Part shown: piece by piece, positions 1 through 64,000 of the stretch | How the letters are laid out: each line of letters starts with the position of its first letter | Position numbering within the stretch: the first letter of the stretch is position 1 | From: Hyphomonadaceae bacterium | GTDB lineage: Bacteria; Pseudomonadota; Alphaproteobacteria; Caulobacterales; Aquidulcibacteraceae | DNA length: 64,000 bases | Direction: 5' to 3' | Assembly: GCA_016791365.1 (NCBI GenBank) | Contig: JAEUMT010000058.1 | Location: 1 to 64,000, forward strand | The notes under the pieces: generated by a model | What the model was told of the DNA's origin: nothing | What the model saw: the letters and a program-made list of their open reading frames with translations, nothing else | The model's database searches: none | Position numbers and translations under genes: made by a program

Positions 1-162
1 ATGGCGCGCCTGCCCGACTTCACGCCGGTTCGCTATGGAGCGCGGGCGTCCTCGCCCGCGACACCGGAGGCCCCAAACGCGGGCGAGGACGCCCGCGCTC
101 CATATGCCCGCCTGCGCTTCACGGGCCATGACGGCCAACACCTGATCGGCGCCGCCGCATGA
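1..162 (+). CDS. mtaB: 3' end of MtaB-type tRNA methylthiotransferase (partial)
   Basis: The open frame enters the window from the left and stops with TGA at 160-162. Its last residues (ARLRFTGHDGQHLIG) look like the C-terminal TRAM segment of MtaB, the radical-SAM enzyme that makes ms2t6A37 in tRNA. MtaB commonly sits directly before ftsY in alphaproteobacteria, and here its stop overlaps the ftsY start as ATGA. Between the upstream part and the TRAM tail, about 24 codons are encoded by a long perfect palindrome (34-104). That segment (YGARASSPAT...) is not typical of the family and looks like an in-frame insertion. The N-terminal radical-SAM part lies outside the window, so the identification rests on the tail and the position. 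Confidence 0.6.
   Translation: MARLPDFTPVRYGARASSPATPEAPNAGEDARAPYARLRFTGHDGQHLIGAAA
34..104. repeat. Palindromic repeat element inside the mtaB reading frame
   Basis: Two perfect 27-base arms, 34-60 and 78-104, are exact reverse complements of each other (starting TATGGAGCGCGGGCGTCC). They flank a 17-base spacer at 61-77. The element keeps the mtaB frame open and adds about 24 codons. Its form is that of a REP- or RPE-like palindromic repeat that has entered a coding sequence. No second full copy was seen in this window. Confidence 0.8.
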
Positions 163-1127
163 TCTGGGGACTTTTCGGCAAAAAGGACAAACCGGGCCAA
201 GCGCAACAGCCTGAACAAGCCAAGGGCTTGTTCGATGGCCTGCGCAAATCGTCCAACAAGCTGGCGGAAAGCATCACCTCGGTTTTCACCAAGGAAAAGC
301 TGGACGCCGGCGACATCGCCGAACTTGAGGAAACGCTGATCGCTTCCGACATGGGCGCGGCCGCCGCGGCGCGCATCGCCGCTGCGCTCGCCGATCAACG
401 ATTCAGCAAAGAGAACGGCGCACTCGAAGCGCGCGAAGCGCTTGCGGGCGAAGTTGCGCGCATTCTGAAACCCCGTGAAGCCACGCTCGATCTCACCGAT
501 GGCGTGAAGCCGCGCATCGTGCTCGTGATCGGCGTCAACGGCTCGGGTAAAACCACCACCATCGGCAAGATGGCGAAGAACCTGACCGACGCCGGCGCGA
601 AGGTCGTTATCGGCGCCGCTGATACGTTCCGCGCGGCGGCGATTGAACAGCTGAAAGTTTGGGCCGATCGCTCCGGCGCCGCGTTCGTCGCTTCAACACA
701 AGGCGCCGACGCCGCCGGCGTTGCGTTCGAAACCGTGAAGCGCGCCAAGGAAGAAGGCGCCGACGTCGCCCTCATCGACACCGCCGGCCGGCTTCAAAAC
801 AAATCCGAACTGATGGCCGAACTCGCGAAGATCATCCGCGTCATGCGCAAGATCGACGAGGATGCGCCGCACGAGACGCTGCTCGTTCTCGACGCCACCG
901 TCGGCCAAAACGCGCTGAGCCAAGTCGAGAACTTCCGCTCGGTGACCGAGATCACCGGCCTGGTGATGACCAAGCTCGACGGCACGGCGAAAGGCGGCGT
1001 ACTCGTCGCCGTCGCGCAACGGCACGCCATTCCTATTCATTTCATCGGCGTCGGCGAGAAAGCCGAAGACTTGCAACCGTTCGACGCGCTGAGTTTCTCA
1101 CGCGCCCTGGTAGGACTGAATGCCTGA
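159..1127 (+). CDS. ftsY: Signal recognition particle receptor FtsY
   Basis: SRP receptor GTPase that brings ribosome-nascent-chain-SRP complexes to the SecYEG translocon. The 322-residue protein has a short charged N-terminus and the helical N domain (about 20-110). The G domain carries the P loop GVNGSGKTT (125-133), DTFRAAA (155-161), DTAGR (207-211) and TKLD (271-274), in the order and spacing expected of SRP GTPases. It lacks the long acidic A domain of the E. coli protein, as is usual in alphaproteobacteria. The ATG overlaps the mtaB stop (ATGA), and the 3' end overlaps the next gene by 8 bases, which suggests one operon. Confidence 0.97.
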
Positions 1128-1467
1128 TACGATGTCCTTGCCGCCGTGCCCGAGCTGCGCATCCGCGTTAACGTATGAAGACGGTCCGCTCCTGATTTGC
1201 CCCGAATGCGCGCACGAATGGACGCCAGCCGCCGCACAGCCAAACGACGACGCGCTCGTCATCCGTGACGCCAATGGAAACGTGCTCGCAGACGGCGACA
1301 CGGTGACGATCATCAAAGACCTGAAACTCAAAGGCTCGTCGCAGGTTCTAAAGGTGGGCACGCGCGTGAAAAATATTCGCCTCGTCGGCGGCGATCACGA
1401 CATTGATTGCAGGATCGACGGCTTCGGCGCGATGAAGCTCAAGTCCGAATTCGTTCGAAAAGCTTAG
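1120..1467 (+). CDS. PhnA/YjdM-family zinc ribbon protein
   Basis: A 115-residue protein with an N-terminal zinc ribbon made by two CPxC knuckles (CPSC near residue 9 and CPEC near residue 27). A compact beta-rich C-terminal domain follows ([25 protein letters not shown]), the hallmark of the PhnA/YjdM family. The name comes from proximity to phosphonate genes in E. coli, but the family has no demonstrated role in phosphonate breakdown, and no phn genes are present here. It starts inside the end of ftsY (8-base overlap). Its stop codon overlaps the stop of the convergent cyclophilin gene within TTAG at 1464-1467. Confidence 0.88.
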
Positions 1468-2366
1468 CTCCGCACACGCACCGGCAGCGGCACGTTGCAG
1501 AGATTGATGTGCCCGACCGGATCCAGGAACCAGCTTTCACGCCGGAAGCGGCGACTGTCGATCACAGCGCGGAAGCTCTCGCTATCCGTGCGCAATGTTT
1601 CGAGGTTCACACGCTCGCTCGCCGGCAATTCCGAACCGAGCCGCACCGACCTAATCGTCGTCCGCTCCGCTGGCGTCTCATAAAAGCCGAGCGCGCCGGT
1701 GCCGCGCGGCATTGTTGAAAGCAGCTCCATGCCCTGCAGCACGCGCCCTACCGTTGCGATGTTGCGATCGAGGTGGCGCGGCGCGTGACCGATGACGACA
1801 TAAAGCTCGGCGCCGCTGCCGCTATCGGCCGTGTCACCGCGACCGGCGCCGACCATGCCATAACAATGCGCCATCCAGGTGCGGCTGCCATTGCTGGCGA
1901 CCGGGAAGCCGTTGGCGAAGCCGACTTCGCGCGCGTAGGAATCCGGATCGGTCAAACGCGTGATGTTCACGCCCGCGCGCGGTTGATCGAACTCAGGCGC
2001 CAACGTCGCTTGGCCTTGGCCCATCGGGCGCGCATCGCCCTCATCGCGGCCCCACTGCACGACATAGTTTTCCTGACTGCGCACAATCGCGGCGCCGTCC
2101 CAATAATGTGCGCGGGCCAGCGCCTGGATGTTGGCCGTGTGCAGCGGCGTATAGTCTGCCGCGAGTTCAATGATCACGCGGCCGGTCGGGAGCTGCATGT
2201 AAAGGAGATTGTTCTGATCGACCGCGCGCCAATCCGAGGCCGGCGATTGTTCCAAGATTTCCCCGAGCGATCGAACCGGCAGATCTGACGCCGGCGCGTC
2301 CGTGCTGGCGCACGAAGCCATGAGCCCCAAGCCGATAAGTCCCGCAAGCCTGCCAACAATCCCCAT
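1464..2366 (-). CDS. Cyclophilin-type peptidyl-prolyl isomerase lipoprotein
   Basis: Predicted periplasmic peptidyl-prolyl cis-trans isomerase of 300 residues. The N-terminus has a lipoprotein signal peptide ending in the lipobox MASC (Cys about 19). The cyclophilin domain begins near residue 55 with the strand [20 protein letters not shown], where families usually show G.I.IEL....P.tvaNF. A strong Shine-Dalgarno-like GAGGAGGGG precedes the ATG. It is divergent from the YciB gene (91 bases between starts). It converges on the PhnA-type gene with overlapping stops. The domain is divergent from E. coli PpiA/PpiB, so catalytic activity is assumed rather than shown. Confidence 0.85.
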
Positions 2367-2457
2367 AATCCCCTCCTCGTTTGCGGCGATTTCGCCCGGT
2401 ATTGGCGATCAGCGCAAGCCGCTAGTCCGCGGCCCCGGTTTCCGCGTATCTGGAGCC

Positions 2458-3120
2458 ATGAGCGAAGACCTGACTGCCCTCGACGCGACCAAGCCGCGTA
2501 AAGCGACCGACAGCGCCAACCAACTCTGGATCGACCTTGGGCCGATCCTGGTCTTTGTCATCACTTACAACGTGCTCCACCGCATCGAGGCCACCAAGGC
2601 CGAAGCAATCTACATTGCGGTCGGCCTCTTCATCTTCTCGGTGCTGGCCGCGATCGCCTATTGCAAGATCGCACGCGGCAAGGTTCCGCCGATCCTTATT
2701 GTGACGGGCGTGCTGGTTACCGCCTTCGGCGGTCTCACCATCCTTCTGCATGATCCGGCGATCATCCAGATCAAGTTCACTTTCACATTTCTGTTTTACG
2801 CCGCCGCGATCCTCATCTCGCTGGCCGTCGGCCAAAACGTCTGGAAGCTTTTCTTCCGGCACATTTTCAACCTGCCGGACAAGATCTGGAACATCCTGGC
2901 GCTGCGCTGGGCGGCGTTTTACGTCGTCGTCGCGATCGTGAACGAGGTGCTGCGCTACTATTTCAACGAAGCCAACGGCAACTTTGACACCTGGCTCAAT
3001 CTGCGCACCATCCTCACCTACCCGGCCTTCATCGCGTTCGCGGCGCTGAACACGCCAATCGTGTTGAAGCATCACAAGGACGAGGCGGAGCCGCAAACAA
3101 GCGCGGCGCCCGGCGCCTGA
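2458..3120 (+). CDS. yciB: Inner membrane septation protein YciB/IspZ
   Basis: A 220-residue polytopic inner membrane protein with about five to six hydrophobic segments. It carries the family landmarks GPILVFVITYN near the N-terminus, and NLPDKIWNILALRWAAFY and NEVLRYYF in the second half. Members affect cell division and envelope integrity and are historically called intracellular septation protein A. The frame is open further upstream, but the ATG at 2458 is preceded by GGAG and gives the usual family length and N-terminus, so it is preferred. Its position close to ftsY and the ccm genes is typical of alphaproteobacteria. Confidence 0.93.
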   Translation: MSEDLTALDATKPRKATDSANQLWIDLGPILVFVITYNVLHRIEATKAEAIYIAVGLFIFSVLAAIAYCKIARGKVPPILIVTGVLVTAFGGLTILLHDPAIIQIKFTFTFLFYAAAILISLAVGQNVWKLFFRHIFNLPDKIWNILALRWAAFYVVVAIVNEVLRYYFNEANGNFDTWLNLRTILTYPAFIAFAALNTPIVLKHHKDEAEPQTSAAPGA

Positions 3121-3230
3121 TCGCGCTGCTTTCCGGCTGAATTTCGCCTCTTTGGCGAACAATCCTCGAACGCATGATTGATCGCGCGGATCGCGCCGCT
3201 AATCTCCGCAGGCGTTTGGGGCGGCAAGAT

Positions 3231-3797
3231 ATGGCGCGGTCGACACCGGATTCGAGCGAGTCCGAACAGTTCAGGCTGGCGGCGTCGCCCAGTCATTTGC
3301 TGCATCGCGCCGAGCAACTCGCCACTGAGCGGTTCGCGCAATTGGTCGGCGACACCATCACATTGCGCCAGTTCATCCTGCTCGCGGCGATCTCCGAGCA
3401 ACCGGGTTTGAGCCAAACCGACCTTGGACGCATCACCGGCGTCGATCGCTCGACCCTCGCCGACACGATGGCGAAAATGGAGAGCCGCGGCTGGATCGTG
3501 CGAACCCCCTCAACCTCGGATGGCCGCGCGTACTCGCTTCTCCTCGGCCAGGGCGGGGGCACTATGCTCTCTGCGACGACGCAGCACGCGCGCGCCGCGG
3601 ACGCCGCAATCCTCGATTTGTTGCCCAGGACAAAAGGCCGGAGTTTTCTCGGCACACTCAGCAAGCTTGCAAAGCTCGCGGATGCGGCGGCCGCGAAAGC
3701 CGAGCGCGATCACAAGAAACACATCAAGCGCCAGGCGCGCGAGCGGGCGGCGGCGAAGTCAAAGTCGCGCAACGGCGCGCGCAAGCAGCGCGCCTAA
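3231..3797 (+). CDS. MarR-family transcriptional regulator
   Basis: Winged-helix regulator of 188 residues. The core runs from HLLHRAEQLATERFAQLV through the recognition helix region LSQTDLGRITGVDRSTLADTMAKMESRGWIVRTPSTSDGRAYSL, the classic MarR layout with the D-x-R wing. A lysine/arginine/alanine-rich tail (KKHIKRQARERAAAKSKS) extends past the dimerisation helices and could add nonspecific DNA binding. An in-frame ATG at 3174 would add 19 residues. The ATG at 3231 has GGGGCGG in front of it and is preferred. Its stop overlaps the stop of convergent ccmG (CTAA, 3794-3797). The ligand and targets cannot be read from sequence. Confidence 0.88.
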   Translation: MARSTPDSSESEQFRLAASPSHLLHRAEQLATERFAQLVGDTITLRQFILLAAISEQPGLSQTDLGRITGVDRSTLADTMAKMESRGWIVRTPSTSDGRAYSLLLGQGGGTMLSATTQHARAADAAILDLLPRTKGRSFLGTLSKLAKLADAAAAKAERDHKKHIKRQARERAAAKSKSRNGARKQRA

Positions 3798-4309
3798 CGT
3801 AACGCCGGCAAGATGACGTCGCGCACCGCTTCTTCCGTCAGCGGCCCGCGATAGGCGGCGCGTATGGCCCCATCGGCGCCGACGACGACGGTTTCCGGCA
3901 CGCCGGTTACGCCGACTTCGAGACCAAAGCGTCCGTCAGGATCAAGCGCCACGTCGGTAAAGGGGTTGCCGAGTTCCTCCAGGAAGGCGGCAGACGCTTC
4001 CGGACGATCTTTGTAGGCGACGCCGACAATATCGACGCCCTGGCGGCGCAACGCCATCAATTGCGGGTGCTCCGCACGGCAAGGCGTGCACCAGGATGCA
4101 AAGAGATTGATCACGTAGGCGCGGCCGCGGCGATCGTCGCTCGTCACCATCTCGCCGCCGCCGAGGCGCGCCAAAGCGTAAGTGGGCGCCGGTTGGCCCA
4201 CCATGCCTTCGGTGAACCGGTCACGCTCGCCCTCACGCGTCAGCAGCACGACGCTCACAACAACCAGCGCCAACAGCGCCAACAACGGAACGAACGCGAT
4301 CAATCTCAC
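3794..4309 (-). CDS. ccmG: CcmG/DsbE thiol:disulfide oxidoreductase
   Basis: Membrane-anchored periplasmic thioredoxin-fold reductant for apocytochrome c thiols and the last gene of the ccm run. An N-terminal membrane segment (residues 3-23) is followed by a TlpA/ResA-like domain with the active site FASWCTPCRAEHP (CTPC about 74-77) and the cis-proline loop GVTGVPETVV. Length (171) fits the family. The start is GTG, overlapping the ccmD stop as GTGA. The 3' end overlaps the convergent marR-type gene by four bases. Confidence 0.94.
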   Translation of the reverse strand: MRLIAFVPLLALLALVVVSVVLLTREGERDRFTEGMVGQPAPTYALARLGGGEMVTSDDRRGRAYVINLFASWCTPCRAEHPQLMALRRQGVDIVGVAYKDRPEASAAFLEELGNPFTDVALDPDGRFGLEVGVTGVPETVVVGADGAIRAAYRGPLTEEAVRDVILPALR

Positions 4310-4443
4310 GAGCGTTTATCCAACTCACGCGCGCGCCGCTCCCAGGCACGCAGACGCGCAACGACGACAACGGCCAAAACGCCAAGACCACCCAGCGCCA
4401 CCGCATAAGCCGGCCAGATAAATCCCCAACCACCTTCAATCAT
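4306..4443 (-). CDS. ccmD: Heme exporter protein CcmD
   Basis: A 45-residue open frame between ccmC and ccmG. It starts MIEGGWGFIWPAYAVA, continues through one hydrophobic helix (about residues 9-29), and ends in a basic/acidic segment with RLRAWERRARELDKRS. This is the standard CcmD layout: a single-span partner of CcmABC that helps release holo-CcmE. The ATG overlaps the ccmC stop (ATGA, 4440-4443) and its TGA overlaps the GTG of ccmG, so it is translationally coupled on both sides. It is small enough to be missed by automatic gene calling. Confidence 0.92.
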   Translation of the reverse strand: MIEGGWGFIWPAYAVALGGLGVLAVVVVARLRAWERRARELDKRS

Positions 4444-5162
4444 GATTGCGCCCGCCGCAGTTCAGCGCTCTCGACCCGGCGCCGGAAAATGGCAGAGCGC
4501 ATGTTCATCAGCGTCAGCGCACCGAAGAGCAGGAGATAAGCCCCGCCCAACGTCAGCAATGGTCCAAGCATCTCGCCATTGATGGCCGCCCCGCCTGAAC
4601 GCATGATGCTCGCGGGCTGATGGAGCGTGCTCCACCAATCGACCGAAAACTTCACGATCGGAAGGTTGATCGCGCCGACCAGGCAAAGAATGGCGGCGAG
4701 CCGCGCGGCGCGTTCCTCGTCCTCGACCGAATTCCAAAGCGCGATGTAGCCAAGATAGGTGATGAAGAGGACGAGCATGGAGGTCATGCGTCCGTCCCAC
4801 TCCCACCACGTGCCCCACGTTGGCGCGCCCCAGAGCGAGCCTGTGACGAGGCATATGGCGGCGAACACAGCCCCCACGGGCGCCGCGGCGCGCGCCGCGA
4901 CATCCGCAAGGACATGGCGCCAAACCAGCCCGACGAAGCTCGCGCCAGCCATGAAGGCATATGCGCCCATCGACCACCACGCGGCAGGCACGTGCACGTA
5001 CATGATGCGCACTGTGTCGCCCATCTGGTAGTCGGGCGGCGAATAGAACAGCGCCCACGGAATGCCTGTCGCGAACAGGATCAGCGCGCCGGCGAACAGC
5101 ACCGGCGCGGCCCAAGCCGAGAACGCCATGAAGCGTGCGGGATTGGCGAGGAAGGCAAACAT
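4440..5162 (-). CDS. ccmC: Heme ABC transporter permease CcmC
   Basis: A 240-residue, six-helix membrane protein that presents heme to CcmE in cytochrome c maturation. The tryptophan-rich periplasmic signature is visible as GAPTWGTWWEWDGRMTSMLVLF. It is close to the WGTWWxWDaRLTS consensus, with Gly where many members have Ala. Heme-ligand histidines lie in the flanking loops (YVHVPAAWW and WWSTLHQPASI). It lies 42 bases after ccmB and overlaps ccmD by four bases. Together with ccmA, B, D and G here this is system I maturation. ccmE, ccmF and ccmH are not in the window. Confidence 0.96.
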   Translation of the reverse strand: MFAFLANPARFMAFSAWAAPVLFAGALILFATGIPWALFYSPPDYQMGDTVRIMYVHVPAAWWSMGAYAFMAGASFVGLVWRHVLADVAARAAAPVGAVFAAICLVTGSLWGAPTWGTWWEWDGRMTSMLVLFITYLGYIALWNSVEDEERAARLAAILCLVGAINLPIVKFSVDWWSTLHQPASIMRSGGAAINGEMLGPLLTLGGAYLLLFGALTLMNMRSAIFRRRVESAELRRAQS

Positions 5163-5204
5163 CGCGGCGCTACAAATCGCGGTTTGGGGGCAAAGGCAAT
5201 GCGG

Positions 5205-5855
5205 TCATTCGGCCTGCAACCGGAGCGCCGCGGCCGCCGCGATCGGCCCAAGCGCCGCCCCCGCCAGGGCGCAACCGCCGAGAATGCTAAAAGCGGCGAA
5301 AACTTCCTCACCGGACGCAACAGACGCGCCGAAAATAATGGGCGGTGCAAAGAGCGGCAGCACGATCAAGGCCAGGAGCACGCCCGCCCGCTTCACACTG
5401 GCCGTGAGCGCCGCGCCAATGAGCCCAACGCCAACAAAGGCGGCGGTTCCGAGCGCGAGGCTGGCGACAATCAACGGCACCCGCTCGACCGGCGCTTGCA
5501 GCGCAATAGCCACCGGTGCGCCAGCGAGCGCGATGGGCAATCCGATTGCGACCCAAAGCGCGGCGCCTTTGGCCGATGCAATCACCTCAAGCGGCGCCGG
5601 CGAGAGCAACATCTGATCGAGCGAGCCGTCTTCAAGGTCCGCCTGGAAAAGCCGCTCCAGCATCGCCAATACCGAGAGCGCCGCGGCTATCCAAACCAGC
5701 GGCGGCCCCGCCGTTTCCAGCAACGCGCGATCGGGCCCCATCGCCAAAGGCACCAACATCGTCGCGCCGAAAAAATATCCAAGCGGCGCAATAGCGCCGC
5801 CGCCCGCCCACATCAGAGCAAGCTCGCGCCGAAACGTTGCGGCGAACGCGCTCAT
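5205..5855 (-). CDS. ccmB: Heme exporter protein CcmB
   Basis: A 216-residue, roughly six-helix ABC permease subunit that works with CcmA and CcmC to drive release of heme-loaded CcmE. It begins FRRELALMWAGGGAIAPLGYFF, and the conserved segment ADLEDGSLDQMLLSPAPLEVIASAKGAALW is the part most diagnostic of CcmB. It overlaps ccmA by four bases (5852-5855), which indicates translational coupling, and ends shortly before ccmC. Confidence 0.95.
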   Translation of the reverse strand: MSAFAATFRRELALMWAGGGAIAPLGYFFGATMLVPLAMGPDRALLETAGPPLVWIAAALSVLAMLERLFQADLEDGSLDQMLLSPAPLEVIASAKGAALWVAIGLPIALAGAPVAIALQAPVERVPLIVASLALGTAAFVGVGLIGAALTASVKRAGVLLALIVLPLFAPPIIFGASVASGEEVFAAFSILGGCALAGAALGPIAAAAALRLQAE

Positions 5856-6481
5856 CTTCGCACCTGAAGTGTTTTTGTGGGCGCCGGACCTAACGCTTCG
5901 TGCACGGCGGCGATCACAAGCCCGCCTGTCGCGCGATGTGACGCGATCATGCCATTGACGGCGGCTTTGCCGGCGTCATCAAGCGCCGCCACCGGCTCGT
6001 CGAGCAACCAAACCGGACGCGGCGCAATGAGCAGACGCGACAACGCAAGGCGCCTTGCCTGCCCCTGACTAAGCACGCGCACCGGCAGATCCATCACGCG
6101 GCCGATCTCGAGCGTCTGTGCAACATCGTCTTCACTGGCCGAACCGCCGAAGAGTCCTGTCCAATAACGCAGATGCTCGCGCGCGCTGGCCTCGCGCTTC
6201 AACCCATTGGCATGACCGACATAGTGCAGCGCCAGCGACGGTTCTTCGGCGCCCTCGAACGCGATCACCCCGCCGCGCGGTCGCAGCAATCCCGCCACCG
6301 CGCGTAGCAGACTCGTCTTTCCCGAACCGTTCGAGCCTTGCACTTCGACATAATCGCCTGGAGCGGCCGCAAAGCTCAGGTTTTCAAACAACACACGCCC
6401 ACCGCGCGAAAGCGCGAGCGCTTCAACGCGGATCAAGACCTTGTCTTGGGGTTTGTCTCGGAAAGGTCCGCGGGCGCTCAT
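5852..6481 (-). CDS. ccmA: Heme exporter ATP-binding protein CcmA
   Basis: ABC ATPase of 209 residues for cytochrome c maturation. Walker A is GSNGSGKTS (about 49-57). The signature motif is LSQGQARRLALSR (from about 138), a Ccm-type variant with Q in place of the usual G, and Walker B is VWLLDEP (157-163). The short H-loop region VIAAVHE follows. Its start lies 74 bases from the ATG of the divergent DUF4349 lipoprotein gene, so promoters for both must sit in that gap. It is the first gene of ccmABCDG. Confidence 0.95.
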   Translation of the reverse strand: MSARGPFRDKPQDKVLIRVEALALSRGGRVLFENLSFAAAPGDYVEVQGSNGSGKTSLLRAVAGLLRPRGGVIAFEGAEEPSLALHYVGHANGLKREASAREHLRYWTGLFGGSASEDDVAQTLEIGRVMDLPVRVLSQGQARRLALSRLLIAPRPVWLLDEPVAALDDAGKAAVNGMIASHRATGGLVIAAVHEALGPAPTKTLQVRR

Positions 6482-6555
6482 AATGCGGCCCCGGTTCTAG
6501 AAAGGGTTGCGTGATCCGCCAAGCCGCGCTTGGTGGAGCGGAGGGAGGTGCGGCT

Positions 6556-7551
6556 ATGCGTCGTTTATGGACGGGATTGGTGCTGGCTGTGGCTCTGGCC
6601 GCGTGCGGAGCGGAACAGAGCGCAACCGAGGCCCCGGCAGGCGGTGAGGCCGCGTACGGCGGCATGGCGGACATGGCGCGGAGCGACGACGGCCGCATGC
6701 AGGCCGAGGAAGCGCAGGCGCCGGCCGCCGCGCCCCCGCCGCCGACTGACACCTCCGCCAGCGGCGCCGCGCCAACCGCACAAGGTCCGAGCCAACCGGC
6801 CGGCCCGACCCCGGTTCTTTTCCTCGCCTATTCGTATGCGATGACTCTCGAAATCCCGAGCCAAAGGCTCGCGGGCGTGATGGATCGCCACGTGCAGGCA
6901 TGCCAGGCGGCCGGCCCACGCGTGTGTCAATTGATCGGATCGAGCCGCACCGGCGATCCCGAGAGCCAAATGCAGGGCTATCTTTCGCTGCGCGCGGAGC
7001 CGAATTGGCTGAACACGTTTAAGGGCGGCATGGCCCAACAAGCCGATGAAGCCGGCGGGCGGATGGTGGGCGAAACCACCAATTCAGAAGACCTCACACG
7101 CCAGATGGTCGACACCGAAGCGCGGCTTCGGGCGCAGACCGAACTGCGCAATCGCCTGCAGGAATTGCTGCGGACAAGCCGGGGACGGTTGTCGGACTTG
7201 CTTGAAGTCGAGCGCGAGCTTGCGCGTGTTCAATCCGAAATCGACTCCGTGCAATCGCAACTCGCCGTCATGCGCACGCGCGTGGCGATGTCGGAGCTGA
7301 CGGTTCAATACAGCTCGGCGCCGCGCCCCGTGGGCAGCGATACGTTCGAGCCGCTGCGCCAGGCGTTCGCAAGCTTCCTTGGCATCATCGTTGGCGGTTT
7401 TGCAGCGATCATCGTGATCATTGCCGGCCTGATCCCGTTCGCGGTGGTGCTGATCCCGTTGGCCTGGCTTCTGCTCCGCTGGCGCAAAAGCCGTGGCGGA
7501 CGCTTCTTCAATCGCCGCGCCGCCGCGCCGACACCGCCGGCGGACACATGA
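6556..7551 (+). CDS. DUF4349-containing lipoprotein
   Basis: A 331-residue predicted lipoprotein. The signal peptide MRRLWTGLVLAVALAACG ends in the lipobox LAAC. A low-complexity Ala/Pro/Glu linker follows. The conserved DUF4349 domain (about 90-315) contains a long coiled coil with RNRLQELLRTSRGRLSDLLEVERELARVQSEIDS. A hydrophobic helix near the C-terminus (GIIVGGFAAIIVIIAGLIPFAVVL) is followed by basic residues. The ATG at 6556 has GGAGG a few bases upstream, so it is preferred over the in-frame ATG at 6511. The function of the family is unknown. The layout suggests an envelope protein with both lipid and helix anchors. Confidence 0.85.
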   Translation: MRRLWTGLVLAVALAACGAEQSATEAPAGGEAAYGGMADMARSDDGRMQAEEAQAPAAAPPPPTDTSASGAAPTAQGPSQPAGPTPVLFLAYSYAMTLEIPSQRLAGVMDRHVQACQAAGPRVCQLIGSSRTGDPESQMQGYLSLRAEPNWLNTFKGGMAQQADEAGGRMVGETTNSEDLTRQMVDTEARLRAQTELRNRLQELLRTSRGRLSDLLEVERELARVQSEIDSVQSQLAVMRTRVAMSELTVQYSSAPRPVGSDTFEPLRQAFASFLGIIVGGFAAIIVIIAGLIPFAVVLIPLAWLLLRWRKSRGGRFFNRRAAAPTPPADT

Positions 7552-7563
7552 TTTCCCGCCTTA

Positions 7564-7608
7564 CGACAAGCTCAGGCGCCTATCGGAAGCGTCACTCTGA
7601 GCTTGTCG
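7564..7608. repeat. Inverted repeat of the CTGAGCTTGTCG type
   Basis: Perfect 12-base arms CGACAAGCTCAG (7564-7575) and CTGAGCTTGTCG (7597-7608) with a 21-base loop lie just downstream of the DUF4349 gene. Sequences of this type are common dispersed palindromes in proteobacterial genomes. Here it could also act as the transcript end of the lipoprotein gene, although no T-run follows. The rest of the 243-base gap before acnA shows no other clear element. Confidence 0.6.
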
Positions 7609-7794
7609 AAGCGCGGCGTCGCGGTATTTGCGAACCAGTCGCAAACATGACTGTGGCGACGCACACTCATTAATTGCGCCTTCGCAAATCGGCGCTACAT
7701 AACGGCTTGCCGCGCGACCGGTTTGATTCCGGATTTGGGGCGCTCCCCAACGCGTTTGCATCTCTGAAGCTCTACAGAAGCCGGATGCACAAAC

Positions 7795-10488
<2,694 letters not shown>

Positions 10489-10542
10489 GCCCAATTGGCC
10501 CCGTCACAACGGTTTGATTCGAACCGTGGCGGCGGGGCCTGC

Positions 10543-11286
10543 ATGGTCCTTGGCATGATCGTTCGGTTCCTCATCGCCCTGGCTATCGCCTTGGTGGTGA
10601 CCGCAACCCCTGCGCTCGCCCAAACCCAGGGCCGCCGCGCGGCGATGGTGGTGGAGCTATACACCAGCCAGGGCTGCACACAGTGCCCGCGGGCGAACCG
10701 CCTGCTGGGCATTTTCTCGCGCGAGGACGATGTCCTGGCGCTGACCTTTCCGGTCGGCATCTGGGATTATCTCGGCTGGCACGACACCTTCGCGCAGCCG
10801 GAGTTCGCCGAGCGCCAACGCAGCATCTCGCAGCGCCTGCGCGTGCGCGGCCGCTTTACCCCGCAGCTCGTCGTCAATGGCGCCCGCACCGTGAGCGCCT
10901 CCGACTGGGACGAGGCCCGCGCCATCTATGACGAACAGGAACGCACCGGCTGGCCGGGCAACGCGCCGGACGTGTCGCTGACGTTGCTCCGCAACGGGCG
11001 CGCTCGCGCGACCGTCGGCTCAGGCGCGATCGGCGCCAATGCCGATGTCTGGATGCTGGCTTATGATCCGGGACCGGTGACGGTCGTCATCACAGGCGGC
11101 GCCAATCGCAACCGCACGGTGCCGCACTACAATCTGGTGACCTGGATCGAGCGGGTCGGGACCTGGAATGGCGCAGGCGTGTGGGCCGAACGCCAACGCT
11201 GCCAGCCACAATGCGCGGTGCTGGTTCAGGAGCCGAACGGCGGCCGCATTCTCGCCGCCGCCTATACCAGCCGCCCCGAGCGCTAA
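10543..11286 (+). CDS. DUF1223 thioredoxin-like periplasmic protein
   Basis: A 247-residue exported protein. The signal peptide ends near PALAQ, and a thioredoxin-like fold follows. It opens with VVELYTSQGCTQCPRANRLL, which contains a CTQC pair, and includes the family block FPVGIWDYLGWHDTFAQPEFAERQR. DUF1223 proteins usually follow acnA in alphaproteobacteria, as here. The role is unknown, though the CxxC in a thioredoxin-like strand suggests redox chemistry. The frame is open from a TTG at 10495. The ATG at 10543 has GGCGGGG ahead of it, and an ATG at 10555 is also possible. Confidence 0.88.
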   Translation: MVLGMIVRFLIALAIALVVTATPALAQTQGRRAAMVVELYTSQGCTQCPRANRLLGIFSREDDVLALTFPVGIWDYLGWHDTFAQPEFAERQRSISQRLRVRGRFTPQLVVNGARTVSASDWDEARAIYDEQERTGWPGNAPDVSLTLLRNGRARATVGSGAIGANADVWMLAYDPGPVTVVITGGANRNRTVPHYNLVTWIERVGTWNGAGVWAERQRCQPQCAVLVQEPNGGRILAAAYTSRPER

Positions 11287-11290
11287 GACC

Positions 11291-12298
11291 TCACTCCGCG
11301 CCAGGAACCAGACGGCTCAGCGGCGGCGCAAGCTCACCCACTTCCATATCGCTCAGCGCATAAGCCCAATCTGACGCGGGCGTGTTCAGAGCAACGGCCG
11401 CGGCCTCCTGCTCCGGCGTGCTCGCGCGCGCCACAAGCTTGATCCAAGTGCGGTTGTCGCTCGCGATCAATTCCGCATCGATGACGATGCCGTCGAACGT
11501 CGTCGCGCGGATGCGGGCGCGCGGCGTGCCTTGGATGGCCGGCGCGGTGCGGACGTCCGTCGGCGTCAGTCGGGTGATGTGTTCGGCCGTGGCCGCCAGC
11601 GTCGATTGCACCAAAGCAGACAGCGCCGGCGACGCAAGACGCCACGGCTGATCGGCCGCGTCGCGCTCCAGAATATACGCACGGCCTTCCGGCGGCATGA
11701 TTTCGACACGGCCAATACGGTCGGCGGTCAATTGCATGGGTTGAAGATCGAGCCATGAGGCCGCATCGCGCAGCGGCGGCAGCTCGCCTTGCACAGCCCA
11801 GGTCTGCGCTTCGTCCGGGCGGCGCACATAGGTGCCGCCGGTCTCGACGCCGAGAATGAGGTTGACCAGCAGCGCGCCGCGGCCGTCCTCGATCTGCAGC
11901 AACACGCCCCGCCCGCCCTCACGCGGATCCGTGACGCCGAGGCGTTCGTGCCGCGCCGCGTCGCTGGTCATGCGGCGCACGTAACGCAAAGTTTCAAGGC
12001 CCTCGGTGAGCTGGGCCAGGCGCGACGAGAGCACGGGATAATCATCGCGGTCGCGCATCGCCCAGCCCTGCTGCGTGCGTTCGATCCGATAGGTCGCGTC
12101 AGCGCTCGTCACGGTGATGCGCTGGGCGCCGCCGATCTGCTCTTCAATGCCGGGCAGCACCGGCCCCGCATTGGTGGACGGGTTCAAGCTTCGCGATTCA
12201 ATCGCGATCGTGATCGCCGCCACCGCCACAAGCGCGCCGGCCAGCAAGAACAGCGTAAGCGAACGCGCCTTGCGGCGTTCAGCAAGGCCCGTCGTCAT
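11291..12298 (-). CDS. DUF4340 protein of a Gld-type ABC system
   Basis: A 335-residue protein with one N-terminal membrane helix (SLTLFLLAGALVAVAAITIAIES). Its large exported domain contains tandem DUF4340-like segments, for example ITVTSADATYRIERTQQGWAMRDRDDYPV and the later block around DRIGRVEIMPPEGRAYILERD. The ATG at 12298 overlaps the stop of the GldG-like gene (ATGA), so the longer upstream frame is rejected. It is the last gene of the ATPase-permease-GldG-DUF4340 run. Families of this kind are widespread beyond gliding bacteria and their substrate is unknown. Confidence 0.82.
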   Translation of the reverse strand: MTTGLAERRKARSLTLFLLAGALVAVAAITIAIESRSLNPSTNAGPVLPGIEEQIGGAQRITVTSADATYRIERTQQGWAMRDRDDYPVLSSRLAQLTEGLETLRYVRRMTSDAARHERLGVTDPREGGRGVLLQIEDGRGALLVNLILGVETGGTYVRRPDEAQTWAVQGELPPLRDAASWLDLQPMQLTADRIGRVEIMPPEGRAYILERDAADQPWRLASPALSALVQSTLAATAEHITRLTPTDVRTAPAIQGTPRARIRATTFDGIVIDAELIASDNRTWIKLVARASTPEQEAAAVALNTPASDWAYALSDMEVGELAPPLSRLVPGAE

Positions 12299-14259
12299 CG
12301 CCCCGCACCCCCGCGCCGTTGGCGCCGCCAGAACAAGAACAGCCCCGCGGCCGCCACAAGCAGCGGCGCGAGCCAAACATTGATGAAAATCACCAGCGCC
12401 TGCAGGCGATCGATGTCGCCGCGCAGATCGCGAACCAGTCCGCGCAGTTCGGTGCGGATTTCGCCTTCACGCGCGCGGAACTGATCGACCTCCGCCTGCT
12501 CTTCCGGCGTCAGCTCGGCGCCAAGATCGCCAGCGAAGAAGCCTGACCCACGTCCTCGCGCCTGCAATTGCTCGAGGCGCGACTGCGTCTCCTGCAGATC
12601 GGCCTCCAATTCGCGCTGACGGCTTTCGATGCGGCGCTGCGCGTCGCGCTCCATATCCGCCAACAGCTTCATCGAGCGCTCCGCCGGCGCGCGTGAGCGC
12701 AGCGACACGAGCGCTTCGGAGCCGCCGAGCACGTCAATGGCGTTCAGCGCGAACGAAGCATTGTCCGCCGCGGTTCCGCCGCTTTGCGGATCGACGTAGA
12801 AGTCATCGGCGAGGAAGTCGGTATCGGCGACGATGACGATCTGCGCCGGCGTGGCCGACTGGCGGAGCGGCGCACCAGGCGCCGCTGGCGCCGGCGCGGG
12901 CGCTGCCGGTGGTTGCTCCAGGGCCGGTGTTTCGCCCTCCGGCGCAGGCGCCGCTTCAACGGGCGGCGCGCCATCGGGATATGCCGTCGTCAGATTGCCC
13001 GAGAGCCGCACCGCGACGTTCTCAACGCGCCCGCCGCTCGGCGGCCACATGTTCAGAATGTCCATCGGCGACGGTCGCATCAGCGCCTGCTCCGGTGGCA
13101 TCCGCATGGTGCGGCCACTGGTGCGGACGAGCGGCACAATTGCAATGCCTTCGCGCTCGCTGCGGCTCACGGAGCCCGAGAGGCCAAAGTTGATCCCGCG
13201 GCGCAGCCACGCCGTCATCAAGTCCTCACGGTCGAGACGCTCGGCGGGCACCTGGAAGAAGAGAGGCTGCGGCGCCTGGCCGGTCTGGCCCGTGGTTGGG
13301 TCCTGCACCGACACCGGCAATGCGCCTTCCAAATCGAGCACGACTGTCGGCGAAAGCGTGATGCCCCACGCACCGAGCAGCGGCTCAAGCGTCGACGAGG
13401 TCGGCGCCGGCATCACCGGATTGAACGGGTCAAAGCCGGTCGCGCTTTGAGCAGCCTGCATCGAGGCGGGATCGAGCGCGATGAACGCACGGCCTTTGCG
13501 CAAAATGAACTGATCGATCGCAAACAACTGCGCTGGCGAGAGCGCGCCCGGATGGATGATCGCCAGCACGTCAGTGTTGAGCGGGATGGTCGTAAAATCG
13601 GCCTGCAGCTTCGTTACATCGAGCAAACGGCCCATTTCGGTCGCAAACACGGACTGCGCAGCAGGCGCGCCGACGCTTGTGTCGACAGCCGCGGCGGGAT
13701 CGAGCGGCAGCGACGTGATCAGCGCAACGTGCGTGCGCTCGGGATTCTCGAGTTCATAAATGAGGCGCGTCAGCTCGTATTCCAGAAACGCTTCGCGTTG
13801 CGGGTCAAACAACGGGATCGAGCGCGTGTCATCGATGGCGTTGGCGCCGACGAGGCCGAAATAGATCGGATCCGCGCCCTCATACGGGCGCACGGCCTGA
13901 ATGCCGGCTTCGGTGGCGTTGTCCTCGGCTTCGGTGAAAGGCTCGACGTTCACTTCGGTGAAGCGAACACGGCCGTTCGAGCGCGCCTGGAACGTTTGCA
14001 ACATTTCGCGCACGCGCGCGGCGTAGGTTTGCAATTGCGGCACGGGCTGCGCCGCGTCGCGCGAATAATAGAGCGTCAGTTGAACCGGCTCAGTCAGTTC
14101 ATTCAGCGTCTGCTGCGTGCCTTCGCTTATCGAGTAGAGGTGGTTCTCGGTCAGATCCAGGCGCCAGGACCGAAACCAGGAATTGGCGATTACGTTCGAC
14201 GCGACGAACGCGATGAACAGCGCCAGGGCGGCGAAAAGGGCGTAGCGGCGTGCGCTCAT
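12295..14259 (-). CDS. GldG-like ABC transporter auxiliary protein
   Basis: A 654-residue protein of the GldG/ABC-type uncharacterised transport family. An N-terminal helix is followed by the signature DLTENHLYSISEGTQQTLNEL and the exported alpha/beta domain (PVQLTLYYSRDAAQPVPQLQTYAARVREML). The middle has Pro/Ala-rich linkers. A coiled coil (EADLQETQSRLEQLQ) precedes a final membrane helix (ALVIFINVWLAPLLVAAAGLFLF). The ATG at 14259 is preceded by GGGGAGG. It lies one base after the permease stop and is coupled to the DUF4340 gene. Confidence 0.87.
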   Translation of the reverse strand: MSARRYALFAALALFIAFVASNVIANSWFRSWRLDLTENHLYSISEGTQQTLNELTEPVQLTLYYSRDAAQPVPQLQTYAARVREMLQTFQARSNGRVRFTEVNVEPFTEAEDNATEAGIQAVRPYEGADPIYFGLVGANAIDDTRSIPLFDPQREAFLEYELTRLIYELENPERTHVALITSLPLDPAAAVDTSVGAPAAQSVFATEMGRLLDVTKLQADFTTIPLNTDVLAIIHPGALSPAQLFAIDQFILRKGRAFIALDPASMQAAQSATGFDPFNPVMPAPTSSTLEPLLGAWGITLSPTVVLDLEGALPVSVQDPTTGQTGQAPQPLFFQVPAERLDREDLMTAWLRRGINFGLSGSVSRSEREGIAIVPLVRTSGRTMRMPPEQALMRPSPMDILNMWPPSGGRVENVAVRLSGNLTTAYPDGAPPVEAAPAPEGETPALEQPPAAPAPAPAAPGAPLRQSATPAQIVIVADTDFLADDFYVDPQSGGTAADNASFALNAIDVLGGSEALVSLRSRAPAERSMKLLADMERDAQRRIESRQRELEADLQETQSRLEQLQARGRGSGFFAGDLGAELTPEEQAEVDQFRAREGEIRTELRGLVRDLRGDIDRLQALVIFINVWLAPLLVAAAGLFLFWRRQRRGGAGR

Positions 14260-14260
14260 C

Positions 14261-15013
14261 TCAGCCTCCCCGCCGTGCGTCCACCGCAAGCGCGGTGAAG
14301 CCCAAACAGAGCGCGATCAGCGACACGAAATAGAACACCGAGCGAAACTCCACGACGCCGCGTTGGGCCGCGTCGAAATGGTGCAGGATTGAAAAGCGCG
14401 CGATGCCTTCGCCAATACCGCCGCTCACGAAGCCCGAGAAGAAATCGAGCACCAGCGGCAAACCCAGCGCCGTCAGCAGGAACGACACCAGCACCGCCAG
14501 CACAAAGGCCACGATCTGCGCCTGCGTAATCGACGACATCACCGAACCGATCGCGATGTAAGCGCCCGCCATCAGCAAGCTCGCGAGATACGCCGTGAAG
14601 ATCGCGGCGTTGTCAGGCGAGCCCAGCGCATTCACTGTCGCCCAGAGCGGCACAGTCATCACCAATGCGGCGCCGGCAATCGTCCAGGCGGCCAGGAATT
14701 TGCCGAGCACGAGCGACCATGTCGGCGCCGGCAGCGTCATCAGCAATTCGATCGCGCCCGAGCGGCTTTCCTCGGCCCATAGCCGCATCGAAACGGCCGG
14801 CAGGAAGACCATGAAAATCCATGGGTGAAACGCGAAGAACGGCGTCAAATCCGCGCGGCGGGTCTCAAAAAACCCGCCGATCTGAAACGTGAAGAGCCCG
14901 ATCGAGAACAGGAAAACCGCGACGAACACATATGCCGTCGGCGTCGTGACATAAGCCAGCAACTCGCGCCGATAGACGGCGCCGAGACTGGCGAGGCCGG
15001 GACGCTTCTTCAT
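14261..15013 (-). CDS. ABC-2 type permease (GldF-like)
   Basis: A 250-residue inner membrane permease with about six helices. The pattern YRRELLAYVTTPTAYVFVAVFLF near the start and RLWAEESRSGAIELLMTLPAPTWSLVLGKFLAAW in the middle is diagnostic of ABC-2/GldF-type permeases. Its start overlaps the ATPase gene by four bases and it is followed almost directly by the GldG-like gene. The four proteins probably form one complex. Confidence 0.9.
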   Translation of the reverse strand: MKKRPGLASLGAVYRRELLAYVTTPTAYVFVAVFLFSIGLFTFQIGGFFETRRADLTPFFAFHPWIFMVFLPAVSMRLWAEESRSGAIELLMTLPAPTWSLVLGKFLAAWTIAGAALVMTVPLWATVNALGSPDNAAIFTAYLASLLMAGAYIAIGSVMSSITQAQIVAFVLAVLVSFLLTALGLPLVLDFFSGFVSGGIGEGIARFSILHHFDAAQRGVVEFRSVFYFVSLIALCLGFTALAVDARRGG

Positions 15014-15732
15014 ACCCGCTCCTCCCCACGCGTAAGCGCGGCGAAGGCGCGTTCGAGACTGCCGTGTTCTTCTTTAAGCGCCGCCGGCGTTTTGTCGGCG
15101 ACGATGCGGCCTTGATCGATGACGATCGCGCGCGTGCAGACGGCTTCGACTTCTTCGAGACTATGCGTCGAAATGATGAGCCCCCGCTCTTCGCCCAAGC
15201 GTTTGATCAGGTCGCGCACCGCATGGCGCTGGTTCGGGTCGAGGCCGTCGGTTGGTTCGTCGAGAATGAGCAGCATGGGATCGTGCAGCAGCGCGGCGGC
15301 CAGGCCGACGCGGCGGCGGTAGCCTTTTGACAGCGTCTCGATCGGCCGATCGATGGTGTCGCCCAAGCGCGCATCCTGGGCGGCGCGGCGCACGGCGTGG
15401 CGCGCGGCTTCGCGGCTCATGCCGCGCGTTTCAGCCACGAAGCGCAAGAAGCTCCACGGCGTCATTTCACCGTAGAGCGGCGCGCCTTCGGGCAAATATC
15501 CCACGCGCTCCTGGGCGCGGCGCCGATCCTGCGCCACATCGATATTGAAAACCTTCGCGACGCCTTCGTCGGGCTCAAGATAGCCCGCGATCATGCGCAT
15601 CGTGGTCGTTTTTCCGGCCCCGTTGGGGCCCAGGAATCCGACAATCTCTCCGACGTCGAGCGCGAAGCCGATGCCATCCACTGCGACGCGGCGGCCAAAG
15701 GTTTTGCGCAGACCATCGACCTGCAACAGCAT
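15010..15732 (-). CDS. ABC transporter ATP-binding protein (GldA-like)
   Basis: A 240-residue ABC ATPase. Walker A is GPNGAGKTT (about 35-43), the signature region is LSKGYRRRVGLAAALLHDP, Walker B is LLILDEPTDGLDP, and the H loop is ISTHSLEEVE. The conserved block YLPEGAPLYGEMTP is typical of the GldA/NatA-like group. The ATG at 15732 is preferred over the 26-residue longer frame because family N-termini begin at this point. A DnaA-box-like sequence overlaps the start codon. It is the first gene of the Gld-type operon. Confidence 0.9.
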   Translation of the reverse strand: MLLQVDGLRKTFGRRVAVDGIGFALDVGEIVGFLGPNGAGKTTTMRMIAGYLEPDEGVAKVFNIDVAQDRRRAQERVGYLPEGAPLYGEMTPWSFLRFVAETRGMSREAARHAVRRAAQDARLGDTIDRPIETLSKGYRRRVGLAAALLHDPMLLILDEPTDGLDPNQRHAVRDLIKRLGEERGLIISTHSLEEVEAVCTRAIVIDQGRIVADKTPAALKEEHGSLERAFAALTRGEERV

Positions 15733-15740
15733 GTGGATAG
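15732..15740 (-). promoter_or_regulatory. DnaA-box-like sequence at the GldA-like start codon
   Basis: TGTGGATAG is the reverse complement of CTATCCACA, one mismatch from the consensus TTATCCACA. It overlaps the ATG of the ATPase gene. Alone it may be chance, but a perfect box lies about 60 bases further upstream. Confidence 0.3.
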
Positions 15741-15802
15741 GATCCCCGTCCGAAATTCGAGCGCCCGCTCTTAGGTGGGATTCCGGCAAAAGACCACCTG
15801 TC

Positions 15803-15811
15803 TTATCCACA
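15803..15811 (+). promoter_or_regulatory. Perfect DnaA box
   Basis: TTATCCACA at 15803-15811 matches the DnaA box consensus exactly. It lies about 70 bases before the first codon of the Gld-type ABC operon. Two box-like sites in one promoter region suggest DnaA-linked transcription more than an origin: there is no AT-rich unwinding region or larger box cluster. Confidence 0.45.
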
Positions 15812-15984
15812 GATGGACCGAATCAAGCGAGGCGATTCCGCGCGGTTCTTGCGGCCAAGTTAAACGCCGGCGACCAGCTGCGCGACCGATGCGACAAGCG
15901 GCCTGTCGGACAACCAAAGCTGCGCGCATGATTGCGCGGCGTCGCTCGCGCAACCGCTATTTCAAAGGGATTTCGGGGGCTCAG

Positions 15985-16110
15985 ATGCAACAAAGCCCGC
16001 GACGATCGCGGGCTTTGTGAGAAACTGTGTGGTCGGTCGAAGCGCGCACCCCGGGGGGCTGGGGGGGCTGATGGATACCGGAGTACGAGCCTTTCTCCGA
16101 CCGACCACGA
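15985..16110 (-). ncRNA. Candidate structured RNA of unknown family
   Basis: Positions 16029-16039 and 16098-16108 form a perfect 11-base-pair closing stem (GTGGTCGGTCG with CGACCGACCAC) around 58 bases. Inside, CGGAG (16079-16083) can pair with CTCCG (16095-16099), which competes with the closing stem. On the minus strand this domain is followed after ten bases by the terminator hairpin at 15990-16018, giving a compact transcript of roughly 120 bases. It does not show the SRP RNA tetraloop motif, tmRNA tag or RNase P landmarks. The strand and the existence of a transcript are inferences. Confidence 0.3.
15990..16018 (-). terminator. GC-rich intrinsic terminator-like hairpin
   Basis: A 13-base-pair perfect stem (ACAAAGCCCGCGA, 15990-16002, with TCGCGGGCTTTGT, 16006-16018) has a 3-base loop. 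Read on the minus strand the stem ends in GGGCTTTGTTGC, a weak T-tract, so minus-strand termination is more likely. No known gene ends here. The transcript it would stop is the structured element just upstream on the minus strand. Confidence 0.5.
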
Positions 16111-16244
16111 ATACAGGTTTGCGCCCCAATGCGGCGAGGGCAAGCACAAAATCTGTCCAAAACCCGACGTGGTTCATTTGTAATCGATTTCACTCTGCGC
16201 TTTGCTGAAAACCAAAGCGTTGTGAATAACATGAGGCATCGCGG

Positions 16245-16556
16245 ATGACTGGACGCGTAATCTTTTTCGAGCGTCCTGAACTTGATCGGTTATTCAGATT
16301 TTACGGCCGCATGGTGGCTGCGGGCGAGTGGCGCGACTACGCGCTCGACGCCTTGCCCGATCGGGCGTTGTTCAGCGTCTATCGCCGCACAAGCGAAGCC
16401 CCGCTCTACCAAATCGAAAAGCGCCCTGACGAAGCCCGCAAACACGGCGCGTACAGCGTGCGCGCGGTGGACGGACGAATTCTGCGCCGCGGCCACGACT
16501 TGGAGCGTGTGCTGAGTGTGCTCGAGCCAAAGCGCATGCGTGTTGTCGGTGACTGA
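16245..16556 (+). CDS. DUF2794 domain-containing protein
   Basis: A 103-residue protein matching the alphaproteobacterial DUF2794 family: VIFFERPELDRLFRFYGRMVAAGEWRDYALD, then ALFSVYRRTSEAPLYQIEK and a charged C-terminus. There is no signal peptide, membrane helix or catalytic motif, and the function is unknown. The Shine-Dalgarno is poor (GCATCGCGG). It converges on the BI-1 gene across a shared hairpin terminator. Confidence 0.85.
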   Translation: MTGRVIFFERPELDRLFRFYGRMVAAGEWRDYALDALPDRALFSVYRRTSEAPLYQIEKRPDEARKHGAYSVRAVDGRILRRGHDLERVLSVLEPKRMRVVGD

Positions 16557-16561
16557 ACAAA

Positions 16562-16587
16562 AACGCCCCGGCCGAAGCCGGGGCGTT
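16562..16587 (-). terminator. Intrinsic terminator between DUF2794 and BI-1 genes
   Basis: An 11-base-pair stem AACGCCCCGGC (16562-16572) / GCCGGGGCGTT (16577-16587) with a CGAA loop. On the minus strand the stem runs into GCGTTTTTGTT, a good T-tract, so it should end the BI-1 transcript. It may also serve DUF2794 from the other side. Confidence 0.85.
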
Positions 16588-16614
16588 GATGCGTAATCCG
16601 AGATACGCCGCCGC

Positions 16615-17349
16615 TTAGTTGCGCGGCGACATCAGGCTCAGGATGAATTGGAACAGGTTGATGAAGTTGATGTAGAGGCTGAGCGCCCCGTACGTCGTCG
16701 CAACTGACATCGCCCGCTCATTGCCGCCGAGTTGGTAGTACATGTTTTTCAAGCGCTGCGTGTCGAACGCCACCAGGCCCGCGAAGACCAGCACGCCGAT
16801 CGCCGAAATCACAAAGCTGAGCATGCTGCTTTGGATGAAGAGGTTCACGACCGAAGCGATGATGAGGCCGATCACGCCCATGATCAGGAACGTGCCGAAG
16901 CCCGTCAGATCCTTCTTCGTCGTATAGCCCCACAGGCTAAGACCGCCGAACGCCGCCGAAGTCGTCAGGAACGCCTTTGCAACGAGCAGCATGCCGTCAG
17001 GAATGCGCGCGTATGCATAGACAAGCGCGCCCATGCCGACGCCGATCAGAGCCACGACGCTCCAATAGACGAGGTTTGCGCCCGTCGGTGACGGATTGCG
17101 CATGGCGAAGCTTGCGATCAGCAGGATCGCGAGCGGGCCGAACATAACCAGATACGCTTGCGGCCCCGAGAAGATAGCCGCCATGAGCTCGGGCGTCGTG
17201 CCCACGACCCATGCGAGGCCTGCCGTCAACGCAAGGCCAAGCGCCATTTTGTTGTAGATGCCGAGCATGAAGGCCCGAAGGCCAGCATCAACTGCCATAT
17301 CCGCCCGGCCGGTCGGTACCGATCGTGCCCCAGCGTGGTAGTCGGACAT
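16615..17349 (-). CDS. Bax inhibitor-1/YccA family membrane protein
   Basis: A 244-residue membrane protein of the BI-1 (YbhL/YccA/TMBIM) family with seven hydrophobic segments. It starts MSDYHAGARSVPTGRADMAVDAGLRAFMLGIYNKMALGLALT. Typical blocks are GLSLWGYTTKKDLTGFGTFLIMGVIGLIIAS and, near the end, DTQRLKNMYYQLGG and ALSLYINFINLFQFILSLM. Homologues act as pH-sensitive calcium leak channels or modulate FtsH, but the role in alphaproteobacteria is not established. The ATG at 17349 follows GGAGGAAG. A much longer in-frame upstream extension is low-complexity shadow sequence and is rejected. Confidence 0.93.
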   Translation of the reverse strand: MSDYHAGARSVPTGRADMAVDAGLRAFMLGIYNKMALGLALTAGLAWVVGTTPELMAAIFSGPQAYLVMFGPLAILLIASFAMRNPSPTGANLVYWSVVALIGVGMGALVYAYARIPDGMLLVAKAFLTTSAAFGGLSLWGYTTKKDLTGFGTFLIMGVIGLIIASVVNLFIQSSMLSFVISAIGVLVFAGLVAFDTQRLKNMYYQLGGNERAMSVATTYGALSLYINFINLFQFILSLMSPRN

Positions 17350-17393
17350 TAAACTTCCTCCTGGCCGCGGAAGAATCCCGCGGCTCCTGGCGC
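17350..17393 (-). promoter_or_regulatory. ybhL-type leader RNA motif upstream of the BI-1 gene
   Basis: Directly before the BI-1 start, the minus strand reads CCAGGAG, then a hairpin, then CCAGGAGGAAG and the ATG. The hairpin is a 7-base-pair stem (CCGCGGC/GCCGCGG arms at 17364-17370 and 17378-17384) with a 7-base loop. The second copy of the direct repeat is the Shine-Dalgarno sequence. A conserved ybhL leader motif has been described upstream of this same gene family in alphaproteobacteria. I match it by gene context and the hairpin-plus-SD layout, not by a covariance search. It likely acts on translation initiation. Confidence 0.6.
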
Positions 17394-17605
17394 TGAATAT
17401 GGAGACGCTGTTCCTCTGCGGCAAGAAAAAGCAGGCGCCACGGATCGTTGCGAAGCGCCGCGCGGCAGCCCAAAATGGGGCCGGAAAGTGGCCAGGGAAC
17501 TTTTTCCCGACCGTTAAGCGTTTCACGTCTGGAGGCAGCGGCTGTCGCGGTTCAGCGGCGCCGCCCTCGAATCGCGCTACCAGCAAGCGCGGAGGATGAG
17601 CCGGG

Positions 17606-20137
17606 GTGGCTGACGAAAACGATCCAGACCGGCCGGAGGACGATGCTCCGCCAGGTCCGCCGCAAGGCGACGATGAGGCGAGCCTTCCGCCGGAGGCGTT
17701 CGCGCCCGAACCCGCGCCCGAAGAAATGGTGCGCGAAACGCTGTTCGAAGAGGCCGCGCCCGAGCCCGAGCCCGAGCCCGAGCGGGAAATTGTGGCGGAG
17801 GCAGAGCTAGAGCCGGAAGTTGAACCGGAAGCGGAAGCCACCGCTGAACCGGCCCCACCGCCTCCGGAAATACTCCCGCCGGTCCCGGACGATCTGCCGA
17901 TCGCGGCCGCCGAGGCCCATGACGAACTCCCCGAGCCACCGCCCGCGCCGGTTGCGGCCGGTTCTTCCGAACCCGAGCTGCCGGCCAATTATTTCCGCGC
18001 CGCGGGCGATCCGGAAGAAGCACAAGAAGAACCGCCCGCGACTTTGATCGGCCGCTTGCGCGAACGCGTCCTCAGCACCGCGCAGGACATCCGCCGCGTC
18101 GTCGAACCCAAATGGGTCGCGTTCGCCGGCGCCGCGCGCGCTTTCGGCGGCGAGATGTGGCGCCGCATTCTCGGCATCAAGCGCCCGCGCAATGTGCGTG
18201 AAGCAGCCGTCTGGAGCGGTTGGCTCGCCGCCGGCACGGTCGCCGTCATCGTCGCATTCTTCGTCGCCATCACATGGGATTTGCCGTCGACGGACGATCT
18301 CTGGGAAGCGCGCCAAGGTCAGTCCGTTACTTTCCTGGATCGCAACGGCCACGTGATCCTGCGCGAAGGCGCGCAGAACGCCCCCCCTGTCGATCTTGCT
18401 TCGCTGCCGCCCTATGTGGCGCAAGCCTTCGTCGCGATTGAAGACAGACGCTTCTACGATCACTTCGGCGTCGATGTCGGCGGCATGATGCGCGCCGGGG
18501 CCGAGAACCTGCGCGCGGGTCGCGTCGTTCAGGGCGGCTCGACCATCACGCAGCAATTGGCGAAGAACCTCTTCCTCACCAATGACCGCACGTGGCGGCG
18601 CAAATTCCAGGAAATCGCCATGGCGATTTGGCTGGAGGGTCGCTTCGAAAAGCGCGAAATTCTCGCGCTCTATCTCAGTCGGGTTTACTTTGGCGCTGGC
18701 GCATACGGCATCGAAGCGGCCGCGGAGCGCTATTTCGACCGCCCTGCCCGCGAACTTACCCTGCTGCAGGCCGCGATGATCGCTGGACTTGTCAAAGCGC
18801 CATCTCGTCTCAATCCAGCTCGCCAAGATATCGCTGCGGCGCGCGATCGAGCGCGCACTGTGCTCGATGAGATGGTCAATATGCAGTTCATCAGCGCGGC
18901 CGAGCGCGATGCGGCGCTGCAAGAAGAACTCGTGATCAGTCGCCGCAACCCGGCGGGCGTGCTCTCCTATTATCGCGATTGGATCGATCCGCTGCTCAAC
19001 GATGTGATCGGCCAGCAGCGCGACGACTTCGTTGTCGAAACCACGCTCGACATCGCCGCACAGCGCGCCGGAGACGAGGCGGTGAACGCCGTATTGTCCG
19101 AGCAAGGCGAAGCGCGCCGCGTCAGCCAAGCTGCTCTTATTGCAATGGACGACGAAGGCGGCGTGCGCGCCATCGTTGGCGGGCGCGACTACGACCAGAG
19201 CCAGTTCAACCGCGCCACGCAAGCGCGCCGCCAGCCGGGCTCATCGTTCAAGTTCTTCATCTACCTCGCGGCCATGGAAAACGGTTTGACGCCGTGGAGC
19301 GTGCGCGAAGACGCGCCGATCACGATCAACATTCCAGGCCAACCATCGTGGACGCCAGGAAATTACACGAACGAATATCATGGCGCGACTGAGCTCACGC
19401 GCGCATTCGCGCTCTCCTACAACATGGTCGCGATCCGCGTGGCGAATGAGATCGGCGGTCAGAGTGTGATCGACGTTGCGCGTCGCTTGGGCGTGCGCTC
19501 ACCGCTCTCCAATTATCATTCCCTCGCACTCGGCGCGCAGGAAATCACGTTGCTTGAGATGACCCAGGCGTACGCGGCCATGGCGTCCGAAGGCTACAAC
19601 GTGCAGGCGCACGGCATCACGCGCATCCGCCGCGCCAGCAGCAACGAAACGGTTTGGGCGTTCCGGCAGGAAAACCGCGAACGTGTCATCGAAGAACGTC
19701 ACCTTCGCTACATGAACTACATGATGCGCCGCGTCGTCGACGCCGGCACCGGCACCGCCGCGCGCATCAGCGGCCGCCAGGTCGGCGGCAAAACCGGCAC
19801 CGGCAACGATTATCGCGACGCATGGTTCATCGGCTTTGTGCCTGGCCTGGTCGCAGGCGTCTGGACCGGCAACGACAACTTCACGGAAACCGGCCGCGTC
19901 ACCGGCGGTTCGCTTCCGACCGAAATCTGGGCGCGCTTTATGCCTACGGCGCTGCGCAACACGCCAACGCGCGAGCTCGAACTGCCTCGCGAAGAAGATT
20001 ACGACACCGGCGTTTCCGATCCTGAGGCGCCCGAGATCACAGCCGTCGGCGCGCCCATCGGCGCCGTCATTGGCGTGCCGCCCGTGACGCCGCCGGACAC
20101 CGAAGATCGCTCACTGGATTTCGGCCCCGAAGGCTAA
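17606..20137 (+). CDS. Class A penicillin-binding protein with long acidic cytoplasmic tail
   Basis: Bifunctional peptidoglycan synthase of 843 residues. The first ~200 residues are cytoplasmic, rich in Pro, Glu and Ala (including an EPEPEPEPE run). A membrane helix follows (WLAAGTVAVIVAFFVAITW). The GT51 glycosyltransferase domain has EDRRFYDHFG and GGSTITQQLAKNLFL. The transpeptidase domain has SSFK (Ser about 546), SYN (SYNMVAI) and KTGTG (from about 729). It starts with GTG after GGAGG. Caulobacter PbpC also has a long cytoplasmic tail that binds bactofilin. A bactofilin gene is present at 45.5 kb, but equivalence is only an inference. Confidence 0.93.
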   Translation: MADENDPDRPEDDAPPGPPQGDDEASLPPEAFAPEPAPEEMVRETLFEEAAPEPEPEPEREIVAEAELEPEVEPEAEATAEPAPPPPEILPPVPDDLPIAAAEAHDELPEPPPAPVAAGSSEPELPANYFRAAGDPEEAQEEPPATLIGRLRERVLSTAQDIRRVVEPKWVAFAGAARAFGGEMWRRILGIKRPRNVREAAVWSGWLAAGTVAVIVAFFVAITWDLPSTDDLWEARQGQSVTFLDRNGHVILREGAQNAPPVDLASLPPYVAQAFVAIEDRRFYDHFGVDVGGMMRAGAENLRAGRVVQGGSTITQQLAKNLFLTNDRTWRRKFQEIAMAIWLEGRFEKREILALYLSRVYFGAGAYGIEAAAERYFDRPARELTLLQAAMIAGLVKAPSRLNPARQDIAAARDRARTVLDEMVNMQFISAAERDAALQEELVISRRNPAGVLSYYRDWIDPLLNDVIGQQRDDFVVETTLDIAAQRAGDEAVNAVLSEQGEARRVSQAALIAMDDEGGVRAIVGGRDYDQSQFNRATQARRQPGSSFKFFIYLAAMENGLTPWSVREDAPITINIPGQPSWTPGNYTNEYHGATELTRAFALSYNMVAIRVANEIGGQSVIDVARRLGVRSPLSNYHSLALGAQEITLLEMTQAYAAMASEGYNVQAHGITRIRRASSNETVWAFRQENRERVIEERHLRYMNYMMRRVVDAGTGTAARISGRQVGGKTGTGNDYRDAWFIGFVPGLVAGVWTGNDNFTETGRVTGGSLPTEIWARFMPTALRNTPTRELELPREEDYDTGVSDPEAPEITAVGAPIGAVIGVPPVTPPDTEDRSLDFGPEG

Positions 20138-20207
20138 ACCTCACCCAATCCGGCTTCCGTATCGGCGCGCGTACGGCCATGATCGCGCGAAACGACGGAG
20201 CGCGCCG

Positions 20208-20768
20208 ATGCAATGGATCAATACAAAAGACGGATACGGCTGGCTCTCGATCACACTGCACTGGCTCGCCGCCATCGGAATCATCCTGCTGCTCACCACG
20301 GGTTTCCGGGCGGACTTTGCCGGCGAAGCTGGCGACCGCGCCGCGCGCTCGGCGCTGATGGGCTGGCACGTCGGCCTCGGCGCCACCTTCGCGCTGATCC
20401 TTCTCGCCCGCGTCTTCGCCAGCTATGCGCAACCCAGACCAACCGCGCCTGAACAAGCGCCGGCGCTCAAATTCCTTTCAGCCGCCACGCACCAGGCGCT
20501 GCTGCTCGCGATCCTCGTCCAAGTAATCTCCGGCCCGCTTGCTGTCTGGTCAGGCGGGCGTGCGGTCAACGTGTTTGACATCTTCGCGATCCCGAGCCCA
20601 TTCGCCGAGCGCAATGAGGGCGTTCACGAATTCGCCGAGCTCATGCACGCCATCGGCCGTTGGACGATCGTCGGCGCGCTCGGCCTGCACGTTCTCGGCG
20701 CCTTGAAACACGCGCTCATTGATCGCGACGGCGTGTTGATGCGCATGATACGCCCCGCGAAAGGGTAG
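20208..20768 (+). CDS. Cytochrome b561
   Basis: A 186-residue, four-helix membrane cytochrome b. It has histidines in the expected places: TLHWLAAIGI, LMGWHVGLGATF, HEFAELMHAIG and GLHVLGALKHALIDRDGVL. Members pass electrons between quinol and periplasmic or membrane acceptors. The ATG is preceded by GGAG. It is followed after three bases by a MAPEG gene, so the two may be cotranscribed. Confidence 0.92.
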   Translation: MQWINTKDGYGWLSITLHWLAAIGIILLLTTGFRADFAGEAGDRAARSALMGWHVGLGATFALILLARVFASYAQPRPTAPEQAPALKFLSAATHQALLLAILVQVISGPLAVWSGGRAVNVFDIFAIPSPFAERNEGVHEFAELMHAIGRWTIVGALGLHVLGALKHALIDRDGVLMRMIRPAKG

Positions 20769-20771
20769 CGC

Positions 20772-21248
20772 GTGGATATGCTCATGTTCGCGGCGCTGCC
20801 GGCCGACTGGCGTGCGCACTATTCGCTTGGGCCCGATGACGTTGGCCCTGTTCTGCTGTTCACGCTGTGGGCGGTCGTGCTGGTGTTGCTGCTTGCAATG
20901 GCGCGCATGTGGGCGGCCATCAAGCACAAACGCACGTTCAACACCTTCAAGCCAACCGGAGACACCGAGACGCTTGACGCGTTCTCCCGCGCGCATATGA
21001 ACACGGTCGAAAACCTGCCGATCTTCGCCGTGGTTCACCTCAGCGCCGCGTATCTGACCGACGATCCGGCGATCCCGATTTTGGGCATGGTCGTCCTGGC
21101 GGCGCGCGTCCTTCAATCGGTGATGCACATCGCTTCCCGCAGCAACGCCGCCGTCACGGTGCGCGCCGTACTGCAATTCACGCAGATCGTTTGCTTTGCG
21201 TGGCTTGGTTTCATCGCGCTGAGCCAAGCGCCTCAAGTCGTTTACTAG
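20772..21248 (+). CDS. MAPEG family membrane protein
   Basis: A 158-residue protein with about four membrane helices. The conserved segment AFSRAHMNTVENLPIFAVVHLSAAY carries the ENLPIFA motif of MAPEG (membrane-associated eicosanoid and glutathione metabolism) proteins. The bacterial members are mostly of unknown substrate. The start is GTG at 20772, with AAGGGTAGC ahead of it. An ATG two codons later at 20778 is equally plausible. Its stop overlaps that of the convergent metallopeptidase gene in CTAG (21245-21248). Confidence 0.85.
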   Translation: MDMLMFAALPADWRAHYSLGPDDVGPVLLFTLWAVVLVLLLAMARMWAAIKHKRTFNTFKPTGDTETLDAFSRAHMNTVENLPIFAVVHLSAAYLTDDPAIPILGMVVLAARVLQSVMHIASRSNAAVTVRAVLQFTQIVCFAWLGFIALSQAPQVVY

Positions 21249-21988
21249 CGCGCCATACCCACGGCGTGCAGTTTGCAGCCGTTCTCATGCAGCCAATCGC
21301 GGCCGGCCGAATAGTCCGGGATGCACTTGGCGACGCACGCCCAGAACCGGCGCGAGTGATTCATCTCTTTCAGATGCGCCACTTCGTGCGCGGCGAGATA
21401 GTCGAGCACGAATGGCGGCGCCATGACCACGCGCCAGGAGAATGACAACACGCCATCGACGGAGCACGAGCCCCACCGCGAGCGCAGTTCCTTGACCTGA
21501 ATACGCTCAGGCTTGACGCCGAGCGTAATGGAATGCGTCGCCACACGGTCGATCAAATCGGTCCGCGCCTGGTCTTTCAGATAACGCAGCACGCGCCCTT
21601 CAAAGAGCGCGACGTCGGGCGCCTGCACCACCAAGCGCGGCAGCAGATCTTCCTCGATCCACGCCGGCTTGCGGCCATGCTTGTAAACCAGTTCGTGCTC
21701 GACGCCGCGCAGCGGCACAAACGAGCCTGGCGCCAGCGAAATCCCCCGCGGCAGGCGCGACAATTCCTGCGCGATCCAGCCGGCGCGCTCACTTGCGAAT
21801 TGCGCCGCATGCTTCAAGTGCCGCTTCGACGGCGCCGTCGCGATCGCTTCACGCCGCGTCGGATCGATGCGCACAGAAATATGACGCGCGCGCGGATTTA
21901 CGATCAGCTTCACCGGGACGCGGCGGCCATCGATCGTTTCGATCTCGGTTTGACCCGGTTCGACCTTCTGTCGCGAATCGGAGCGCAT
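21245..21988 (-). CDS. YgjP-like (DUF45) zinc metallopeptidase
   Basis: A protein of about 247 residues with the YgjP/WLM-type zinc site HEVAHLKEMNHSRRFW, where HExxH is followed by the third histidine. The preceding strand RIQVKELRSRWGSCSVDGVLSFSWRVVMAPPFVLDYLAAHE is the family core. The C-terminus RDWLHENGCKLHA is also usual. No signal peptide was seen, so it is cytosolic. The start is uncertain: the ATG at 21988 has no good Shine-Dalgarno and a GTG at 22003 is possible. The open frame continues to 22324, but that overlaps the divergent GFA gene. Confidence 0.85.
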   Translation of the reverse strand: MRSDSRQKVEPGQTEIETIDGRRVPVKLIVNPRARHISVRIDPTRREAIATAPSKRHLKHAAQFASERAGWIAQELSRLPRGISLAPGSFVPLRGVEHELVYKHGRKPAWIEEDLLPRLVVQAPDVALFEGRVLRYLKDQARTDLIDRVATHSITLGVKPERIQVKELRSRWGSCSVDGVLSFSWRVVMAPPFVLDYLAAHEVAHLKEMNHSRRFWACVAKCIPDYSAGRDWLHENGCKLHAVGMAR

Positions 21989-22060
21989 ACGGAAGAATCT
22001 CACGTCGGACCGATTCACGCGACCCGCCGCTTCGCTTAAGCTGCGCAGGAAGGTGAGAAC

Positions 22061-22453
22061 ATGCCCCTCTATCGTGGATCGTGTCACTGCGGCGGCGTCC
22101 AATTCCAAATCGATGCCGAAATCACTGATATTTATACGTGCGATTGCTCGCTCTGCGCCAAGAAAAACGCGCTGATGACAACCGTGGCTGATGACAGGTT
22201 CACACTCAACGCGGGCGAGGACAAGCTCACGCTCTATCAGTGGAACACAAAAATCGCGCGCCACTATTTCTGCGGCGTCTGCGGCATCTATCCGTTTCAC
22301 CGCAAACGCTCGATGCCCGATCACTACGGCGTCAACGTGCGCTGTCTGGCCGACTTCGACGCCGACGCCATCCCCGTTCGCCGCGCGGAAGGGAAGACGA
22401 TGACGTTGGTTGAAGAGAATGACGCCGCCGGCTGGTCAGGCCCAAAACCCTAA
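22061..22453 (+). CDS. GFA family (CENP-V/Gfa) zinc protein
   Basis: A 130-residue protein with the GFA fold: GSCHCGGVQFQI at the start, CDCSLCAKKNAL next, and YFCGVCGIYPFHRKRSMP in the middle. These cysteines form the structural and catalytic zinc sites. The family is named for glutathione-dependent formaldehyde activation, but most members have unknown substrates, and no formaldehyde dehydrogenase gene is nearby. The ATG follows GGAAGGTGA. It converges on the PHA depolymerase gene across a large palindrome. Confidence 0.9.
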   Translation: MPLYRGSCHCGGVQFQIDAEITDIYTCDCSLCAKKNALMTTVADDRFTLNAGEDKLTLYQWNTKIARHYFCGVCGIYPFHRKRSMPDHYGVNVRCLADFDADAIPVRRAEGKTMTLVEENDAAGWSGPKP

Positions 22454-22457
22454 CGTC

Positions 22458-22607
22458 CACCCATTCCCGGGGCTTCGCGGAACGCGGAGAGCCAGGGACC
22501 CATAAACACGTTTGCTTGTAGGCAGGCCGAAACAGCAGCCCGCACTCGCGTCCATGCGTGTTTATGGGTCCCGGACTGAACGCTACGCGTTCATCCGGGA
22601 ATGGGTG
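22458..22607. repeat. 150-base nested palindromic repeat
   Basis: Outer arms CACCCATTCCCGG (22458-22470) and CCGGGAATGGGTG (22595-22607) are perfect. Intermediate arms GAACGCG (22480-22486) / CGCGTTC (22586-22592) and inner arms GGGACCCATAAACACG (22495-22510) / CGTGTTTATGGGTCCC (22557-22572) are also perfect. The whole 3' junction between gfa and phaZ is this element. It resembles dispersed palindromic repeats of Caulobacterales-like genomes and could fold into one long stem that ends transcription from both sides. Confidence 0.8.
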
Positions 22608-22612
22608 AAAGT

Positions 22613-23902
22613 CTAATCCTGCCCCACGACGCGCAATTTCCGCACGCCGCGCGAGGCGTTCGAGTGGAAGCTCCGCATGAACTCACGCACGCGCGGGTAG
22701 ATTTCCGTGCGGAAGCGACGGCCCGAGAAAACGCCGTAGTGCCCCACACCCGGTTGGATGTAGTCGCGGCGCATCTGCTCTGGAATGTTCACGCAAATAT
22801 CGTGCGCGGCCTGGGTTTGGCCGATGCCGGAAATGTCGTCGTTCTCGCCTTCGACCGTCAGCAACGCCGTCTTGGTGATCCTCGCGGGATCCACATTGCG
22901 GCCCCGGTGCTTCATCGTGCCGTTGGCGAGCGTGTATTCCTGGAACACCTCGACCAGCGTCTGGATGTAAAACTCTTCCGAGAGATCCATCACCGCGAGA
23001 TATTCATCGTAGAATTCGCGGTGCTTGTCGGCGCTGTCGCCGTCGCCCTTCACGAGATTCTGGAAGTACGAATTGTGCGCATCGACGTGCCGCGACAGAT
23101 TCATACCCATGAAGCTCGCGAGTTGAAGGAAGCCCGGATACACACGGCGGAATGCGCCGGGATATAGCCCCGGCACTGTGTGGATCATGTTGGTCTTGAA
23201 CCAATCGATGTCGCGCTTTTCCGCGAGCAGGTTCGGCGCCGTCGGTGATTTTCGCGCGTCAATCGGCGAGCCCATGATCGTCATCGTCGCCGGCGTGCAC
23301 GGATCGTCCTCGTCAGCCATCAGCGCGACAGCCGCAAGCACAGCAGGTCCGGGCTGACAAACCGCGACGACATGCGTTTGCGGTCCGAGCGAACGCAGCA
23401 TGCCCATGATATGATCGATGTAATCGTTGAGGTCGAAGCGCCCGGCGATCACCGGCACCATGCGCGCATCGGCCCAGTCGGTGACATAAACTTCGTGGTC
23501 CGGCAAAAACGAATTCACGGTGTCACGCAACAGCGTCGCGTAGTGGCCGGACATCGGCGCCACGATCAGCACCGTCGGATCGACGCGCTCGCCGCGCGCG
23601 GCTTTCAGCGCGGCAGGGTCGCGTTCAAAATGCAGCATGCCGCACCACGGCGTCGACCAGACGCTCTTCGGCGTCACGCCGATCTCGACATCGTTGATTG
23701 TCGTCGTCGGCAAATTCCAAACCGGTTTGCGGTAGCGGCGCGTCATTGACTCGAAGAGGTCTGCCGCGGCGGCCGCCGTACGGCCCGCTTCGGTGTCACC
23801 CATTGGATTGAGCGGCGATCGCAGCATCGACGATTGCATCAGGGCGGCGATGCGCAGCGGCGCGACCGACATGTGGCCGAGTTCATAAAGCGAATAGAGC
23901 AT
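22613..23902 (-). CDS. phaZ: Intracellular polyhydroxyalkanoate depolymerase PhaZ
   Basis: A 429-residue enzyme that hydrolyses stored polyhydroxybutyrate. It begins MLYSLYELGHMSVAPLR, the standard family N-terminus. It carries PTVLIVAPMSGHYATLLRDTV and VYVTDWADARMVPV, and the lipase-box-like segment VVAVCQPGPAVLAAV. In that segment cysteine (about 182) replaces the usual serine, as known for intracellular PhaZ. The C-terminal histidine region is QPGVGHYGVFSGRRFR. The ATG at 23902 has GAAGGG upstream. No PHA synthase or phasin gene is in the window. The 240-base gap upstream (23903-24142) contains no gene I can support. Confidence 0.95.
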   Translation of the reverse strand: MLYSLYELGHMSVAPLRIAALMQSSMLRSPLNPMGDTEAGRTAAAAADLFESMTRRYRKPVWNLPTTTINDVEIGVTPKSVWSTPWCGMLHFERDPAALKAARGERVDPTVLIVAPMSGHYATLLRDTVNSFLPDHEVYVTDWADARMVPVIAGRFDLNDYIDHIMGMLRSLGPQTHVVAVCQPGPAVLAAVALMADEDDPCTPATMTIMGSPIDARKSPTAPNLLAEKRDIDWFKTNMIHTVPGLYPGAFRRVYPGFLQLASFMGMNLSRHVDAHNSYFQNLVKGDGDSADKHREFYDEYLAVMDLSEEFYIQTLVEVFQEYTLANGTMKHRGRNVDPARITKTALLTVEGENDDISGIGQTQAAHDICVNIPEQMRRDYIQPGVGHYGVFSGRRFRTEIYPRVREFMRSFHSNASRGVRKLRVVGQD

Positions 23903-24142
23903 GCGAGCCCTTCTGCTGCGGCGCAGCAACCCGGCGGGATGATGCGCGTCGCTCTGTTTCCAACAAGCTAAGACAACTCAGCAGGCGAGCGTTTCGCACT
24001 GCAGCGCCAGACTGGCGACTACGCCTAAAGTCTTAACCGGTTCCCCCAAGGCCAGGCTCAGCGCCTGACCGCTTCCGTGTCACAACTGTAATGGGAGCAG
24101 CCCGCCGCGCAATACGGCCGCGCTTCACATAATCGTGGAACC

Positions 24143-24844
24143 TCAGCTCCGCTCCAGCCCTGCCGCGATGCAAGCCGCGATATTCTGCGGCGACACAGGA
24201 ACGAGCGGGCTCTGCGGGTTCAGCGGATCGGCCCTATTCATCGTCTGGATGATCGAAACCGTCCGCCAATTGCGGTCCAATACGTAGAGCAGCGACGAGT
24301 GATCGACGTTGTATTGATCCGCCGGCGCGCCCGGGATCGGCGCCTTAGAGTGATGCACCTGGAAAGCGCGCGCCGCCGCATCGATTTGCTCGCGCGAGCC
24401 GCTCAGCCCCACCAGCCCGCGCGGAAAGCCCTCCGTGTGCGCGTACTCGCCCATACGTTGCGGCGTATCGCGCTCAGGATCGACGGTCACGAGGATTGGC
24501 TGCACGTCATAGCCGTTTGGTTCGGCCAACGCCTCGGCGAGGGTGTACATGCTGGTCGGGCAAATATCCGGGCAGTGGGTGAAGCCGAAATACATGACCG
24601 CCGGCGCCCCCGCGAAATCGGCTTGCGTGATGCGGGCGCCATTGGCGTCGACAAGATCGATCGGCCCGCCGACGCCGTCGGCGTTTTCAATGATGCAATC
24701 GCGCGGCACGGCCGTCGCTTGGCGGCCGAGGCCATTGGTGCCCACAAGCAACATGGCGCCCAGGGCGGCAAGACCGGCCACCGCAATCGCGGGTACGACT
24801 GCGCCAGTCAGATTTCGGCGCGGCGTTTCGACGGGCTCTGGCAT
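24143..24844 (-). CDS. SCO1/SenC family copper chaperone
   Basis: A 233-residue protein with one N-terminal membrane helix (VVPAIAVAGLAALGAMLLVG) and a thioredoxin-like periplasmic domain. The copper-binding CPDIC is in FGFTHCPDICPTSM and the third ligand His is in YNVDHSSLLYVLD. SCO proteins insert copper into the CuA site of cytochrome oxidase or act as thiol reductases. No oxidase genes are next to it. The ATG at 24844 is chosen because the family begins just before the membrane helix. The longer upstream frame is not supported. Confidence 0.93.
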   Translation of the reverse strand: MPEPVETPRRNLTGAVVPAIAVAGLAALGAMLLVGTNGLGRQATAVPRDCIIENADGVGGPIDLVDANGARITQADFAGAPAVMYFGFTHCPDICPTSMYTLAEALAEPNGYDVQPILVTVDPERDTPQRMGEYAHTEGFPRGLVGLSGSREQIDAAARAFQVHHSKAPIPGAPADQYNVDHSSLLYVLDRNWRTVSIIQTMNRADPLNPQSPLVPVSPQNIAACIAAGLERS

Positions 24845-24959
24845 GGCCCAAGCTAGAAGGCCGGTCCGGCGCCTTAGCAACGCGGCGCGATCGCACAGGG
24901 GGCGCAATGCCGCAGGCAATGCTTGAGCATTTCAACGAATTTGCGCATGTGGCGTTTGC

Positions 24960-25736
24960 ATGAAATTGCAGCGCACGCCTCTCATCGCGGTCGCGACCAT
25001 CATCGGCCTTTTCGCCGCGACGGCGCTGTTTTTGCTGCCCCGCATGCAAAGTCACGACGCACCGTGCGCCGTGCACGAGTTTGAAAACTCCCGCTTCATC
25101 GTCTGCACCTATGACGCGCGGCGCCAGGACATGCGCCTCTATTCGCGCGCGCCCGCGGGCGGCTATTTGCGCAGCTTCGAGGGCATGCAGCGCGAACTTG
25201 GCGCTGAGGCGGCGCGTGTGCGCTTCGCCATGAACGCCGGCATGTTCAATGAAGCCGGCGCGCCGATCGGGCTCTACGTCGAAAATGGCGACGAACAGAA
25301 ATCGATTTCACTCACGGACGGACCTGGCAATTTTCACCTGAAACCGAACGGCGTCTTCTGGCAGGGCCAGGACAACACGCTCCACATTGAGGTGTCCGAG
25401 GACTACGCCGTCGCCGCACATGAACCGCGTTGGGCGACGCAGTCGGGGCCGATGCTGCTGATCAACGGCGACCTGCACCCGCGCATCGCCAACGACGGCG
25501 TCTCACGCTTCATCCGCAACGGCGTCGGCCTGCGTGACCAGCACACGGCCTACTTCGTCATCAGCTCAGGCTTTGTTTCCTTCGGACGCTTTGCGCGCTT
25601 CTTTCGCGACGAGCTTCACTGCCGCGACGCGCTCTTTCTTGACGGCACGGTCTCAAGTCTATGGGCGCCCTCGGTCGGACGCTATGACGACAACCACGAG
25701 CTTGGGCCCATGGTCGTCGTCATGGAGCGCCGTTAG
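24960..25736 (+). CDS. Phosphodiester glycosidase-like (DUF2233) protein
   Basis: A 258-residue exported protein. An N-terminal signal or membrane helix (TPLIAVATIIGLFAATALFLL) precedes the DUF2233/NAGPA-like domain. The recognisable blocks are ARVRFAMNAGMFNEAGAPIGLYVENGDE, then KPNGVFWQ, ATQSGPMLLINGDLHP and the end DALFLDGTVSSLWAP. Homologues remove sugars from phosphodiesters (uncovering enzyme) or are uncharacterised YigE-like proteins. It is divergent from the SCO1 gene. Its stop overlaps that of the convergent DUF6607 gene (TTAG, 25733-25736). Confidence 0.87.
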   Translation: MKLQRTPLIAVATIIGLFAATALFLLPRMQSHDAPCAVHEFENSRFIVCTYDARRQDMRLYSRAPAGGYLRSFEGMQRELGAEAARVRFAMNAGMFNEAGAPIGLYVENGDEQKSISLTDGPGNFHLKPNGVFWQGQDNTLHIEVSEDYAVAAHEPRWATQSGPMLLINGDLHPRIANDGVSRFIRNGVGLRDQHTAYFVISSGFVSFGRFARFFRDELHCRDALFLDGTVSSLWAPSVGRYDDNHELGPMVVVMERR

Positions 25737-26704
25737 GCGTTCTGACTTGTCGCCTGCAGGATCGTCGTGCGTGCTTCGGCCAATGCAGGCGCAGTCTGGA
25801 TTTCGTCCGAATGAATGCGATCAGCGAGGCCCATCAGCGCCGGGCCGGTGACGGCGCCAGCGGATGCTTCTTCTTCGACCCACACGCCGCGGCTGCGCGC
25901 AATCGCTTCGTCCCACGCATTACGGACGCCGCCCCAATATTCGGCTGTGTCAGCCCAATAGGAGTCAGCCGCCGATACCTGGTATTCGTTGAAGCGGTCG
26001 TATGTATTGACGACATCCTCGTGCACGATCGCAACCGCCTGGCCGTCGCGCGTGCCGACCTTTTCATTGTCCTGCTCATGCACCCAGCCCGCGGGCGTCA
26101 GCGCATGACGGTTGATCGAACGGTAACGATCATACGGAGGATTGCGGATCGCATCGCGGCGCGCGAGCGGGCGCGAGGTCTCGCCGCTCGTCCACATCGC
26201 GCGGCCGTTCGCATAATCCCAGCGGCCAACGCCGCCATAACGCGGCGAGTCATCGGTTTGCCAAACCGTTTGCGACCAGGCGCCGCGACGATCCGCGCTC
26301 GAGACGTTCGCGACCGACCAATAATTGCGGCGGTCATACACGAGCACCGTGCGCGGCTGATATTTCCAATCCTGACGCCAATGCTTGATCACGAAGGTTT
26401 GGCCTTCCGCCTCCGCCACCAGCAAATGCTGCAGCATGATGAACTCGCCGGTATCGCCGATCACGCGCACGCTCTCAAAGCCGCCGCTCGTCTTCGGTTC
26501 GAGCGGCGTGTAATCGCTCACAAAAGCCGTGGTTTCGTTGAAATCGAAGCGCACGCGATAATCGCCCGCCATCGCTAGAATGGACTGGCGATCGCGTTCG
26601 ATCGCTGAGACGCGGCCGCTTTGCGCCAACGCCGGAGTCGCCGCGGCCAGGCCCGCGCCAGCCAAAGCCAGCATCGAAGCGCGACGGGTAATCGGCAAAG
26701 TCAT
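25733..26704 (-). CDS. DUF6607-like exported protein (Tat signal) paired with TonB receptor
   Basis: A 323-residue protein with a signal peptide that looks Tat-like (TRRASMLALAGAGLAAATPALAQ). The mature part is rich in Trp, Tyr and Asp, with repeated motifs such as HWRQDWKYQPRTVLVYDRRNYW and WSQTVWQTDDSPRYGGVGRWDY. Proteins of this type usually lie directly downstream of TonB-dependent receptors, as here (10 bases after the receptor stop). No catalytic motif was recognised. It could be a surface or periplasmic partner in uptake. The ATG at 26704 follows GAGGAGAG, so the longer frame is rejected. Confidence 0.75.
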   Translation of the reverse strand: MTLPITRRASMLALAGAGLAAATPALAQSGRVSAIERDRQSILAMAGDYRVRFDFNETTAFVSDYTPLEPKTSGGFESVRVIGDTGEFIMLQHLLVAEAEGQTFVIKHWRQDWKYQPRTVLVYDRRNYWSVANVSSADRRGAWSQTVWQTDDSPRYGGVGRWDYANGRAMWTSGETSRPLARRDAIRNPPYDRYRSINRHALTPAGWVHEQDNEKVGTRDGQAVAIVHEDVVNTYDRFNEYQVSAADSYWADTAEYWGGVRNAWDEAIARSRGVWVEEEASAGAVTGPALMGLADRIHSDEIQTAPALAEARTTILQATSQNA

Positions 26705-26714
26705 CAGTCTCTCC

Positions 26715-28910
26715 TCAGAACCGGTAGGCGACAGAAACCGAAACGTTGCGGCCCGGTTGCGTGAACGCATCCAGCACCGCCGACGTCGAGGACAGACCCC
26801 GCGCATCGCTCCACCACCAATAGGTTTCGTCGGTAGCGTTGAACACGCCAGCGCGCAACGTCGCCGCGTCGGTAATATTCCAATACGCCGTCAGATCCAG
26901 GATCGCGAAACTGTCGGGGCGGAACGTCGTCGCCGATGCAACGTCGCTACGCTCCTTGGCGCTCGAATACGTGACGATCGCCTGGCCGCCGAAGCGCCCG
27001 TCCGGATCGTTATAGGTGAGACCTGTCACCAGCTTGAACGGGTCGATGCTCGCCAGCGGCGTGCGGCCCGTGATCGGATCGACCTCTTCACCTTCGGCGA
27101 ACGCGGCCGAGAGCGTCAGCCCAAAGCCGTTGGCCCAGGTGAGGTCGGCGCGCCCTTCCAGGCCCCAAATTTCAACTTGGCTCAAGTTGACGTACTGGAA
27201 AATGGCCGGGTCGCCGAAATTGCCGAACTGCACCTGTTCGATGAAGTCATCGTACTGCGCCATGAAGGTGCTGGCCTGAGCCCGCAGATCGGCGCCGAGA
27301 ACGGTCGTGTCGCGCAAGCGCACGCCGAGTTCAACGGACTCGCTGGTTTCAGGCTGCAGGTTCGGGTTCGGGATCGACGTGTAGCCAGAGTCGATGTTGG
27401 TGAAGGCGTTGTTGACCTGGCTCGGCGCCGGCGCTTTGAAACCTTGGGCGTAGTTGAAGAACACACCCACCGTCTCGGTCGGCCAGGCGACAACGCCGAA
27501 ACGCGGCGTCACGCGCGAGTCGCTTTGATCAGCGATCGCGATCGACGCGGGATACAGCGGGTCGCGCTCGCCTTCAATTTCAAACGCATCATAGCGAACA
27601 GCCGGGAAAAACGAGACCCGTCCGTCCATGAAGCTGATCTCGTCCTGCAAGAACACGCCGGCGAGGGTGAAGTCTGTGTTCGGGAACGGACGCGAGGGGA
27701 AGGTCTCGCCGAACGGCGGCGTGGTGCCGGTGCGGATGCCTTCCTGGTGCGTCGACGAATAGTCGCCGCCATAGGTCAGCGTGTGCGTCGCCGCGCCGGT
27801 CGCGAAATGGCTCGTGGCCTGGCCCGAAACGCCCCACACTTCGTTGTCGAAAGTGTTGTCGCGCGAGCGGTCGGCGGCCGGATTGCGGTCTTCGAAGGTG
27901 AACTGCCGCGTCGTCGAGGTTTGATAATAAATGGCCGCAAAGCCATCGTCGATGAAGCCCGAACCGTCACCGGAATACGTGTAGTCCAGCGCCACGCGCT
28001 CACGCTCGTTTGTGTCGTCGCCGGTAAGCAGCAGCGTGGCGGTCGCCGGCGGCGTGCTGCGCGAACTCAGCGCATCCGTGAACGCTTCACGTTGGCCATA
28101 TTCGCCAGTCAAACGGAAACGGTGCATGGCGCTGGGTTCGAAAACCAGGCGCGCCATCGCGGAATCCGATGTGATGTCCTGCGGGTTCGGCGTGGTGCGC
28201 AGCGCGCCGATCACGTCGTTCTCGCCTTGCGAGTCTTGCTCGTGGGCCTCGCGATGGGTGTAGCTCGCGAGCGCTGACCAATCGCCCCAACGGCCGGCCA
28301 GCGAAAGGCCCGTCGCCAGACTGTCGTCGGCGCTGGCGTAGCCGATCCGCGCCCGTCCGCCGAACTGTTCGCCTTCGCCCAGGAATTCGGACGGAGATTT
28401 GGTCGTGAAGCTCACCACGCCGGCAAGGCCGTCGCTGCCGTAAAGCGCTGAGCCCGGCCCCCGCAAGATTTCAACGGAGTGCAGCAAGTCGAGATCGACA
28501 TAATCGCCGCGGCCGAAAACGATTGGACCGAAGTCAAAACCGTCCGGCACGCGCACGCCATCGACTTGGAAGAGGACGCGGTTGCCGCCCAGGCCGCGGA
28601 TCGTGAACCCGGCATTGCCGTCGCGGCCGGTCGACGAGAGCGCCGTGTTGAAGCGGGCCGGACTACTGGTCACCGAAACACCCGGCTCGAAACGCACCAG
28701 GTCTTTGATGTCGGTGTAGAGGTTTTCCTCGATTTCTTGGGCCGTGATGACGCTGACCGCGCTCGGCACATCGAAGGAATCTTGCGCAACACGCGTCGCG
28801 GTGACGGTGATGTCGCCTTCAGCCGGCGGCGTGTCGGCCTCTTGAGCCGACGCCACGCCCGCCAGGCCCAAACTCAGAGCCAGCGCCGAAATCCCCCAAA
28901 GTCCCCGCAT
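26715..28910 (-). CDS. TonB-dependent outer membrane receptor (heme/iron type)
   Basis: A 731-residue outer membrane receptor. The signal peptide ends at VASAQEA and is followed by the TonB-box-like EGDITVTATRV. The plug domain spans about residues 45-165 (DVPSAVSVITAQEIEENLYTDIKDLVRFEPGVSV, then GNAGFTIRGLGGNRVLFQVDGVRVPDGF). The long beta barrel ends in VSVSVAYRF with a terminal Phe. The plug resembles the hemoglobin/transferrin/lactoferrin receptor class, so heme or iron-protein uptake is the best guess. It is divergent from regB (138 bases) and followed by the DUF6607 gene. Confidence 0.92.
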   Translation of the reverse strand: MRGLWGISALALSLGLAGVASAQEADTPPAEGDITVTATRVAQDSFDVPSAVSVITAQEIEENLYTDIKDLVRFEPGVSVTSSPARFNTALSSTGRDGNAGFTIRGLGGNRVLFQVDGVRVPDGFDFGPIVFGRGDYVDLDLLHSVEILRGPGSALYGSDGLAGVVSFTTKSPSEFLGEGEQFGGRARIGYASADDSLATGLSLAGRWGDWSALASYTHREAHEQDSQGENDVIGALRTTPNPQDITSDSAMARLVFEPSAMHRFRLTGEYGQREAFTDALSSRSTPPATATLLLTGDDTNERERVALDYTYSGDGSGFIDDGFAAIYYQTSTTRQFTFEDRNPAADRSRDNTFDNEVWGVSGQATSHFATGAATHTLTYGGDYSSTHQEGIRTGTTPPFGETFPSRPFPNTDFTLAGVFLQDEISFMDGRVSFFPAVRYDAFEIEGERDPLYPASIAIADQSDSRVTPRFGVVAWPTETVGVFFNYAQGFKAPAPSQVNNAFTNIDSGYTSIPNPNLQPETSESVELGVRLRDTTVLGADLRAQASTFMAQYDDFIEQVQFGNFGDPAIFQYVNLSQVEIWGLEGRADLTWANGFGLTLSAAFAEGEEVDPITGRTPLASIDPFKLVTGLTYNDPDGRFGGQAIVTYSSAKERSDVASATTFRPDSFAILDLTAYWNITDAATLRAGVFNATDETYWWWSDARGLSSTSAVLDAFTQPGRNVSVSVAYRF

Positions 28911-29048
28911 CTATTATTCCCCGCTTCAAACTTGAGACCGGCTTATTGCGAACGCTTCGCAGGATCAATATCAAATTGAGGAGGGTTTTGGGTCCTCCTT
29001 GTCGCACGTGCTCTTGAGTGACATCGCCGCCACAGCGAAGAGAGAGCC

Positions 29049-30353
29049 ATGGCCGACATCGAAACCCGCCCTCTGGCCCCTATTCCGAGCTTCTGGAGCG
29101 CGACCAGCCGTGTGCGGGTCCGCACGCTCGTCTTGCTGCGGTGGCTGGCGATCGTCGGGCAGACAGTCGCCGTCCTCTTTGTTCGCTACGTTCTCGATGT
29201 GGAATTTCCCCTCGAGTGGGCGCTCGCGGCGGTCGGCATTTCAGTTGCGGTGAACCTCGTGCTCACGCGGCGCAGCCAGGAACTGGCGCGCGAATGGGAG
29301 GCCGCCGCCCAGCTTGGCTACGACGCCGTCCAACTCGCGGTGCTGCTCGCCCTCACCGGCGGCATCCAAAATCCGTTCGTGTTTTTGTTCGTGGCCCCGG
29401 TCGCTGTGAGCGCGACGGTGCTCCGGCCCGCGGTCACCGCAATGCTGGCGGCGCTGACGTTCGCCTGCGTGGGCGTCATCTCTGTCTGGCGCTTGCCGCT
29501 GCCATGGCCGGACGGGGCGATGTTCGTGATGCCCCCGCTCTATCAAATGGGTCTGGCGGCGGCGGTTCTTGTCGGCCTCGGTTTCACCAGCGTCTATGCT
29601 TGGCGCGTCGCCGCCGAAGAAGAACGACTGAGTATCGCGCTCGCCGCGGTCCAGGCCGTTCTCGCGCGCGAACAAACGCTTTCGGCGCTCGGTGGCCTCG
29701 CCGCGGCCGCGGCGCATGAACTCGGGACGCCGCTCGCCACCATTCATCTGGTGGCAAAAGAAATGGCGCGCGATCTCGCGCCTGATGATCCGCGCGCCGA
29801 AGATCTGCAATTGCTCGTGACCCAAAGCGAACGCTGCCGCGCCATCCTTGGTCAGCTCTCGGCCAATCGCGAGCGTGGCGACGTCATGATCGCGCGCGCG
29901 CCAATCCGGTCGATGCTTGAGGAAGTCATCTCTCCGCATGAAGGCCTCGGCACGGAGATCGTCATCGACGCGCGAGGCGATGGCCCGCTTGAAGTGAAGC
30001 GGATGCCCGAAATCGTGCACGCCCTCGGCGGCATCGTCGAAAACGCCGTCGGCTTCGCGCGGACACGGGTCGATATCGAGGCCCGCTGGACCGCCGAAAT
30101 CATCGAAATAGCTATTCGCGACGATGGCCCCGGTTTCGCGCACGGGGTGCTGAACCGCCTCGGCGAGCCCTATCTCACCGAGCGCGACGAAGAGGGAATC
30201 GCCGGCGGCCTTGGCCTCGGCTTCTTCATTTCGAAGACATTGCTTGAACGAACCGGCGCAAAGCTTGAGGTCCGCAACCGGCGACCTCCCCAACGCGGCG
30301 CACTCGTGAAGGCGGTTTGGCCGAGATCGGCAATCGAAGCGCCAGCGCTTTAA
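29049..30353 (+). CDS. regB: Redox-sensing histidine kinase RegB/PrrB/ActS
   Basis: A 434-residue sensor kinase with six N-terminal membrane helices and the conserved quinone-site segment GGIQNPFVFLFVAPVAVSA. The H-box is LAAAAAHELGTPLATIH (His about 223). A conserved cysteine in SERCRAILGQL (about 263) corresponds to the redox-active cysteine of RegB. N, G1 and G2 boxes follow (ENAVGFA, DDGPGFA, GGLGLGFFI). The family balances respiration, carbon and hydrogen metabolism with redox state. It is followed after 48 bases by its response regulator. The target genes here are unknown. Confidence 0.95.
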   Translation: MADIETRPLAPIPSFWSATSRVRVRTLVLLRWLAIVGQTVAVLFVRYVLDVEFPLEWALAAVGISVAVNLVLTRRSQELAREWEAAAQLGYDAVQLAVLLALTGGIQNPFVFLFVAPVAVSATVLRPAVTAMLAALTFACVGVISVWRLPLPWPDGAMFVMPPLYQMGLAAAVLVGLGFTSVYAWRVAAEEERLSIALAAVQAVLAREQTLSALGGLAAAAAHELGTPLATIHLVAKEMARDLAPDDPRAEDLQLLVTQSERCRAILGQLSANRERGDVMIARAPIRSMLEEVISPHEGLGTEIVIDARGDGPLEVKRMPEIVHALGGIVENAVGFARTRVDIEARWTAEIIEIAIRDDGPGFAHGVLNRLGEPYLTERDEEGIAGGLGLGFFISKTLLERTGAKLEVRNRRPPQRGALVKAVWPRSAIEAPAL

Positions 30354-30401
30354 AATTGCGCGAAAGTCGCTAGATACAACGCATCTGGAGCACGCAGGCT
30401 G

Positions 30402-30950
30402 ATGACGATGGCAACGCCCCTCGAAGGCGAAAAAACTCTCCTTATTCTTGATGACGACGCCGCCTTTCGCACGCGGTTGGCGCGTGCGATGGAACTGCGC
30501 GGCTTTGACGTGACCGCCGTGTCCAGCGTGGCCGAGGCCAACGACATCGCGAACAAGACCCCGCCATCATATGCGGTGCTCGACCTGCGCCTCGAAGACG
30601 GCTCAGGCCTCTCGGTTGTCGAAGCGCTCAACAAAAGCCGGCCGGACTGCCGCGTGGTGATGCTCACCGGATACGGCGCCATCGCCACCGCCGTCGCCGC
30701 GGTGAAGGCCGGCGCCCTCGACTATCTCGCCAAGCCCGCCGACCCCGAGGACATCGTCAAAGCCCTACTCGCGTCGCCCGACGAGAAGCCGGAGCCGCCT
30801 GACAATCCAATGAGCGCCGACCGCATCCGTTGGGAACATATTCAGCGCGTCTATGAGCTGTGCGGTCACAACGTCAGCGAGACCGCGCGGCGCCTCAACA
30901 TGCACCGGCGCACGCTCCAGCGCATTCTGGCCAAACGCGCGCCGCGCTAA
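30402..30950 (+). CDS. regA: Response regulator RegA/PrrA/ActR
   Basis: A 182-residue response regulator. The receiver domain begins LLILDDDAAFRTRLARAMELRG and has its phosphate acceptor Asp at about 61 (AVLDLRLEDGSG) and Lys in DYLAKPAD. The Fis-type helix-turn-helix at the end reads HNVSETARRLNMHRRTLQRILAKRAPR, nearly invariant in RegA/PrrA/ActR proteins. Pairing with the adjacent RegB-like kinase is standard. A second in-frame Met lies two codons into the protein. Confidence 0.96.
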   Translation: MTMATPLEGEKTLLILDDDAAFRTRLARAMELRGFDVTAVSSVAEANDIANKTPPSYAVLDLRLEDGSGLSVVEALNKSRPDCRVVMLTGYGAIATAVAAVKAGALDYLAKPADPEDIVKALLASPDEKPEPPDNPMSADRIRWEHIQRVYELCGHNVSETARRLNMHRRTLQRILAKRAPR

Positions 30951-31003
30951 GCCGTCCGGGAACCGGCAAACTCAGCCGGCGTTTCTTCGCCATTAGGGGC
31001 GGA

Positions 31004-34000
31004 ATGACTTCCAAGCGAGATATGCCCGGACGTGGCGACTTGGCTTTTCTCGCTGGAGGCGGCGCGATGGGCGCCATGATCCGCGACCACGCCTGGAAGA
31101 AATCGCCTCTTGGCGCGCCAACGACATGGCCGCAATCGCTGAAGACTCTCGTCAGCCTGATGCTCGGCGCCTCGCAGCCGATGTTTATCATTTGGGGGCC
31201 TGATCGCGTCTGGCTCAACAACGACGCCATGATCCCCTTGATGGGAACCAAGCATCCGCGGTCGTTAGGGCAACACGCCTTGGACAAGGTGTGGAGCGAA
31301 GCGCGGGAAGCGCTCGCGCCTTTGTTCGCCACGGTGTTCGCTGGCACGCCCGTGCGCATGGACGACATCGCACTTGAACTGGATCGGCACGGCCGGCCGG
31401 AAGAAGCGCACTTCGCGTTCTCCTACACGCCCGTGCGCGGCGACGACGGCGAAATCGGCGGTCTGTTCGGCGTCTGCACGGACACAACGGCCATCGTACT
31501 CGCGGATCGCACCCGAGGCGAAGAGATCGCGCGCCAGCGTGAGCAATTGCGCCAGATGCCGGGCTTTGTCGCCATTCTTGATGGCCCCACCCACGTTTTC
31601 CAATACGTGAACGACGCTTACATCACGATCGCCGGCCCGCGCGACTACATCGGCCGAGGCGTACGCGAGGTGTTTCCAGAACTTGAGGGCCAACCCTTCT
31701 ACGGCTTGCTCGATGACGTTTACCTCGAGGGCGAGGCCTTCTTCGCGCGTTCGATACCCGTGCAGCTGACCGGCGAAGGCGAGGAACGATTTATCGATCT
31801 TCTCTACCAACCGATCCGGAACACGGACGGCGCAGTCACCGGCATTTTTGTCGCTGGTTATGATGTCACTGAGGCAAGGCGCGCGCTTGCGCTCCTCCAC
31901 CAGCGCGAACGCCACCTTGCCTTCTTGGATCACCTTGCGCGGGAAACCCAGAAGCTGGAAGACGCCGACACGATCCTGGCGACGACAACCGAACTCGTCG
32001 GCAAGCACATGGGCGTCTCTGTCTGCGCCTACGCCGACATGGATGAAGACCAAGACGGCTTCACTATTCGCGGCGATTGGGCGGCGTCCGGCTCAACCGG
32101 CATTCGCGGCCATTACAGCCTCGCCGATTTCGGCAAACTCGCGGTCAAAAATCTCAGCGCCGGCCAACCGCTCATCATCAACGATAACCTGAAAGAGATC
32201 GCACCCGAAGAAGCCGCAACCTTCCAGGCCATTGGCATTAGCGCCACGATCTGCATGCCGCTCGTCAAGAATGGGCGCCTGACGGCGCTGATGGCGGTCC
32301 ATCACAAAGAACCGCACAATTGGACGGATGACGAGCTACAACTGATCAGCGAAGTCACCGAACGCTCGTGGGCGCATGTCGAACGCGTCCGCGCCGAAGC
32401 AGATCTGCGCAACAGCGAGCAACGCTATCGTGCGCTCTTCGACGCCATCGACGAAGGCTTCTGCATCATCGAGTTCATCGACGGTCCACATGGGCCGCTG
32501 AACGATTACATTCACATCGAAGCGAATGAGGCCTACGCAACCCACGCCGGCATTCCGAACGTTGTCGGCCAAAAAGTGCGTGAGATGGTCGGCGCCGAGG
32601 CCGAAGAATGGGTGCGATTATACAAAGGCGTCCTCGATACCGGCAAAGCGATCCGCTTCGAGCGAGAGCTTGAGGCCACCGGCCGCTGGCTTGAACTCGC
32701 GGCGTTTCGCATCGAGCCTAAAGAGCGCAACCAAGTCGCGGTCCTTTTCCAGGATCTAACCGCGCGCAAAACCAGCGAAATTGCAATGCGTCACAGCGAA
32801 GAGCGCTTCCGCGTGCTGACGCGCGTCATGCCGAACCAGGCCTGGACCGCGGCCCCCAACGGCGATCTCGATTGGTTCAACGATCGCGTTTACGATTATT
32901 CAGGCACGGCGGTTGGCGCACTTGACGGTACCCAATGGGGCACGATCGTGCATCCCGATGACATTGCGTCTTCAAGCGCGCGCTGGGTTGCTGCGCTCAA
33001 GAGCGGCGACCTTTACGAAACCGAGTTTCGCCTGCGCCGCGCCGACGGCGAGTATCGTTGGCACATTGCGCGCGCCGTGCCGATCAAGGACGACACTGGC
33101 CGCGTCCTCCGCTGGATCGGCACCAACACGGACGTGCACGACCAAAAGACAATCAACGAAACTCTCGAACACCGCGTCGAAGAGCGCACGCGTCAATTGA
33201 TGCAAGCCGAAGAAGCGTTGCGCCAAGCGCAGAAAATGGAAGCCGTCGGCCAGCTCACTGGCGGGCTGGCTCACGATTTCAACAATCTTCTCGCTGGCAT
33301 CTCCGGCAGCCTCGAGCTCTTGGCCAAGCGCATGGCGGAGGGCCGCACAGCAGGGCTCGAGCGCTATCTTTCCGGCGCCCAAGAATCCGCGCGCCGCGCC
33401 GCCTCGCTCACCCAACGCCTGCTCGCCTTCTCACGCCGCCAGACGCTCGATCCGCGCCCGCTCGACATCAACAAACTCGTCTCGGGCATGGCTGATCTCG
33501 TGCGCCGCTCGGTCGGTCCGACTATTGAACTCGAAGTTGTGCATGCGGGCGGCCTTTGGACGACGCGCATCGATGGCCCGCAGCTTGAGAACGCGTTGCT
33601 CAATCTCTGCATAAACGCGCGCGATGCGATGGCGCCCAAGGGCGGGCGCCTCACGATCGAGACCGCCAACAAATGGCTCGATGAACGCGCAGCGCGGGAA
33701 CGCGACCTGCCGCCCGGCCAGTACGTCTCGCTTTGCGTCACCGACACCGGCAGCGGCATGGCGCAAGAGACGATCGATCGCGCCTTCGATCCGTTCTTCA
33801 CCACCAAGCCGCTCGGCCAAGGCACCGGCCTTGGCCTGTCCATGGTCTATGGCTTCGCGCGCCAATCGGGAGGGCAAGTGCGCATCTATTCGGAAGTCGG
33901 CGTCGGTACGACGATGTGTCTCTACTTCCCACGCCACTTTGGCGAAGCCGATGAGCGCGACACGGCGCAAGACGCGGCCGCCGTCGAGCGCGGCGAAGGC

Positions 34001-34366
34001 GAGATCGTCCTGGTCGTTGACGACGAAGTTCTGCTGCGCATGCTGATGGTCGACGTCTTGCAGGACAACGGCTATCGCGCGCTTGAAGCTGTCGATGGAC
34101 CGAGCGCGCTCAAAATATTGGAGTCGGATGCGCGCATCGATCTGTTGATCACCGACGTCGGCCTGCCGGGCGGCGTCAACGGCCGCCAAGTCGCCGACGC
34201 GGCGCGGCGTACGCGCCCAGATCTCAAGGTGATGTTCATAACGGGCTACGCCGAGAACGCGGTTGTCGGGAACGGCCATCTCTCGCCGGGCATGGAAATT
34301 CTCACCAAGCCATTCGAGATCGCCGCCTTCGGCCAAAAGGTGCGCGACATGATCGATCGTGGTTGA
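31004..34366 (+). CDS. Multi-PAS/GAF hybrid sensor histidine kinase
   Basis: A 1120-residue soluble hybrid kinase. In order it has an N-terminal PAS-like domain (LGASQPMFIIWGPDRVWLNND), a second PAS with linker (about 180-300), a GAF domain (about 310-455), and two further PAS domains (about 470-715, the last with a PAC-like WHIARAVPIKDDTGR). HisKA follows with LTGGLAHDFNNLLAGI (His about 757), then HATPase with DTGSGM and GTGLGLSMVYG. A C-terminal receiver has its Asp at about 1051 (LLITDVGLPGG). There are no membrane helices. The ATG at 31004 starts 53 bases after regA. Earlier in-frame codons overlap regA in another frame and are rejected. Signal and partner are unknown. Confidence 0.93.
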   Translation: MTSKRDMPGRGDLAFLAGGGAMGAMIRDHAWKKSPLGAPTTWPQSLKTLVSLMLGASQPMFIIWGPDRVWLNNDAMIPLMGTKHPRSLGQHALDKVWSEAREALAPLFATVFAGTPVRMDDIALELDRHGRPEEAHFAFSYTPVRGDDGEIGGLFGVCTDTTAIVLADRTRGEEIARQREQLRQMPGFVAILDGPTHVFQYVNDAYITIAGPRDYIGRGVREVFPELEGQPFYGLLDDVYLEGEAFFARSIPVQLTGEGEERFIDLLYQPIRNTDGAVTGIFVAGYDVTEARRALALLHQRERHLAFLDHLARETQKLEDADTILATTTELVGKHMGVSVCAYADMDEDQDGFTIRGDWAASGSTGIRGHYSLADFGKLAVKNLSAGQPLIINDNLKEIAPEEAATFQAIGISATICMPLVKNGRLTALMAVHHKEPHNWTDDELQLISEVTERSWAHVERVRAEADLRNSEQRYRALFDAIDEGFCIIEFIDGPHGPLNDYIHIEANEAYATHAGIPNVVGQKVREMVGAEAEEWVRLYKGVLDTGKAIRFERELEATGRWLELAAFRIEPKERNQVAVLFQDLTARKTSEIAMRHSEERFRVLTRVMPNQAWTAAPNGDLDWFNDRVYDYSGTAVGALDGTQWGTIVHPDDIASSSARWVAALKSGDLYETEFRLRRADGEYRWHIARAVPIKDDTGRVLRWIGTNTDVHDQKTINETLEHRVEERTRQLMQAEEALRQAQKMEAVGQLTGGLAHDFNNLLAGISGSLELLAKRMAEGRTAGLERYLSGAQESARRAASLTQRLLAFSRRQTLDPRPLDINKLVSGMADLVRRSVGPTIELEVVHAGGLWTTRIDGPQLENALLNLCINARDAMAPKGGRLTIETANKWLDERAARERDLPPGQYVSLCVTDTGSGMAQETIDRAFDPFFTTKPLGQGTGLGLSMVYGFARQSGGQVRIYSEVGVGTTMCLYFPRHFGEADERDTAQDAAAVERGEGEIVLVVDDEVLLRMLMVDVLQDNGYRALEAVDGPSALKILESDARIDLLITDVGLPGGVNGRQVADAARRTRPDLKVMFITGYAENAVVGNGHLSPGMEILTKPFEIAAFGQKVRDMIDRG

Positions 34367-34367
34367 G

Positions 34368-34376
34368 TTATCCACA
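34368..34376 (+). promoter_or_regulatory. Single perfect DnaA box
   Basis: TTATCCACA lies one base after the stop of the hybrid kinase and about 105 bases before the small Pro/Ala-rich gene. It is an isolated exact match to the DnaA consensus with no cluster around it. A regulatory or chance site is more likely than an origin. Confidence 0.3.
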
Positions 34377-34480
34377 ACCGCAACATGAATGCTCAGCAAG
34401 CCTTGCGCTCGCCCGTTGGCGACATCGTTTCGATGCGATAACGACGGGACAGCGCAAGGCGCGGAACAACGGTGAGGGAA

Positions 34481-34732
34481 ATGTCGAACTGGTTTGCAGA
34501 TAAGTTGGGTCCGGACCCGCGTCGCGCCGCGCAACAATCGCTGACCGGCACACCGCAACAACGCCAAGCCCCGCAGGTCCTTCCGCCGAAAGCCGCGGCC
34601 CCCGCGCCGGCGGCCCGCCCTTCGGAGCCGCCGCGTCCGCAAGCCGCCGCACAGCAGCCGGTGCCGAAAGCGCCGCCCGCGCCCCAACCCCCGCCGCCGG
34701 AGCCGCCGAAAAAGAAAAAGGGCTGGTTCTAA
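34481..34732 (+). CDS. Small Pro/Ala-rich protein of unknown function
   Basis: An 83-residue frame starting MSNWFADKLGPDPRRAAQQ with AGGGA upstream. The middle is a Pro/Ala/Gln-rich disordered stretch (APAPAARPSEPPRPQAAAQ). The end is a basic cluster PPKKKKGWF. It has no signal peptide or membrane helix. I do not recognise the family. The ordered ends separated by a flexible linker suggest a small adaptor, but this is speculative, and a non-coding origin is possible given the GC-rich composition. Its stop overlaps the convergent acyltransferase stop (CTAA, 34729-34732). Confidence 0.55.
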   Translation: MSNWFADKLGPDPRRAAQQSLTGTPQQRQAPQVLPPKAAAPAPAARPSEPPRPQAAAQQPVPKAPPAPQPPPPEPPKKKKGWF

Positions 34733-35850
34733 CCGGTCCTGCGCTTCGGCAATCTGATCCGCTCAAGCGGCGCGAAAACCAGCCCGAGACCGATCGTCAG
34801 CGCGATCGCGGCAATCCAGATCACATAGACGTTAAGCCCAAGCGCGCCGCCGGCATAAGCGGCGAGCGAATAGCCAATGCCCTGCCAGAGATAAATTGAA
34901 TATCCCGCGCTCATGAACGGCTTGAGCAGCGGCGAGGCCGCCAGTGCGTCGATGGCTTTCGCACTGAAAAGCCGCGACCCGATCAGCAGCACCGCCACCC
35001 AAACACACGAGAACAAGAAGAACATCGCGTTCGGCGGAAACTTGTTGTGCTGCATGTCGAGTGTGACCGCCGCCGGCTGCAACCACGCCGCCGCGAACAT
35101 CCCGGCCAGCGAAAGCGCCAACACCAATGCGTAATCGCCAATGCGCCAGCGTTTCGGCGCCGCCGCCAGCATGAACCCAAACGCCGCCCAGAAGGCGTAG
35201 AAGATCGTGTTCTTGATCAACTGATCATCGAGCGGCGCGGTGAACGTCACCTGCCCAATCGCCAGCACAACAGCGAGGGCCGCGGCCGCCAGCATCCATG
35301 GCCGCACAAACGCCGGCATGCGCTTGGTCGTTATCAGCGGCATTAGCGCCGTCACGATCAAGAACGGCGCGACGAACCACAGGTGCCAGCTCAGCATCTT
35401 CCAGGTGTGACCGGCGCCGCGCGTTACGGGATTGAGCCACGCCCAAAGCCGCGCAACGCCTTGTTCAGCACTGAGCGCGCCGTCCCATTTCACGATCGTG
35501 ACCAAGATCGCCGCCGCGATCACATAGACCGCGTAGGGCAGATAAATTCGCACCCCGCGTCGCATCAGGAAATCAGCGTAATTTCCCGCCTGCAACCGGC
35601 CGTGCCTTGCGCCCTCGCCGAGAAAATACGCAGCGCCCGTGATCAAGAAGATCGGCGGCATCTCGAACAGAAGCAGCGATCCCGGCCCGCGCGGCAGAAT
35701 GCCGAGCCAGAATGTTCCGTGGATCACGATGATGATCCACGCCATCAACAGCCCACGCGCCACATCGAGGCCTTGGTCGCGGCCGGCGGCGGACGGAGGC
35801 GATTTCGCTTCGCTCAATAGATCAGGTACTTTGCACGCTCCGCGATCCAC
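34729..35850 (-). CDS. Acyltransferase-3-like integral membrane protein
   Basis: About 373 residues with around ten membrane helices. It opens RDQGLDVARGLLMAWIIIVIHGTFW and has WHLWFVAPFLIVTALMPL in the middle and SAGYSIYLWQGIGYSLAAY near the end, a layout of acyltransferase-3/OpgC-like proteins. Such enzymes O-acylate surface sugars or peptidoglycan. It follows NamZ with overlap, so a cell wall or glycan role fits. The start is uncertain: GTG at 35850 or TTG at 35817, the latter overlapping the namZ stop as TTGA. Confidence 0.75.
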   Translation of the reverse strand: MDRGACKVPDLLSEAKSPPSAAGRDQGLDVARGLLMAWIIIVIHGTFWLGILPRGPGSLLLFEMPPIFLITGAAYFLGEGARHGRLQAGNYADFLMRRGVRIYLPYAVYVIAAAILVTIVKWDGALSAEQGVARLWAWLNPVTRGAGHTWKMLSWHLWFVAPFLIVTALMPLITTKRMPAFVRPWMLAAAALAVVLAIGQVTFTAPLDDQLIKNTIFYAFWAAFGFMLAAAPKRWRIGDYALVLALSLAGMFAAAWLQPAAVTLDMQHNKFPPNAMFFLFSCVWVAVLLIGSRLFSAKAIDALAASPLLKPFMSAGYSIYLWQGIGYSLAAYAGGALGLNVYVIWIAAIALTIGLGLVFAPLERIRLPKRRTG

Positions 35851-37019
35851 GCCGCTTCGTCCGGCGCCGTGATCGCATCCAAATCCGCCGGCGTCGCGTT
35901 CGGATCATCGACCCATTCGCGCAACAATGGCGAACCGTTGATCACGTCGATCGCCAGCTTGTCGAACACATATTCGTACGAAAATTGACGCCACAAATCA
36001 TAATCCGGATAGAGCCGGCGAATGGCTTTGAACGCCAACGCCTGCACGCGCCACGGCTTGAACGCCTCGTGATTGTAGTGCGCGGGATCTTCGCAATGAA
36101 TCTGCAGGCCGTGGCAGAGCTCGCCTTCCCATTTATGGAACGTCGGCTCGAACCAGATTTCGCGCAGCTTGCATCCCGTAAGCCAATGCGGCGCAAGCCG
36201 CTCCATTTCGCTCAACACGTCGCGCGCATTGATGTCCGCGGCGCCGAAAATCTCCAGCGGCCTGGTGGTGCCACGCCCTTCCGAAAGCGTCGCGCCTTCC
36301 ACCTTCACCGTGCCGGCATCGGCGCGCGCCATCCAAAGATTGGGCGCGTTCGGCGAGGGATTGACCCACGTGCGTTCGCCAATGGGCCAACCATAGCCAG
36401 GCGCCTCATCAGGCCGATAGCCTTCCATCTCGATCACGCGATAGGCGACATTCAGTTTATAGTGATCAATGAACCAATGACCGAGTTCGCCGAGCGTCAG
36501 CCCATGGCGCATCGGGATCGGCCCCGCGCCTACAAAACTCTCCCAGCCGCGCCGCAGCGTCAGGCCCTCGACCGGCCGACCGGCGGGGTTGGGCCGATCC
36601 AGCACCCACACTTCCTTGCCGTTCGCCGCGCACGCTTCGATCATGTAAAGCAGCGTCGTGATGAACGTGTAGATGCGACAGCCAAGGTCCTGCAGATCGA
36701 TCAGCACGACATCGAATGTCGACATCATCTGTCCGGTCGGCTTGCGCTGATCGCCGTAGAGACTGAACACCGGCACGCCATGTACGGGATCGGTGTAGTC
36801 GCGCGACTCCACCATGTTGTCCTGCTTGTCGCCGCGCATGCCGTGCTGTGGACCAAACGCGGCGGTGATCCGCACATCATCCAGCAGCATCAGCGCGTCG
36901 AGCGAGTGCGTCAGATCACGGGTTACGGACGCCGGATGCGCCACCAGCGCCACGCGTCTTCCATGCAACGGCGCGCGCAAGCTCGCGTCTTCCAACAAGC
37001 GATCGATGCCAAACTTCAT
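35814..37019 (-). CDS. namZ: Exo-beta-N-acetylmuramidase NamZ (DUF1343)
   Basis: A 401-residue protein of the DUF1343 family, which includes Bacillus NamZ, an exo-lytic N-acetylmuramidase that releases MurNAc from muropeptides. Characteristic blocks are RVALVAHPASVTRDLTHSLDAL, FGPQHGMRGDKQDNMVESRDY, VPVFSLYGDQRKPT and DVVLIDLQDLGCRIYTFITTLLYMIEACA, then VWVLDRPNPAGRPVEG. No signal peptide was seen, so it may act in the cytoplasm or leave by an unrecognised route. The ATG overlaps the DOMON-like gene stop (ATGA). Confidence 0.9.
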   Translation of the reverse strand: MKFGIDRLLEDASLRAPLHGRRVALVAHPASVTRDLTHSLDALMLLDDVRITAAFGPQHGMRGDKQDNMVESRDYTDPVHGVPVFSLYGDQRKPTGQMMSTFDVVLIDLQDLGCRIYTFITTLLYMIEACAANGKEVWVLDRPNPAGRPVEGLTLRRGWESFVGAGPIPMRHGLTLGELGHWFIDHYKLNVAYRVIEMEGYRPDEAPGYGWPIGERTWVNPSPNAPNLWMARADAGTVKVEGATLSEGRGTTRPLEIFGAADINARDVLSEMERLAPHWLTGCKLREIWFEPTFHKWEGELCHGLQIHCEDPAHYNHEAFKPWRVQALAFKAIRRLYPDYDLWRQFSYEYVFDKLAIDVINGSPLLREWVDDPNATPADLDAITAPDEAAWIAERAKYLIY

Positions 37020-37537
37020 GCGAGCTCCAACACAAAACCGTCGGCATGGTGAAAGTCGGGCTTACCTGGCGCGTGCTTCAGCGCCCAGTACGACTTTGCA
37101 CCTCCCACCTCTTCAATCACCGCCGTCAGCGCCAACTGCCGGGGCTCGGCGCTCGGCGGCAAATAGATCAGCGCGTCGACATCGATATGTGTCGCGTTGG
37201 CGCCGGTGATGATGGCGGGCGGCGACACCTCGGCCAGCGCCATGCCTTCGCGATACTCCGTGAAATAATACGCCGCCCATTTCGATGAAGGCGACAGATT
37301 GAACTCGTAATAGCCAGCGCCTGGCGTGGTCTCGACGAACGCTTCAAAACACGTCGTCTGCCAGAGCTCGTCCGTGCGCACCGGATCGGCTGGCGGCGCA
37401 ATCCGCACCTCTGCAATCCGCCCACTCACCGTGTAACGCAGCGCCAGCATGCCAGGCTGCGGACGCGCAACGGCGACATCGATTCGGTCGACGGCCGCGC
37501 TTGGGGTATCCGGATGACAAACAAGCTCGTGAAGCAC
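37016..37537 (-). CDS. DOMON-like domain protein
   Basis: A 173-residue beta-sandwich protein: LALRYTVSGRIAEVRIAPPADPVRTDELWQTTCFEAFVE and YYEFNLSPSSKWAAYYFTEYREGMA are typical of the bacterial DOMON-like/carbohydrate-binding family. Such domains bind sugars or heme. It lies directly upstream of namZ with a four-base overlap, so it is likely part of the same unit. The start is GTG at 37537, with GCTAGGTCG ahead of it. No signal peptide was seen. Confidence 0.78.
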   Translation of the reverse strand: MLHELVCHPDTPSAAVDRIDVAVARPQPGMLALRYTVSGRIAEVRIAPPADPVRTDELWQTTCFEAFVETTPGAGYYEFNLSPSSKWAAYYFTEYREGMALAEVSPPAIITGANATHIDVDALIYLPPSAEPRQLALTAVIEEVGGAKSYWALKHAPGKPDFHHADGFVLELA

Positions 37538-37645
37538 GACGACGACCTAGCGGAACAAGCACCTGAGAACGTGCGCGCGACTCTAAACAGCTTCGCGCTT
37601 AACAGAGCGTGGCCAACCGTCGTCCGTATCGGCCCCGAACCGAAA

Positions 37646-38485
37646 CTAGGCCTCGGCGGCGGCCCGGGCATCGCGCTTCGGCTTGGAAAACGCCCGCATA
37701 AGCCAATACGCCAGCGCCCCAAACGGCGTCGCAACGCTGAAAATCCATCCGTCAAACGAAGATCCGCTCCAGAGTGCGCCCGCGCCGAACAACTGGACCG
37801 ACAGCGGAGAGAACGAAAGCGCATCGGCGCCGGTGTCCGCCGTGACCGTTCCCACGCCAAGCGCGATCGCGATCAGCCATAGCCAACGCGGCTTCAAGCC
37901 AGGCTGAAACAGCGCGACAAGAAACGTCATCAAGATCACGATCGGCAACACCACCGACGCCGCAATCACGGCCTGCACAGGTTGCGGCTCAGTTGCGAAA
38001 TTCAGTCCGCGTCCGGCCAGTTGCGCGTGCGTCGCCACGTTCACATTGAACGCTTGTATTCCCCACGCATCGCTCGACGCGGCGCGAAACAACACCGTTT
38101 CAACCCGGACGACATGATCCGGATACTGATATTCATGTACGCCATACAGATTGGCGCCCCCGGTCCCGGACGTGTCACGCCACGTCGTTACGCGCCACGT
38201 CGTCAGCCGCGATGATGTCGGTGCGCCAGGCGGCAACAAACCTTGAATGCGGTCTATCTCCGCTTGAGCATTCTCACCTGATCCCGCGAGCCGCGCGATG
38301 ATTGCCGCGTCACGTCCTTGGCGGACATCGTCAAACGGCGCTGTCAGGGCCGCCGCATCTTCGGCGCTGATCGTTCCGGAAAAATCCGGACGCATCGAAC
38401 CTGAACCCATCGCCACGACGCCGGCCATGCCGCCAACGACGAAAACTGTCGCCAACACCGCCAGGATTGCTCGTCCCCAAGGCAT
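37646..38485 (-). CDS. Membrane protein of unknown function
   Basis: A 279-residue protein. An N-terminal signal-anchor helix (GRAILAVLATVFVVGGMAGVVAM) is followed by a soluble domain (about 30-170) with Thr/Arg-rich strands (SRLTTWRVTTWRDTSG). Two or three membrane helices close it (VIAASVVLPIVILMTFLVALF and WLWLIAIALGVGTV). The ATG at 38485 follows GGGAGACGGG. I do not recognise the family. It is on the same strand as the DOMON-like gene but 108 bases away, so operon membership is unclear. Confidence 0.7.
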   Translation of the reverse strand: MPWGRAILAVLATVFVVGGMAGVVAMGSGSMRPDFSGTISAEDAAALTAPFDDVRQGRDAAIIARLAGSGENAQAEIDRIQGLLPPGAPTSSRLTTWRVTTWRDTSGTGGANLYGVHEYQYPDHVVRVETVLFRAASSDAWGIQAFNVNVATHAQLAGRGLNFATEPQPVQAVIAASVVLPIVILMTFLVALFQPGLKPRWLWLIAIALGVGTVTADTGADALSFSPLSVQLFGAGALWSGSSFDGWIFSVATPFGALAYWLMRAFSKPKRDARAAAEA

Positions 38486-38744
38486 ACCCGTCTCCCGTTG
38501 CGCCGCGCCCAGCATCAGCGGATTGCACGCCGACTGCAAACGCTCGCGCAATCGGCGGCGCCGGCTTGACCCGAACCCGCACAAAAGCGTAGCGCAAACC
38601 AATGTCGCGCTCACCCGCCCTCGTCCAAGGCTATTACCGCCCGCTCAACTAGCGGGCCGCGACAGCACGCCCGCCTCGTAGGCCGGGATGTGCGCTCGAC
38701 AAAGACACGGCTCCGGCCCCAAAAGTCCGCCAGGAGTTTACCCC

Positions 38745-40001
38745 GTGACCACCGAAGCCAACGTCCAATCCCAATTCCTGCGCGACGCGATTGCGCGCGG
38801 GCAATTCCACCAGTGCACTGATCTCGAAGGCTTGGACAAAGCCGCGCTCGCGGGCGTCACCGGCTATATCGGCTTCGATATGACGGCGCCGTCGCTCCAC
38901 GTCGGCAACCTCACCCAGATCATGTACCTGCGCCGCCTCCAGCAGGCCGGCGGCAAACCCATCGTGCTGCTCGGCGGCGGCACCACGCGCGTCGGCGATC
39001 CGTCCGGCAAGGAAGAGATGCGTCAGCTCCTGAGCGAAGAGCAGATCGTCAAAAACACGAACTCCATTCGCGGCACGTTCGAAAAATTCCTGAAATTCGG
39101 CGATGGCCCGAGCGACGCCATTCTCGTCGACAATTCCGAATGGCTCTTAAAGCTCAACTATCTCGACTTCCTGCGCACCGTCGGGCGCCACATGAGCGTC
39201 AACCGCATGCTCTCGATGGACAGCGTAAAGCTCCGCCTCGAGCGCGAGCAGCCGATGAGCTTCATCGAATTCAACTACATGATCCTGCAGGCCTACGACT
39301 TCGTTGAGCTAAAGAAGCGCTACAATTGCGATCTGCAAATGGGCGGCTCCGATCAGTGGGGCAACATCATCAACGGTGTCGAACTCGGCCGCCGCATGGA
39401 GAGCTACACGCTGTTCGGCCTCACCCAGCCGCTCATCACCACCTCATCCGGCGCCAAGATGGGCAAGACCGCCGATGGCGCTGTCTGGCTCAACGCCGAC
39501 ATGAAGAGCCCCTACGAATACTGGCAATACTGGCGCAACACCGAAGACGCCGACGTCGGCCGCTTCCTCAAAATCTTCACCGACCTCTCCCTCGAAGAGA
39601 TCGCGCGTCTGGAAGCGCTGCAAGGCGCCGAAATCAACGACGCGAAGAAGACGCTCGCCACCGAAGCGACAGCGCTCCTGCATGGTCGCGATGAAGCCAA
39701 CAAGGCCGCGCAGGCCGCGCACGACACGTTCGTCAAAGGCGTAACCTCGGAAAACCTGCCGACCTTCAACATCACCAGCGAAGAACTCAGCGCCGGCATG
39801 CGGGTCGGCGCCGCGTTCCAGCGCGCCGAGCTGGTTGCCTCCAACGGCGAAGCCAAACGCCACATCGCCGCTGGCGCTCTGCGGATCAACGATGTCGCCG
39901 TGGCGGACGAAACAGCCACGCTGACCGGCGCCCATCTCGTTGACGGCGTGATCAAACTCTCGCTCGGCAAGAAAAAACACGCGCTCTTGCGTCTCGGATA
40001 A
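38745..40001 (+). CDS. tyrS: Tyrosyl-tRNA synthetase
   Basis: A class I aminoacyl-tRNA synthetase of 418 residues that charges tRNA-Tyr. The HIGH-type motif is [22 protein letters not shown] and the KMSKS-type motif is [15 protein letters not shown]. The tyrosine pocket is in [14 protein letters not shown]. An S4 domain at the C-terminus has [15 protein letters not shown]. The GTG at 38745 is preceded by AGGAG at ideal spacing and gives a typical family length, so the upstream ATG at 38688 is rejected. It is convergent with the YhdP-like gene (four-base gap). The 259-base gap before it holds only a small hairpin (38639-38657). Confidence 0.96.
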
Positions 40002-40005
40002 GCGC

Positions 40006-43000
40006 TTACGGCGTTGCGTCCGCCAACGCCGACGCGGCCTCACCCGCCGGCGTGCTTTGATCCGGCGCCATTGGCGTCGATCCCGACGGGTTGAAACTGT
40101 GCGCACCACCCGATCCGCGTTGCGCGGTTGCGCCCGGCTCGCGCTGCGGCGCCGGTTCGAAGATGCGACGCAAAATGCCGGGGGTCAGCGCGGACACAGG
40201 GTTCACGCCAACGCGTGGTTCCCCCGCGTGCCCATTGATGGAGTACGTCATCCCGAACACGCCTTCGCCGCGACGCGAGACAAGCAGGTCGCCAATCACC
40301 GGGATGCTGCCGAGCATCGACAAATTCAGCATCGGCGACGGCGCAACGACGCCATCGATGTCGAGGTTGTCACCGCGAATATCGTAATTGCCCGCGCCCG
40401 TGAGTCCCAGCGAGGGACCGGCCATGCGCCCTTCGGTGAACTGCAGGCGGTCGTTCACATAGGTCATCTGCGCATCGAGCGCGCTAAAGCCGATGCCATC
40501 GCCATTGAGCATTTCGACGAGGCCCGTCAGCGATCCCGCCGACGACAACAACCGCGCCATTGCCGGCAGGCGGACAACCTGGAAATCGCGCAGCTGAACA
40601 TTGAATCGCGCTTGGCTTTGCGCGCCGCCGCGCCAATCGCCATCCGCCGAGGCGGTGCCGCCGACGACATTCTCGGCGCCTGTCAGCGCCCGCACGGCAA
40701 AGCCGGCGTCACCTGCACGGAAGCGGACGCGACTGCGCGCATCGCCCGCGCGCGGGCCGAGCGTCAATGACAGCGGCTCGCCGCCGGGCGAGCGGCCTTC
40801 CGCCGACAATGTCGACAAGCCGTCGCGCACCGTCGCCACCGTAACGTTCGCATCCGACATAACGGCGCCGCCGCGCATCTTGAGACGATCCACGATCACG
40901 GTTGCGCGCATCGCGCCCGAATTGTTGGTCGCCGCCGGCGCCGGCGATTGGGCGGAGATCGGCGTCGCCGTCGCCGCTTCATTTGGAGGCCGTTCTGAAC
41001 CCATGAAGGGCGCGGCGTTAAACAGCGCGCCACGTACGTTGACATCCAAGGCGCCATCCGCCGCGCGCGCGGCGGTGAGGCGTGCGTCGGTGCTTCCGTC
41101 AACCACGAGGCGCGACAGATCCACTTGCATCAGCGTGTTGTCGCGCGCCATCCGGGCGCGGCCTTGCGCAACCAGGCCCGAACCGCGCGCATCGATGTCA
41201 TTGAAGGCAAGGCCGCCATCGCTCTGGCGCTGCACCACAAACCGCGCCGTCGCCGGCTGGCCCGCGCGTTTGCTCCAGAAGCCGCGCGGCAATTCGACCG
41301 CGGCGTTGCGCAAATCAAGATCAATGCGCGCGTTGTCGACGTCGAACCCGCGGCCTTGCCCGGTCACCGTCACGCCAATTCGGCCCTGCGCGTAACGCGC
41401 GATCGGATAGCCCAGGCGGTCGAGGTCGTCGGCGGTGAAGTCGCCGGAGATTTGGTATTCGGAGGACGACGCGGCGTCAGCGCCTCTCCGGCCGATATGC
41501 TCGGTCCAGCGCACATTCTGGATCGCCGATTGGCCTGCCCGGATTGGCCCGCTGACCGTCACCGCGCGCTGGTCGCCGCGTATGGTGAGTTGGCCTTGCG
41601 CCAACGCCACGCGGCGCGTCGTCATGTTGCCGGCAAAATCACGCACCGTGCCGTCGACGGTGAACCGCCACGCCTCGAACGGCGCCTGGCGCACCATCGG
41701 GCGCTGAATGCGAAGGTTCACGCTGCCGCGGCCCGTCGCTGTGGTTGCTTCGATAGGCAGACGCTCGCCGAGCGCGATCGGCTCCATCGCCAGGACTTCG
41801 AGGATTTGACGCGCATCGCCGTCGGCGCGCGCCGACACGCTCATCAGCGCGCCCCGCGGCTTGAACTGCGGCGCCTCGATGCGGCCATTGGTGATGGTCA
41901 TCCCGTGGAAGCGCGCTTCCGGGACAATCATGTCAAAACGATTGCCGCGCAGCACGCCGGAGGCGCGCGCGTTGGTCACCGGCGACATCGTCTCGATGAA
42001 CTGCATCGAACCGTTGGCGACATTGAAACGGACGTCCACCGCCTCATCCATCAGCGCGCCATCGGCAATATCGTCCGGCGTTATGTTGAGCTTCACCGTC
42101 GCATCGGTGACGCGCCCGCCGGTGATTGTGCGCGCGAGATACTCGCGCGCGCTTTCGCCGAGCCCCATCGGCCACATGTGCAAAATGTCGCGCGCCTCGA
42201 GCGCGCCCTGCACAGCGCCATCCAATTCGATGCCGATGTGGGTGCGGTCATTCACTTCGCCCCAATAGAGCCGGCCCGTACCGTTGAACGTGCCTTCACC
42301 CATGCGCGCGGTCATGCGCGTCATGCGGATCGAACGGTCCGACGATGTGATCGCCCCGACGATCTGAACATTCGAAATAGCCATCGGCTCGGCCAGCGTG
42401 CCGGGCACGTCCATACGCATCGACGGCAGTGAAATATTGAACGCCGCCGCCTGGCCTGGCTGAGCGCGCATGATCGTCGAAACGTCGCTGACGCGAATCT
42501 CGCCATCGACCCGCGTGCGATCTCCCGCCAGCGCGATCTCATCGATGATGAGTTGATCGCTATCGATATCGTAGCGGCCATGCAGACGCCCGCCGCTCAG
42601 CGAAAGCCGGTCGCCGGCGACATTCGCCGAACCTTCACCGACCATCACTTCGCCTTCAAAGCGGTTCACGCCCGCTTCGCGGTCCAGACCGACCGAGACG
42701 TTCATCGTCACCGGCGCATCCAAACCAGCGAAGGGCCCAAGCGCCGCCGTCGAGAACAGCGCGCGCGGCCGCGCGTTCTGCGTGCCGAATTCAATGATCG
42801 CGCTTTGGAAGCGCGTGTCGGTTGTAATGCGCAGCGACGCCGGCGCGACGCCTTCCGCGCCTTCGAGCGCGGCGTTCGCCGCAAGCGCCAAACCGCGCCC
42901 ACGGCGCGCCAGTTCAAAATTCGCATCATCGGCGGTCCAACGCCCGCCGCCAGCTTCGTCAATCAAGGTGAGCCGCGTGTTGCGCACCGAAAGCTCGCGC

Positions 43001-43539
43001 AGGCTTGCCCCGGCGCCCACCGGCTTGAACGCATCCTCCATGCTGTCGAGCACGCGCGCGACGCGCTGATCGAGATTTTCATCGCCCGCGGGCGGAGGAA
43101 TGATGATGTCAGGCGGGGCGCCTTCCGGGCCGAACGCAATATGCATCGCCCCGTTCGGGCGGCGTGTGAACGTCAGCGCGCCGCCGACGAATTCCGCGCG
43201 TGAGACGGATATGCGGCCAATCAGCAGCGGCAAGACGCTCAGCGAAATCCGCGCTTCGTCCGAGCGCGAGAGCACCCCGCCGCGTCCGTCTTCAACGGTC
43301 ACCCCGACCGCGCGCAGTTCGAGCGCGTTCTTCGGGCTCCACGCCAGCTCAACGGTTTCGATGCCGACCGGCCGGCCCGAGCGCGCCTGGCTCAGCTGAA
43401 CCTCGATCTGCTCGCGCATGGAATTGAGTTCGATCGGGCCTTGGCTGAACCGCCACCACGCGACTCCGAGGCCGATCACGAGCGCCGCGACCAGTCCAAG
43501 CAGTATCTCGACAGCAATGAGCGTCGAGCGCCGTATCAT
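40006..43539 (-). CDS. YhdP-like/AsmA-like envelope protein
   Basis: A 1177-residue protein with one N-terminal membrane helix (LIAVEILLGLVAALVIGLGVAWWRF) and a very long beta-rich exported region. It shows the DUF3971 and AsmA-like C-terminal features (NYDIRGDNLDIDGVVAPSPMLNLSMLGSIPVIGDLL and GEGVFGMTYSINGHAGEPRVGVNPVSALTPGILRRIFEP). YhdP-type proteins are bridge-like lipid transporters linking the inner and outer membranes. Its last exons of low complexity (Ser/Ala/Pro) are usual. It is divergent from bcp (129 bases) and its repeat-like beta arches fit the family. Confidence 0.9.
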   Translation of the reverse strand: MIRRSTLIAVEILLGLVAALVIGLGVAWWRFSQGPIELNSMREQIEVQLSQARSGRPVGIETVELAWSPKNALELRAVGVTVEDGRGGVLSRSDEARISLSVLPLLIGRISVSRAEFVGGALTFTRRPNGAMHIAFGPEGAPPDIIIPPPAGDENLDQRVARVLDSMEDAFKPVGAGASLRELSVRNTRLTLIDEAGGGRWTADDANFELARRGRGLALAANAALEGAEGVAPASLRITTDTRFQSAIIEFGTQNARPRALFSTAALGPFAGLDAPVTMNVSVGLDREAGVNRFEGEVMVGEGSANVAGDRLSLSGGRLHGRYDIDSDQLIIDEIALAGDRTRVDGEIRVSDVSTIMRAQPGQAAAFNISLPSMRMDVPGTLAEPMAISNVQIVGAITSSDRSIRMTRMTARMGEGTFNGTGRLYWGEVNDRTHIGIELDGAVQGALEARDILHMWPMGLGESAREYLARTITGGRVTDATVKLNITPDDIADGALMDEAVDVRFNVANGSMQFIETMSPVTNARASGVLRGNRFDMIVPEARFHGMTITNGRIEAPQFKPRGALMSVSARADGDARQILEVLAMEPIALGERLPIEATTATGRGSVNLRIQRPMVRQAPFEAWRFTVDGTVRDFAGNMTTRRVALAQGQLTIRGDQRAVTVSGPIRAGQSAIQNVRWTEHIGRRGADAASSSEYQISGDFTADDLDRLGYPIARYAQGRIGVTVTGQGRGFDVDNARIDLDLRNAAVELPRGFWSKRAGQPATARFVVQRQSDGGLAFNDIDARGSGLVAQGRARMARDNTLMQVDLSRLVVDGSTDARLTAARAADGALDVNVRGALFNAAPFMGSERPPNEAATATPISAQSPAPAATNNSGAMRATVIVDRLKMRGGAVMSDANVTVATVRDGLSTLSAEGRSPGGEPLSLTLGPRAGDARSRVRFRAGDAGFAVRALTGAENVVGGTASADGDWRGGAQSQARFNVQLRDFQVVRLPAMARLLSSAGSLTGLVEMLNGDGIGFSALDAQMTYVNDRLQFTEGRMAGPSLGLTGAGNYDIRGDNLDIDGVVAPSPMLNLSMLGSIPVIGDLLVSRRGEGVFGMTYSINGHAGEPRVGVNPVSALTPGILRRIFEPAPQREPGATAQRGSGGAHSFNPSGSTPMAPDQSTPAGEAASALADATP

Positions 43540-43668
43540 CGGCCCGTCTCCAGGGCCCCTCGCAAGTACCTAGCGTACTTCCGATTTTCAGCGCAAAGCA
43601 AAGGTCCAGCCCAGCCGCAGCTGCTGCGGGGCGACATGGCCTTAGGGCCGCGAGCCTGGAAGCTCCCG

Positions 43669-44148
43669 ATGGCTAAGACGCTCAAAATTGGCGACCCCGC
43701 ACCCCCCTTTGATCTGCCGACGGCCGGGGGCGGGCGCGTGAGCTTGGCTGGCCTCAAGGGCAAACGCGTCATCCTTTACTTTTACCCAAAGGACGACACA
43801 CCCGGTTGTACCCTGGAAGCACTAAACTTCACTGAAAAGGCGAAGGCTTTTGCAGCCGCTAACGCCGTTATTCTCGGCGTCTCGCGCGATAGCGTCGTTA
43901 AGCACGATAAATTCGCGGCGAAACATGGGCTCAAGGTGCAATTAGGGGCCGATGACGAAGGTGTAGTCACAGAGGCCTATGGCGTCTGGGGCGAGAAAAC
44001 CCTCTACGGACGCAAATTCATGGGGATAGAACGGGCCACTTTCCTCATCGATCAGAAGGGTACGATCGCGCACGTCTGGCGGAAGGTGCGCGTGCCAGGA
44101 CATGTGGAAGACGTACTGAAAGTGGTTAACGCGCTAGACGCGAAATAG
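43669..44148 (+). CDS. bcp: Bcp/PrxQ-type peroxiredoxin
   Basis: A 159-residue thiol peroxidase that reduces hydroperoxides. The peroxidatic cysteine is in KDDTPGCTLEALNF. Most Bcp proteins have a second cysteine five residues later (GCTxEAC). Here that position is Leu, so the resolving cysteine is elsewhere or absent. The rest matches: LYFYPKDD, VILGVSRDSVVKHDKFAAKHGL and ERATFLIDQKGTIAHVWRKVRVPGH. The ATG at 43669 gives the family N-terminus. The frame upstream to 43441 overlaps the YhdP gene and is rejected. This stretch is slightly less GC-rich than its neighbours. Confidence 0.93.
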   Translation: MAKTLKIGDPAPPFDLPTAGGGRVSLAGLKGKRVILYFYPKDDTPGCTLEALNFTEKAKAFAAANAVILGVSRDSVVKHDKFAAKHGLKVQLGADDEGVVTEAYGVWGEKTLYGRKFMGIERATFLIDQKGTIAHVWRKVRVPGHVEDVLKVVNALDAK

Positions 44149-44159
44149 CGGGCGCTTTT

Positions 44160-44178
44160 ACTGTGATTACACAGTTTT
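44160..44178 (+). terminator. Weak intrinsic terminator after bcp
   Basis: A six-base-pair stem ACTGTG (44160-44165) / CACAGT (44170-44175) with a four-base ATTA loop is followed by TTT. It is short but well placed, 11 bases after the bcp stop. The following 150 bases to lmdC hold no further element I can support. Confidence 0.45.
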
Positions 44179-44327
44179 GGCGTGCTTCTGGCAGATGAGC
44201 GTTAAACAAGCTGAAATTCCTGTAAACGACAGCGGTGCTGTGTTGCATTTCGGGAGGGTTTCAGGTGTAGATGAACTCTGGCGGGGCAAACGGCAGTTTG
44301 CATTAGGTAAATGGGCGGTGGCGGACC

Positions 44328-45563
44328 ATGAGCCAGTTCGGATCACGGGCACGATCGTTGTTCGATCGTATGTTCCCAGAACGGCAGATTTATCATCGTA
44401 GCGGCGGCACTGTCCGCTACGTCTCTCTTTCTCCTGGCAAACAGGCCCTGCTCGCGCTTAGCGCGGTTGGTCTGGCCGGTTGGTGCGTTTACGCGACCGC
44501 GAACACGCTGCTCGAAGGCCCGCAAGCGACGGCCTCGAACGCAGCCGTCGAGCGCGACCGCGCCAAGTACGACCGCTGGCTGAACGAAAGCCGCGCGCAA
44601 GCCGCCGCCAGCCAGGCGCTTCTTGAAGAGCGCACCCGCCAGTTCGACCGCGCGACCTCTGAGTTCGAGTCACGCCACGAAGTTCTCCGCTCGCTGCTCG
44701 AATACGCCGGCGGCGCCAGCCTCCAGGTCGCGGCCAACCGCCCGATCGAGCGTGACGGCGCCCGCATCATCATGGCCGCGTCGATCGACGAAGCCGAGCC
44801 GCGCCAGTCGCGTGCGGTCGCTTCCGAGCCCTACCAGGTCACGACCGTCGGCTTCCGCGCGCGCAACGAAGCGCTCGAGACCGATCAGGAGCAAACGCTC
44901 TCGGAGCTTGAAGACAACGTCGTCGAGCGCAGCGAACAGGTTCGCGGCGTCCTGCGCCTCACGGGCGTGTCGATGGCGTCGCTCACCGGTCCGGAAGCTG
45001 ACCCCCAAGTTGGCGGTCCGCTCGTACCGCAGGACTTCGTCGCGTACCTGCGCGACAGCGGCCTCAATCCGGCTTTCTCTGAGCGTGTTGCGCAAGTCGC
45101 CGCCCGCGTCACGGAATCGCGCCGCCTTGAAGGCATCGCCGACTCCACCCCGCTCGCGGCCCCGGTCGCCGTCGATTACCGCGAAACGTCCGGTTACGGC
45201 CAACGCATCGATCCGTTCACGGGCCGCGCCGCGTTCCACTCCGGCCTCGACATGGCCGCCTTCGAGCGCGCGCCGGTTGTCGCAACCTCGCCGGGCACTG
45301 TGGTTTATGCTGGCACCCGCTCAGGATACGGCTACACCGTCGAAATCGATCACGGTCACGGCTTCAAAACCCGTTACGCCCACTTGCGCGACATCCAGGT
45401 TGAACGCGGCGCTCAAGTCGCAATCGGCCAGCGTATCGGCTCAATGGGCTCGACCGGTCGCAGCACTGCCACACACTTGCATTATGAGGTGTGGTTCCGC
45501 GGCCGGGCGGTTGATCCGGTCAACTTCTTGAGGGCAGGACGGCATGTTCACGAACAAGGGTAA
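44328..45563 (+). CDS. lmdC: M23 (LytM) peptidase LmdC, bactofilin partner
   Basis: A 411-residue inner-membrane protein. A short cytoplasmic N-terminus (FDRMFPERQIYHRSGG) is followed by a single membrane helix (LLALSAVGLAGWCVYATANTL). A coiled-coil segment follows (about 75-130), and the C-terminal LytM domain (about 290-400) has metal ligands HSGLDMA and HLHYEVW. The layout matches LmdC/LdpA-type peptidases that act with bactofilin to shape the cell in stalked alphaproteobacteria. It overlaps bacA by 20 bases, implying coupling. Active-site residues appear intact, so it should be a real endopeptidase. Confidence 0.9.
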   Translation: MSQFGSRARSLFDRMFPERQIYHRSGGTVRYVSLSPGKQALLALSAVGLAGWCVYATANTLLEGPQATASNAAVERDRAKYDRWLNESRAQAAASQALLEERTRQFDRATSEFESRHEVLRSLLEYAGGASLQVAANRPIERDGARIIMAASIDEAEPRQSRAVASEPYQVTTVGFRARNEALETDQEQTLSELEDNVVERSEQVRGVLRLTGVSMASLTGPEADPQVGGPLVPQDFVAYLRDSGLNPAFSERVAQVAARVTESRRLEGIADSTPLAAPVAVDYRETSGYGQRIDPFTGRAAFHSGLDMAAFERAPVVATSPGTVVYAGTRSGYGYTVEIDHGHGFKTRYAHLRDIQVERGAQVAIGQRIGSMGSTGRSTATHLHYEVWFRGRAVDPVNFLRAGRHVHEQG

Positions 45564-46104
45564 CTCTCGTACGGACTCGAACTTGCCAGCTTTGCCAGAA
45601 CCTACTCAACAACGTCGCCAACCCGTCGGCCGAGCCGGCATCGCCTCGATCATCGCCAATGGTGTGAAAATCACCGGCACGATCGACGCCAATGGCGCTG
45701 AGCTGCAGGTTGACGGCGAAATCGAAGGCAACGTGGTCGGCGGTTCGCTGACTGTCGGCGACACCGGCATGGTGCGCGGCGATGTCGTCTCCGAAAGCGT
45801 CACCGTTCACGGCCGCGTTGAAGGTTCGGTGCGCGCGCGCAAGGTCATGCTGGCCCGCAACGCCCACGTCCTCGGCGACATCGTCCACCAATCGCTTTCG
45901 GTTGAAATGGGCGCCGTGTTCGAAGGTCAGTGCCGCTATCTGCAAGACCCGCTCTCGCAGTCGGGCCCGGGCGCGCCGTCGCAGCCGCAAGTTGTTCAGC
46001 CGCAAGATCGCTCGCAAGCCTTCGGCGGCGGCAATTCGGTGTTCGGCGAACCCTCGAACGACGACCGCATGGTCTCGGGCGTGATCGTCACCGGCTCGAA
46101 CTAA
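45544..46104 (+). CDS. bacA: Bactofilin BacA
   Basis: A 186-residue polymer-forming cytoskeletal protein. A short charged N-terminus precedes the bactofilin beta-helix (about 33-135). Its tandem strands are SIIANGVKITGTIDANGAELQVDGEIEGNVVGGSLTV, GMVRGDVVSESVTVHGRVEGSV and VLGDIVHQSLSVEMGAVFEGQC. A Pro/Gln-rich flexible C-terminus follows. Bactofilins form filaments on the inner membrane that recruit peptidoglycan enzymes. It is coupled to lmdC by a 20-base overlap and closed by a strong terminator. Confidence 0.95.
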   Translation: MFTNKGNSRTDSNLPALPEPTQQRRQPVGRAGIASIIANGVKITGTIDANGAELQVDGEIEGNVVGGSLTVGDTGMVRGDVVSESVTVHGRVEGSVRARKVMLARNAHVLGDIVHQSLSVEMGAVFEGQCRYLQDPLSQSGPGAPSQPQVVQPQDRSQAFGGGNSVFGEPSNDDRMVSGVIVTGSN

Positions 46105-46128
46105 GCTTTAGTCCAAACGGACAAACGA

Positions 46129-46150
46129 AGGCCCGGCGAAAGCCGGGCCT
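46129..46150 (+). terminator. Intrinsic terminator after bacA
   Basis: A nine-base-pair stem AGGCCCGGC (46129-46137) / GCCGGGCCT (46142-46150) with a GAAA tetraloop, followed by TTTTGCTTT. It should end the lmdC-bacA transcript 25 bases after the bacA stop, and it also faces the convergent lipoprotein gene. Confidence 0.9.
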
Positions 46151-46161
46151 TTTGCTTTGCG

Positions 46162-46653
46162 CTATGGAGCGTTGGCGCGCGTGTACGTGATCCGACCCCA
46201 CGGCTGCCAGGCGCCGTCACGCTCAACCTCGCTCGTCGTTACAAAGCGATCGGCGCTCTCAATCGTCCAGCGCGACCGCATGCGCAGCGTTGCGCCGTCA
46301 GCGCCGACATAAGTGTGCGGCTCAAACACCAGCGCGCCTTCTTCCGCATGCCAGACGCCGGCGCTCATGCCGCCGTCGGAGGAATAATATGTGAACGCCA
46401 GCGCACTCCGCGCCACATCGGTGAAATAGATCGTCTCACCGCGATAGCTCGTCGGCTGCACCGCGTGCGTATCGCGCACGTAGCGCCCACCCAACATCGG
46501 TTCGAAACAGCGGTCGTCACGGATCTCGGCATTGCCTTCAAACGCGCCATGCCAACACCCGATCAACGGCGCGAACGGGGCCATCGCATCATCGGCGCGC
46601 GCGCTCGTCGCGCATCCGGCCAACAGCACAGCGAGAAACAATGCGCGCATCAC
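46162..46653 (-). CDS. Small lipoprotein, DUF1579-like
   Basis: A 163-residue predicted lipoprotein with the lipobox LLAGC near residue 14. The mature domain begins MAPFAPLIGCWHGAFEGNAEIRDDRCFEPMLGGRYVRDTH, resembling lipocalin-like or DUF1579 proteins, which bind small ligands or have unknown function. Two tandem Met codons begin the frame. It follows the DMP19-like gene by nine bases. I cannot assign a role. Confidence 0.75.
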   Translation of the reverse strand: MMRALFLAVLLAGCATSARADDAMAPFAPLIGCWHGAFEGNAEIRDDRCFEPMLGGRYVRDTHAVQPTSYRGETIYFTDVARSALAFTYYSSDGGMSAGVWHAEEGALVFEPHTYVGADGATLRMRSRWTIESADRFVTTSEVERDGAWQPWGRITYTRANAP

Positions 46654-46662
46654 CCGCGAACC

Positions 46663-47670
46663 TTAGCTATCTTTCGGTACGATGGCCGCGAAGTCGGCCT
46701 CGCTCAACGCTAGCGACGCCGCGGGCAGCGCGTTGCCCTGCCCGACCAGCACGCTGAGAAATCTCTTGAACACCCGGCCCTGGCGATAGAACAGCGCCGT
46801 GCGCGCGCCCTTATCGGTCTCAACCCGACAAACGAATGCCTGCGCATCCGGTCCATCGGGCCACGCATCGCGCATCGGCCCGAAGCCCAGAACACGGAAA
46901 TTCGTGATCGTCAGTCCGGCCATATCGCAGAGCGCTTTCGCCGCGCGGAATGGCGCCGACGCACGCATCGCCTCGGCGCGCGCATGCTCCACCTCCGCCC
47001 TGCGCCGCGGCAACAATGCGTTGGCGTGCGCGACGCGCTGCAGATGCGTCGTCATCTCCGCGTCCGGCGCGATCTTCACTTTGCGCAGCGACTTCAGCCA
47101 GGTCTTGTGACGCGCCGTGAGCGGCTCCTTGCTTTCGACGTCCGCGAAGCGCCGATCCAAATCCTTCAGCGCCGCCTTGGCTGATCGATAATTGTGCGCC
47201 GCCGCGATCTTGCGCGCCGCCGCAGGCTTCGCGCGCTTCAAGCGCACCAATAATTCGAAGAGCTGCAAATGCGGATCGGCCAGCATGCTTTTCAGGCCGG
47301 CGCCGGCGCAGCGCAAGGCGACTTCATCAGCGCCGCGATTGGCAAAATACCGCGCGTGGCCGCCAGCGCTGACCTGCGCAAAGTAATCGCGCGTGTAATA
47401 GCTCCACAGCGCTTCCTGCGCGAACTCACCCGGCAGGAATTGCGCCTGGTTCATGAGCGCATCGACCCATGCGTCAGCAGCCAGAACCAGATGTGCGGGA
47501 TCAGCGTGATCAGCGGCGCTTTGCGGCAGCACGATCTCATCGCAGAGCATGCCCTGAAACGTTGTCATCGCCGACACGCCCGAACAATGCTCGCGCTGAT
47601 ATTGCACGATCCATGGTGTGGGCTGTTCTATCGGCTCGACCGCCGGCTCTTCCGCAATCTCGATACTCAT
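46663..47670 (-). CDS. DMP19-like (DUF4375) protein
   Basis: A 335-residue cytosolic protein. The segment EALWSYYTRDYFAQVSAGGHARYFANRGADEVALRCAGAGL resembles the DMP19/DUF4375 core (a DNA-mimic fold in one studied member). A long helical, Lys/Arg/Ala-rich middle section follows, and a second small domain with FRVLGFGPMRDAWPDGPDAQAFVCRVETDKG closes it. The assignment is by pattern and moderate at best. It lies 18 bases after prfB and 9 bases before the lipoprotein gene. Confidence 0.6.
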   Translation of the reverse strand: MSIEIAEEPAVEPIEQPTPWIVQYQREHCSGVSAMTTFQGMLCDEIVLPQSAADHADPAHLVLAADAWVDALMNQAQFLPGEFAQEALWSYYTRDYFAQVSAGGHARYFANRGADEVALRCAGAGLKSMLADPHLQLFELLVRLKRAKPAAARKIAAAHNYRSAKAALKDLDRRFADVESKEPLTARHKTWLKSLRKVKIAPDAEMTTHLQRVAHANALLPRRRAEVEHARAEAMRASAPFRAAKALCDMAGLTITNFRVLGFGPMRDAWPDGPDAQAFVCRVETDKGARTALFYRQGRVFKRFLSVLVGQGNALPAASLALSEADFAAIVPKDS

Positions 47671-47688
47671 CAGGGCCCCCGCCCAACC

Positions 47689-48820
47689 TTAATCGATGTC
47701 CTGGACCTGCTTGTCTGCCGCTCCGCTCACCCGCGCCGCCAATGAGGCGGCCATGAACTGATCGAGGTCGCCGTTCAGCACACCTTGGGTATCAGAGGTT
47801 TCAACACCCGTCCTGAGGTCTTTGACCATCTGATACGGCTGCAGGACGTACGACCGGATCTGCCTACCCCAGCCGATCTCGGTCTTGGTGTCCTCAAGCT
47901 GCTGGGCCGCCGCTTCGCGCTTTTGGAGCTCGGCCTCGTACAAACGCGCGCGCAGCATGTCCCAGGCCGCGGCCCGGTTCTTGTGCTGCGACCGCTCGGC
48001 CTGACACGCGACGACGATGCCCGTCGGCATGTGCGTCAGGCGCACCGCCGAATCCGTCTTGTTGACGTGCTGACCGCCGGCGCCAGACGCGCGATAGGTG
48101 TCGGTGCGCACATCCTTGTCGAGAATCTCCACCTCGATGGAATCATCGATCTTCGGATAGACCCACACGCTGGCGAATGATGTGTGACGGCGCGCATTGG
48201 AATCGTAAGGGCTGATGCGCACCAGGCGATGCACGCCTGCTTCGGTTTTCAACCAGCCGTACGCATTCTCGCCATTGACCAGCACGGTCGCCGATTTGAT
48301 CCCGGCGGTGTCGCCGCCTTGCTCTTCCAACAGATCGGCCTTGAAACCGCGTGCATTGGCCCAGCGCAAATACATGCGCATGAGCATTTCAGTCCAATCC
48401 TGACTCTCGGTGCCGCCGGCGCCGGAATTGAATTCGATGTACGCGTCGTTTGAGTCCGCTTCGCCAGAGAGCAGCGCTTCGAGCTCGGCCTGCGCCGCGC
48501 GCGCTTGCGCGGCTTTCAGGCTCTCTTGCGCCTCGGCAATCAGGCCTTCATCGCCTTCGGCTTCGGCCATCTCGGCAAGCTCGACGCCATCGCGCAGATC
48601 ACGCTCAAGCGAGAGAATGGCGTTCATGCCGCTCTCCAGCTTGGTGCGTTCACGCATCAGCTTTTGCGCTTTGGCCGGATCATTCCAAAAATCGGGGCGC
48701 TCCGAGAGCGCGGTCAGTTCGTCAAATCTGACTTGGGCGTGATCCCAGTCAAAGACGCCTCCGCAGCAGAGCGACAGCAGACTCGATCTGTTCAGCGAGG
48801 GTAGCGATTTCGGCGCGCAT
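47689..48820 (-). CDS. prfB: Peptide chain release factor 2 with programmed +1 frameshift
   Basis: RF2 recognises UGA and UAA and releases the peptide through its GGQ motif ([15 protein letters not shown]). The true start is ATG at 48818-48820: [23 protein letters not shown]. Frame 0 then meets UGA at 48749-48751. The local sequence is CGG AGG CGT CTT TGA C, so the CTT codon slips +1 and reading resumes at GAC TGG GAT ([12 protein letters not shown]). An internal Shine-Dalgarno CGGAGG sits just upstream of the slip codon. The product is about 376 residues. Translating only the downstream frame gives a false N-terminus. The gene lies 94 bases after PBP1A. Confidence 0.93.
48748..48763 (-). promoter_or_regulatory. 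prfB recoding site
   Basis: CGGAGG-CGT-CTT-TGA-C has the same layout as the E. coli prfB slip site: a Shine-Dalgarno-like stimulator three bases before CTT, an in-frame UGA, then C. This is the known autoregulatory circuit in which low RF2 slows UGA reading and raises frameshifting. Confidence 0.92.
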
Positions 48821-48830
48821 TTTTTTCTCG

Positions 48831-48920
48831 GGAGTTGGGAATAGGCAGTTGGGAATAGGGATGCGGACAAAGAAACTCAAGGCTTCCTACTCCCAATTCC
48901 CCACTCCCTATTCCCTAATA
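48831..48920. repeat. Heptad tandem repeats in inverted arrangement
   Basis: The gap between PBP1A and prfB holds AGTTGGGAATAGG twice (48833-48845 and 48847-48859), a 14-base period made of two degenerate heptads of the form TNGGNAN. Around 48884-48920 the opposite strand carries the same kind of unit (CTACTCCCAATTCCCC, ACTCCCTATTCCC). The right block runs into the PBP1A stop codon. A second element of this sort is at 59934-60006. Confidence 0.7.
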
Positions 48921-51503
48921 GAGTCCGCCTAAATCCTCATCCTGCTGCTGTTGTTGCTGGGTTTGAGCCGGCCGCGCCTCATTTGGCGTGTCGGTGCCCG
49001 AGAGCCCCGAGAGCACACGCGGATCGATCGGCTCGCTACCGCCAAAGACAAACGGCGACGAGGTCACATCGCGCGTCGGCTCGGTGCCAGGACGGAACGC
49101 TTCCAGGATCGTTTGCGTCGTCGTCGCACTCGGCAAACCACCGGTTTGGTAGTCGATCCGCACGAGACGCGCGCCAGCCGGGATACGGAACGGCGTCGGC
49201 GACGAGTTGCGCAACGCTTCGCGCATGAAGTCGCGGAAGATCGGCGCCGAGATACGGCCGCCGGTTTCGCCTTCGCCCATGTCGCGCGGCGTATCGAAGC
49301 CAGCCCATACGCCGACGACGAGGTCCGGCGAAAAGCCGATGAACCAGGCGTCCTTATAATCGTTGGTGGTGCCGGTCTTGCCGCCGAGCGGGAAGCCGAG
49401 CGAATTCACGGTCGTCGCCGTACCGCGCTGCACGACGCCTTCCGCCATCGAGACGATTTGATAGGCGGTCACCGCATCGAGAACTTGCGCACGCCCATCA
49501 GCCAGGTTCGGCGCGCGTTGGCCCGACCATTCGGCGTTGCACTGCGCGCACTCGCGCTGATCGCGGCGGAACACCGAAGCGCCGGTGCGATCCTGAATAC
49601 GATCGATGAAGATCGGCGAAATCTGACGCCCGCCATTGACGAACATCCCATAGGCGGTGGTCATGCGCAGCAACGTGGTCTCGCCGGCGCCCAGCGCCAG
49701 CGCGAACACAGCTTGCGTGCGATCGCCGTAAATACCGAGACGGCGGCCATAATCGAGAATGCGCTCCGGGCCCATTTCGTAAGCCACACGCGCCGTCATC
49801 GCGTTACGCGACATTTCCAAACCGCGACGCAACGTCGTCGGCCCGTAGAATTCGCGCGTGTAGTTTTCCGGCGACCAGTTCGAGCCGTCGCCCGCTTCGA
49901 TCGCGAGCGGCGCATCATCGACAAGCGTCGCGGGCGTCAGGCCATAATCCAAAGCTGCGGCATAGACGATCGGCTTGAACGACGAACCCGGCTGACGCTG
50001 CGCCTGGGTGGCGCGGTTCAAGCCGTTCGCATCATTGAACGAATAGCCGCCAACCATCGCCAGCACGCGGCCCGTGTGCGGGTCCATCGCCACCAGCGCG
50101 CCCTGCACCTGCGGCACCTGCTTCAAATTATAGCGGCCGTTCGAAGCGCGCGTCGCATAGACGATCGCGCCACGACGCAGCGCCCGCGCTTGTTCGCGGC
50201 GTGCGCCTTGTGCGGCCCACTGCGCATCATTGTCGCCGACGCGGCCGGTTTGGCCGTTCTCGTCCGTCAGCGTGACGGCGCCATTGCCGGTCGCGGTGAC
50301 CATGGCGCGCAGCCAGCCCGAAAGCTGCGGCGCGGCGTCGGCGGCGCGCAATTGCGCTTGCACATCGCCAGCGGGATCGCCCGTAGCAATCGGCCCACGC
50401 CATTCATGGCGCCGGTCATATTCTTCCAGCCCACGGCGCAGCGATTGCGCGGCAGCCAGCTGCAGACGCGTGTCTATGGTCGAACGGATCGAGAGCCCGC
50501 CATCGTAGAGCGCGCGCTCACCGTACTGATCCTGCACCTGACGGCGCACTTCCTCGACGAAATGCGAAGCCGCAACGTATTGGTCGCCCGCCAGACGGTT
50601 GTGAACTTCGAGATCGGACGCACGCGCTTCTTCGGCTTGCGCCTCGGTTATGTAGCCACGCTCCAGCATACGGCCGATCGCATAGTTGCGCCGGTCAATG
50701 GCGCGCTCGCGATTGCGCGGCAGCTGATAGTTAGCCGGACCCTTGGGCAAAATGGCGAGATAGGCAGCTTCGCTGACCGTGAGGTCCGAGAGCGGCTTGT
50801 CGAAATAGTTGAGCGCAGCGGCGGCGACGCCGTACGCGCGGTTACCGAGATAAATCTGGTTCAAATAGAGCTCGAGCACGCGGTCCTTATCGAGCACGCG
50901 CTCGATACGTTGCGCGACCAGGCCTTCACGCAGCTTCGTCCAAATCGCGCAGAACATGCCGCCGACGCCGCCGGAGCATGCCGCCGCGCGCCCGGTCAGC
51001 ATATTGCCGGCCACTTGCTGCGTGATCGTCGAGGCGCCCTGAATGCGCCGCCCCTGCACGACATCGAGCGGAATGCGCAACACCGCGCGCGCCAAGCCCT
51101 GATAGTCGATGCCCGAGTGCTCAAAGAAGCGCGCGTCTTCAACCGCGACGAAGGCGTTCTTGACGTGATCTGGAATCTGCTCGATCGGCACGAACACGCG
51201 CTGCTCGCGCGCGAACTCCGCCACCAGCGCGCCGTCGCCGGCGTGAACGCGGCTCGTGACCGGCGGCTGATAGTCCTGCAAATCTTCGAGGCTCGGCAGC
51301 CCTTGCAGCGCCGCGATTAAGAAGATGATCACCGCGAGCACGCCGGCGGCGATCGCGATGCCGAAGCCGATCAGGATTTTGCGCCACGGGATGCCGCCGC
51401 CGCCTCCACCGCCACGGGGTTCGCGGTAATCACGGCGATCATAATCGTCGTGATCGTACTCTTCGTCGTCCCACCCGCGATCGTATGAACTTGTTCGCGA
51501 CAT
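48915..51503 (-). CDS. Class A penicillin-binding protein PBP1A
   Basis: Bifunctional peptidoglycan glycosyltransferase/transpeptidase of 862 residues. The N-terminus is cytoplasmic, rich in Asp/Tyr/Arg with a Gly run. A membrane helix follows (ILIGFGIAIAAGVLAVIIFLI). GT51 carries EDARFFEHSGIDYQGLARA and QGASTITQQVAGNML. An OB-like insert is followed by transpeptidase motifs SSFK (Ser about 507) and KTGTT. The C-terminus is a Gln-rich tail (TQQQQQQDEDLGGLY). It lies between the amidase and prfB, an arrangement shared with related alphaproteobacteria. The Cys-containing GT insert (AAACSGGVGGMFCAIW) is a feature of this subgroup. Confidence 0.95.
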   Translation of the reverse strand: MSRTSSYDRGWDDEEYDHDDYDRRDYREPRGGGGGGGIPWRKILIGFGIAIAAGVLAVIIFLIAALQGLPSLEDLQDYQPPVTSRVHAGDGALVAEFAREQRVFVPIEQIPDHVKNAFVAVEDARFFEHSGIDYQGLARAVLRIPLDVVQGRRIQGASTITQQVAGNMLTGRAAACSGGVGGMFCAIWTKLREGLVAQRIERVLDKDRVLELYLNQIYLGNRAYGVAAAALNYFDKPLSDLTVSEAAYLAILPKGPANYQLPRNRERAIDRRNYAIGRMLERGYITEAQAEEARASDLEVHNRLAGDQYVAASHFVEEVRRQVQDQYGERALYDGGLSIRSTIDTRLQLAAAQSLRRGLEEYDRRHEWRGPIATGDPAGDVQAQLRAADAAPQLSGWLRAMVTATGNGAVTLTDENGQTGRVGDNDAQWAAQGARREQARALRRGAIVYATRASNGRYNLKQVPQVQGALVAMDPHTGRVLAMVGGYSFNDANGLNRATQAQRQPGSSFKPIVYAAALDYGLTPATLVDDAPLAIEAGDGSNWSPENYTREFYGPTTLRRGLEMSRNAMTARVAYEMGPERILDYGRRLGIYGDRTQAVFALALGAGETTLLRMTTAYGMFVNGGRQISPIFIDRIQDRTGASVFRRDQRECAQCNAEWSGQRAPNLADGRAQVLDAVTAYQIVSMAEGVVQRGTATTVNSLGFPLGGKTGTTNDYKDAWFIGFSPDLVVGVWAGFDTPRDMGEGETGGRISAPIFRDFMREALRNSSPTPFRIPAGARLVRIDYQTGGLPSATTTQTILEAFRPGTEPTRDVTSSPFVFGGSEPIDPRVLSGLSGTDTPNEARPAQTQQQQQQDEDLGGLY

Positions 51504-51623
51504 TGCGCCCCGCTTCTGCGCGCCTAGTGAATGAGCCGCCCGGCCTCGCCTCGTAATGAGGCGCGATTAAGGCCAGGGCAGCGTTCGTGACATAGCGGAT
51601 TTAGCTTAAGATTCGCGCCAAAA

Positions 51624-52775
51624 TTAGTCCGCGGCCGCATAGAGGCCGGGGGGCGTGAAATACTCGTCCACGGCCCGGGCCATGGCGCCTGCCATGCGTT
51701 CCCGGGCGCGGGGATCGGCCAGGCGCCGCTCGTCCGTCGCATTGCTCAAAAAGCCGGTTTCGATCAACACCGCCGGAACGTCCGGCGCCAGCAGCACGAA
51801 TAGCCCCGCGTTCCGGTGCGTATTGCGCACCAGCGGCGCGACTTCCCCGAGCTTCGGGATAACCACCTGCGCAAACTGGGCCGACCGGTTGGTCGTTTCG
51901 CGTTGCGTGAGATCGACGAGGATATCGCGGGTCGTGCTTTCGCGGGCGTTGCCCAGGTCGAGATCCCAGTTCTGCGACGAGATCATGTTCTGGGCGCGCG
52001 CCTCACCCCGGTCCGACAGCGTATAAACCGAAGCGCCGGTGGTGGCCGCATTCGGACTGGCGTCCGCGTGCACCGAGATAAAAAGATCCGCGTGCTGGCC
52101 GCGCGCGAACCGCACCCGATCTTCCAACTCGACGAAATTGTCGGCATCGCGCGTCAGCGCCACATGATAACCGCGCTGCTCAAGCGCATCGCGCAACTCA
52201 AGCGCGCAGTGCAGCACCACATCTTTCTCGCGCGTGCCATTCACACCGATCGCGCCCGGATCGCGTCCGCCGTGTCCGGCGTCCACAACGATGGTGCGCC
52301 GTGTCTGCTGACGGCCGGGGCGTTGCATCGGCACGGGCGCCGGCTCAGCCGTGAACGGACCGCTCGCTGCAATATCAAATGTAAGCGCCGCATTGCGGCG
52401 TCCGCCAACCTCCTGGCGCACCAGGCTCGCGGGACCGTTCAAATCCAACACAATCCGCGACACGCCATCAGCTTGCGGCGCATAGCGGAAGCGGCGCACG
52501 ACGCCGGCGCCCGGGCCTTGTCCGCTCGCTCCGCCAGGCATCGCCAGATGGGCATTGGCGACATCGATCACAAAGCGCGATGGCTCAGCCAGGAAGAAGG
52601 TCCGCGCCTGAGCCGGGCGATCAAGCGCCAGCGTCACGCGGCAGGCCGCGCCCGCGTCCTGCACGAGCACGCCCTGGATCGACGACGGCGCGTCCGCGAA
52701 TGCGCGGCCGCCCATCGCGACACTGCCCAGAGCAGTCGCGCCAAAGAAGGCGAAGGATCGGCGGGTAACGTCCAT
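51624..52775 (-). CDS. N-acetylmuramoyl-L-alanine amidase (AmiC-type)
   Basis: A periplasmic zinc amidase of 383 residues that cleaves the MurNAc-L-Ala bond, usually during septum splitting. The signal peptide is twin-arginine type (TRRSFAFFG...GGRAFA). An AMIN domain (about 30-140) targets the septum. The Amidase_3 domain has IVVDAGHGGRDPGAIGVNGTREKDVVL, the second zinc ligand region FISVHADASPNA and the catalytic Glu region AVLIETGFLSNATDE. It is first in the amiC-PBP1A-prfB run, 120 bases before PBP1A, and divergent from the HExxH gene. Confidence 0.95.
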   Translation of the reverse strand: MDVTRRSFAFFGATALGSVAMGGRAFADAPSSIQGVLVQDAGAACRVTLALDRPAQARTFFLAEPSRFVIDVANAHLAMPGGASGQGPGAGVVRRFRYAPQADGVSRIVLDLNGPASLVRQEVGGRRNAALTFDIAASGPFTAEPAPVPMQRPGRQQTRRTIVVDAGHGGRDPGAIGVNGTREKDVVLHCALELRDALEQRGYHVALTRDADNFVELEDRVRFARGQHADLFISVHADASPNAATTGASVYTLSDRGEARAQNMISSQNWDLDLGNARESTTRDILVDLTQRETTNRSAQFAQVVIPKLGEVAPLVRNTHRNAGLFVLLAPDVPAVLIETGFLSNATDERRLADPRARERMAGAMARAVDEYFTPPGLYAAAD

Positions 52776-52924
52776 GAAGATCGGGAAAATACCTCAAGCG
52801 GCTTGCTATCAAGTTGAAAACTTAGGTGAATAGAACGGTAACTACAGTGGCGCCGCGCAGGCCGTCGAGCGCCGACTGTCGCGCAACTCTTGTTGAAATA
52901 TGAACGGCGTGGTCACTCTGCGTC

Positions 52925-54211
52925 ATGCGCGCACTTCTCATCGCCTGCTGCCTCGCCGCGTTCGCTTCGCCGACGCTAGCGCAGGATTATCACCTGCAAA
53001 CGAACGCGGCCGCGGAGCTTCAACAAATCTGCACCGCCGACGCCGGTCAGCTTTGGCGCACCAGTCTTTGCGGCCCGCTCATCGTCGTTGATCTGGGCAC
53101 GCGGCAGGTTTGGGCGACGCAGCGCGACGATCAGAACCTGCTGGCGCTCACACCTGACGGCGGCTGGGTCGGCATTTTGCCGGACGGCGTCCCGGTCGCG
53201 AACAGCACCGTTGAATGGGCGGGTGTGCGCTGGATCATGGTTCTCGGACCGTTACCGGAAGACGCAAACCAAAGGCGCGCTTTGGTAATGCACGAGGCTT
53301 GGCATCGCATTCAGGACTCCATCGGCCTGCCAATGCAGAGCGCAAACGCGCCGCACCTGGAAACCGAACGCGGACGCTATTTGCTGCGTCTGGAACTGCG
53401 CGCCCTCGCCACGGCCATGCTTTCAAACGGCCGCGCCCAACGCGACGCCGCAAAGGACGCGGTCGCGTTCCGGATGGCGCGCCTTGAAGCGTTCCCCGAT
53501 GCGGCCAGCTCTGAATCCGGTCTCGACCGCAACGAAGGGCTCGCTGCATACACAGGAGTTCGCCTGGGCGCCGGCGATCAAGGTCACCTCTTCGCAGCCC
53601 GCACGCTAACCGACGCCGATCGCCACCAGGCGTTCGCCCGCGCTTATGCCTATGCGAGCGGGCCGGCCTACGGCCTGCTCCTGGACGAGTACGTTGCGGA
53701 TTGGCGCAGTTCGCTGGCGGCATGGGCGCCGGCGGATCTGCTGGTTTCACCGCTTCGCGTCCGCCCGCTTTCCAACCGCAATCTCCGACGCCGCGCCGAA
53801 CGCTATGGCGGCCCACAGATTGCGGCGGAGGAGCAAGCTCGCGCCGAGGCCCGGCGCCAGCTCATCGCCGGCCTGCATGCCCGGTTCAGCGGACCGCGCC
53901 TGGAGCTGCCGCTCCGGCAAACGCAAATCGAGTTCGACCCCAACCGGATCACACCGGTTGAGGGCCTGGGCGACGTCTATCAAATCATCACGCTCCGCGA
54001 CGCCTGGGGTGAGTTTCGGGCCAATGACGGCGCACTTATTTCGCCCGATTTCACAAAGCTCACCGCCGCTCAGCCTGACCAAGCCGGCCTGTCCGGTCCC
54101 GGCTGGCGGCTGACGCTGGCATCAGGATACCGCATAAGCGCTCCGGACCCGACTGGCGTGGTCCGGCCAGAGTTCGCCCCCTCGCCGCCAGCGCCGGCGC
54201 CGGACAACTGA
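52925..54211 (+). CDS. Putative exported metallopeptidase with HEAWH motif
   Basis: A 428-residue secreted protein (signal peptide MRALLIACCLAAFASPTLAQ). An HExxH site occurs as MHEAWHRIQ (residues about 123-127). A downstream Glu in NEGLAAYTGVRLG (about 204) could be the third zinc ligand. A domain rich in Leu/Arg follows, and the C-terminus is Pro/Ala-rich. The overall sequence does not match a peptidase family I know, so activity is an inference from the motif. The ATG at 52925 starts directly at the signal peptide. The gene is followed by the long rne leader. Confidence 0.75.
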   Translation: MRALLIACCLAAFASPTLAQDYHLQTNAAAELQQICTADAGQLWRTSLCGPLIVVDLGTRQVWATQRDDQNLLALTPDGGWVGILPDGVPVANSTVEWAGVRWIMVLGPLPEDANQRRALVMHEAWHRIQDSIGLPMQSANAPHLETERGRYLLRLELRALATAMLSNGRAQRDAAKDAVAFRMARLEAFPDAASSESGLDRNEGLAAYTGVRLGAGDQGHLFAARTLTDADRHQAFARAYAYASGPAYGLLLDEYVADWRSSLAAWAPADLLVSPLRVRPLSNRNLRRRAERYGGPQIAAEEQARAEARRQLIAGLHARFSGPRLELPLRQTQIEFDPNRITPVEGLGDVYQIITLRDAWGEFRANDGALISPDFTKLTAAQPDQAGLSGPGWRLTLASGYRISAPDPTGVVRPEFAPSPPAPAPDN

Positions 54212-54611
54212 CCACCCAGCCTGCGGCGCTTTCCCTTCCTGACAAATCATGCATATGTGTCAGCCAACGCCGCGCGTGCCGTAAGGGAGTTATCCCCGGA
54301 GCATCCGGCGCGCTCCCGCCCTGCGGATCGGCGAGATCAGGCCCTGTGGCGCGCTGCTAAAGCGCCCGCGTTTGGACCTTGAGACCCCGTATTCCAAGGC
54401 TGGAGCGAAAACGGCGCCTATTTAGACGCCGTCAATCGGAGCCCACTTATGATCCGCACAGCGATCGATCTATGCGCCGGAGGCCGACAAGGCCCGGGCC
54501 GCGATCGCGCAGGATCATCTCACATGACTTTGCGTCGCCTCGCCGCTTCCGCCCCGGTTCGTTCCGGACGCTCGGGAGCCTGTGCGCGTGACGCCCACGG
54601 AGCCCATTTTA
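54212..54611 (+). promoter_or_regulatory. Long leader region of rne
   Basis: This 400-base region between the HExxH gene and rne has no supported gene. It contains several small hairpins, such as ACGGCG (54411-54416) / CGCCGT (54427-54432) and CCTTG...CAAGG around 54378-54400. A GGAG lies 10 bases before the rne ATG. Long, structured rne leaders mediate RNase E autoregulation in other bacteria. The same use is plausible here but unproved, and the promoter position is unknown. Confidence 0.5.
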
Positions 54612-56951
54612 ATGGCCAAGACAATGTTGATCGACGCCGCCCACCCGGAAGAAACCCGGGTTGCGGTGCTCGACGGAAAAATCGTTGAAGACTTCGACTT
54701 CGAGACCCAGAACCGCAAACAACTCAGAGGCAATATCTATCTCGCCAAGGTGACGCGCGTTGAGCCGTCGCTGCAGGCTGCCTTCGTCGAGTATGGCGGT
54801 AACCGTCACGGCTTCCTCGCCTTCTCGGAAATCCACCCCGACTATTACGCGATCCCGCACGCCGATCAGGAATCGATCAAGGCCGAGCTCGCCGAGGCCG
54901 AAGCCGAAGCCGAGAAGGCCGACGAAGACGATGACGCGCTCGACGAGCGCCGCCGTCGCATCCTGACGCGCCGCTACAAGATCCAGGAAGTCATCCGCCG
55001 CCGCCAGATCATGCTGGTGCAGGTGGTGAAGGAAGAGCGCGGCAACAAAGGCGCCGCGCTCACCACTTATCTCTCACTCGCCGGCCGCTATTGCGTCTTG
55101 ATGCCGAACACCGGCCGTGGCGGCGGCATTTCGCGCAAGATCACGCAAGCGACCGACCGCAAGCGCCTGAAAAAAATCGCGCAGGACCTCGAAGTGCCGC
55201 AAGGCCAGGGCCTGATCATCCGCACCGCGGGCGCCAAGCGCACCAAGACCGAAATCAAGCGCGACTACGAATATCTCTCACGCGCGTGGGAAACGATCCG
55301 CGACGAAACGCTAAAGAGCGTCGCGCCGGCTTTGATCTACGAAGAATCCTCACTCGTGAAGCGCGCGATCCGCGATCTCTACGACAAAGACGTCGATGAA
55401 ATTCATGTCGACGGCGACAATGCGTACAAGGAAGCCAAGGACTTCGTGCGCATGCTTATGCCGTCGCACGCCAAGCGCGTGCATCTTTGGAAGGACGCCA
55501 CGCCAATCTTCGCCAAGCACGGCGTCGAAAAACAACTCGATTCAATCTATTCGCCGGTCGTGACGTTGAAGTCCGGCGGCTACATCGTGATCAACCAGGC
55601 CGAAGCGCTCGTTGCCATCGACGTGAACTCCGGCCGCGCCACCCGCGAACGCAACATCGAACAAACCGCGTTCAAGACCAACATGGAAGCGGCCGACGAA
55701 GCGGCGCGCCAAATGCGTCTGCGCGATCTCGCCGGGCTCGTCGTGATCGACTTCATCGACATGGAAGAGTCGAAGAATGACCGCGCCGTCGAAAAGCGGA
55801 TGAAGGACAATCTCCGCTTCGATCGCGCGCGCGTTCAAATGGGCAAGATCAGCGGCTTTGGCCTGCTCGAACTTTCCCGCCAGCGCCGCCGCACCGGCGT
55901 TCTGGAGGGCACAAGCCACATCTGTGAGCATTGCGAAGGCTCGGGCCGCATTCGCTCCGTCGAAAGCGCCTCGCTCGCTTTGCTTCGCGCGCTGGATGAA
56001 GCGTCCGCCAAGCAGAAGAACCGCCTTATCGAGGCGCGGACCGCATCCGACGTTGCGATCTATCTGCTCAACGAAAAGCGCGACGCCCTGACGACGATCG
56101 AGGAAAACCACCATGTCCGCGTGCGCATTGGCGCAGGCAACGGCATGCATTCTGGTGATTTCGAGATCAACATCGCCGATGGCGGCTTCAATGACGAAGC
56201 AGAAGAGCAGGTCGAGGTTGCGCCGACGCGAGGCCGTAGCAAGCAGTCGCGACGCGATGTCGAAATTGAAGCGGAAGAAGCGGACGCCCGCGCCGCCGCC
56301 GAAGGCGGCGACGTCGAAGAGGCTGACGTCGACCTCGATGAAGACGATGCTGAAGCATCCCCGTCAGCGATCTCTGCTGCCGCCGGCGACGCCGACAGCG
56401 ACGACCGCAAGCGCCGTCGCCGCCGTGGCCGTCGCGGCGGAAAAAATCGCGAACGCACCGAGCGCGGCGACGTTGAAGCGCGCTCCGGCGAAGAGCAAAG
56501 CGAGGCGCCAAAGAAACCCGCCGCCGCCGAGCGTGAAGACCGCAACGGTCGTGGACGCCGTCGCCGCCGCGGCCGTGGCCGCGGCCGGCGCGTGTACGAG
56601 GTTGACGGCGGCGAATGGCTGGATTTCGTCAGCGCCGATCTCAAGCACCTGACGCCGCGCCCCGAACGCCCCGCCCGCAACGGCGACGCGCGCCGCCACG
56701 CGCCAGCGGCCGAAGAGGCCGATCACGAAACGGCGTCATCGTCGCCTGCGCCGGAAGAGCGGGAGGCAGAAATTATCGTGCATCCCGTGCCGGAGCCGGT
56801 AACGGAAACCTACAGCGAAGCGATCAGCGCGGTGACCGAGGTTGAAGCGCCTGCGCCTGCGTTGGCCGCGGACTCCCCCGCTTACGAGCCCGACCAGGAA
56901 CGTCGCGACAAATTCTTCTCACGGCTCTCGCGCTGGTCGAAGAAGAACTGA
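54612..56951 (+). CDS. rne: Ribonuclease E/G
   Basis: The main RNA decay endonuclease, 779 residues. It starts MAKTMLIDAAHPEETRVAVLDG, the alphaproteobacterial form, so ATG 54612 is chosen over the frame start at 54582. The S1 domain (about 30-130) carries an acidic insert (AEAEAEAEKADEDDDALDERRRR). The catalytic domain has the DNase-I-like part (VAIDVNSGRATRERNIEQTAFKTNMEAADEAARQMRLRD) and the zinc-link C-x-x-C (HICEHCEGSGRIR). The C-terminal half is disordered, with Arg-rich runs (RKRRRRRGRRGGK), as is typical for degradosome scaffolding. Confidence 0.97.
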   Translation: MAKTMLIDAAHPEETRVAVLDGKIVEDFDFETQNRKQLRGNIYLAKVTRVEPSLQAAFVEYGGNRHGFLAFSEIHPDYYAIPHADQESIKAELAEAEAEAEKADEDDDALDERRRRILTRRYKIQEVIRRRQIMLVQVVKEERGNKGAALTTYLSLAGRYCVLMPNTGRGGGISRKITQATDRKRLKKIAQDLEVPQGQGLIIRTAGAKRTKTEIKRDYEYLSRAWETIRDETLKSVAPALIYEESSLVKRAIRDLYDKDVDEIHVDGDNAYKEAKDFVRMLMPSHAKRVHLWKDATPIFAKHGVEKQLDSIYSPVVTLKSGGYIVINQAEALVAIDVNSGRATRERNIEQTAFKTNMEAADEAARQMRLRDLAGLVVIDFIDMEESKNDRAVEKRMKDNLRFDRARVQMGKISGFGLLELSRQRRRTGVLEGTSHICEHCEGSGRIRSVESASLALLRALDEASAKQKNRLIEARTASDVAIYLLNEKRDALTTIEENHHVRVRIGAGNGMHSGDFEINIADGGFNDEAEEQVEVAPTRGRSKQSRRDVEIEAEEADARAAAEGGDVEEADVDLDEDDAEASPSAISAAAGDADSDDRKRRRRRGRRGGKNRERTERGDVEARSGEEQSEAPKKPAAAEREDRNGRGRRRRRGRGRGRRVYEVDGGEWLDFVSADLKHLTPRPERPARNGDARRHAPAAEEADHETASSSPAPEEREAEIIVHPVPEPVTETYSEAISAVTEVEAPAPALAADSPAYEPDQERRDKFFSRLSRWSKKN

Positions 56952-56980
56952 AGAACTGCTAAGGCGTATGGCCTTGTTCC

Positions 56981-57014
56981 CGCCCCAAACCGGCGTTTCA
57001 ACCGGTCTGGGGCG
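56981..57014 (+). terminator. Hairpin between rne and the M48 protease gene
   Basis: The arms CGCCCCAAACCGG (56981-56993) and CCGGTCTGGGGCG (57002-57014) pair over 12 positions with one A-C mismatch and an 8-base loop. It lies 30 bases after the rne stop. No T-run follows, so it may be a 3' stabilising hairpin, a partial terminator or a site for RNase E itself. Confidence 0.5.
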
Positions 57015-57040
57015 GGGAAGCGGAATCTCAAGGAGCGGGC

Positions 57041-58423
57041 ATGGCCGCGACTCTTCTGTCATCGCTTGGCCGCGGCGCCGTCAGCGCCGTCGCGGCAATC
57101 AGCGCATTCGCCGTGATGGCGCAGCAAACCGCGTCGGCGCAATCGCTCATCCGCGATGCGGAAATCGAAGATACGTTGCGCGTCTATACAAACCCGCTGC
57201 TCGAAGCGGCCGGCCTGCGCAGTGAGGACGTGAAGATTCTCGTCGTCAACGAAGACAGTGTGAACGCGTTCGTCGCCGGCGGTCAGAACATCTTCGTCAA
57301 CACCGGTCTCATCATGCGCGCTGAGCGCCCCAACGAGATCATCGGCGTGCTCGCGCACGAAACCGGCCACATCGCCGGCGGCCACCTCTCGCGCTCGCAT
57401 CAAGCCATGAGCCAGGCCATGGGCCCGATGCTGATCTCAATCGGCCTTGGCGTGCTCGCCATGGCCGCGGGCGCGCCGGACGCGGGCGCCGCGCTCATCG
57501 CCGGCTCGCAAGGTTTTGCGATGGCGAGCTTTGTGCGCTTCACGCAAACGCAGGAGAGCGCCGCCGACCAGGCCGGCGCGAACTTCCTTGAGCGTTCAGG
57601 CCAATCCGGACGCGGCCTCATCTCGTTCTTCGACAGCGAAATCCGTCCGTATGAGTGGCAGACACGCCGCGCGCCGCCATGGATGATGACGCACCCGTTC
57701 TCGTCGGACCGCGTTGAATCGCTGCGCCAACGCGTGAACGCGGCATCCAATCGCGACGCCGTCGACACGCCCGAAAACATCCGCCGCTTCCAATTCATGC
57801 AGGCCAAATTGATCGGCTTCATCCGCTCGGAAGGCCAAGTTCTCGGCCGCTATCCGCTACGCGACACCTCGCAACCGGCGCGCTATGCGCGCGCGATCGT
57901 CTATTATCGCAACGCCAAGCTTCCCCAGGCGCGCGCTGAACTCGACATTCTGATCGCCGAAGATCCGCAAAATCCGTACTTCCAGGAATTGATGGGTCAG
58001 ATCTTGTTCGAGAACGGCCGCCCCGCCGAGTCGATCCCCTATCACCGCCGCTCGCTTGAGCTGGCGCCCCGCCAACCGCTGCTGCAAGTGAACCTCGCGC
58101 GCGCGCTCGTCGCCGCCCAGGGACGCGCCGGCAGCGACGAGGCGCTGCGACTCCTCTCGGAAGCAGTGGCCAAGGAGCCCGACAACGGCTTTGCCTGGCG
58201 CGAAATGGCGGCGACGCGTTACGAGCGCGGCGAAGAATCGCTTGCGGAACTCGCATCAGCGGAAGCCAGCTTCACGGTCGGCGACTATTCGAGCGCCTTG
58301 AGTTTCGCCGAACGGGCGAGACGCTCGCTGCCGCGCAACACGGTGGACTATCGCCGCGCCGACGACATCGTGAACTTCGCCGGCAACGAAGTCCGCGAGC
58401 GCGCCGAGCGCCGTCGCAGCTGA
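57041..58423 (+). CDS. BepA-like M48 metalloprotease with TPR domain
   Basis: A 460-residue periplasmic protease/chaperone. The signal peptide ends near QTASAQS. The M48 zinc site is AHETGHIAGGHLSRS (His about 106 and 110), with the third ligand Glu about 172 in TQESAADQAG. Residues about 290-450 form tetratricopeptide-like repeats (ARYARAIVYYRNAKLPQARAELDIL, FQELMGQILFENGRPAESI). E. coli BepA degrades or assists misassembled LptD and other outer membrane proteins. The equivalent function here is inferred. Confidence 0.93.
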   Translation: MAATLLSSLGRGAVSAVAAISAFAVMAQQTASAQSLIRDAEIEDTLRVYTNPLLEAAGLRSEDVKILVVNEDSVNAFVAGGQNIFVNTGLIMRAERPNEIIGVLAHETGHIAGGHLSRSHQAMSQAMGPMLISIGLGVLAMAAGAPDAGAALIAGSQGFAMASFVRFTQTQESAADQAGANFLERSGQSGRGLISFFDSEIRPYEWQTRRAPPWMMTHPFSSDRVESLRQRVNAASNRDAVDTPENIRRFQFMQAKLIGFIRSEGQVLGRYPLRDTSQPARYARAIVYYRNAKLPQARAELDILIAEDPQNPYFQELMGQILFENGRPAESIPYHRRSLELAPRQPLLQVNLARALVAAQGRAGSDEALRLLSEAVAKEPDNGFAWREMAATRYERGEESLAELASAEASFTVGDYSSALSFAERARRSLPRNTVDYRRADDIVNFAGNEVRERAERRRS

Positions 58424-58478
58424 GCTTGCCCGCCCACGTGAAAGCGGCAATGTCAGCGCAGCCAAGCTGGAGCCTGCC

Positions 58479-59204
58479 GTGATCGCGCGTTTTTTCGTTC
58501 TTGTGTCCCTTGCCCTGCTTTGCGCGTCGGCGGCGTCGGCGCAGAGCTTCAACGCGCAGGAACAAGCCGAAATCCGCGCCGTCGTGCGTGAGTACCTGGT
58601 GCGCAATCCGGATGTCCTGCGCGAGGCGCTGGATGCGCTGGCCGAACGCAACAACGCCGAACGCTGGAACGAGATCAAAGCTGATCCGCGCGACTTCGCC
58701 ATCGGCCCAGCCGACGCCCCCGTCACCATCGTCGAATTCTACGATTATCGCTGCGCCTACTGCCACGGCGCCATGCAATGGGTGCTCGACCTCGCGCGCA
58801 CGCGCCGCGACATCCGCATCGTCTTCAAAGAACTGCCGATCCTCAGCGAAGCGTCCATGGAAGCCGCGCGCGCCGCCCTCGCCGCACGCCCGCAAGGGCG
58901 CTATCTTCAATTTCACCAGGGCCTGATGAGCCATCCGCTCGATCGCGAAATGGACAGCGCCGCCATCGACGCCATCGCGCGCCGCGTAGGCATCGACGTC
59001 GCCCGCATGCGCCGCGACATGGAGGATCCCGCGATCACGCGAACACTCGAGCAAAACCGCGCTCACGCCATCGACTACAACATCACCGGCACGCCGGGCT
59101 TCGTCATCAACGGCGAACTCATTCCCGGCTTCAACCGGCCGGTGCTGGAAGCGCGCCTGCGCGAAGCCGCGCGCGAGTCGCGCGAACGCCGCGCCTCACG
59201 TTAA
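58479..59204 (+). CDS. DsbA-family thioredoxin-fold protein
   Basis: A 241-residue exported protein. The signal peptide ends at SAASAQS. The N-terminal helix motif QEQAEIRAVVREYLVRNPDVLREALDAL is typical of the DsbA-like subgroup related to Caulobacter and Rhizobium proteins (ScsC/BdbD-like). The active site is YDYRCAYCHGAM (Cys about 92 and 95), and the cis-Pro loop is NITGTPGFVING. It may oxidise or isomerise disulfides. The start is GTG after GGAG. The stop overlaps that of the convergent phytoene-synthase-like gene (TTAA, 59201-59204). Confidence 0.92.
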   Translation: MIARFFVLVSLALLCASAASAQSFNAQEQAEIRAVVREYLVRNPDVLREALDALAERNNAERWNEIKADPRDFAIGPADAPVTIVEFYDYRCAYCHGAMQWVLDLARTRRDIRIVFKELPILSEASMEAARAALAARPQGRYLQFHQGLMSHPLDREMDSAAIDAIARRVGIDVARMRRDMEDPAITRTLEQNRAHAIDYNITGTPGFVINGELIPGFNRPVLEARLREAARESRERRASR

Positions 59205-59941
59205 ATTCGTCCGGTCGCCGAAGCGGCCACGAGTGAAGCCTGGCGCCAAAGTAAAGCCTGCTCACGGCGGCCTCTCTGCAGCGCGCGCATGTACCCCGGC
59301 GCCAGCGCAACATAGCCAAAGGCCGGAAACGCGGCCGCGGGCATTTTTGGCGCGAGCGTCTTTGCTTCCGCATAGGCGCCCCGCGCACGCTGGAGCATCT
59401 CTGCTTCCGTAGCGCCGTTCGGCAGAAATCTGCGCCCACGCGCCGCCCAATAGGGCGCGGCGCGCAACAGGCCGGCATACGCCCAAGCCAGCGCCGCGCG
59501 ATCCACAAATTGCTCTTGTTCGGCGCCCAATGCGCCAACATCACACGCTTCAACCGCCGCCGCGATCAACGTCCGCGCCGTGCCGGCGACATAGTTCTCG
59601 AGCGCGGTCCACGTCGCGAACGGCGCAATTTCAAAGTCGGCGCCCCGCGCTTCGGCGATGCCTGCCAACATGCCCGCAACCGCGCCGCCTCCGCTCGCGC
59701 GCAAAGCCTCCAGCGCGGGATGAGCCTGTAGAGCGCCCTCGCTCAACGCCGAACGCCACCACTCCAAACGGATAGCGCCCAATGGCGCCTCGCGCACGGT
59801 TTCCGGCAAGCGCGCGATCTCATAATTCACGGCGTACATCGCGATCAGCCGTGCTCGCACCGGCGGCGGCGCAAACCGCGTCGCCAGCCATCGATCCTCA
59901 TCGACGCGGCGCACCAGAGTGTCGAGATCTTCGGTCGGCAA
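59201..59941 (-). CDS. Squalene/phytoene synthase family protein
   Basis: A protein of about 246 residues in the SQS/PSY fold family. It has RFAPPPVRARLIAMYAVNYEIARLPETVREAPLGAIRLEWWRSAL at the start and the last conserved segment with YAEAKTLAPKM and LAPGYMRALQ near the end. It lacks clear DxxxD prenyl-diphosphate motifs, so it may be the NDUFAF6-like assembly factor type and not a carotenoid enzyme. The start is uncertain: TTG at 59941 lies inside a heptad repeat and GTG at 59914 is possible. It lies downstream of the secDF genes, as in many alphaproteobacteria. Confidence 0.8.
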   Translation of the reverse strand: MPTEDLDTLVRRVDEDRWLATRFAPPPVRARLIAMYAVNYEIARLPETVREAPLGAIRLEWWRSALSEGALQAHPALEALRASGGGAVAGMLAGIAEARGADFEIAPFATWTALENYVAGTARTLIAAAVEACDVGALGAEQEQFVDRAALAWAYAGLLRAAPYWAARGRRFLPNGATEAEMLQRARGAYAEAKTLAPKMPAAAFPAFGYVALAPGYMRALQRGRREQALLWRQASLVAASATGRI

Positions 59942-60006
59942 TCGGAATCCGGCAATCCGCAGTCGTGGATCAATCCCGACTGCCTACTGCCGATTGCCGA
60001 CTGCCG
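59934..60006. repeat. Heptad tandem repeats flanking a small gap
   Basis: Between the PuuD-N-like gene and the phytoene-synthase-like gene, the left block (TCGGCAATCGGAATCCGGC, 59934 on) and the right block (CGACTGCCTACTGCCGATTG, ending about 60004) are in inverse orientation. They are built of degenerate heptads like TCGGCAA / TCGGCAG / TAGGCAG. The unit has the same TNGGNAN form as the element at 48831-48920. Its left block supplies the only TTG start for the downstream gene. Confidence 0.7.
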
Positions 60007-60645
60007 TCAAAACAACGTGCTCGCGCCCGTCATCGCCACCAGCATGGGCGCCGAGAGGAACGTGTTCGTGCGCGAGAACAGCATCGCCGTCTTGCCCGCC
60101 GCCGCCTTCGCGGAGGCCTCAAGCGTCGGATACTTGTTGTCGATGTTCAGCGCCTTTTGCTGGTTCGGCCAGATGATGAACCAGACGTTGAACCACATGA
60201 TCGTCGCCAGCCACATGCCGATCCCGATCAGGATGACCTTGTTGTCGGTGAACGGCACGCCGCCATCAAACGGCACGGCGCCGAGCGTGTAGGCCTGCAA
60301 CAGGTAGCCTTGATTGAAGGCAAGCGAGACGCCAGTCACGAGCGTCGCCATCGCGCCCCAACGAAACCAGAAGAGCGCTGCAGGTGCGATGACCTTGGTC
60401 ACCGCCGGTTTCTGCTCATCGGGAATCTTCGGCATGTTCGGAATTTGGGTGAAATTGAAATAGTAGAGATGCCCGATCCACATGATCGCCGTGAGCACGT
60501 GCAGCCAACGCAGCGCGGCTTCCCAGAACGCCTGGGTATCAAAACCCCAGCTCCCGACGCCCATCGCAAAAAAGATCAGGAACAACGACGCGATTGCGAC
60601 CGATGTCCACGCCACGTAACGCAGATTGCCCAGAAACCAAGCCAT
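60007..60645 (-). CDS. PuuD-N-like (urate hydroxylase N-terminal type) membrane protein
   Basis: A 212-residue membrane protein with about six helices. The blocks WLHVLTAIMWIGHLYYFNFTQIPNMPKIPDEQKPAV, LFWFRWGAMATLVTGVSLAF and FNVWFIIWPNQQKALNI match the membrane half of PuuD-type urate oxidases, which in full-length enzymes is fused to a C-terminal cytochrome c. The cytochrome domain is absent here, so the role is probably different or needs a partner. The ATG at 60645 is preceded by GGGGAAG. It follows secF by 21 bases and is likely co-transcribed. Confidence 0.85.
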   Translation of the reverse strand: MAWFLGNLRYVAWTSVAIASLFLIFFAMGVGSWGFDTQAFWEAALRWLHVLTAIMWIGHLYYFNFTQIPNMPKIPDEQKPAVTKVIAPAALFWFRWGAMATLVTGVSLAFNQGYLLQAYTLGAVPFDGGVPFTDNKVILIGIGMWLATIMWFNVWFIIWPNQQKALNIDNKYPTLEASAKAAAGKTAMLFSRTNTFLSAPMLVAMTGASTLF

Positions 60646-60666
60646 CAACTTCCCCTTCGTCGAGCC

Positions 60667-61701
60667 CTATTCCGGCGCCGGCTCGCCTCTCGCCATCATC
60701 CCGGTTGGACGCTTGCCAGGTCGCCCCGGCCGGTCGCCAAACAACGGCAGCGCTGGCGCCGCGATGTAGATCGATGAATACGTCGCGACCACCGTCCCGA
60801 ACAACATACAAATCGCAAACGCCCGCATCGTCGGGCCGCCCCAGATATAGAGCGCGCCCGATGCGATAAGCACGGTGCCGATTGTCATCAGCGTGCGTGA
60901 CAACGTTTCGTTGATCGAAAGATCGATCACGTCCGGCGGCGGCATCTGTTTGTACTTGCGGAAGTTCTCGCGCATCCGGTCAAACACGACGACCGTATCG
61001 TTCATGGAATAGCCGATGACGGTCAGCAGCGCGGCGATGACCGGCAGCGTGAACTCGATCCGGAAGAACGAGAAAACGCCGAGCGTCAGAATGGCGTCGT
61101 GAAACAGCGAAAGCACCGCGCCGACGCCGAACTGAAAATCAAAACGCATCCAGATGTAGGCCATGACCAAAATCATCGCCAGGCCGAGCGATACGAGGCT
61201 GTTCACGAACAGCTCGCCGGAGACCTTCGGTCCCACCGCTTCCGTGGCGCCAAAGGTCACGCCCGGCACCGCCGCCTGGATGGTGCGGCGCGCCGCTTGC
61301 AGATTGGCGTCGCCCTCTGCCTGCGCCGGCGGCAGACGCACCATCGCATTGTGCGGATCCGAATAGCCTTGCACCTGGATTTCACCGAGATCGAGTTCTT
61401 CCAGCGCGTGCCGGAGATTTTCGGCGTCGATCGGCGCAGGCGCGTGAATTTCCATCACCGTTCCGCCGGTGAAGTCGATCCCGAGATTGAAGCCGCGCGT
61501 CAGCACGGCCCCGGCGCGATCGAGCGGCGAGCCCGTCGCATTCTGGTAAAGCGTGATCGGGCTTTCGCGGAAGCCGGCCGAGATCATCGAACCGAATGAC
61601 AGGAGCACGAGCAGAATCGAAGCGAACGATGCGAAGAACGCAAAACGCACGAAGCCGAAGTGCGTCTTCTTTGGAATGAGTTTGACGAGGGGCCAGGCCA
61701 C
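60667..61701 (-). CDS. secF: Protein translocase subunit SecF
   Basis: A 344-residue inner membrane protein with six helices. It shows FNLGIDFTGGTVMEIHAPAPI in the first periplasmic domain, LVNSLVSLGLAMILVMAYIWMRFDFQFGVGAVLSLFHDAILTLGVFS, and VVFDRMRENFRKYKQMPPPDVIDLSINETLSRTLMTIGTVL, the SecF signature blocks. With SecD and YajC it uses the proton gradient to help SecYEG release proteins outward. It starts with GTG after GGAG and lies 14 bases after secD. Confidence 0.97.
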   Translation of the reverse strand: MAWPLVKLIPKKTHFGFVRFAFFASFASILLVLLSFGSMISAGFRESPITLYQNATGSPLDRAGAVLTRGFNLGIDFTGGTVMEIHAPAPIDAENLRHALEELDLGEIQVQGYSDPHNAMVRLPPAQAEGDANLQAARRTIQAAVPGVTFGATEAVGPKVSGELFVNSLVSLGLAMILVMAYIWMRFDFQFGVGAVLSLFHDAILTLGVFSFFRIEFTLPVIAALLTVIGYSMNDTVVVFDRMRENFRKYKQMPPPDVIDLSINETLSRTLMTIGTVLIASGALYIWGGPTMRAFAICMLFGTVVATYSSIYIAAPALPLFGDRPGRPGKRPTGMMARGEPAPE

Positions 61702-61715
61702 TTAGAGTTTCTCCG

Positions 61716-63299
61716 TCAAATCGGCAGCTTTTGGGGCCGCACGAGGCGGAACCAAATAGCGATAAAGAATTGTGTGACGAGCGTTGCCGTGATCACCGAG
61801 GTCACAACCCCGATCGACAACGTCCAGGCGAAGCCGCGCACCGGCCCGTGACCGAACCAGAACAGGATGAGCGCCACCCCGATCTGCGTCACGTGGCTGT
61901 CGATGATGGTCACCAACGCGCGCGCGAAGCCCGCATCAATGGCCAAGGCCGGCCCCCGCCCGTTCGCCTGTTCCTCGCGCATCCGTTCGTAGATCAAGAC
62001 GTTCGCATCGACCGCCATGCCCATCGTCAGCACCAAGCCCGCGATACCCGGCAAGCTCAACGTCGCGCCAGTGATCGACATAACGCCAATGATCATCGCA
62101 ATGTTGATGACCAGCGCCAAACACGCGAGCACGCCGAACAAGCCGTACGCCAGCACCATGAACGCGACGACGCCGATGGCGCCGTAAAGCGTCGCTTGCG
62201 AGCCGGCGTTCACCGCGTCCTGACCGAGTTCGGCGGTCACGGTGCGCTGTTCGATCACGGTGAGCGGCGCCGGCAGCGCGCCGGCGCGCAACATCACAGC
62301 CAGTTCGTTGGCGCTCTCAGCCGTGAAATTGCCGCTGATCTGGCCTGAGCCGCCGCAAATCGGTTCGTTGATGCGCGGCGCGGTCAGCACCTGGTTGTCG
62401 AGCAGAATGGCGAAACGCTGGCCGGTGTTGTCGCGGGTGATGCGGCAGAAGAGCCGCGTGCCCTGCGTATCCAAACGGAACGACAGCACGAACTCGCCGG
62501 TTTGCGGATCCGTCGACGGCGTCGCGCTGACAAGGCGCTCACCGGTGAAACGCGGCCGGCGCTCGACCACTTCGGCCTGCGCCCCCATTTCCGGATCAGG
62601 TTGCACCAACATCGTGCCTGGCGGCAGCGCCCCGCCGGGATCGACTTCGCGCACCATATGGAAGGTCATTAGCGCGGTGGTGCCGATGCGATCTTTCAAC
62701 ATTTCAGGATCGGAAACGCCAGGCGCCTGCACGACGATACGGTTTTCGCCCTGACGCACCGGGTTGATTTCGTTGGCGCCGGTCGGGTCGACACGGCGGC
62801 GGATGACTTCGATCGATTGCTGCGCCGCCTGACGGCTGAGTTCGCGCAACGCGGTATCTGTCATGCGGCCTTCGATCGTACCCTCGGGGCCCTCGGTGAA
62901 GCGCGTCACCTCGTTGCCGCTGGTCGTCGAACGAGCGATCGGGCGCAGCGCCGCCAACGCGCGCTGCATGTCGGCCGGATCGATCAGGCGAATGCGCGCG
63001 GCGTCCCCGGTCACGCCGCGGCCGGTATAGCGGATCGCAGGCTCGGCCTCGCGCAACGCCGCGGCCATCTGATCGGCGATGTTGTCGAGCTGGTTGCGCC
63101 GCAGCGTCGCGGTGTCGACTTCGAGCAGAAGGTGCGAACCGCCCTGCAAGTCGAGACCGAGATTGAGCACCTGATGCGGCAGCCAGGACGGGACCTGCTC
63201 ACGCACGTTCGCCGGAAGCAAGTTGGGCATCGCGAACACGATGCCCAACACACTGAAAATGATCACAAGGACCACACGCCAACGCGGCAACTTGAGCAT
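61716..63299 (-). CDS. secD: Protein translocase subunit SecD
   Basis: A 527-residue protein with six helices and a large periplasmic P1 head. Typical motifs are LGLDLQGGSHLLLEVD near the N-terminus, GANEINPVRQGENRIVVQAPGVSDPEMLKDRIGTTALMTF, and in the membrane part GIAGLVLTMGMAVDANVLIYERMREE. It operates with SecF and YajC as one complex. It lies six bases after yajC and 14 bases before secF. Confidence 0.98.
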   Translation of the reverse strand: MLKLPRWRVVLVIIFSVLGIVFAMPNLLPANVREQVPSWLPHQVLNLGLDLQGGSHLLLEVDTATLRRNQLDNIADQMAAALREAEPAIRYTGRGVTGDAARIRLIDPADMQRALAALRPIARSTTSGNEVTRFTEGPEGTIEGRMTDTALRELSRQAAQQSIEVIRRRVDPTGANEINPVRQGENRIVVQAPGVSDPEMLKDRIGTTALMTFHMVREVDPGGALPPGTMLVQPDPEMGAQAEVVERRPRFTGERLVSATPSTDPQTGEFVLSFRLDTQGTRLFCRITRDNTGQRFAILLDNQVLTAPRINEPICGGSGQISGNFTAESANELAVMLRAGALPAPLTVIEQRTVTAELGQDAVNAGSQATLYGAIGVVAFMVLAYGLFGVLACLALVINIAMIIGVMSITGATLSLPGIAGLVLTMGMAVDANVLIYERMREEQANGRGPALAIDAGFARALVTIIDSHVTQIGVALILFWFGHGPVRGFAWTLSIGVVTSVITATLVTQFFIAIWFRLVRPQKLPI

Positions 63300-63305
63300 T
63301 GGGTA

Positions 63306-63659
63306 TTATTCCGATGTTGCTTTGGAATCGTTGGCCGGCGCCGGGTCGGTCTTGGAGCGCACTTCGGCGATCGTATGGCGCAGCACGCGAACATCGACGT
63401 TCGGCGCCAGTTCGACCCGGACTTCATCGTCCGCGACCGACTTCACCTTGCCGATCATGCCGCCCGACGTCACGACGATGTCGTTCTTCTTGAGCGCCGC
63501 GACCATATCCATGTGCCGCTTGCGTGCCTGCTGCTGCGGACGGATCAGCAGGAAATAGAACACCACGAAGATCAGAACGAGCGGCGCGATCTGCATCAGA
63601 AGGCCGGACGTCGGGTCGGCCCCGGCGGCGGTTTGCGCGTATGCGGAAGAGATGAACAT
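63306..63659 (-). CDS. yajC: Preprotein translocase subunit YajC
   Basis: A 117-residue single-span inner membrane protein. A short N-terminus (MFISSAYAQTAAG) precedes one helix (MQIAPLVLIFVVFYFLLIRPQQQ) and the soluble segment RHMDMVAALKKNDIVVTSGGMIGKV. It ends in an acidic tail. It heads the yajC-secD-secF unit, with the NlpD-like M23 gene 124 bases upstream. Confidence 0.97.
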   Translation of the reverse strand: MFISSAYAQTAAGADPTSGLLMQIAPLVLIFVVFYFLLIRPQQQARKRHMDMVAALKKNDIVVTSGGMIGKVKSVADDEVRVELAPNVDVRVLRHTIAEVRSKTDPAPANDSKATSE

Positions 63660-63783
63660 TGATCCTCGGACGTTTGGGGAACGGGTGGGGACGAAGCCCC
63701 TTTGAAGAAGGCCGGGACTATATCGGGAGGCGCCGCCTTTTCAATCAGGCGTAGCGCCCTTCACGCGCCGTTTCGCCGCAGGC

Positions 63784-64000
63784 TTAGCGCTGCGCGGCCA
63801 TTAACGGCGCCGGATCCAGCACTTCGTTGCCCCGGCGCACTTGAAACAGGAGCCGCGCCCGCCCGTCCGGACGCACGCCGAGTTCGGAAACCGCCTCGCC
63901 CGCGCGGACATGCTGGCCTTCTCGGACCAGCGCTTGGCGATTGTACGCATAGGCGGTCACGTAATTGTCGGCATGCCGGATGAGCACCAGCGTACCCAAA
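63784..64000 (-). CDS. C-terminal end of M23 (NlpD-like) peptidase (partial)
   Basis: The open frame reaches the right edge on the minus strand and ends at 63784. Its last ~70 residues, GTLVLIRHADNYVTAYAYNRQALVREGQHVRAGEAVSELG and RARLLFQVRRGNEVLDPAPLM, are the C-terminal part of a LytM/M23 domain as in NlpD, EnvC or DipM. NlpD-like genes are common upstream of yajC in alphaproteobacteria. The signal peptide, any LysM domain and the catalytic HxxxD half lie beyond the window. Substitution of the expected HxH region by RLLFQVR suggests a degenerate, activator-type LytM domain, though this is seen only in part. Confidence 0.85.
   Translation of the reverse strand, partial: LGTLVLIRHADNYVTAYAYNRQALVREGQHVRAGEAVSELGVRPDGRARLLFQVRRGNEVLDPAPLMAAQR

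Follow-up and report, generated by a model that had tools for sequence, protein, structure and literature searches.

A REPIN-like palindrome in frame within mtaB and repeat turnover at the same protein site across an alphaproteobacterial genus

Comparison of the 3' end of mtaB in this Hyphomonadaceae genome with its relatives suggests that repeats land widely, and that those within genes persist just where a loop tolerates them, in few places and for the most part in a single reading frame, a reading to which we give a probability of roughly 0.78. The window (the whole stretch of 64,000 nucleotides that was analysed) begins at an end of contig C65 in a genome of 3.46 Mb and 65 contigs. At positions 1 to 162 of the forward strand the frame is open through the repeat element and ends at a TGA stop at 160-162. 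The features are as follows.

1..162, forward strand: 3' end of mtaB (tRNA t6A37 methylthiotransferase), C-terminal beta domain; open reading frame, rest of the gene on contig C47, orthologs recognised by TIGR01579
34..104, no strand: REPIN-like element of two inverted REPs; inverted repeat, fold and 104 arms genome-wide
34..60, forward strand: left REP, consisting of TAT, a GGAG foot and the small hairpin GCGGGCG-TCCT-CGCCCGC; foot conserved in 26 copies
61..77, no strand: spacer, 17 nt
78..104, reverse strand: right REP, inverted
34..105, forward strand: 24 codons YGARASSPATPEAPNAGEDARAPY replacing the short loop of the orthologs
159..1127, forward strand: ftsY, start overlapping the mtaB stop (ATGA); TIGR00064

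Residues 1-382 of the 419 residues of a relative's MtaB were found, with 93% identity, at the end of contig C47 of the same genome, and the window's contig starts about where C47 ends, which makes the mtaB tail in the window the end of that gene; the adjacency of C47 and C65 is presumed, and the frame is kept if both contig ends share their two common bases. Three full-length orthologs scored 403-412 bits against the TIGR01579 model of MtaB, above the curated cut-off of 357, and the 53-residue tail in the window gave no score of its own in NCBIfam or Pfam. The sequence-only reading had put the element in frame inside mtaB, which these data bear out, and just before a TRAM tail, which they do not: the element is within the C-terminal beta domain, the part of MtaB that aligns with the corresponding domain of MiaB and RimO, and the Pfam TRAM model matched none of four full-length MtaB proteins nor the window tail. 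We also considered an artefact of the contig end; against it, mtaB-like sequence is present on either side of the element, and C47 supplies the remainder of the gene.

The arms at 34-60 and 78-104 are 27 nt each and 100% complementary, with 17 nt between them. What had been described as a perfect 71-base palindrome is thus exact in its arms and spacer, but is an inverted repeat with a spacer. As single-stranded DNA, positions 34-104 have a folding energy of -41.8 kcal/mol; shuffles average -16.94 (z -11.1), and 0 of 200 were as good. A chance palindrome is ruled out by the exact arms, the fold z-score and the genome-wide copy number. The element ends in TATGGAG/CTCCATA; its foot is conserved, but as GGAG/GGAC and not the usual GTAG, and in the window sub-family TAT or CAT precedes it. 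In all 26 copies of this sub-family in the fetched stretches AT stands directly before GGAG, the third base being T in 20 and C in 6. The 24 codons noticed earlier are present, but the net gain is 16 codons compared to the nearest short-loop orthologs, since the insert replaces loop codons and is not a clean addition. No target duplication was identified.

The arm is far from unique to mtaB. With one mismatch allowed, the pattern GGASCGCSGGCGYCCYCGCCSGC matched 104 arms in this genome (51 forward, 53 reverse) and its reversed control none, which rules out a single-locus feature. With the same tolerance the window sub-family was found in 9 of 41 genomes. All 9, one of them the window's own, are among the 25 genus genomes; the 16 genomes belonging to other families of the order gave no match. 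A sibling sub-family occurs in 28 of 30 genus genomes with 1 to 282 matches each, again with no match of the reversed control. Judging by their titles, the genomes used are draft or metagenome assemblies.

The element is probably mobilised by a RAYT (Y1, IS200/IS605-like) transposase. In single-stranded form the two inverted REPs would pair into one long hairpin, and this hairpin would be what the RAYT moves. Y1_Tnp (RAYT-like) genes are present in 16 of 30 genus genomes, three of them in the window's genome, and hairpins with a GGAG/GGAC foot lie near the RAYT gene at 24 of the 30 loci examined (out of 34 matches), a few possibly by chance, and at none of the other 6. The RAYT gene of G014 has TATGGAGCGCGGGCGTCCCCGCCCGCG, one base off the window arm, on both sides. 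Within the window's genome itself we found no RAYT with the exact window sub-family at its sides; two of the three Y1 genes there are accompanied by sibling-family REPs and the third by no REPs. We observed one of these sibling REPtrons at L045:3247-3919 (G000:C8), where the RAYT gene has GGACCGCCGGCGCCCTCGCCGGC REPs on both sides. The gene beside it is presumably a sigma-54-type regulator, by motif.

Copies of the repeat are mostly extragenic. In the fetched stretches of the window's genome, which may miss a few of the 104 arms, 51 of 68 clusters lie outside and 17 inside predicted ORFs, as picked by a simple coding model. This model missed two in-gene cases counted among the 51, mtaB (its fragment too short) and a hydrolase; ten of the 17 inside clusters were doubtful, so that the 7 kept and these two, added by hand, give nine genes. 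Set aside as in-gene copies were L055 (a doubtful M23 peptidase), L046 (RAYT side) and seven rows with a coding score before the repeat of zero or below (L053, L207 twice, L208, L216, L222 and L223). The match in L058 (DprA) was also set aside because it looks like a chance match to a native motif. Twenty of the 51 extragenic clusters lie 3-9 nt past the 3' end of a predicted gene. Landing sites would, in our proposed mechanism, mostly adjoin genes.

By Pfam, in-frame copies fall within a conserved domain, or between two, in seven further genes: an AMP-binding enzyme, NrdJ, SucB (in the lipoyl/E3-binding linker), MnmA, ThiC, a class III aminotransferase and YhhN. In NrdJ (L056:2-2329) the REP peptide is followed by what seems to be another repeat-type peptide, between the reductase barrel and the TSCPD domain, and the alpha/beta hydrolase at L045:1401-2450 carries an in-frame REPIN immediately ahead of the catalytic domain, using the frame seen in mtaB. 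The sequence-only reading had raised the matter of a shared frame in other genes, and the frame is mostly shared: 6 of 8 forward arms and 5 of 6 reverse arms use one, which encodes a small Pro/Ala-rich peptide, GAPASSPA...AGEDAGAP. The forward arm in ThiC and both arms in YhhN use other frames. For a copy to survive in a gene, the loop or linker would have to tolerate extra residues, the total length would have to keep the frame, and usually the repeat would be read in the frame giving this small Pro/Ala-rich peptide. RAYT-driven spread would then be followed by strong purifying selection on the in-gene copies, those in tolerant loops being close to neutral.

The earlier view of a mobile repeat domesticated as a protein insert, like the palindromic elements of Rickettsia, survives in part. 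The element is indeed a dispersed, in-frame palindrome, and an in-frame palindromic insert in a conserved protein is what the available text of PMC10969869 describes for those elements. It is, however, REPIN-like: the REP-doublet anatomy, the lack of a terminal CGTC tag, the RAYT association in the genus and the mostly extragenic copies make a Rickettsia palindromic element in the strict sense very improbable.

The fate of the insert can be followed at one site across the genus. Of the 30 genus genomes 27, the window's included, yielded FtsY, and an mtaB tail was present at all 27 loci. Reading the site between 'DF' and 'HDG', with families A and B assigned by reading the sequences, we observed REPs of this super-family (A) in 8 genomes, a second family (B) in 6, a third (C) in one and a short loop in 12. 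The A inserts in G000, G001, G010, G020, G022 and G045 form inverted pairs whose arms exceed the best of 20 shuffles in length; those in G009 and G021 are decayed or single, with arms no longer than in shuffles. Family B, found in G003, G008, G012, G013, G016 and G017, is a C-rich palindrome of the CCCCTCCCC kind and unrelated to A; its pattern matches at mtaB itself only in G003, G008 and G016, the other three being assigned by eye, and in G013 the arm merely equals the best shuffle. Genome-wide, the B pattern is found in 22 of 30 genus genomes (reversed control 0). Family C, in G014, is another palindrome, seen by eye and out of frame in its assembly. At L085 of this genome (about 1150-1520) there is a second frame shift upstream of the mtaB tail insert, through an assembly error or in a broken gene. 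The short loop has 16-17 residues in 11 of the 12 genomes and 21 in G002, where it could be the remnant of an insert. The palindrome is lacking in MtaB of most close relatives, and neither result that would have spoken against a mobile element turned up.

Of 80 loci from named genomes, 41 gave a full MtaB, 16 of them in-group at an FtsY identity of at least 80%; the nearest named records are genomes from metagenomes that carry the labels Alphaproteobacteria, Hyphomonadaceae, Caulobacteraceae or Caulobacterales. None of the 25 MtaB proteins from distant organisms (FtsY identity at most 65%) has such an insert, their tails being judged by eye. In the predicted model of a relative's REPIN-bearing MtaB, the insert residues 403-417 have pLDDT below 50 and lie between predicted strands. 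On this model, the tolerant place in MtaB is a strand-to-strand turn within the C-terminal beta domain. The same model aligns over residues 9-439 with MtaB, MiaB and RimO entries; the predicted fold matches that of these methylthiotransferases, apart from an extra loop of low confidence in the C-terminal beta domain.

A four-gene tree of 30 genomes requires at least 10 state changes for the 27 labelled rows, a number that is approximate because 7 of 27 inner branches are weak, and losses and gains are not separable everywhere on it. The clearest case is that of G000, the window's genome, with the REPIN (A), and G003, with the C-rich insert (B): they are sisters (93/79) within a clade supported at 99/99 whose other four members have the short loop. 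In these two genomes the part of MtaB upstream of the site, and FtsY downstream of it, have their closest matches either in short-loop relatives or in the other member of the pair, so the simplest reading is that two insertions happened separately and recently. Filled mtaB tails could instead have been gained by recombination, perhaps over a very short tract, and the first halves of the B inserts are alike in the distant congeners G003 and G008. The nearest neighbours of the upstream and downstream proteins speak against such an exchange, which we consider improbable; a DNA comparison of the 330 nt upstream of the MtaB site did not discriminate for or against it. Exchange of the tail with a distant donor left no sign at the protein level, in MtaB upstream or FtsY downstream.

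A similar picture was seen in two further genes, which like mtaB were chosen because the window's genome carries an insert at each. At the MnmA site, 5 of 29 loci have a REP-type insert (G000, G005, G013, G017 and G022), 19 have a short loop of 8-12 residues and one was unparsed; the remaining four (G003, G008, G011 and G042) have another repeat-like insert, with arms longer than the best shuffle in G011 only. The SucB linker, again at 29 loci, is of REP type in 4. Nine hold an RRLPAG...PAGSRRS-like insert, and in 8 of these nine the arms equal or exceed the best of 20 shuffles in length; 5 are VIPDARSAIRDP-type, three VIPGRP-type, one mixed, six others and one unparsed. Some of the repeat-like peptides in the SucB linkers (loci L263-L290) are long inverted repeats in the DNA. 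In MnmA and SucB, the assignment of non-A families used the peptide and the inverted arms, not genome-wide counts, and SucB is the weakest of the three cases because its linker is naturally low in complexity.

We propose that unrelated families recur at one site because tolerant places are few. It is also possible that the transposases favour this DNA site, for example as lagging-strand single-stranded DNA, which would be compatible with tolerance and would fit the finding that each of the three genes compared has two or more repeat-like families at the same site. We hold such a target preference to be unlikely: A and B have no evident shared sequence, B has no transposase assigned here, the flanks beyond the element foot show little conservation across the 26 own-genome copies, and the three genes were picked for having an insert in this genome. 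More doubtful still is that the disordered loop, or the mRNA hairpin upstream of ftsY, is useful and that repeats are replaced under selection. The one preferred reading frame, the several families at one site and the strong RNA hairpin predicted about 55 nt upstream of the ftsY start could be read that way. However, 12 of 27 genus genomes do with the short loop, the 25 distant MtaB proteins lack the insert as judged by eye, and purifying selection alone also yields a frame preference. Tolerance under purifying selection remains our preferred reading, and it would leave the mRNA hairpin without a role. A more tentative extension of it is that a small set of loops (MtaB, MnmA, SucB and probably others) serves as lasting landing sites, where unrelated palindromic families swap in frame over time and so keep altering core-enzyme linkers, possibly because transposases of single-stranded DNA prefer these sites.

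These results suggest that a few protein loops repeatedly serve as landing places for bacterial mobile repeats. They provide a RAYT-linked counterpart, outside the Rickettsiales, of the protein-coding palindromes of Rickettsia, and a caution that differences in loop length in core enzymes may be repeat insertions. The old question of tolerance versus targeting versus benefit becomes testable because near relatives hold natural filled and short-loop alleles.

Background on REPs and REPINs was taken from the available text of PMC3733652, PMC3116915, PMC8266576 and PMC10969869. REPINs are described there as inverted REP doublets with a spacer that form a hairpin in single-stranded DNA, are dispersed and are linked to RAYTs (PMC3116915). 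The element shares the doublet and spacer, the single-stranded hairpin, the dispersal and, within the genus, the RAYT link, and differs in its GGAG/GGAC foot and in that the window copy is inside a coding sequence. Intragenic REPs are already known, since PMC3733652 reports, in the text available, REPs and REP dimers in frame in several species, also in tRNA-modifying enzymes; more than half of the inserts are dimers or groups coding 20-30 residues, and two Xanthomonas species have different REPs at about the same recB site. That is the nearest case, and repeat turnover at one site across a genus was absent from the titles and abstracts among the literature matches listed. The new part is this same-site turnover, in one genus and three genes, with several unrelated families and a sister pair differing at one site. 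With the Rickettsia palindromic elements, as far as the available text of PMC10969869 and PMC3733652 describes them, the element shares the palindrome as an in-frame insert in conserved ORFs. Unlike the repeats of R. conorii, which carry a terminal CGTC tag (PMC3733652), it has no such tag at its ends, and it is 71 nt compared to their about 150 bp, a REP doublet with a RAYT link in the genus. The likeness lies in behaviour, a functional analogy.
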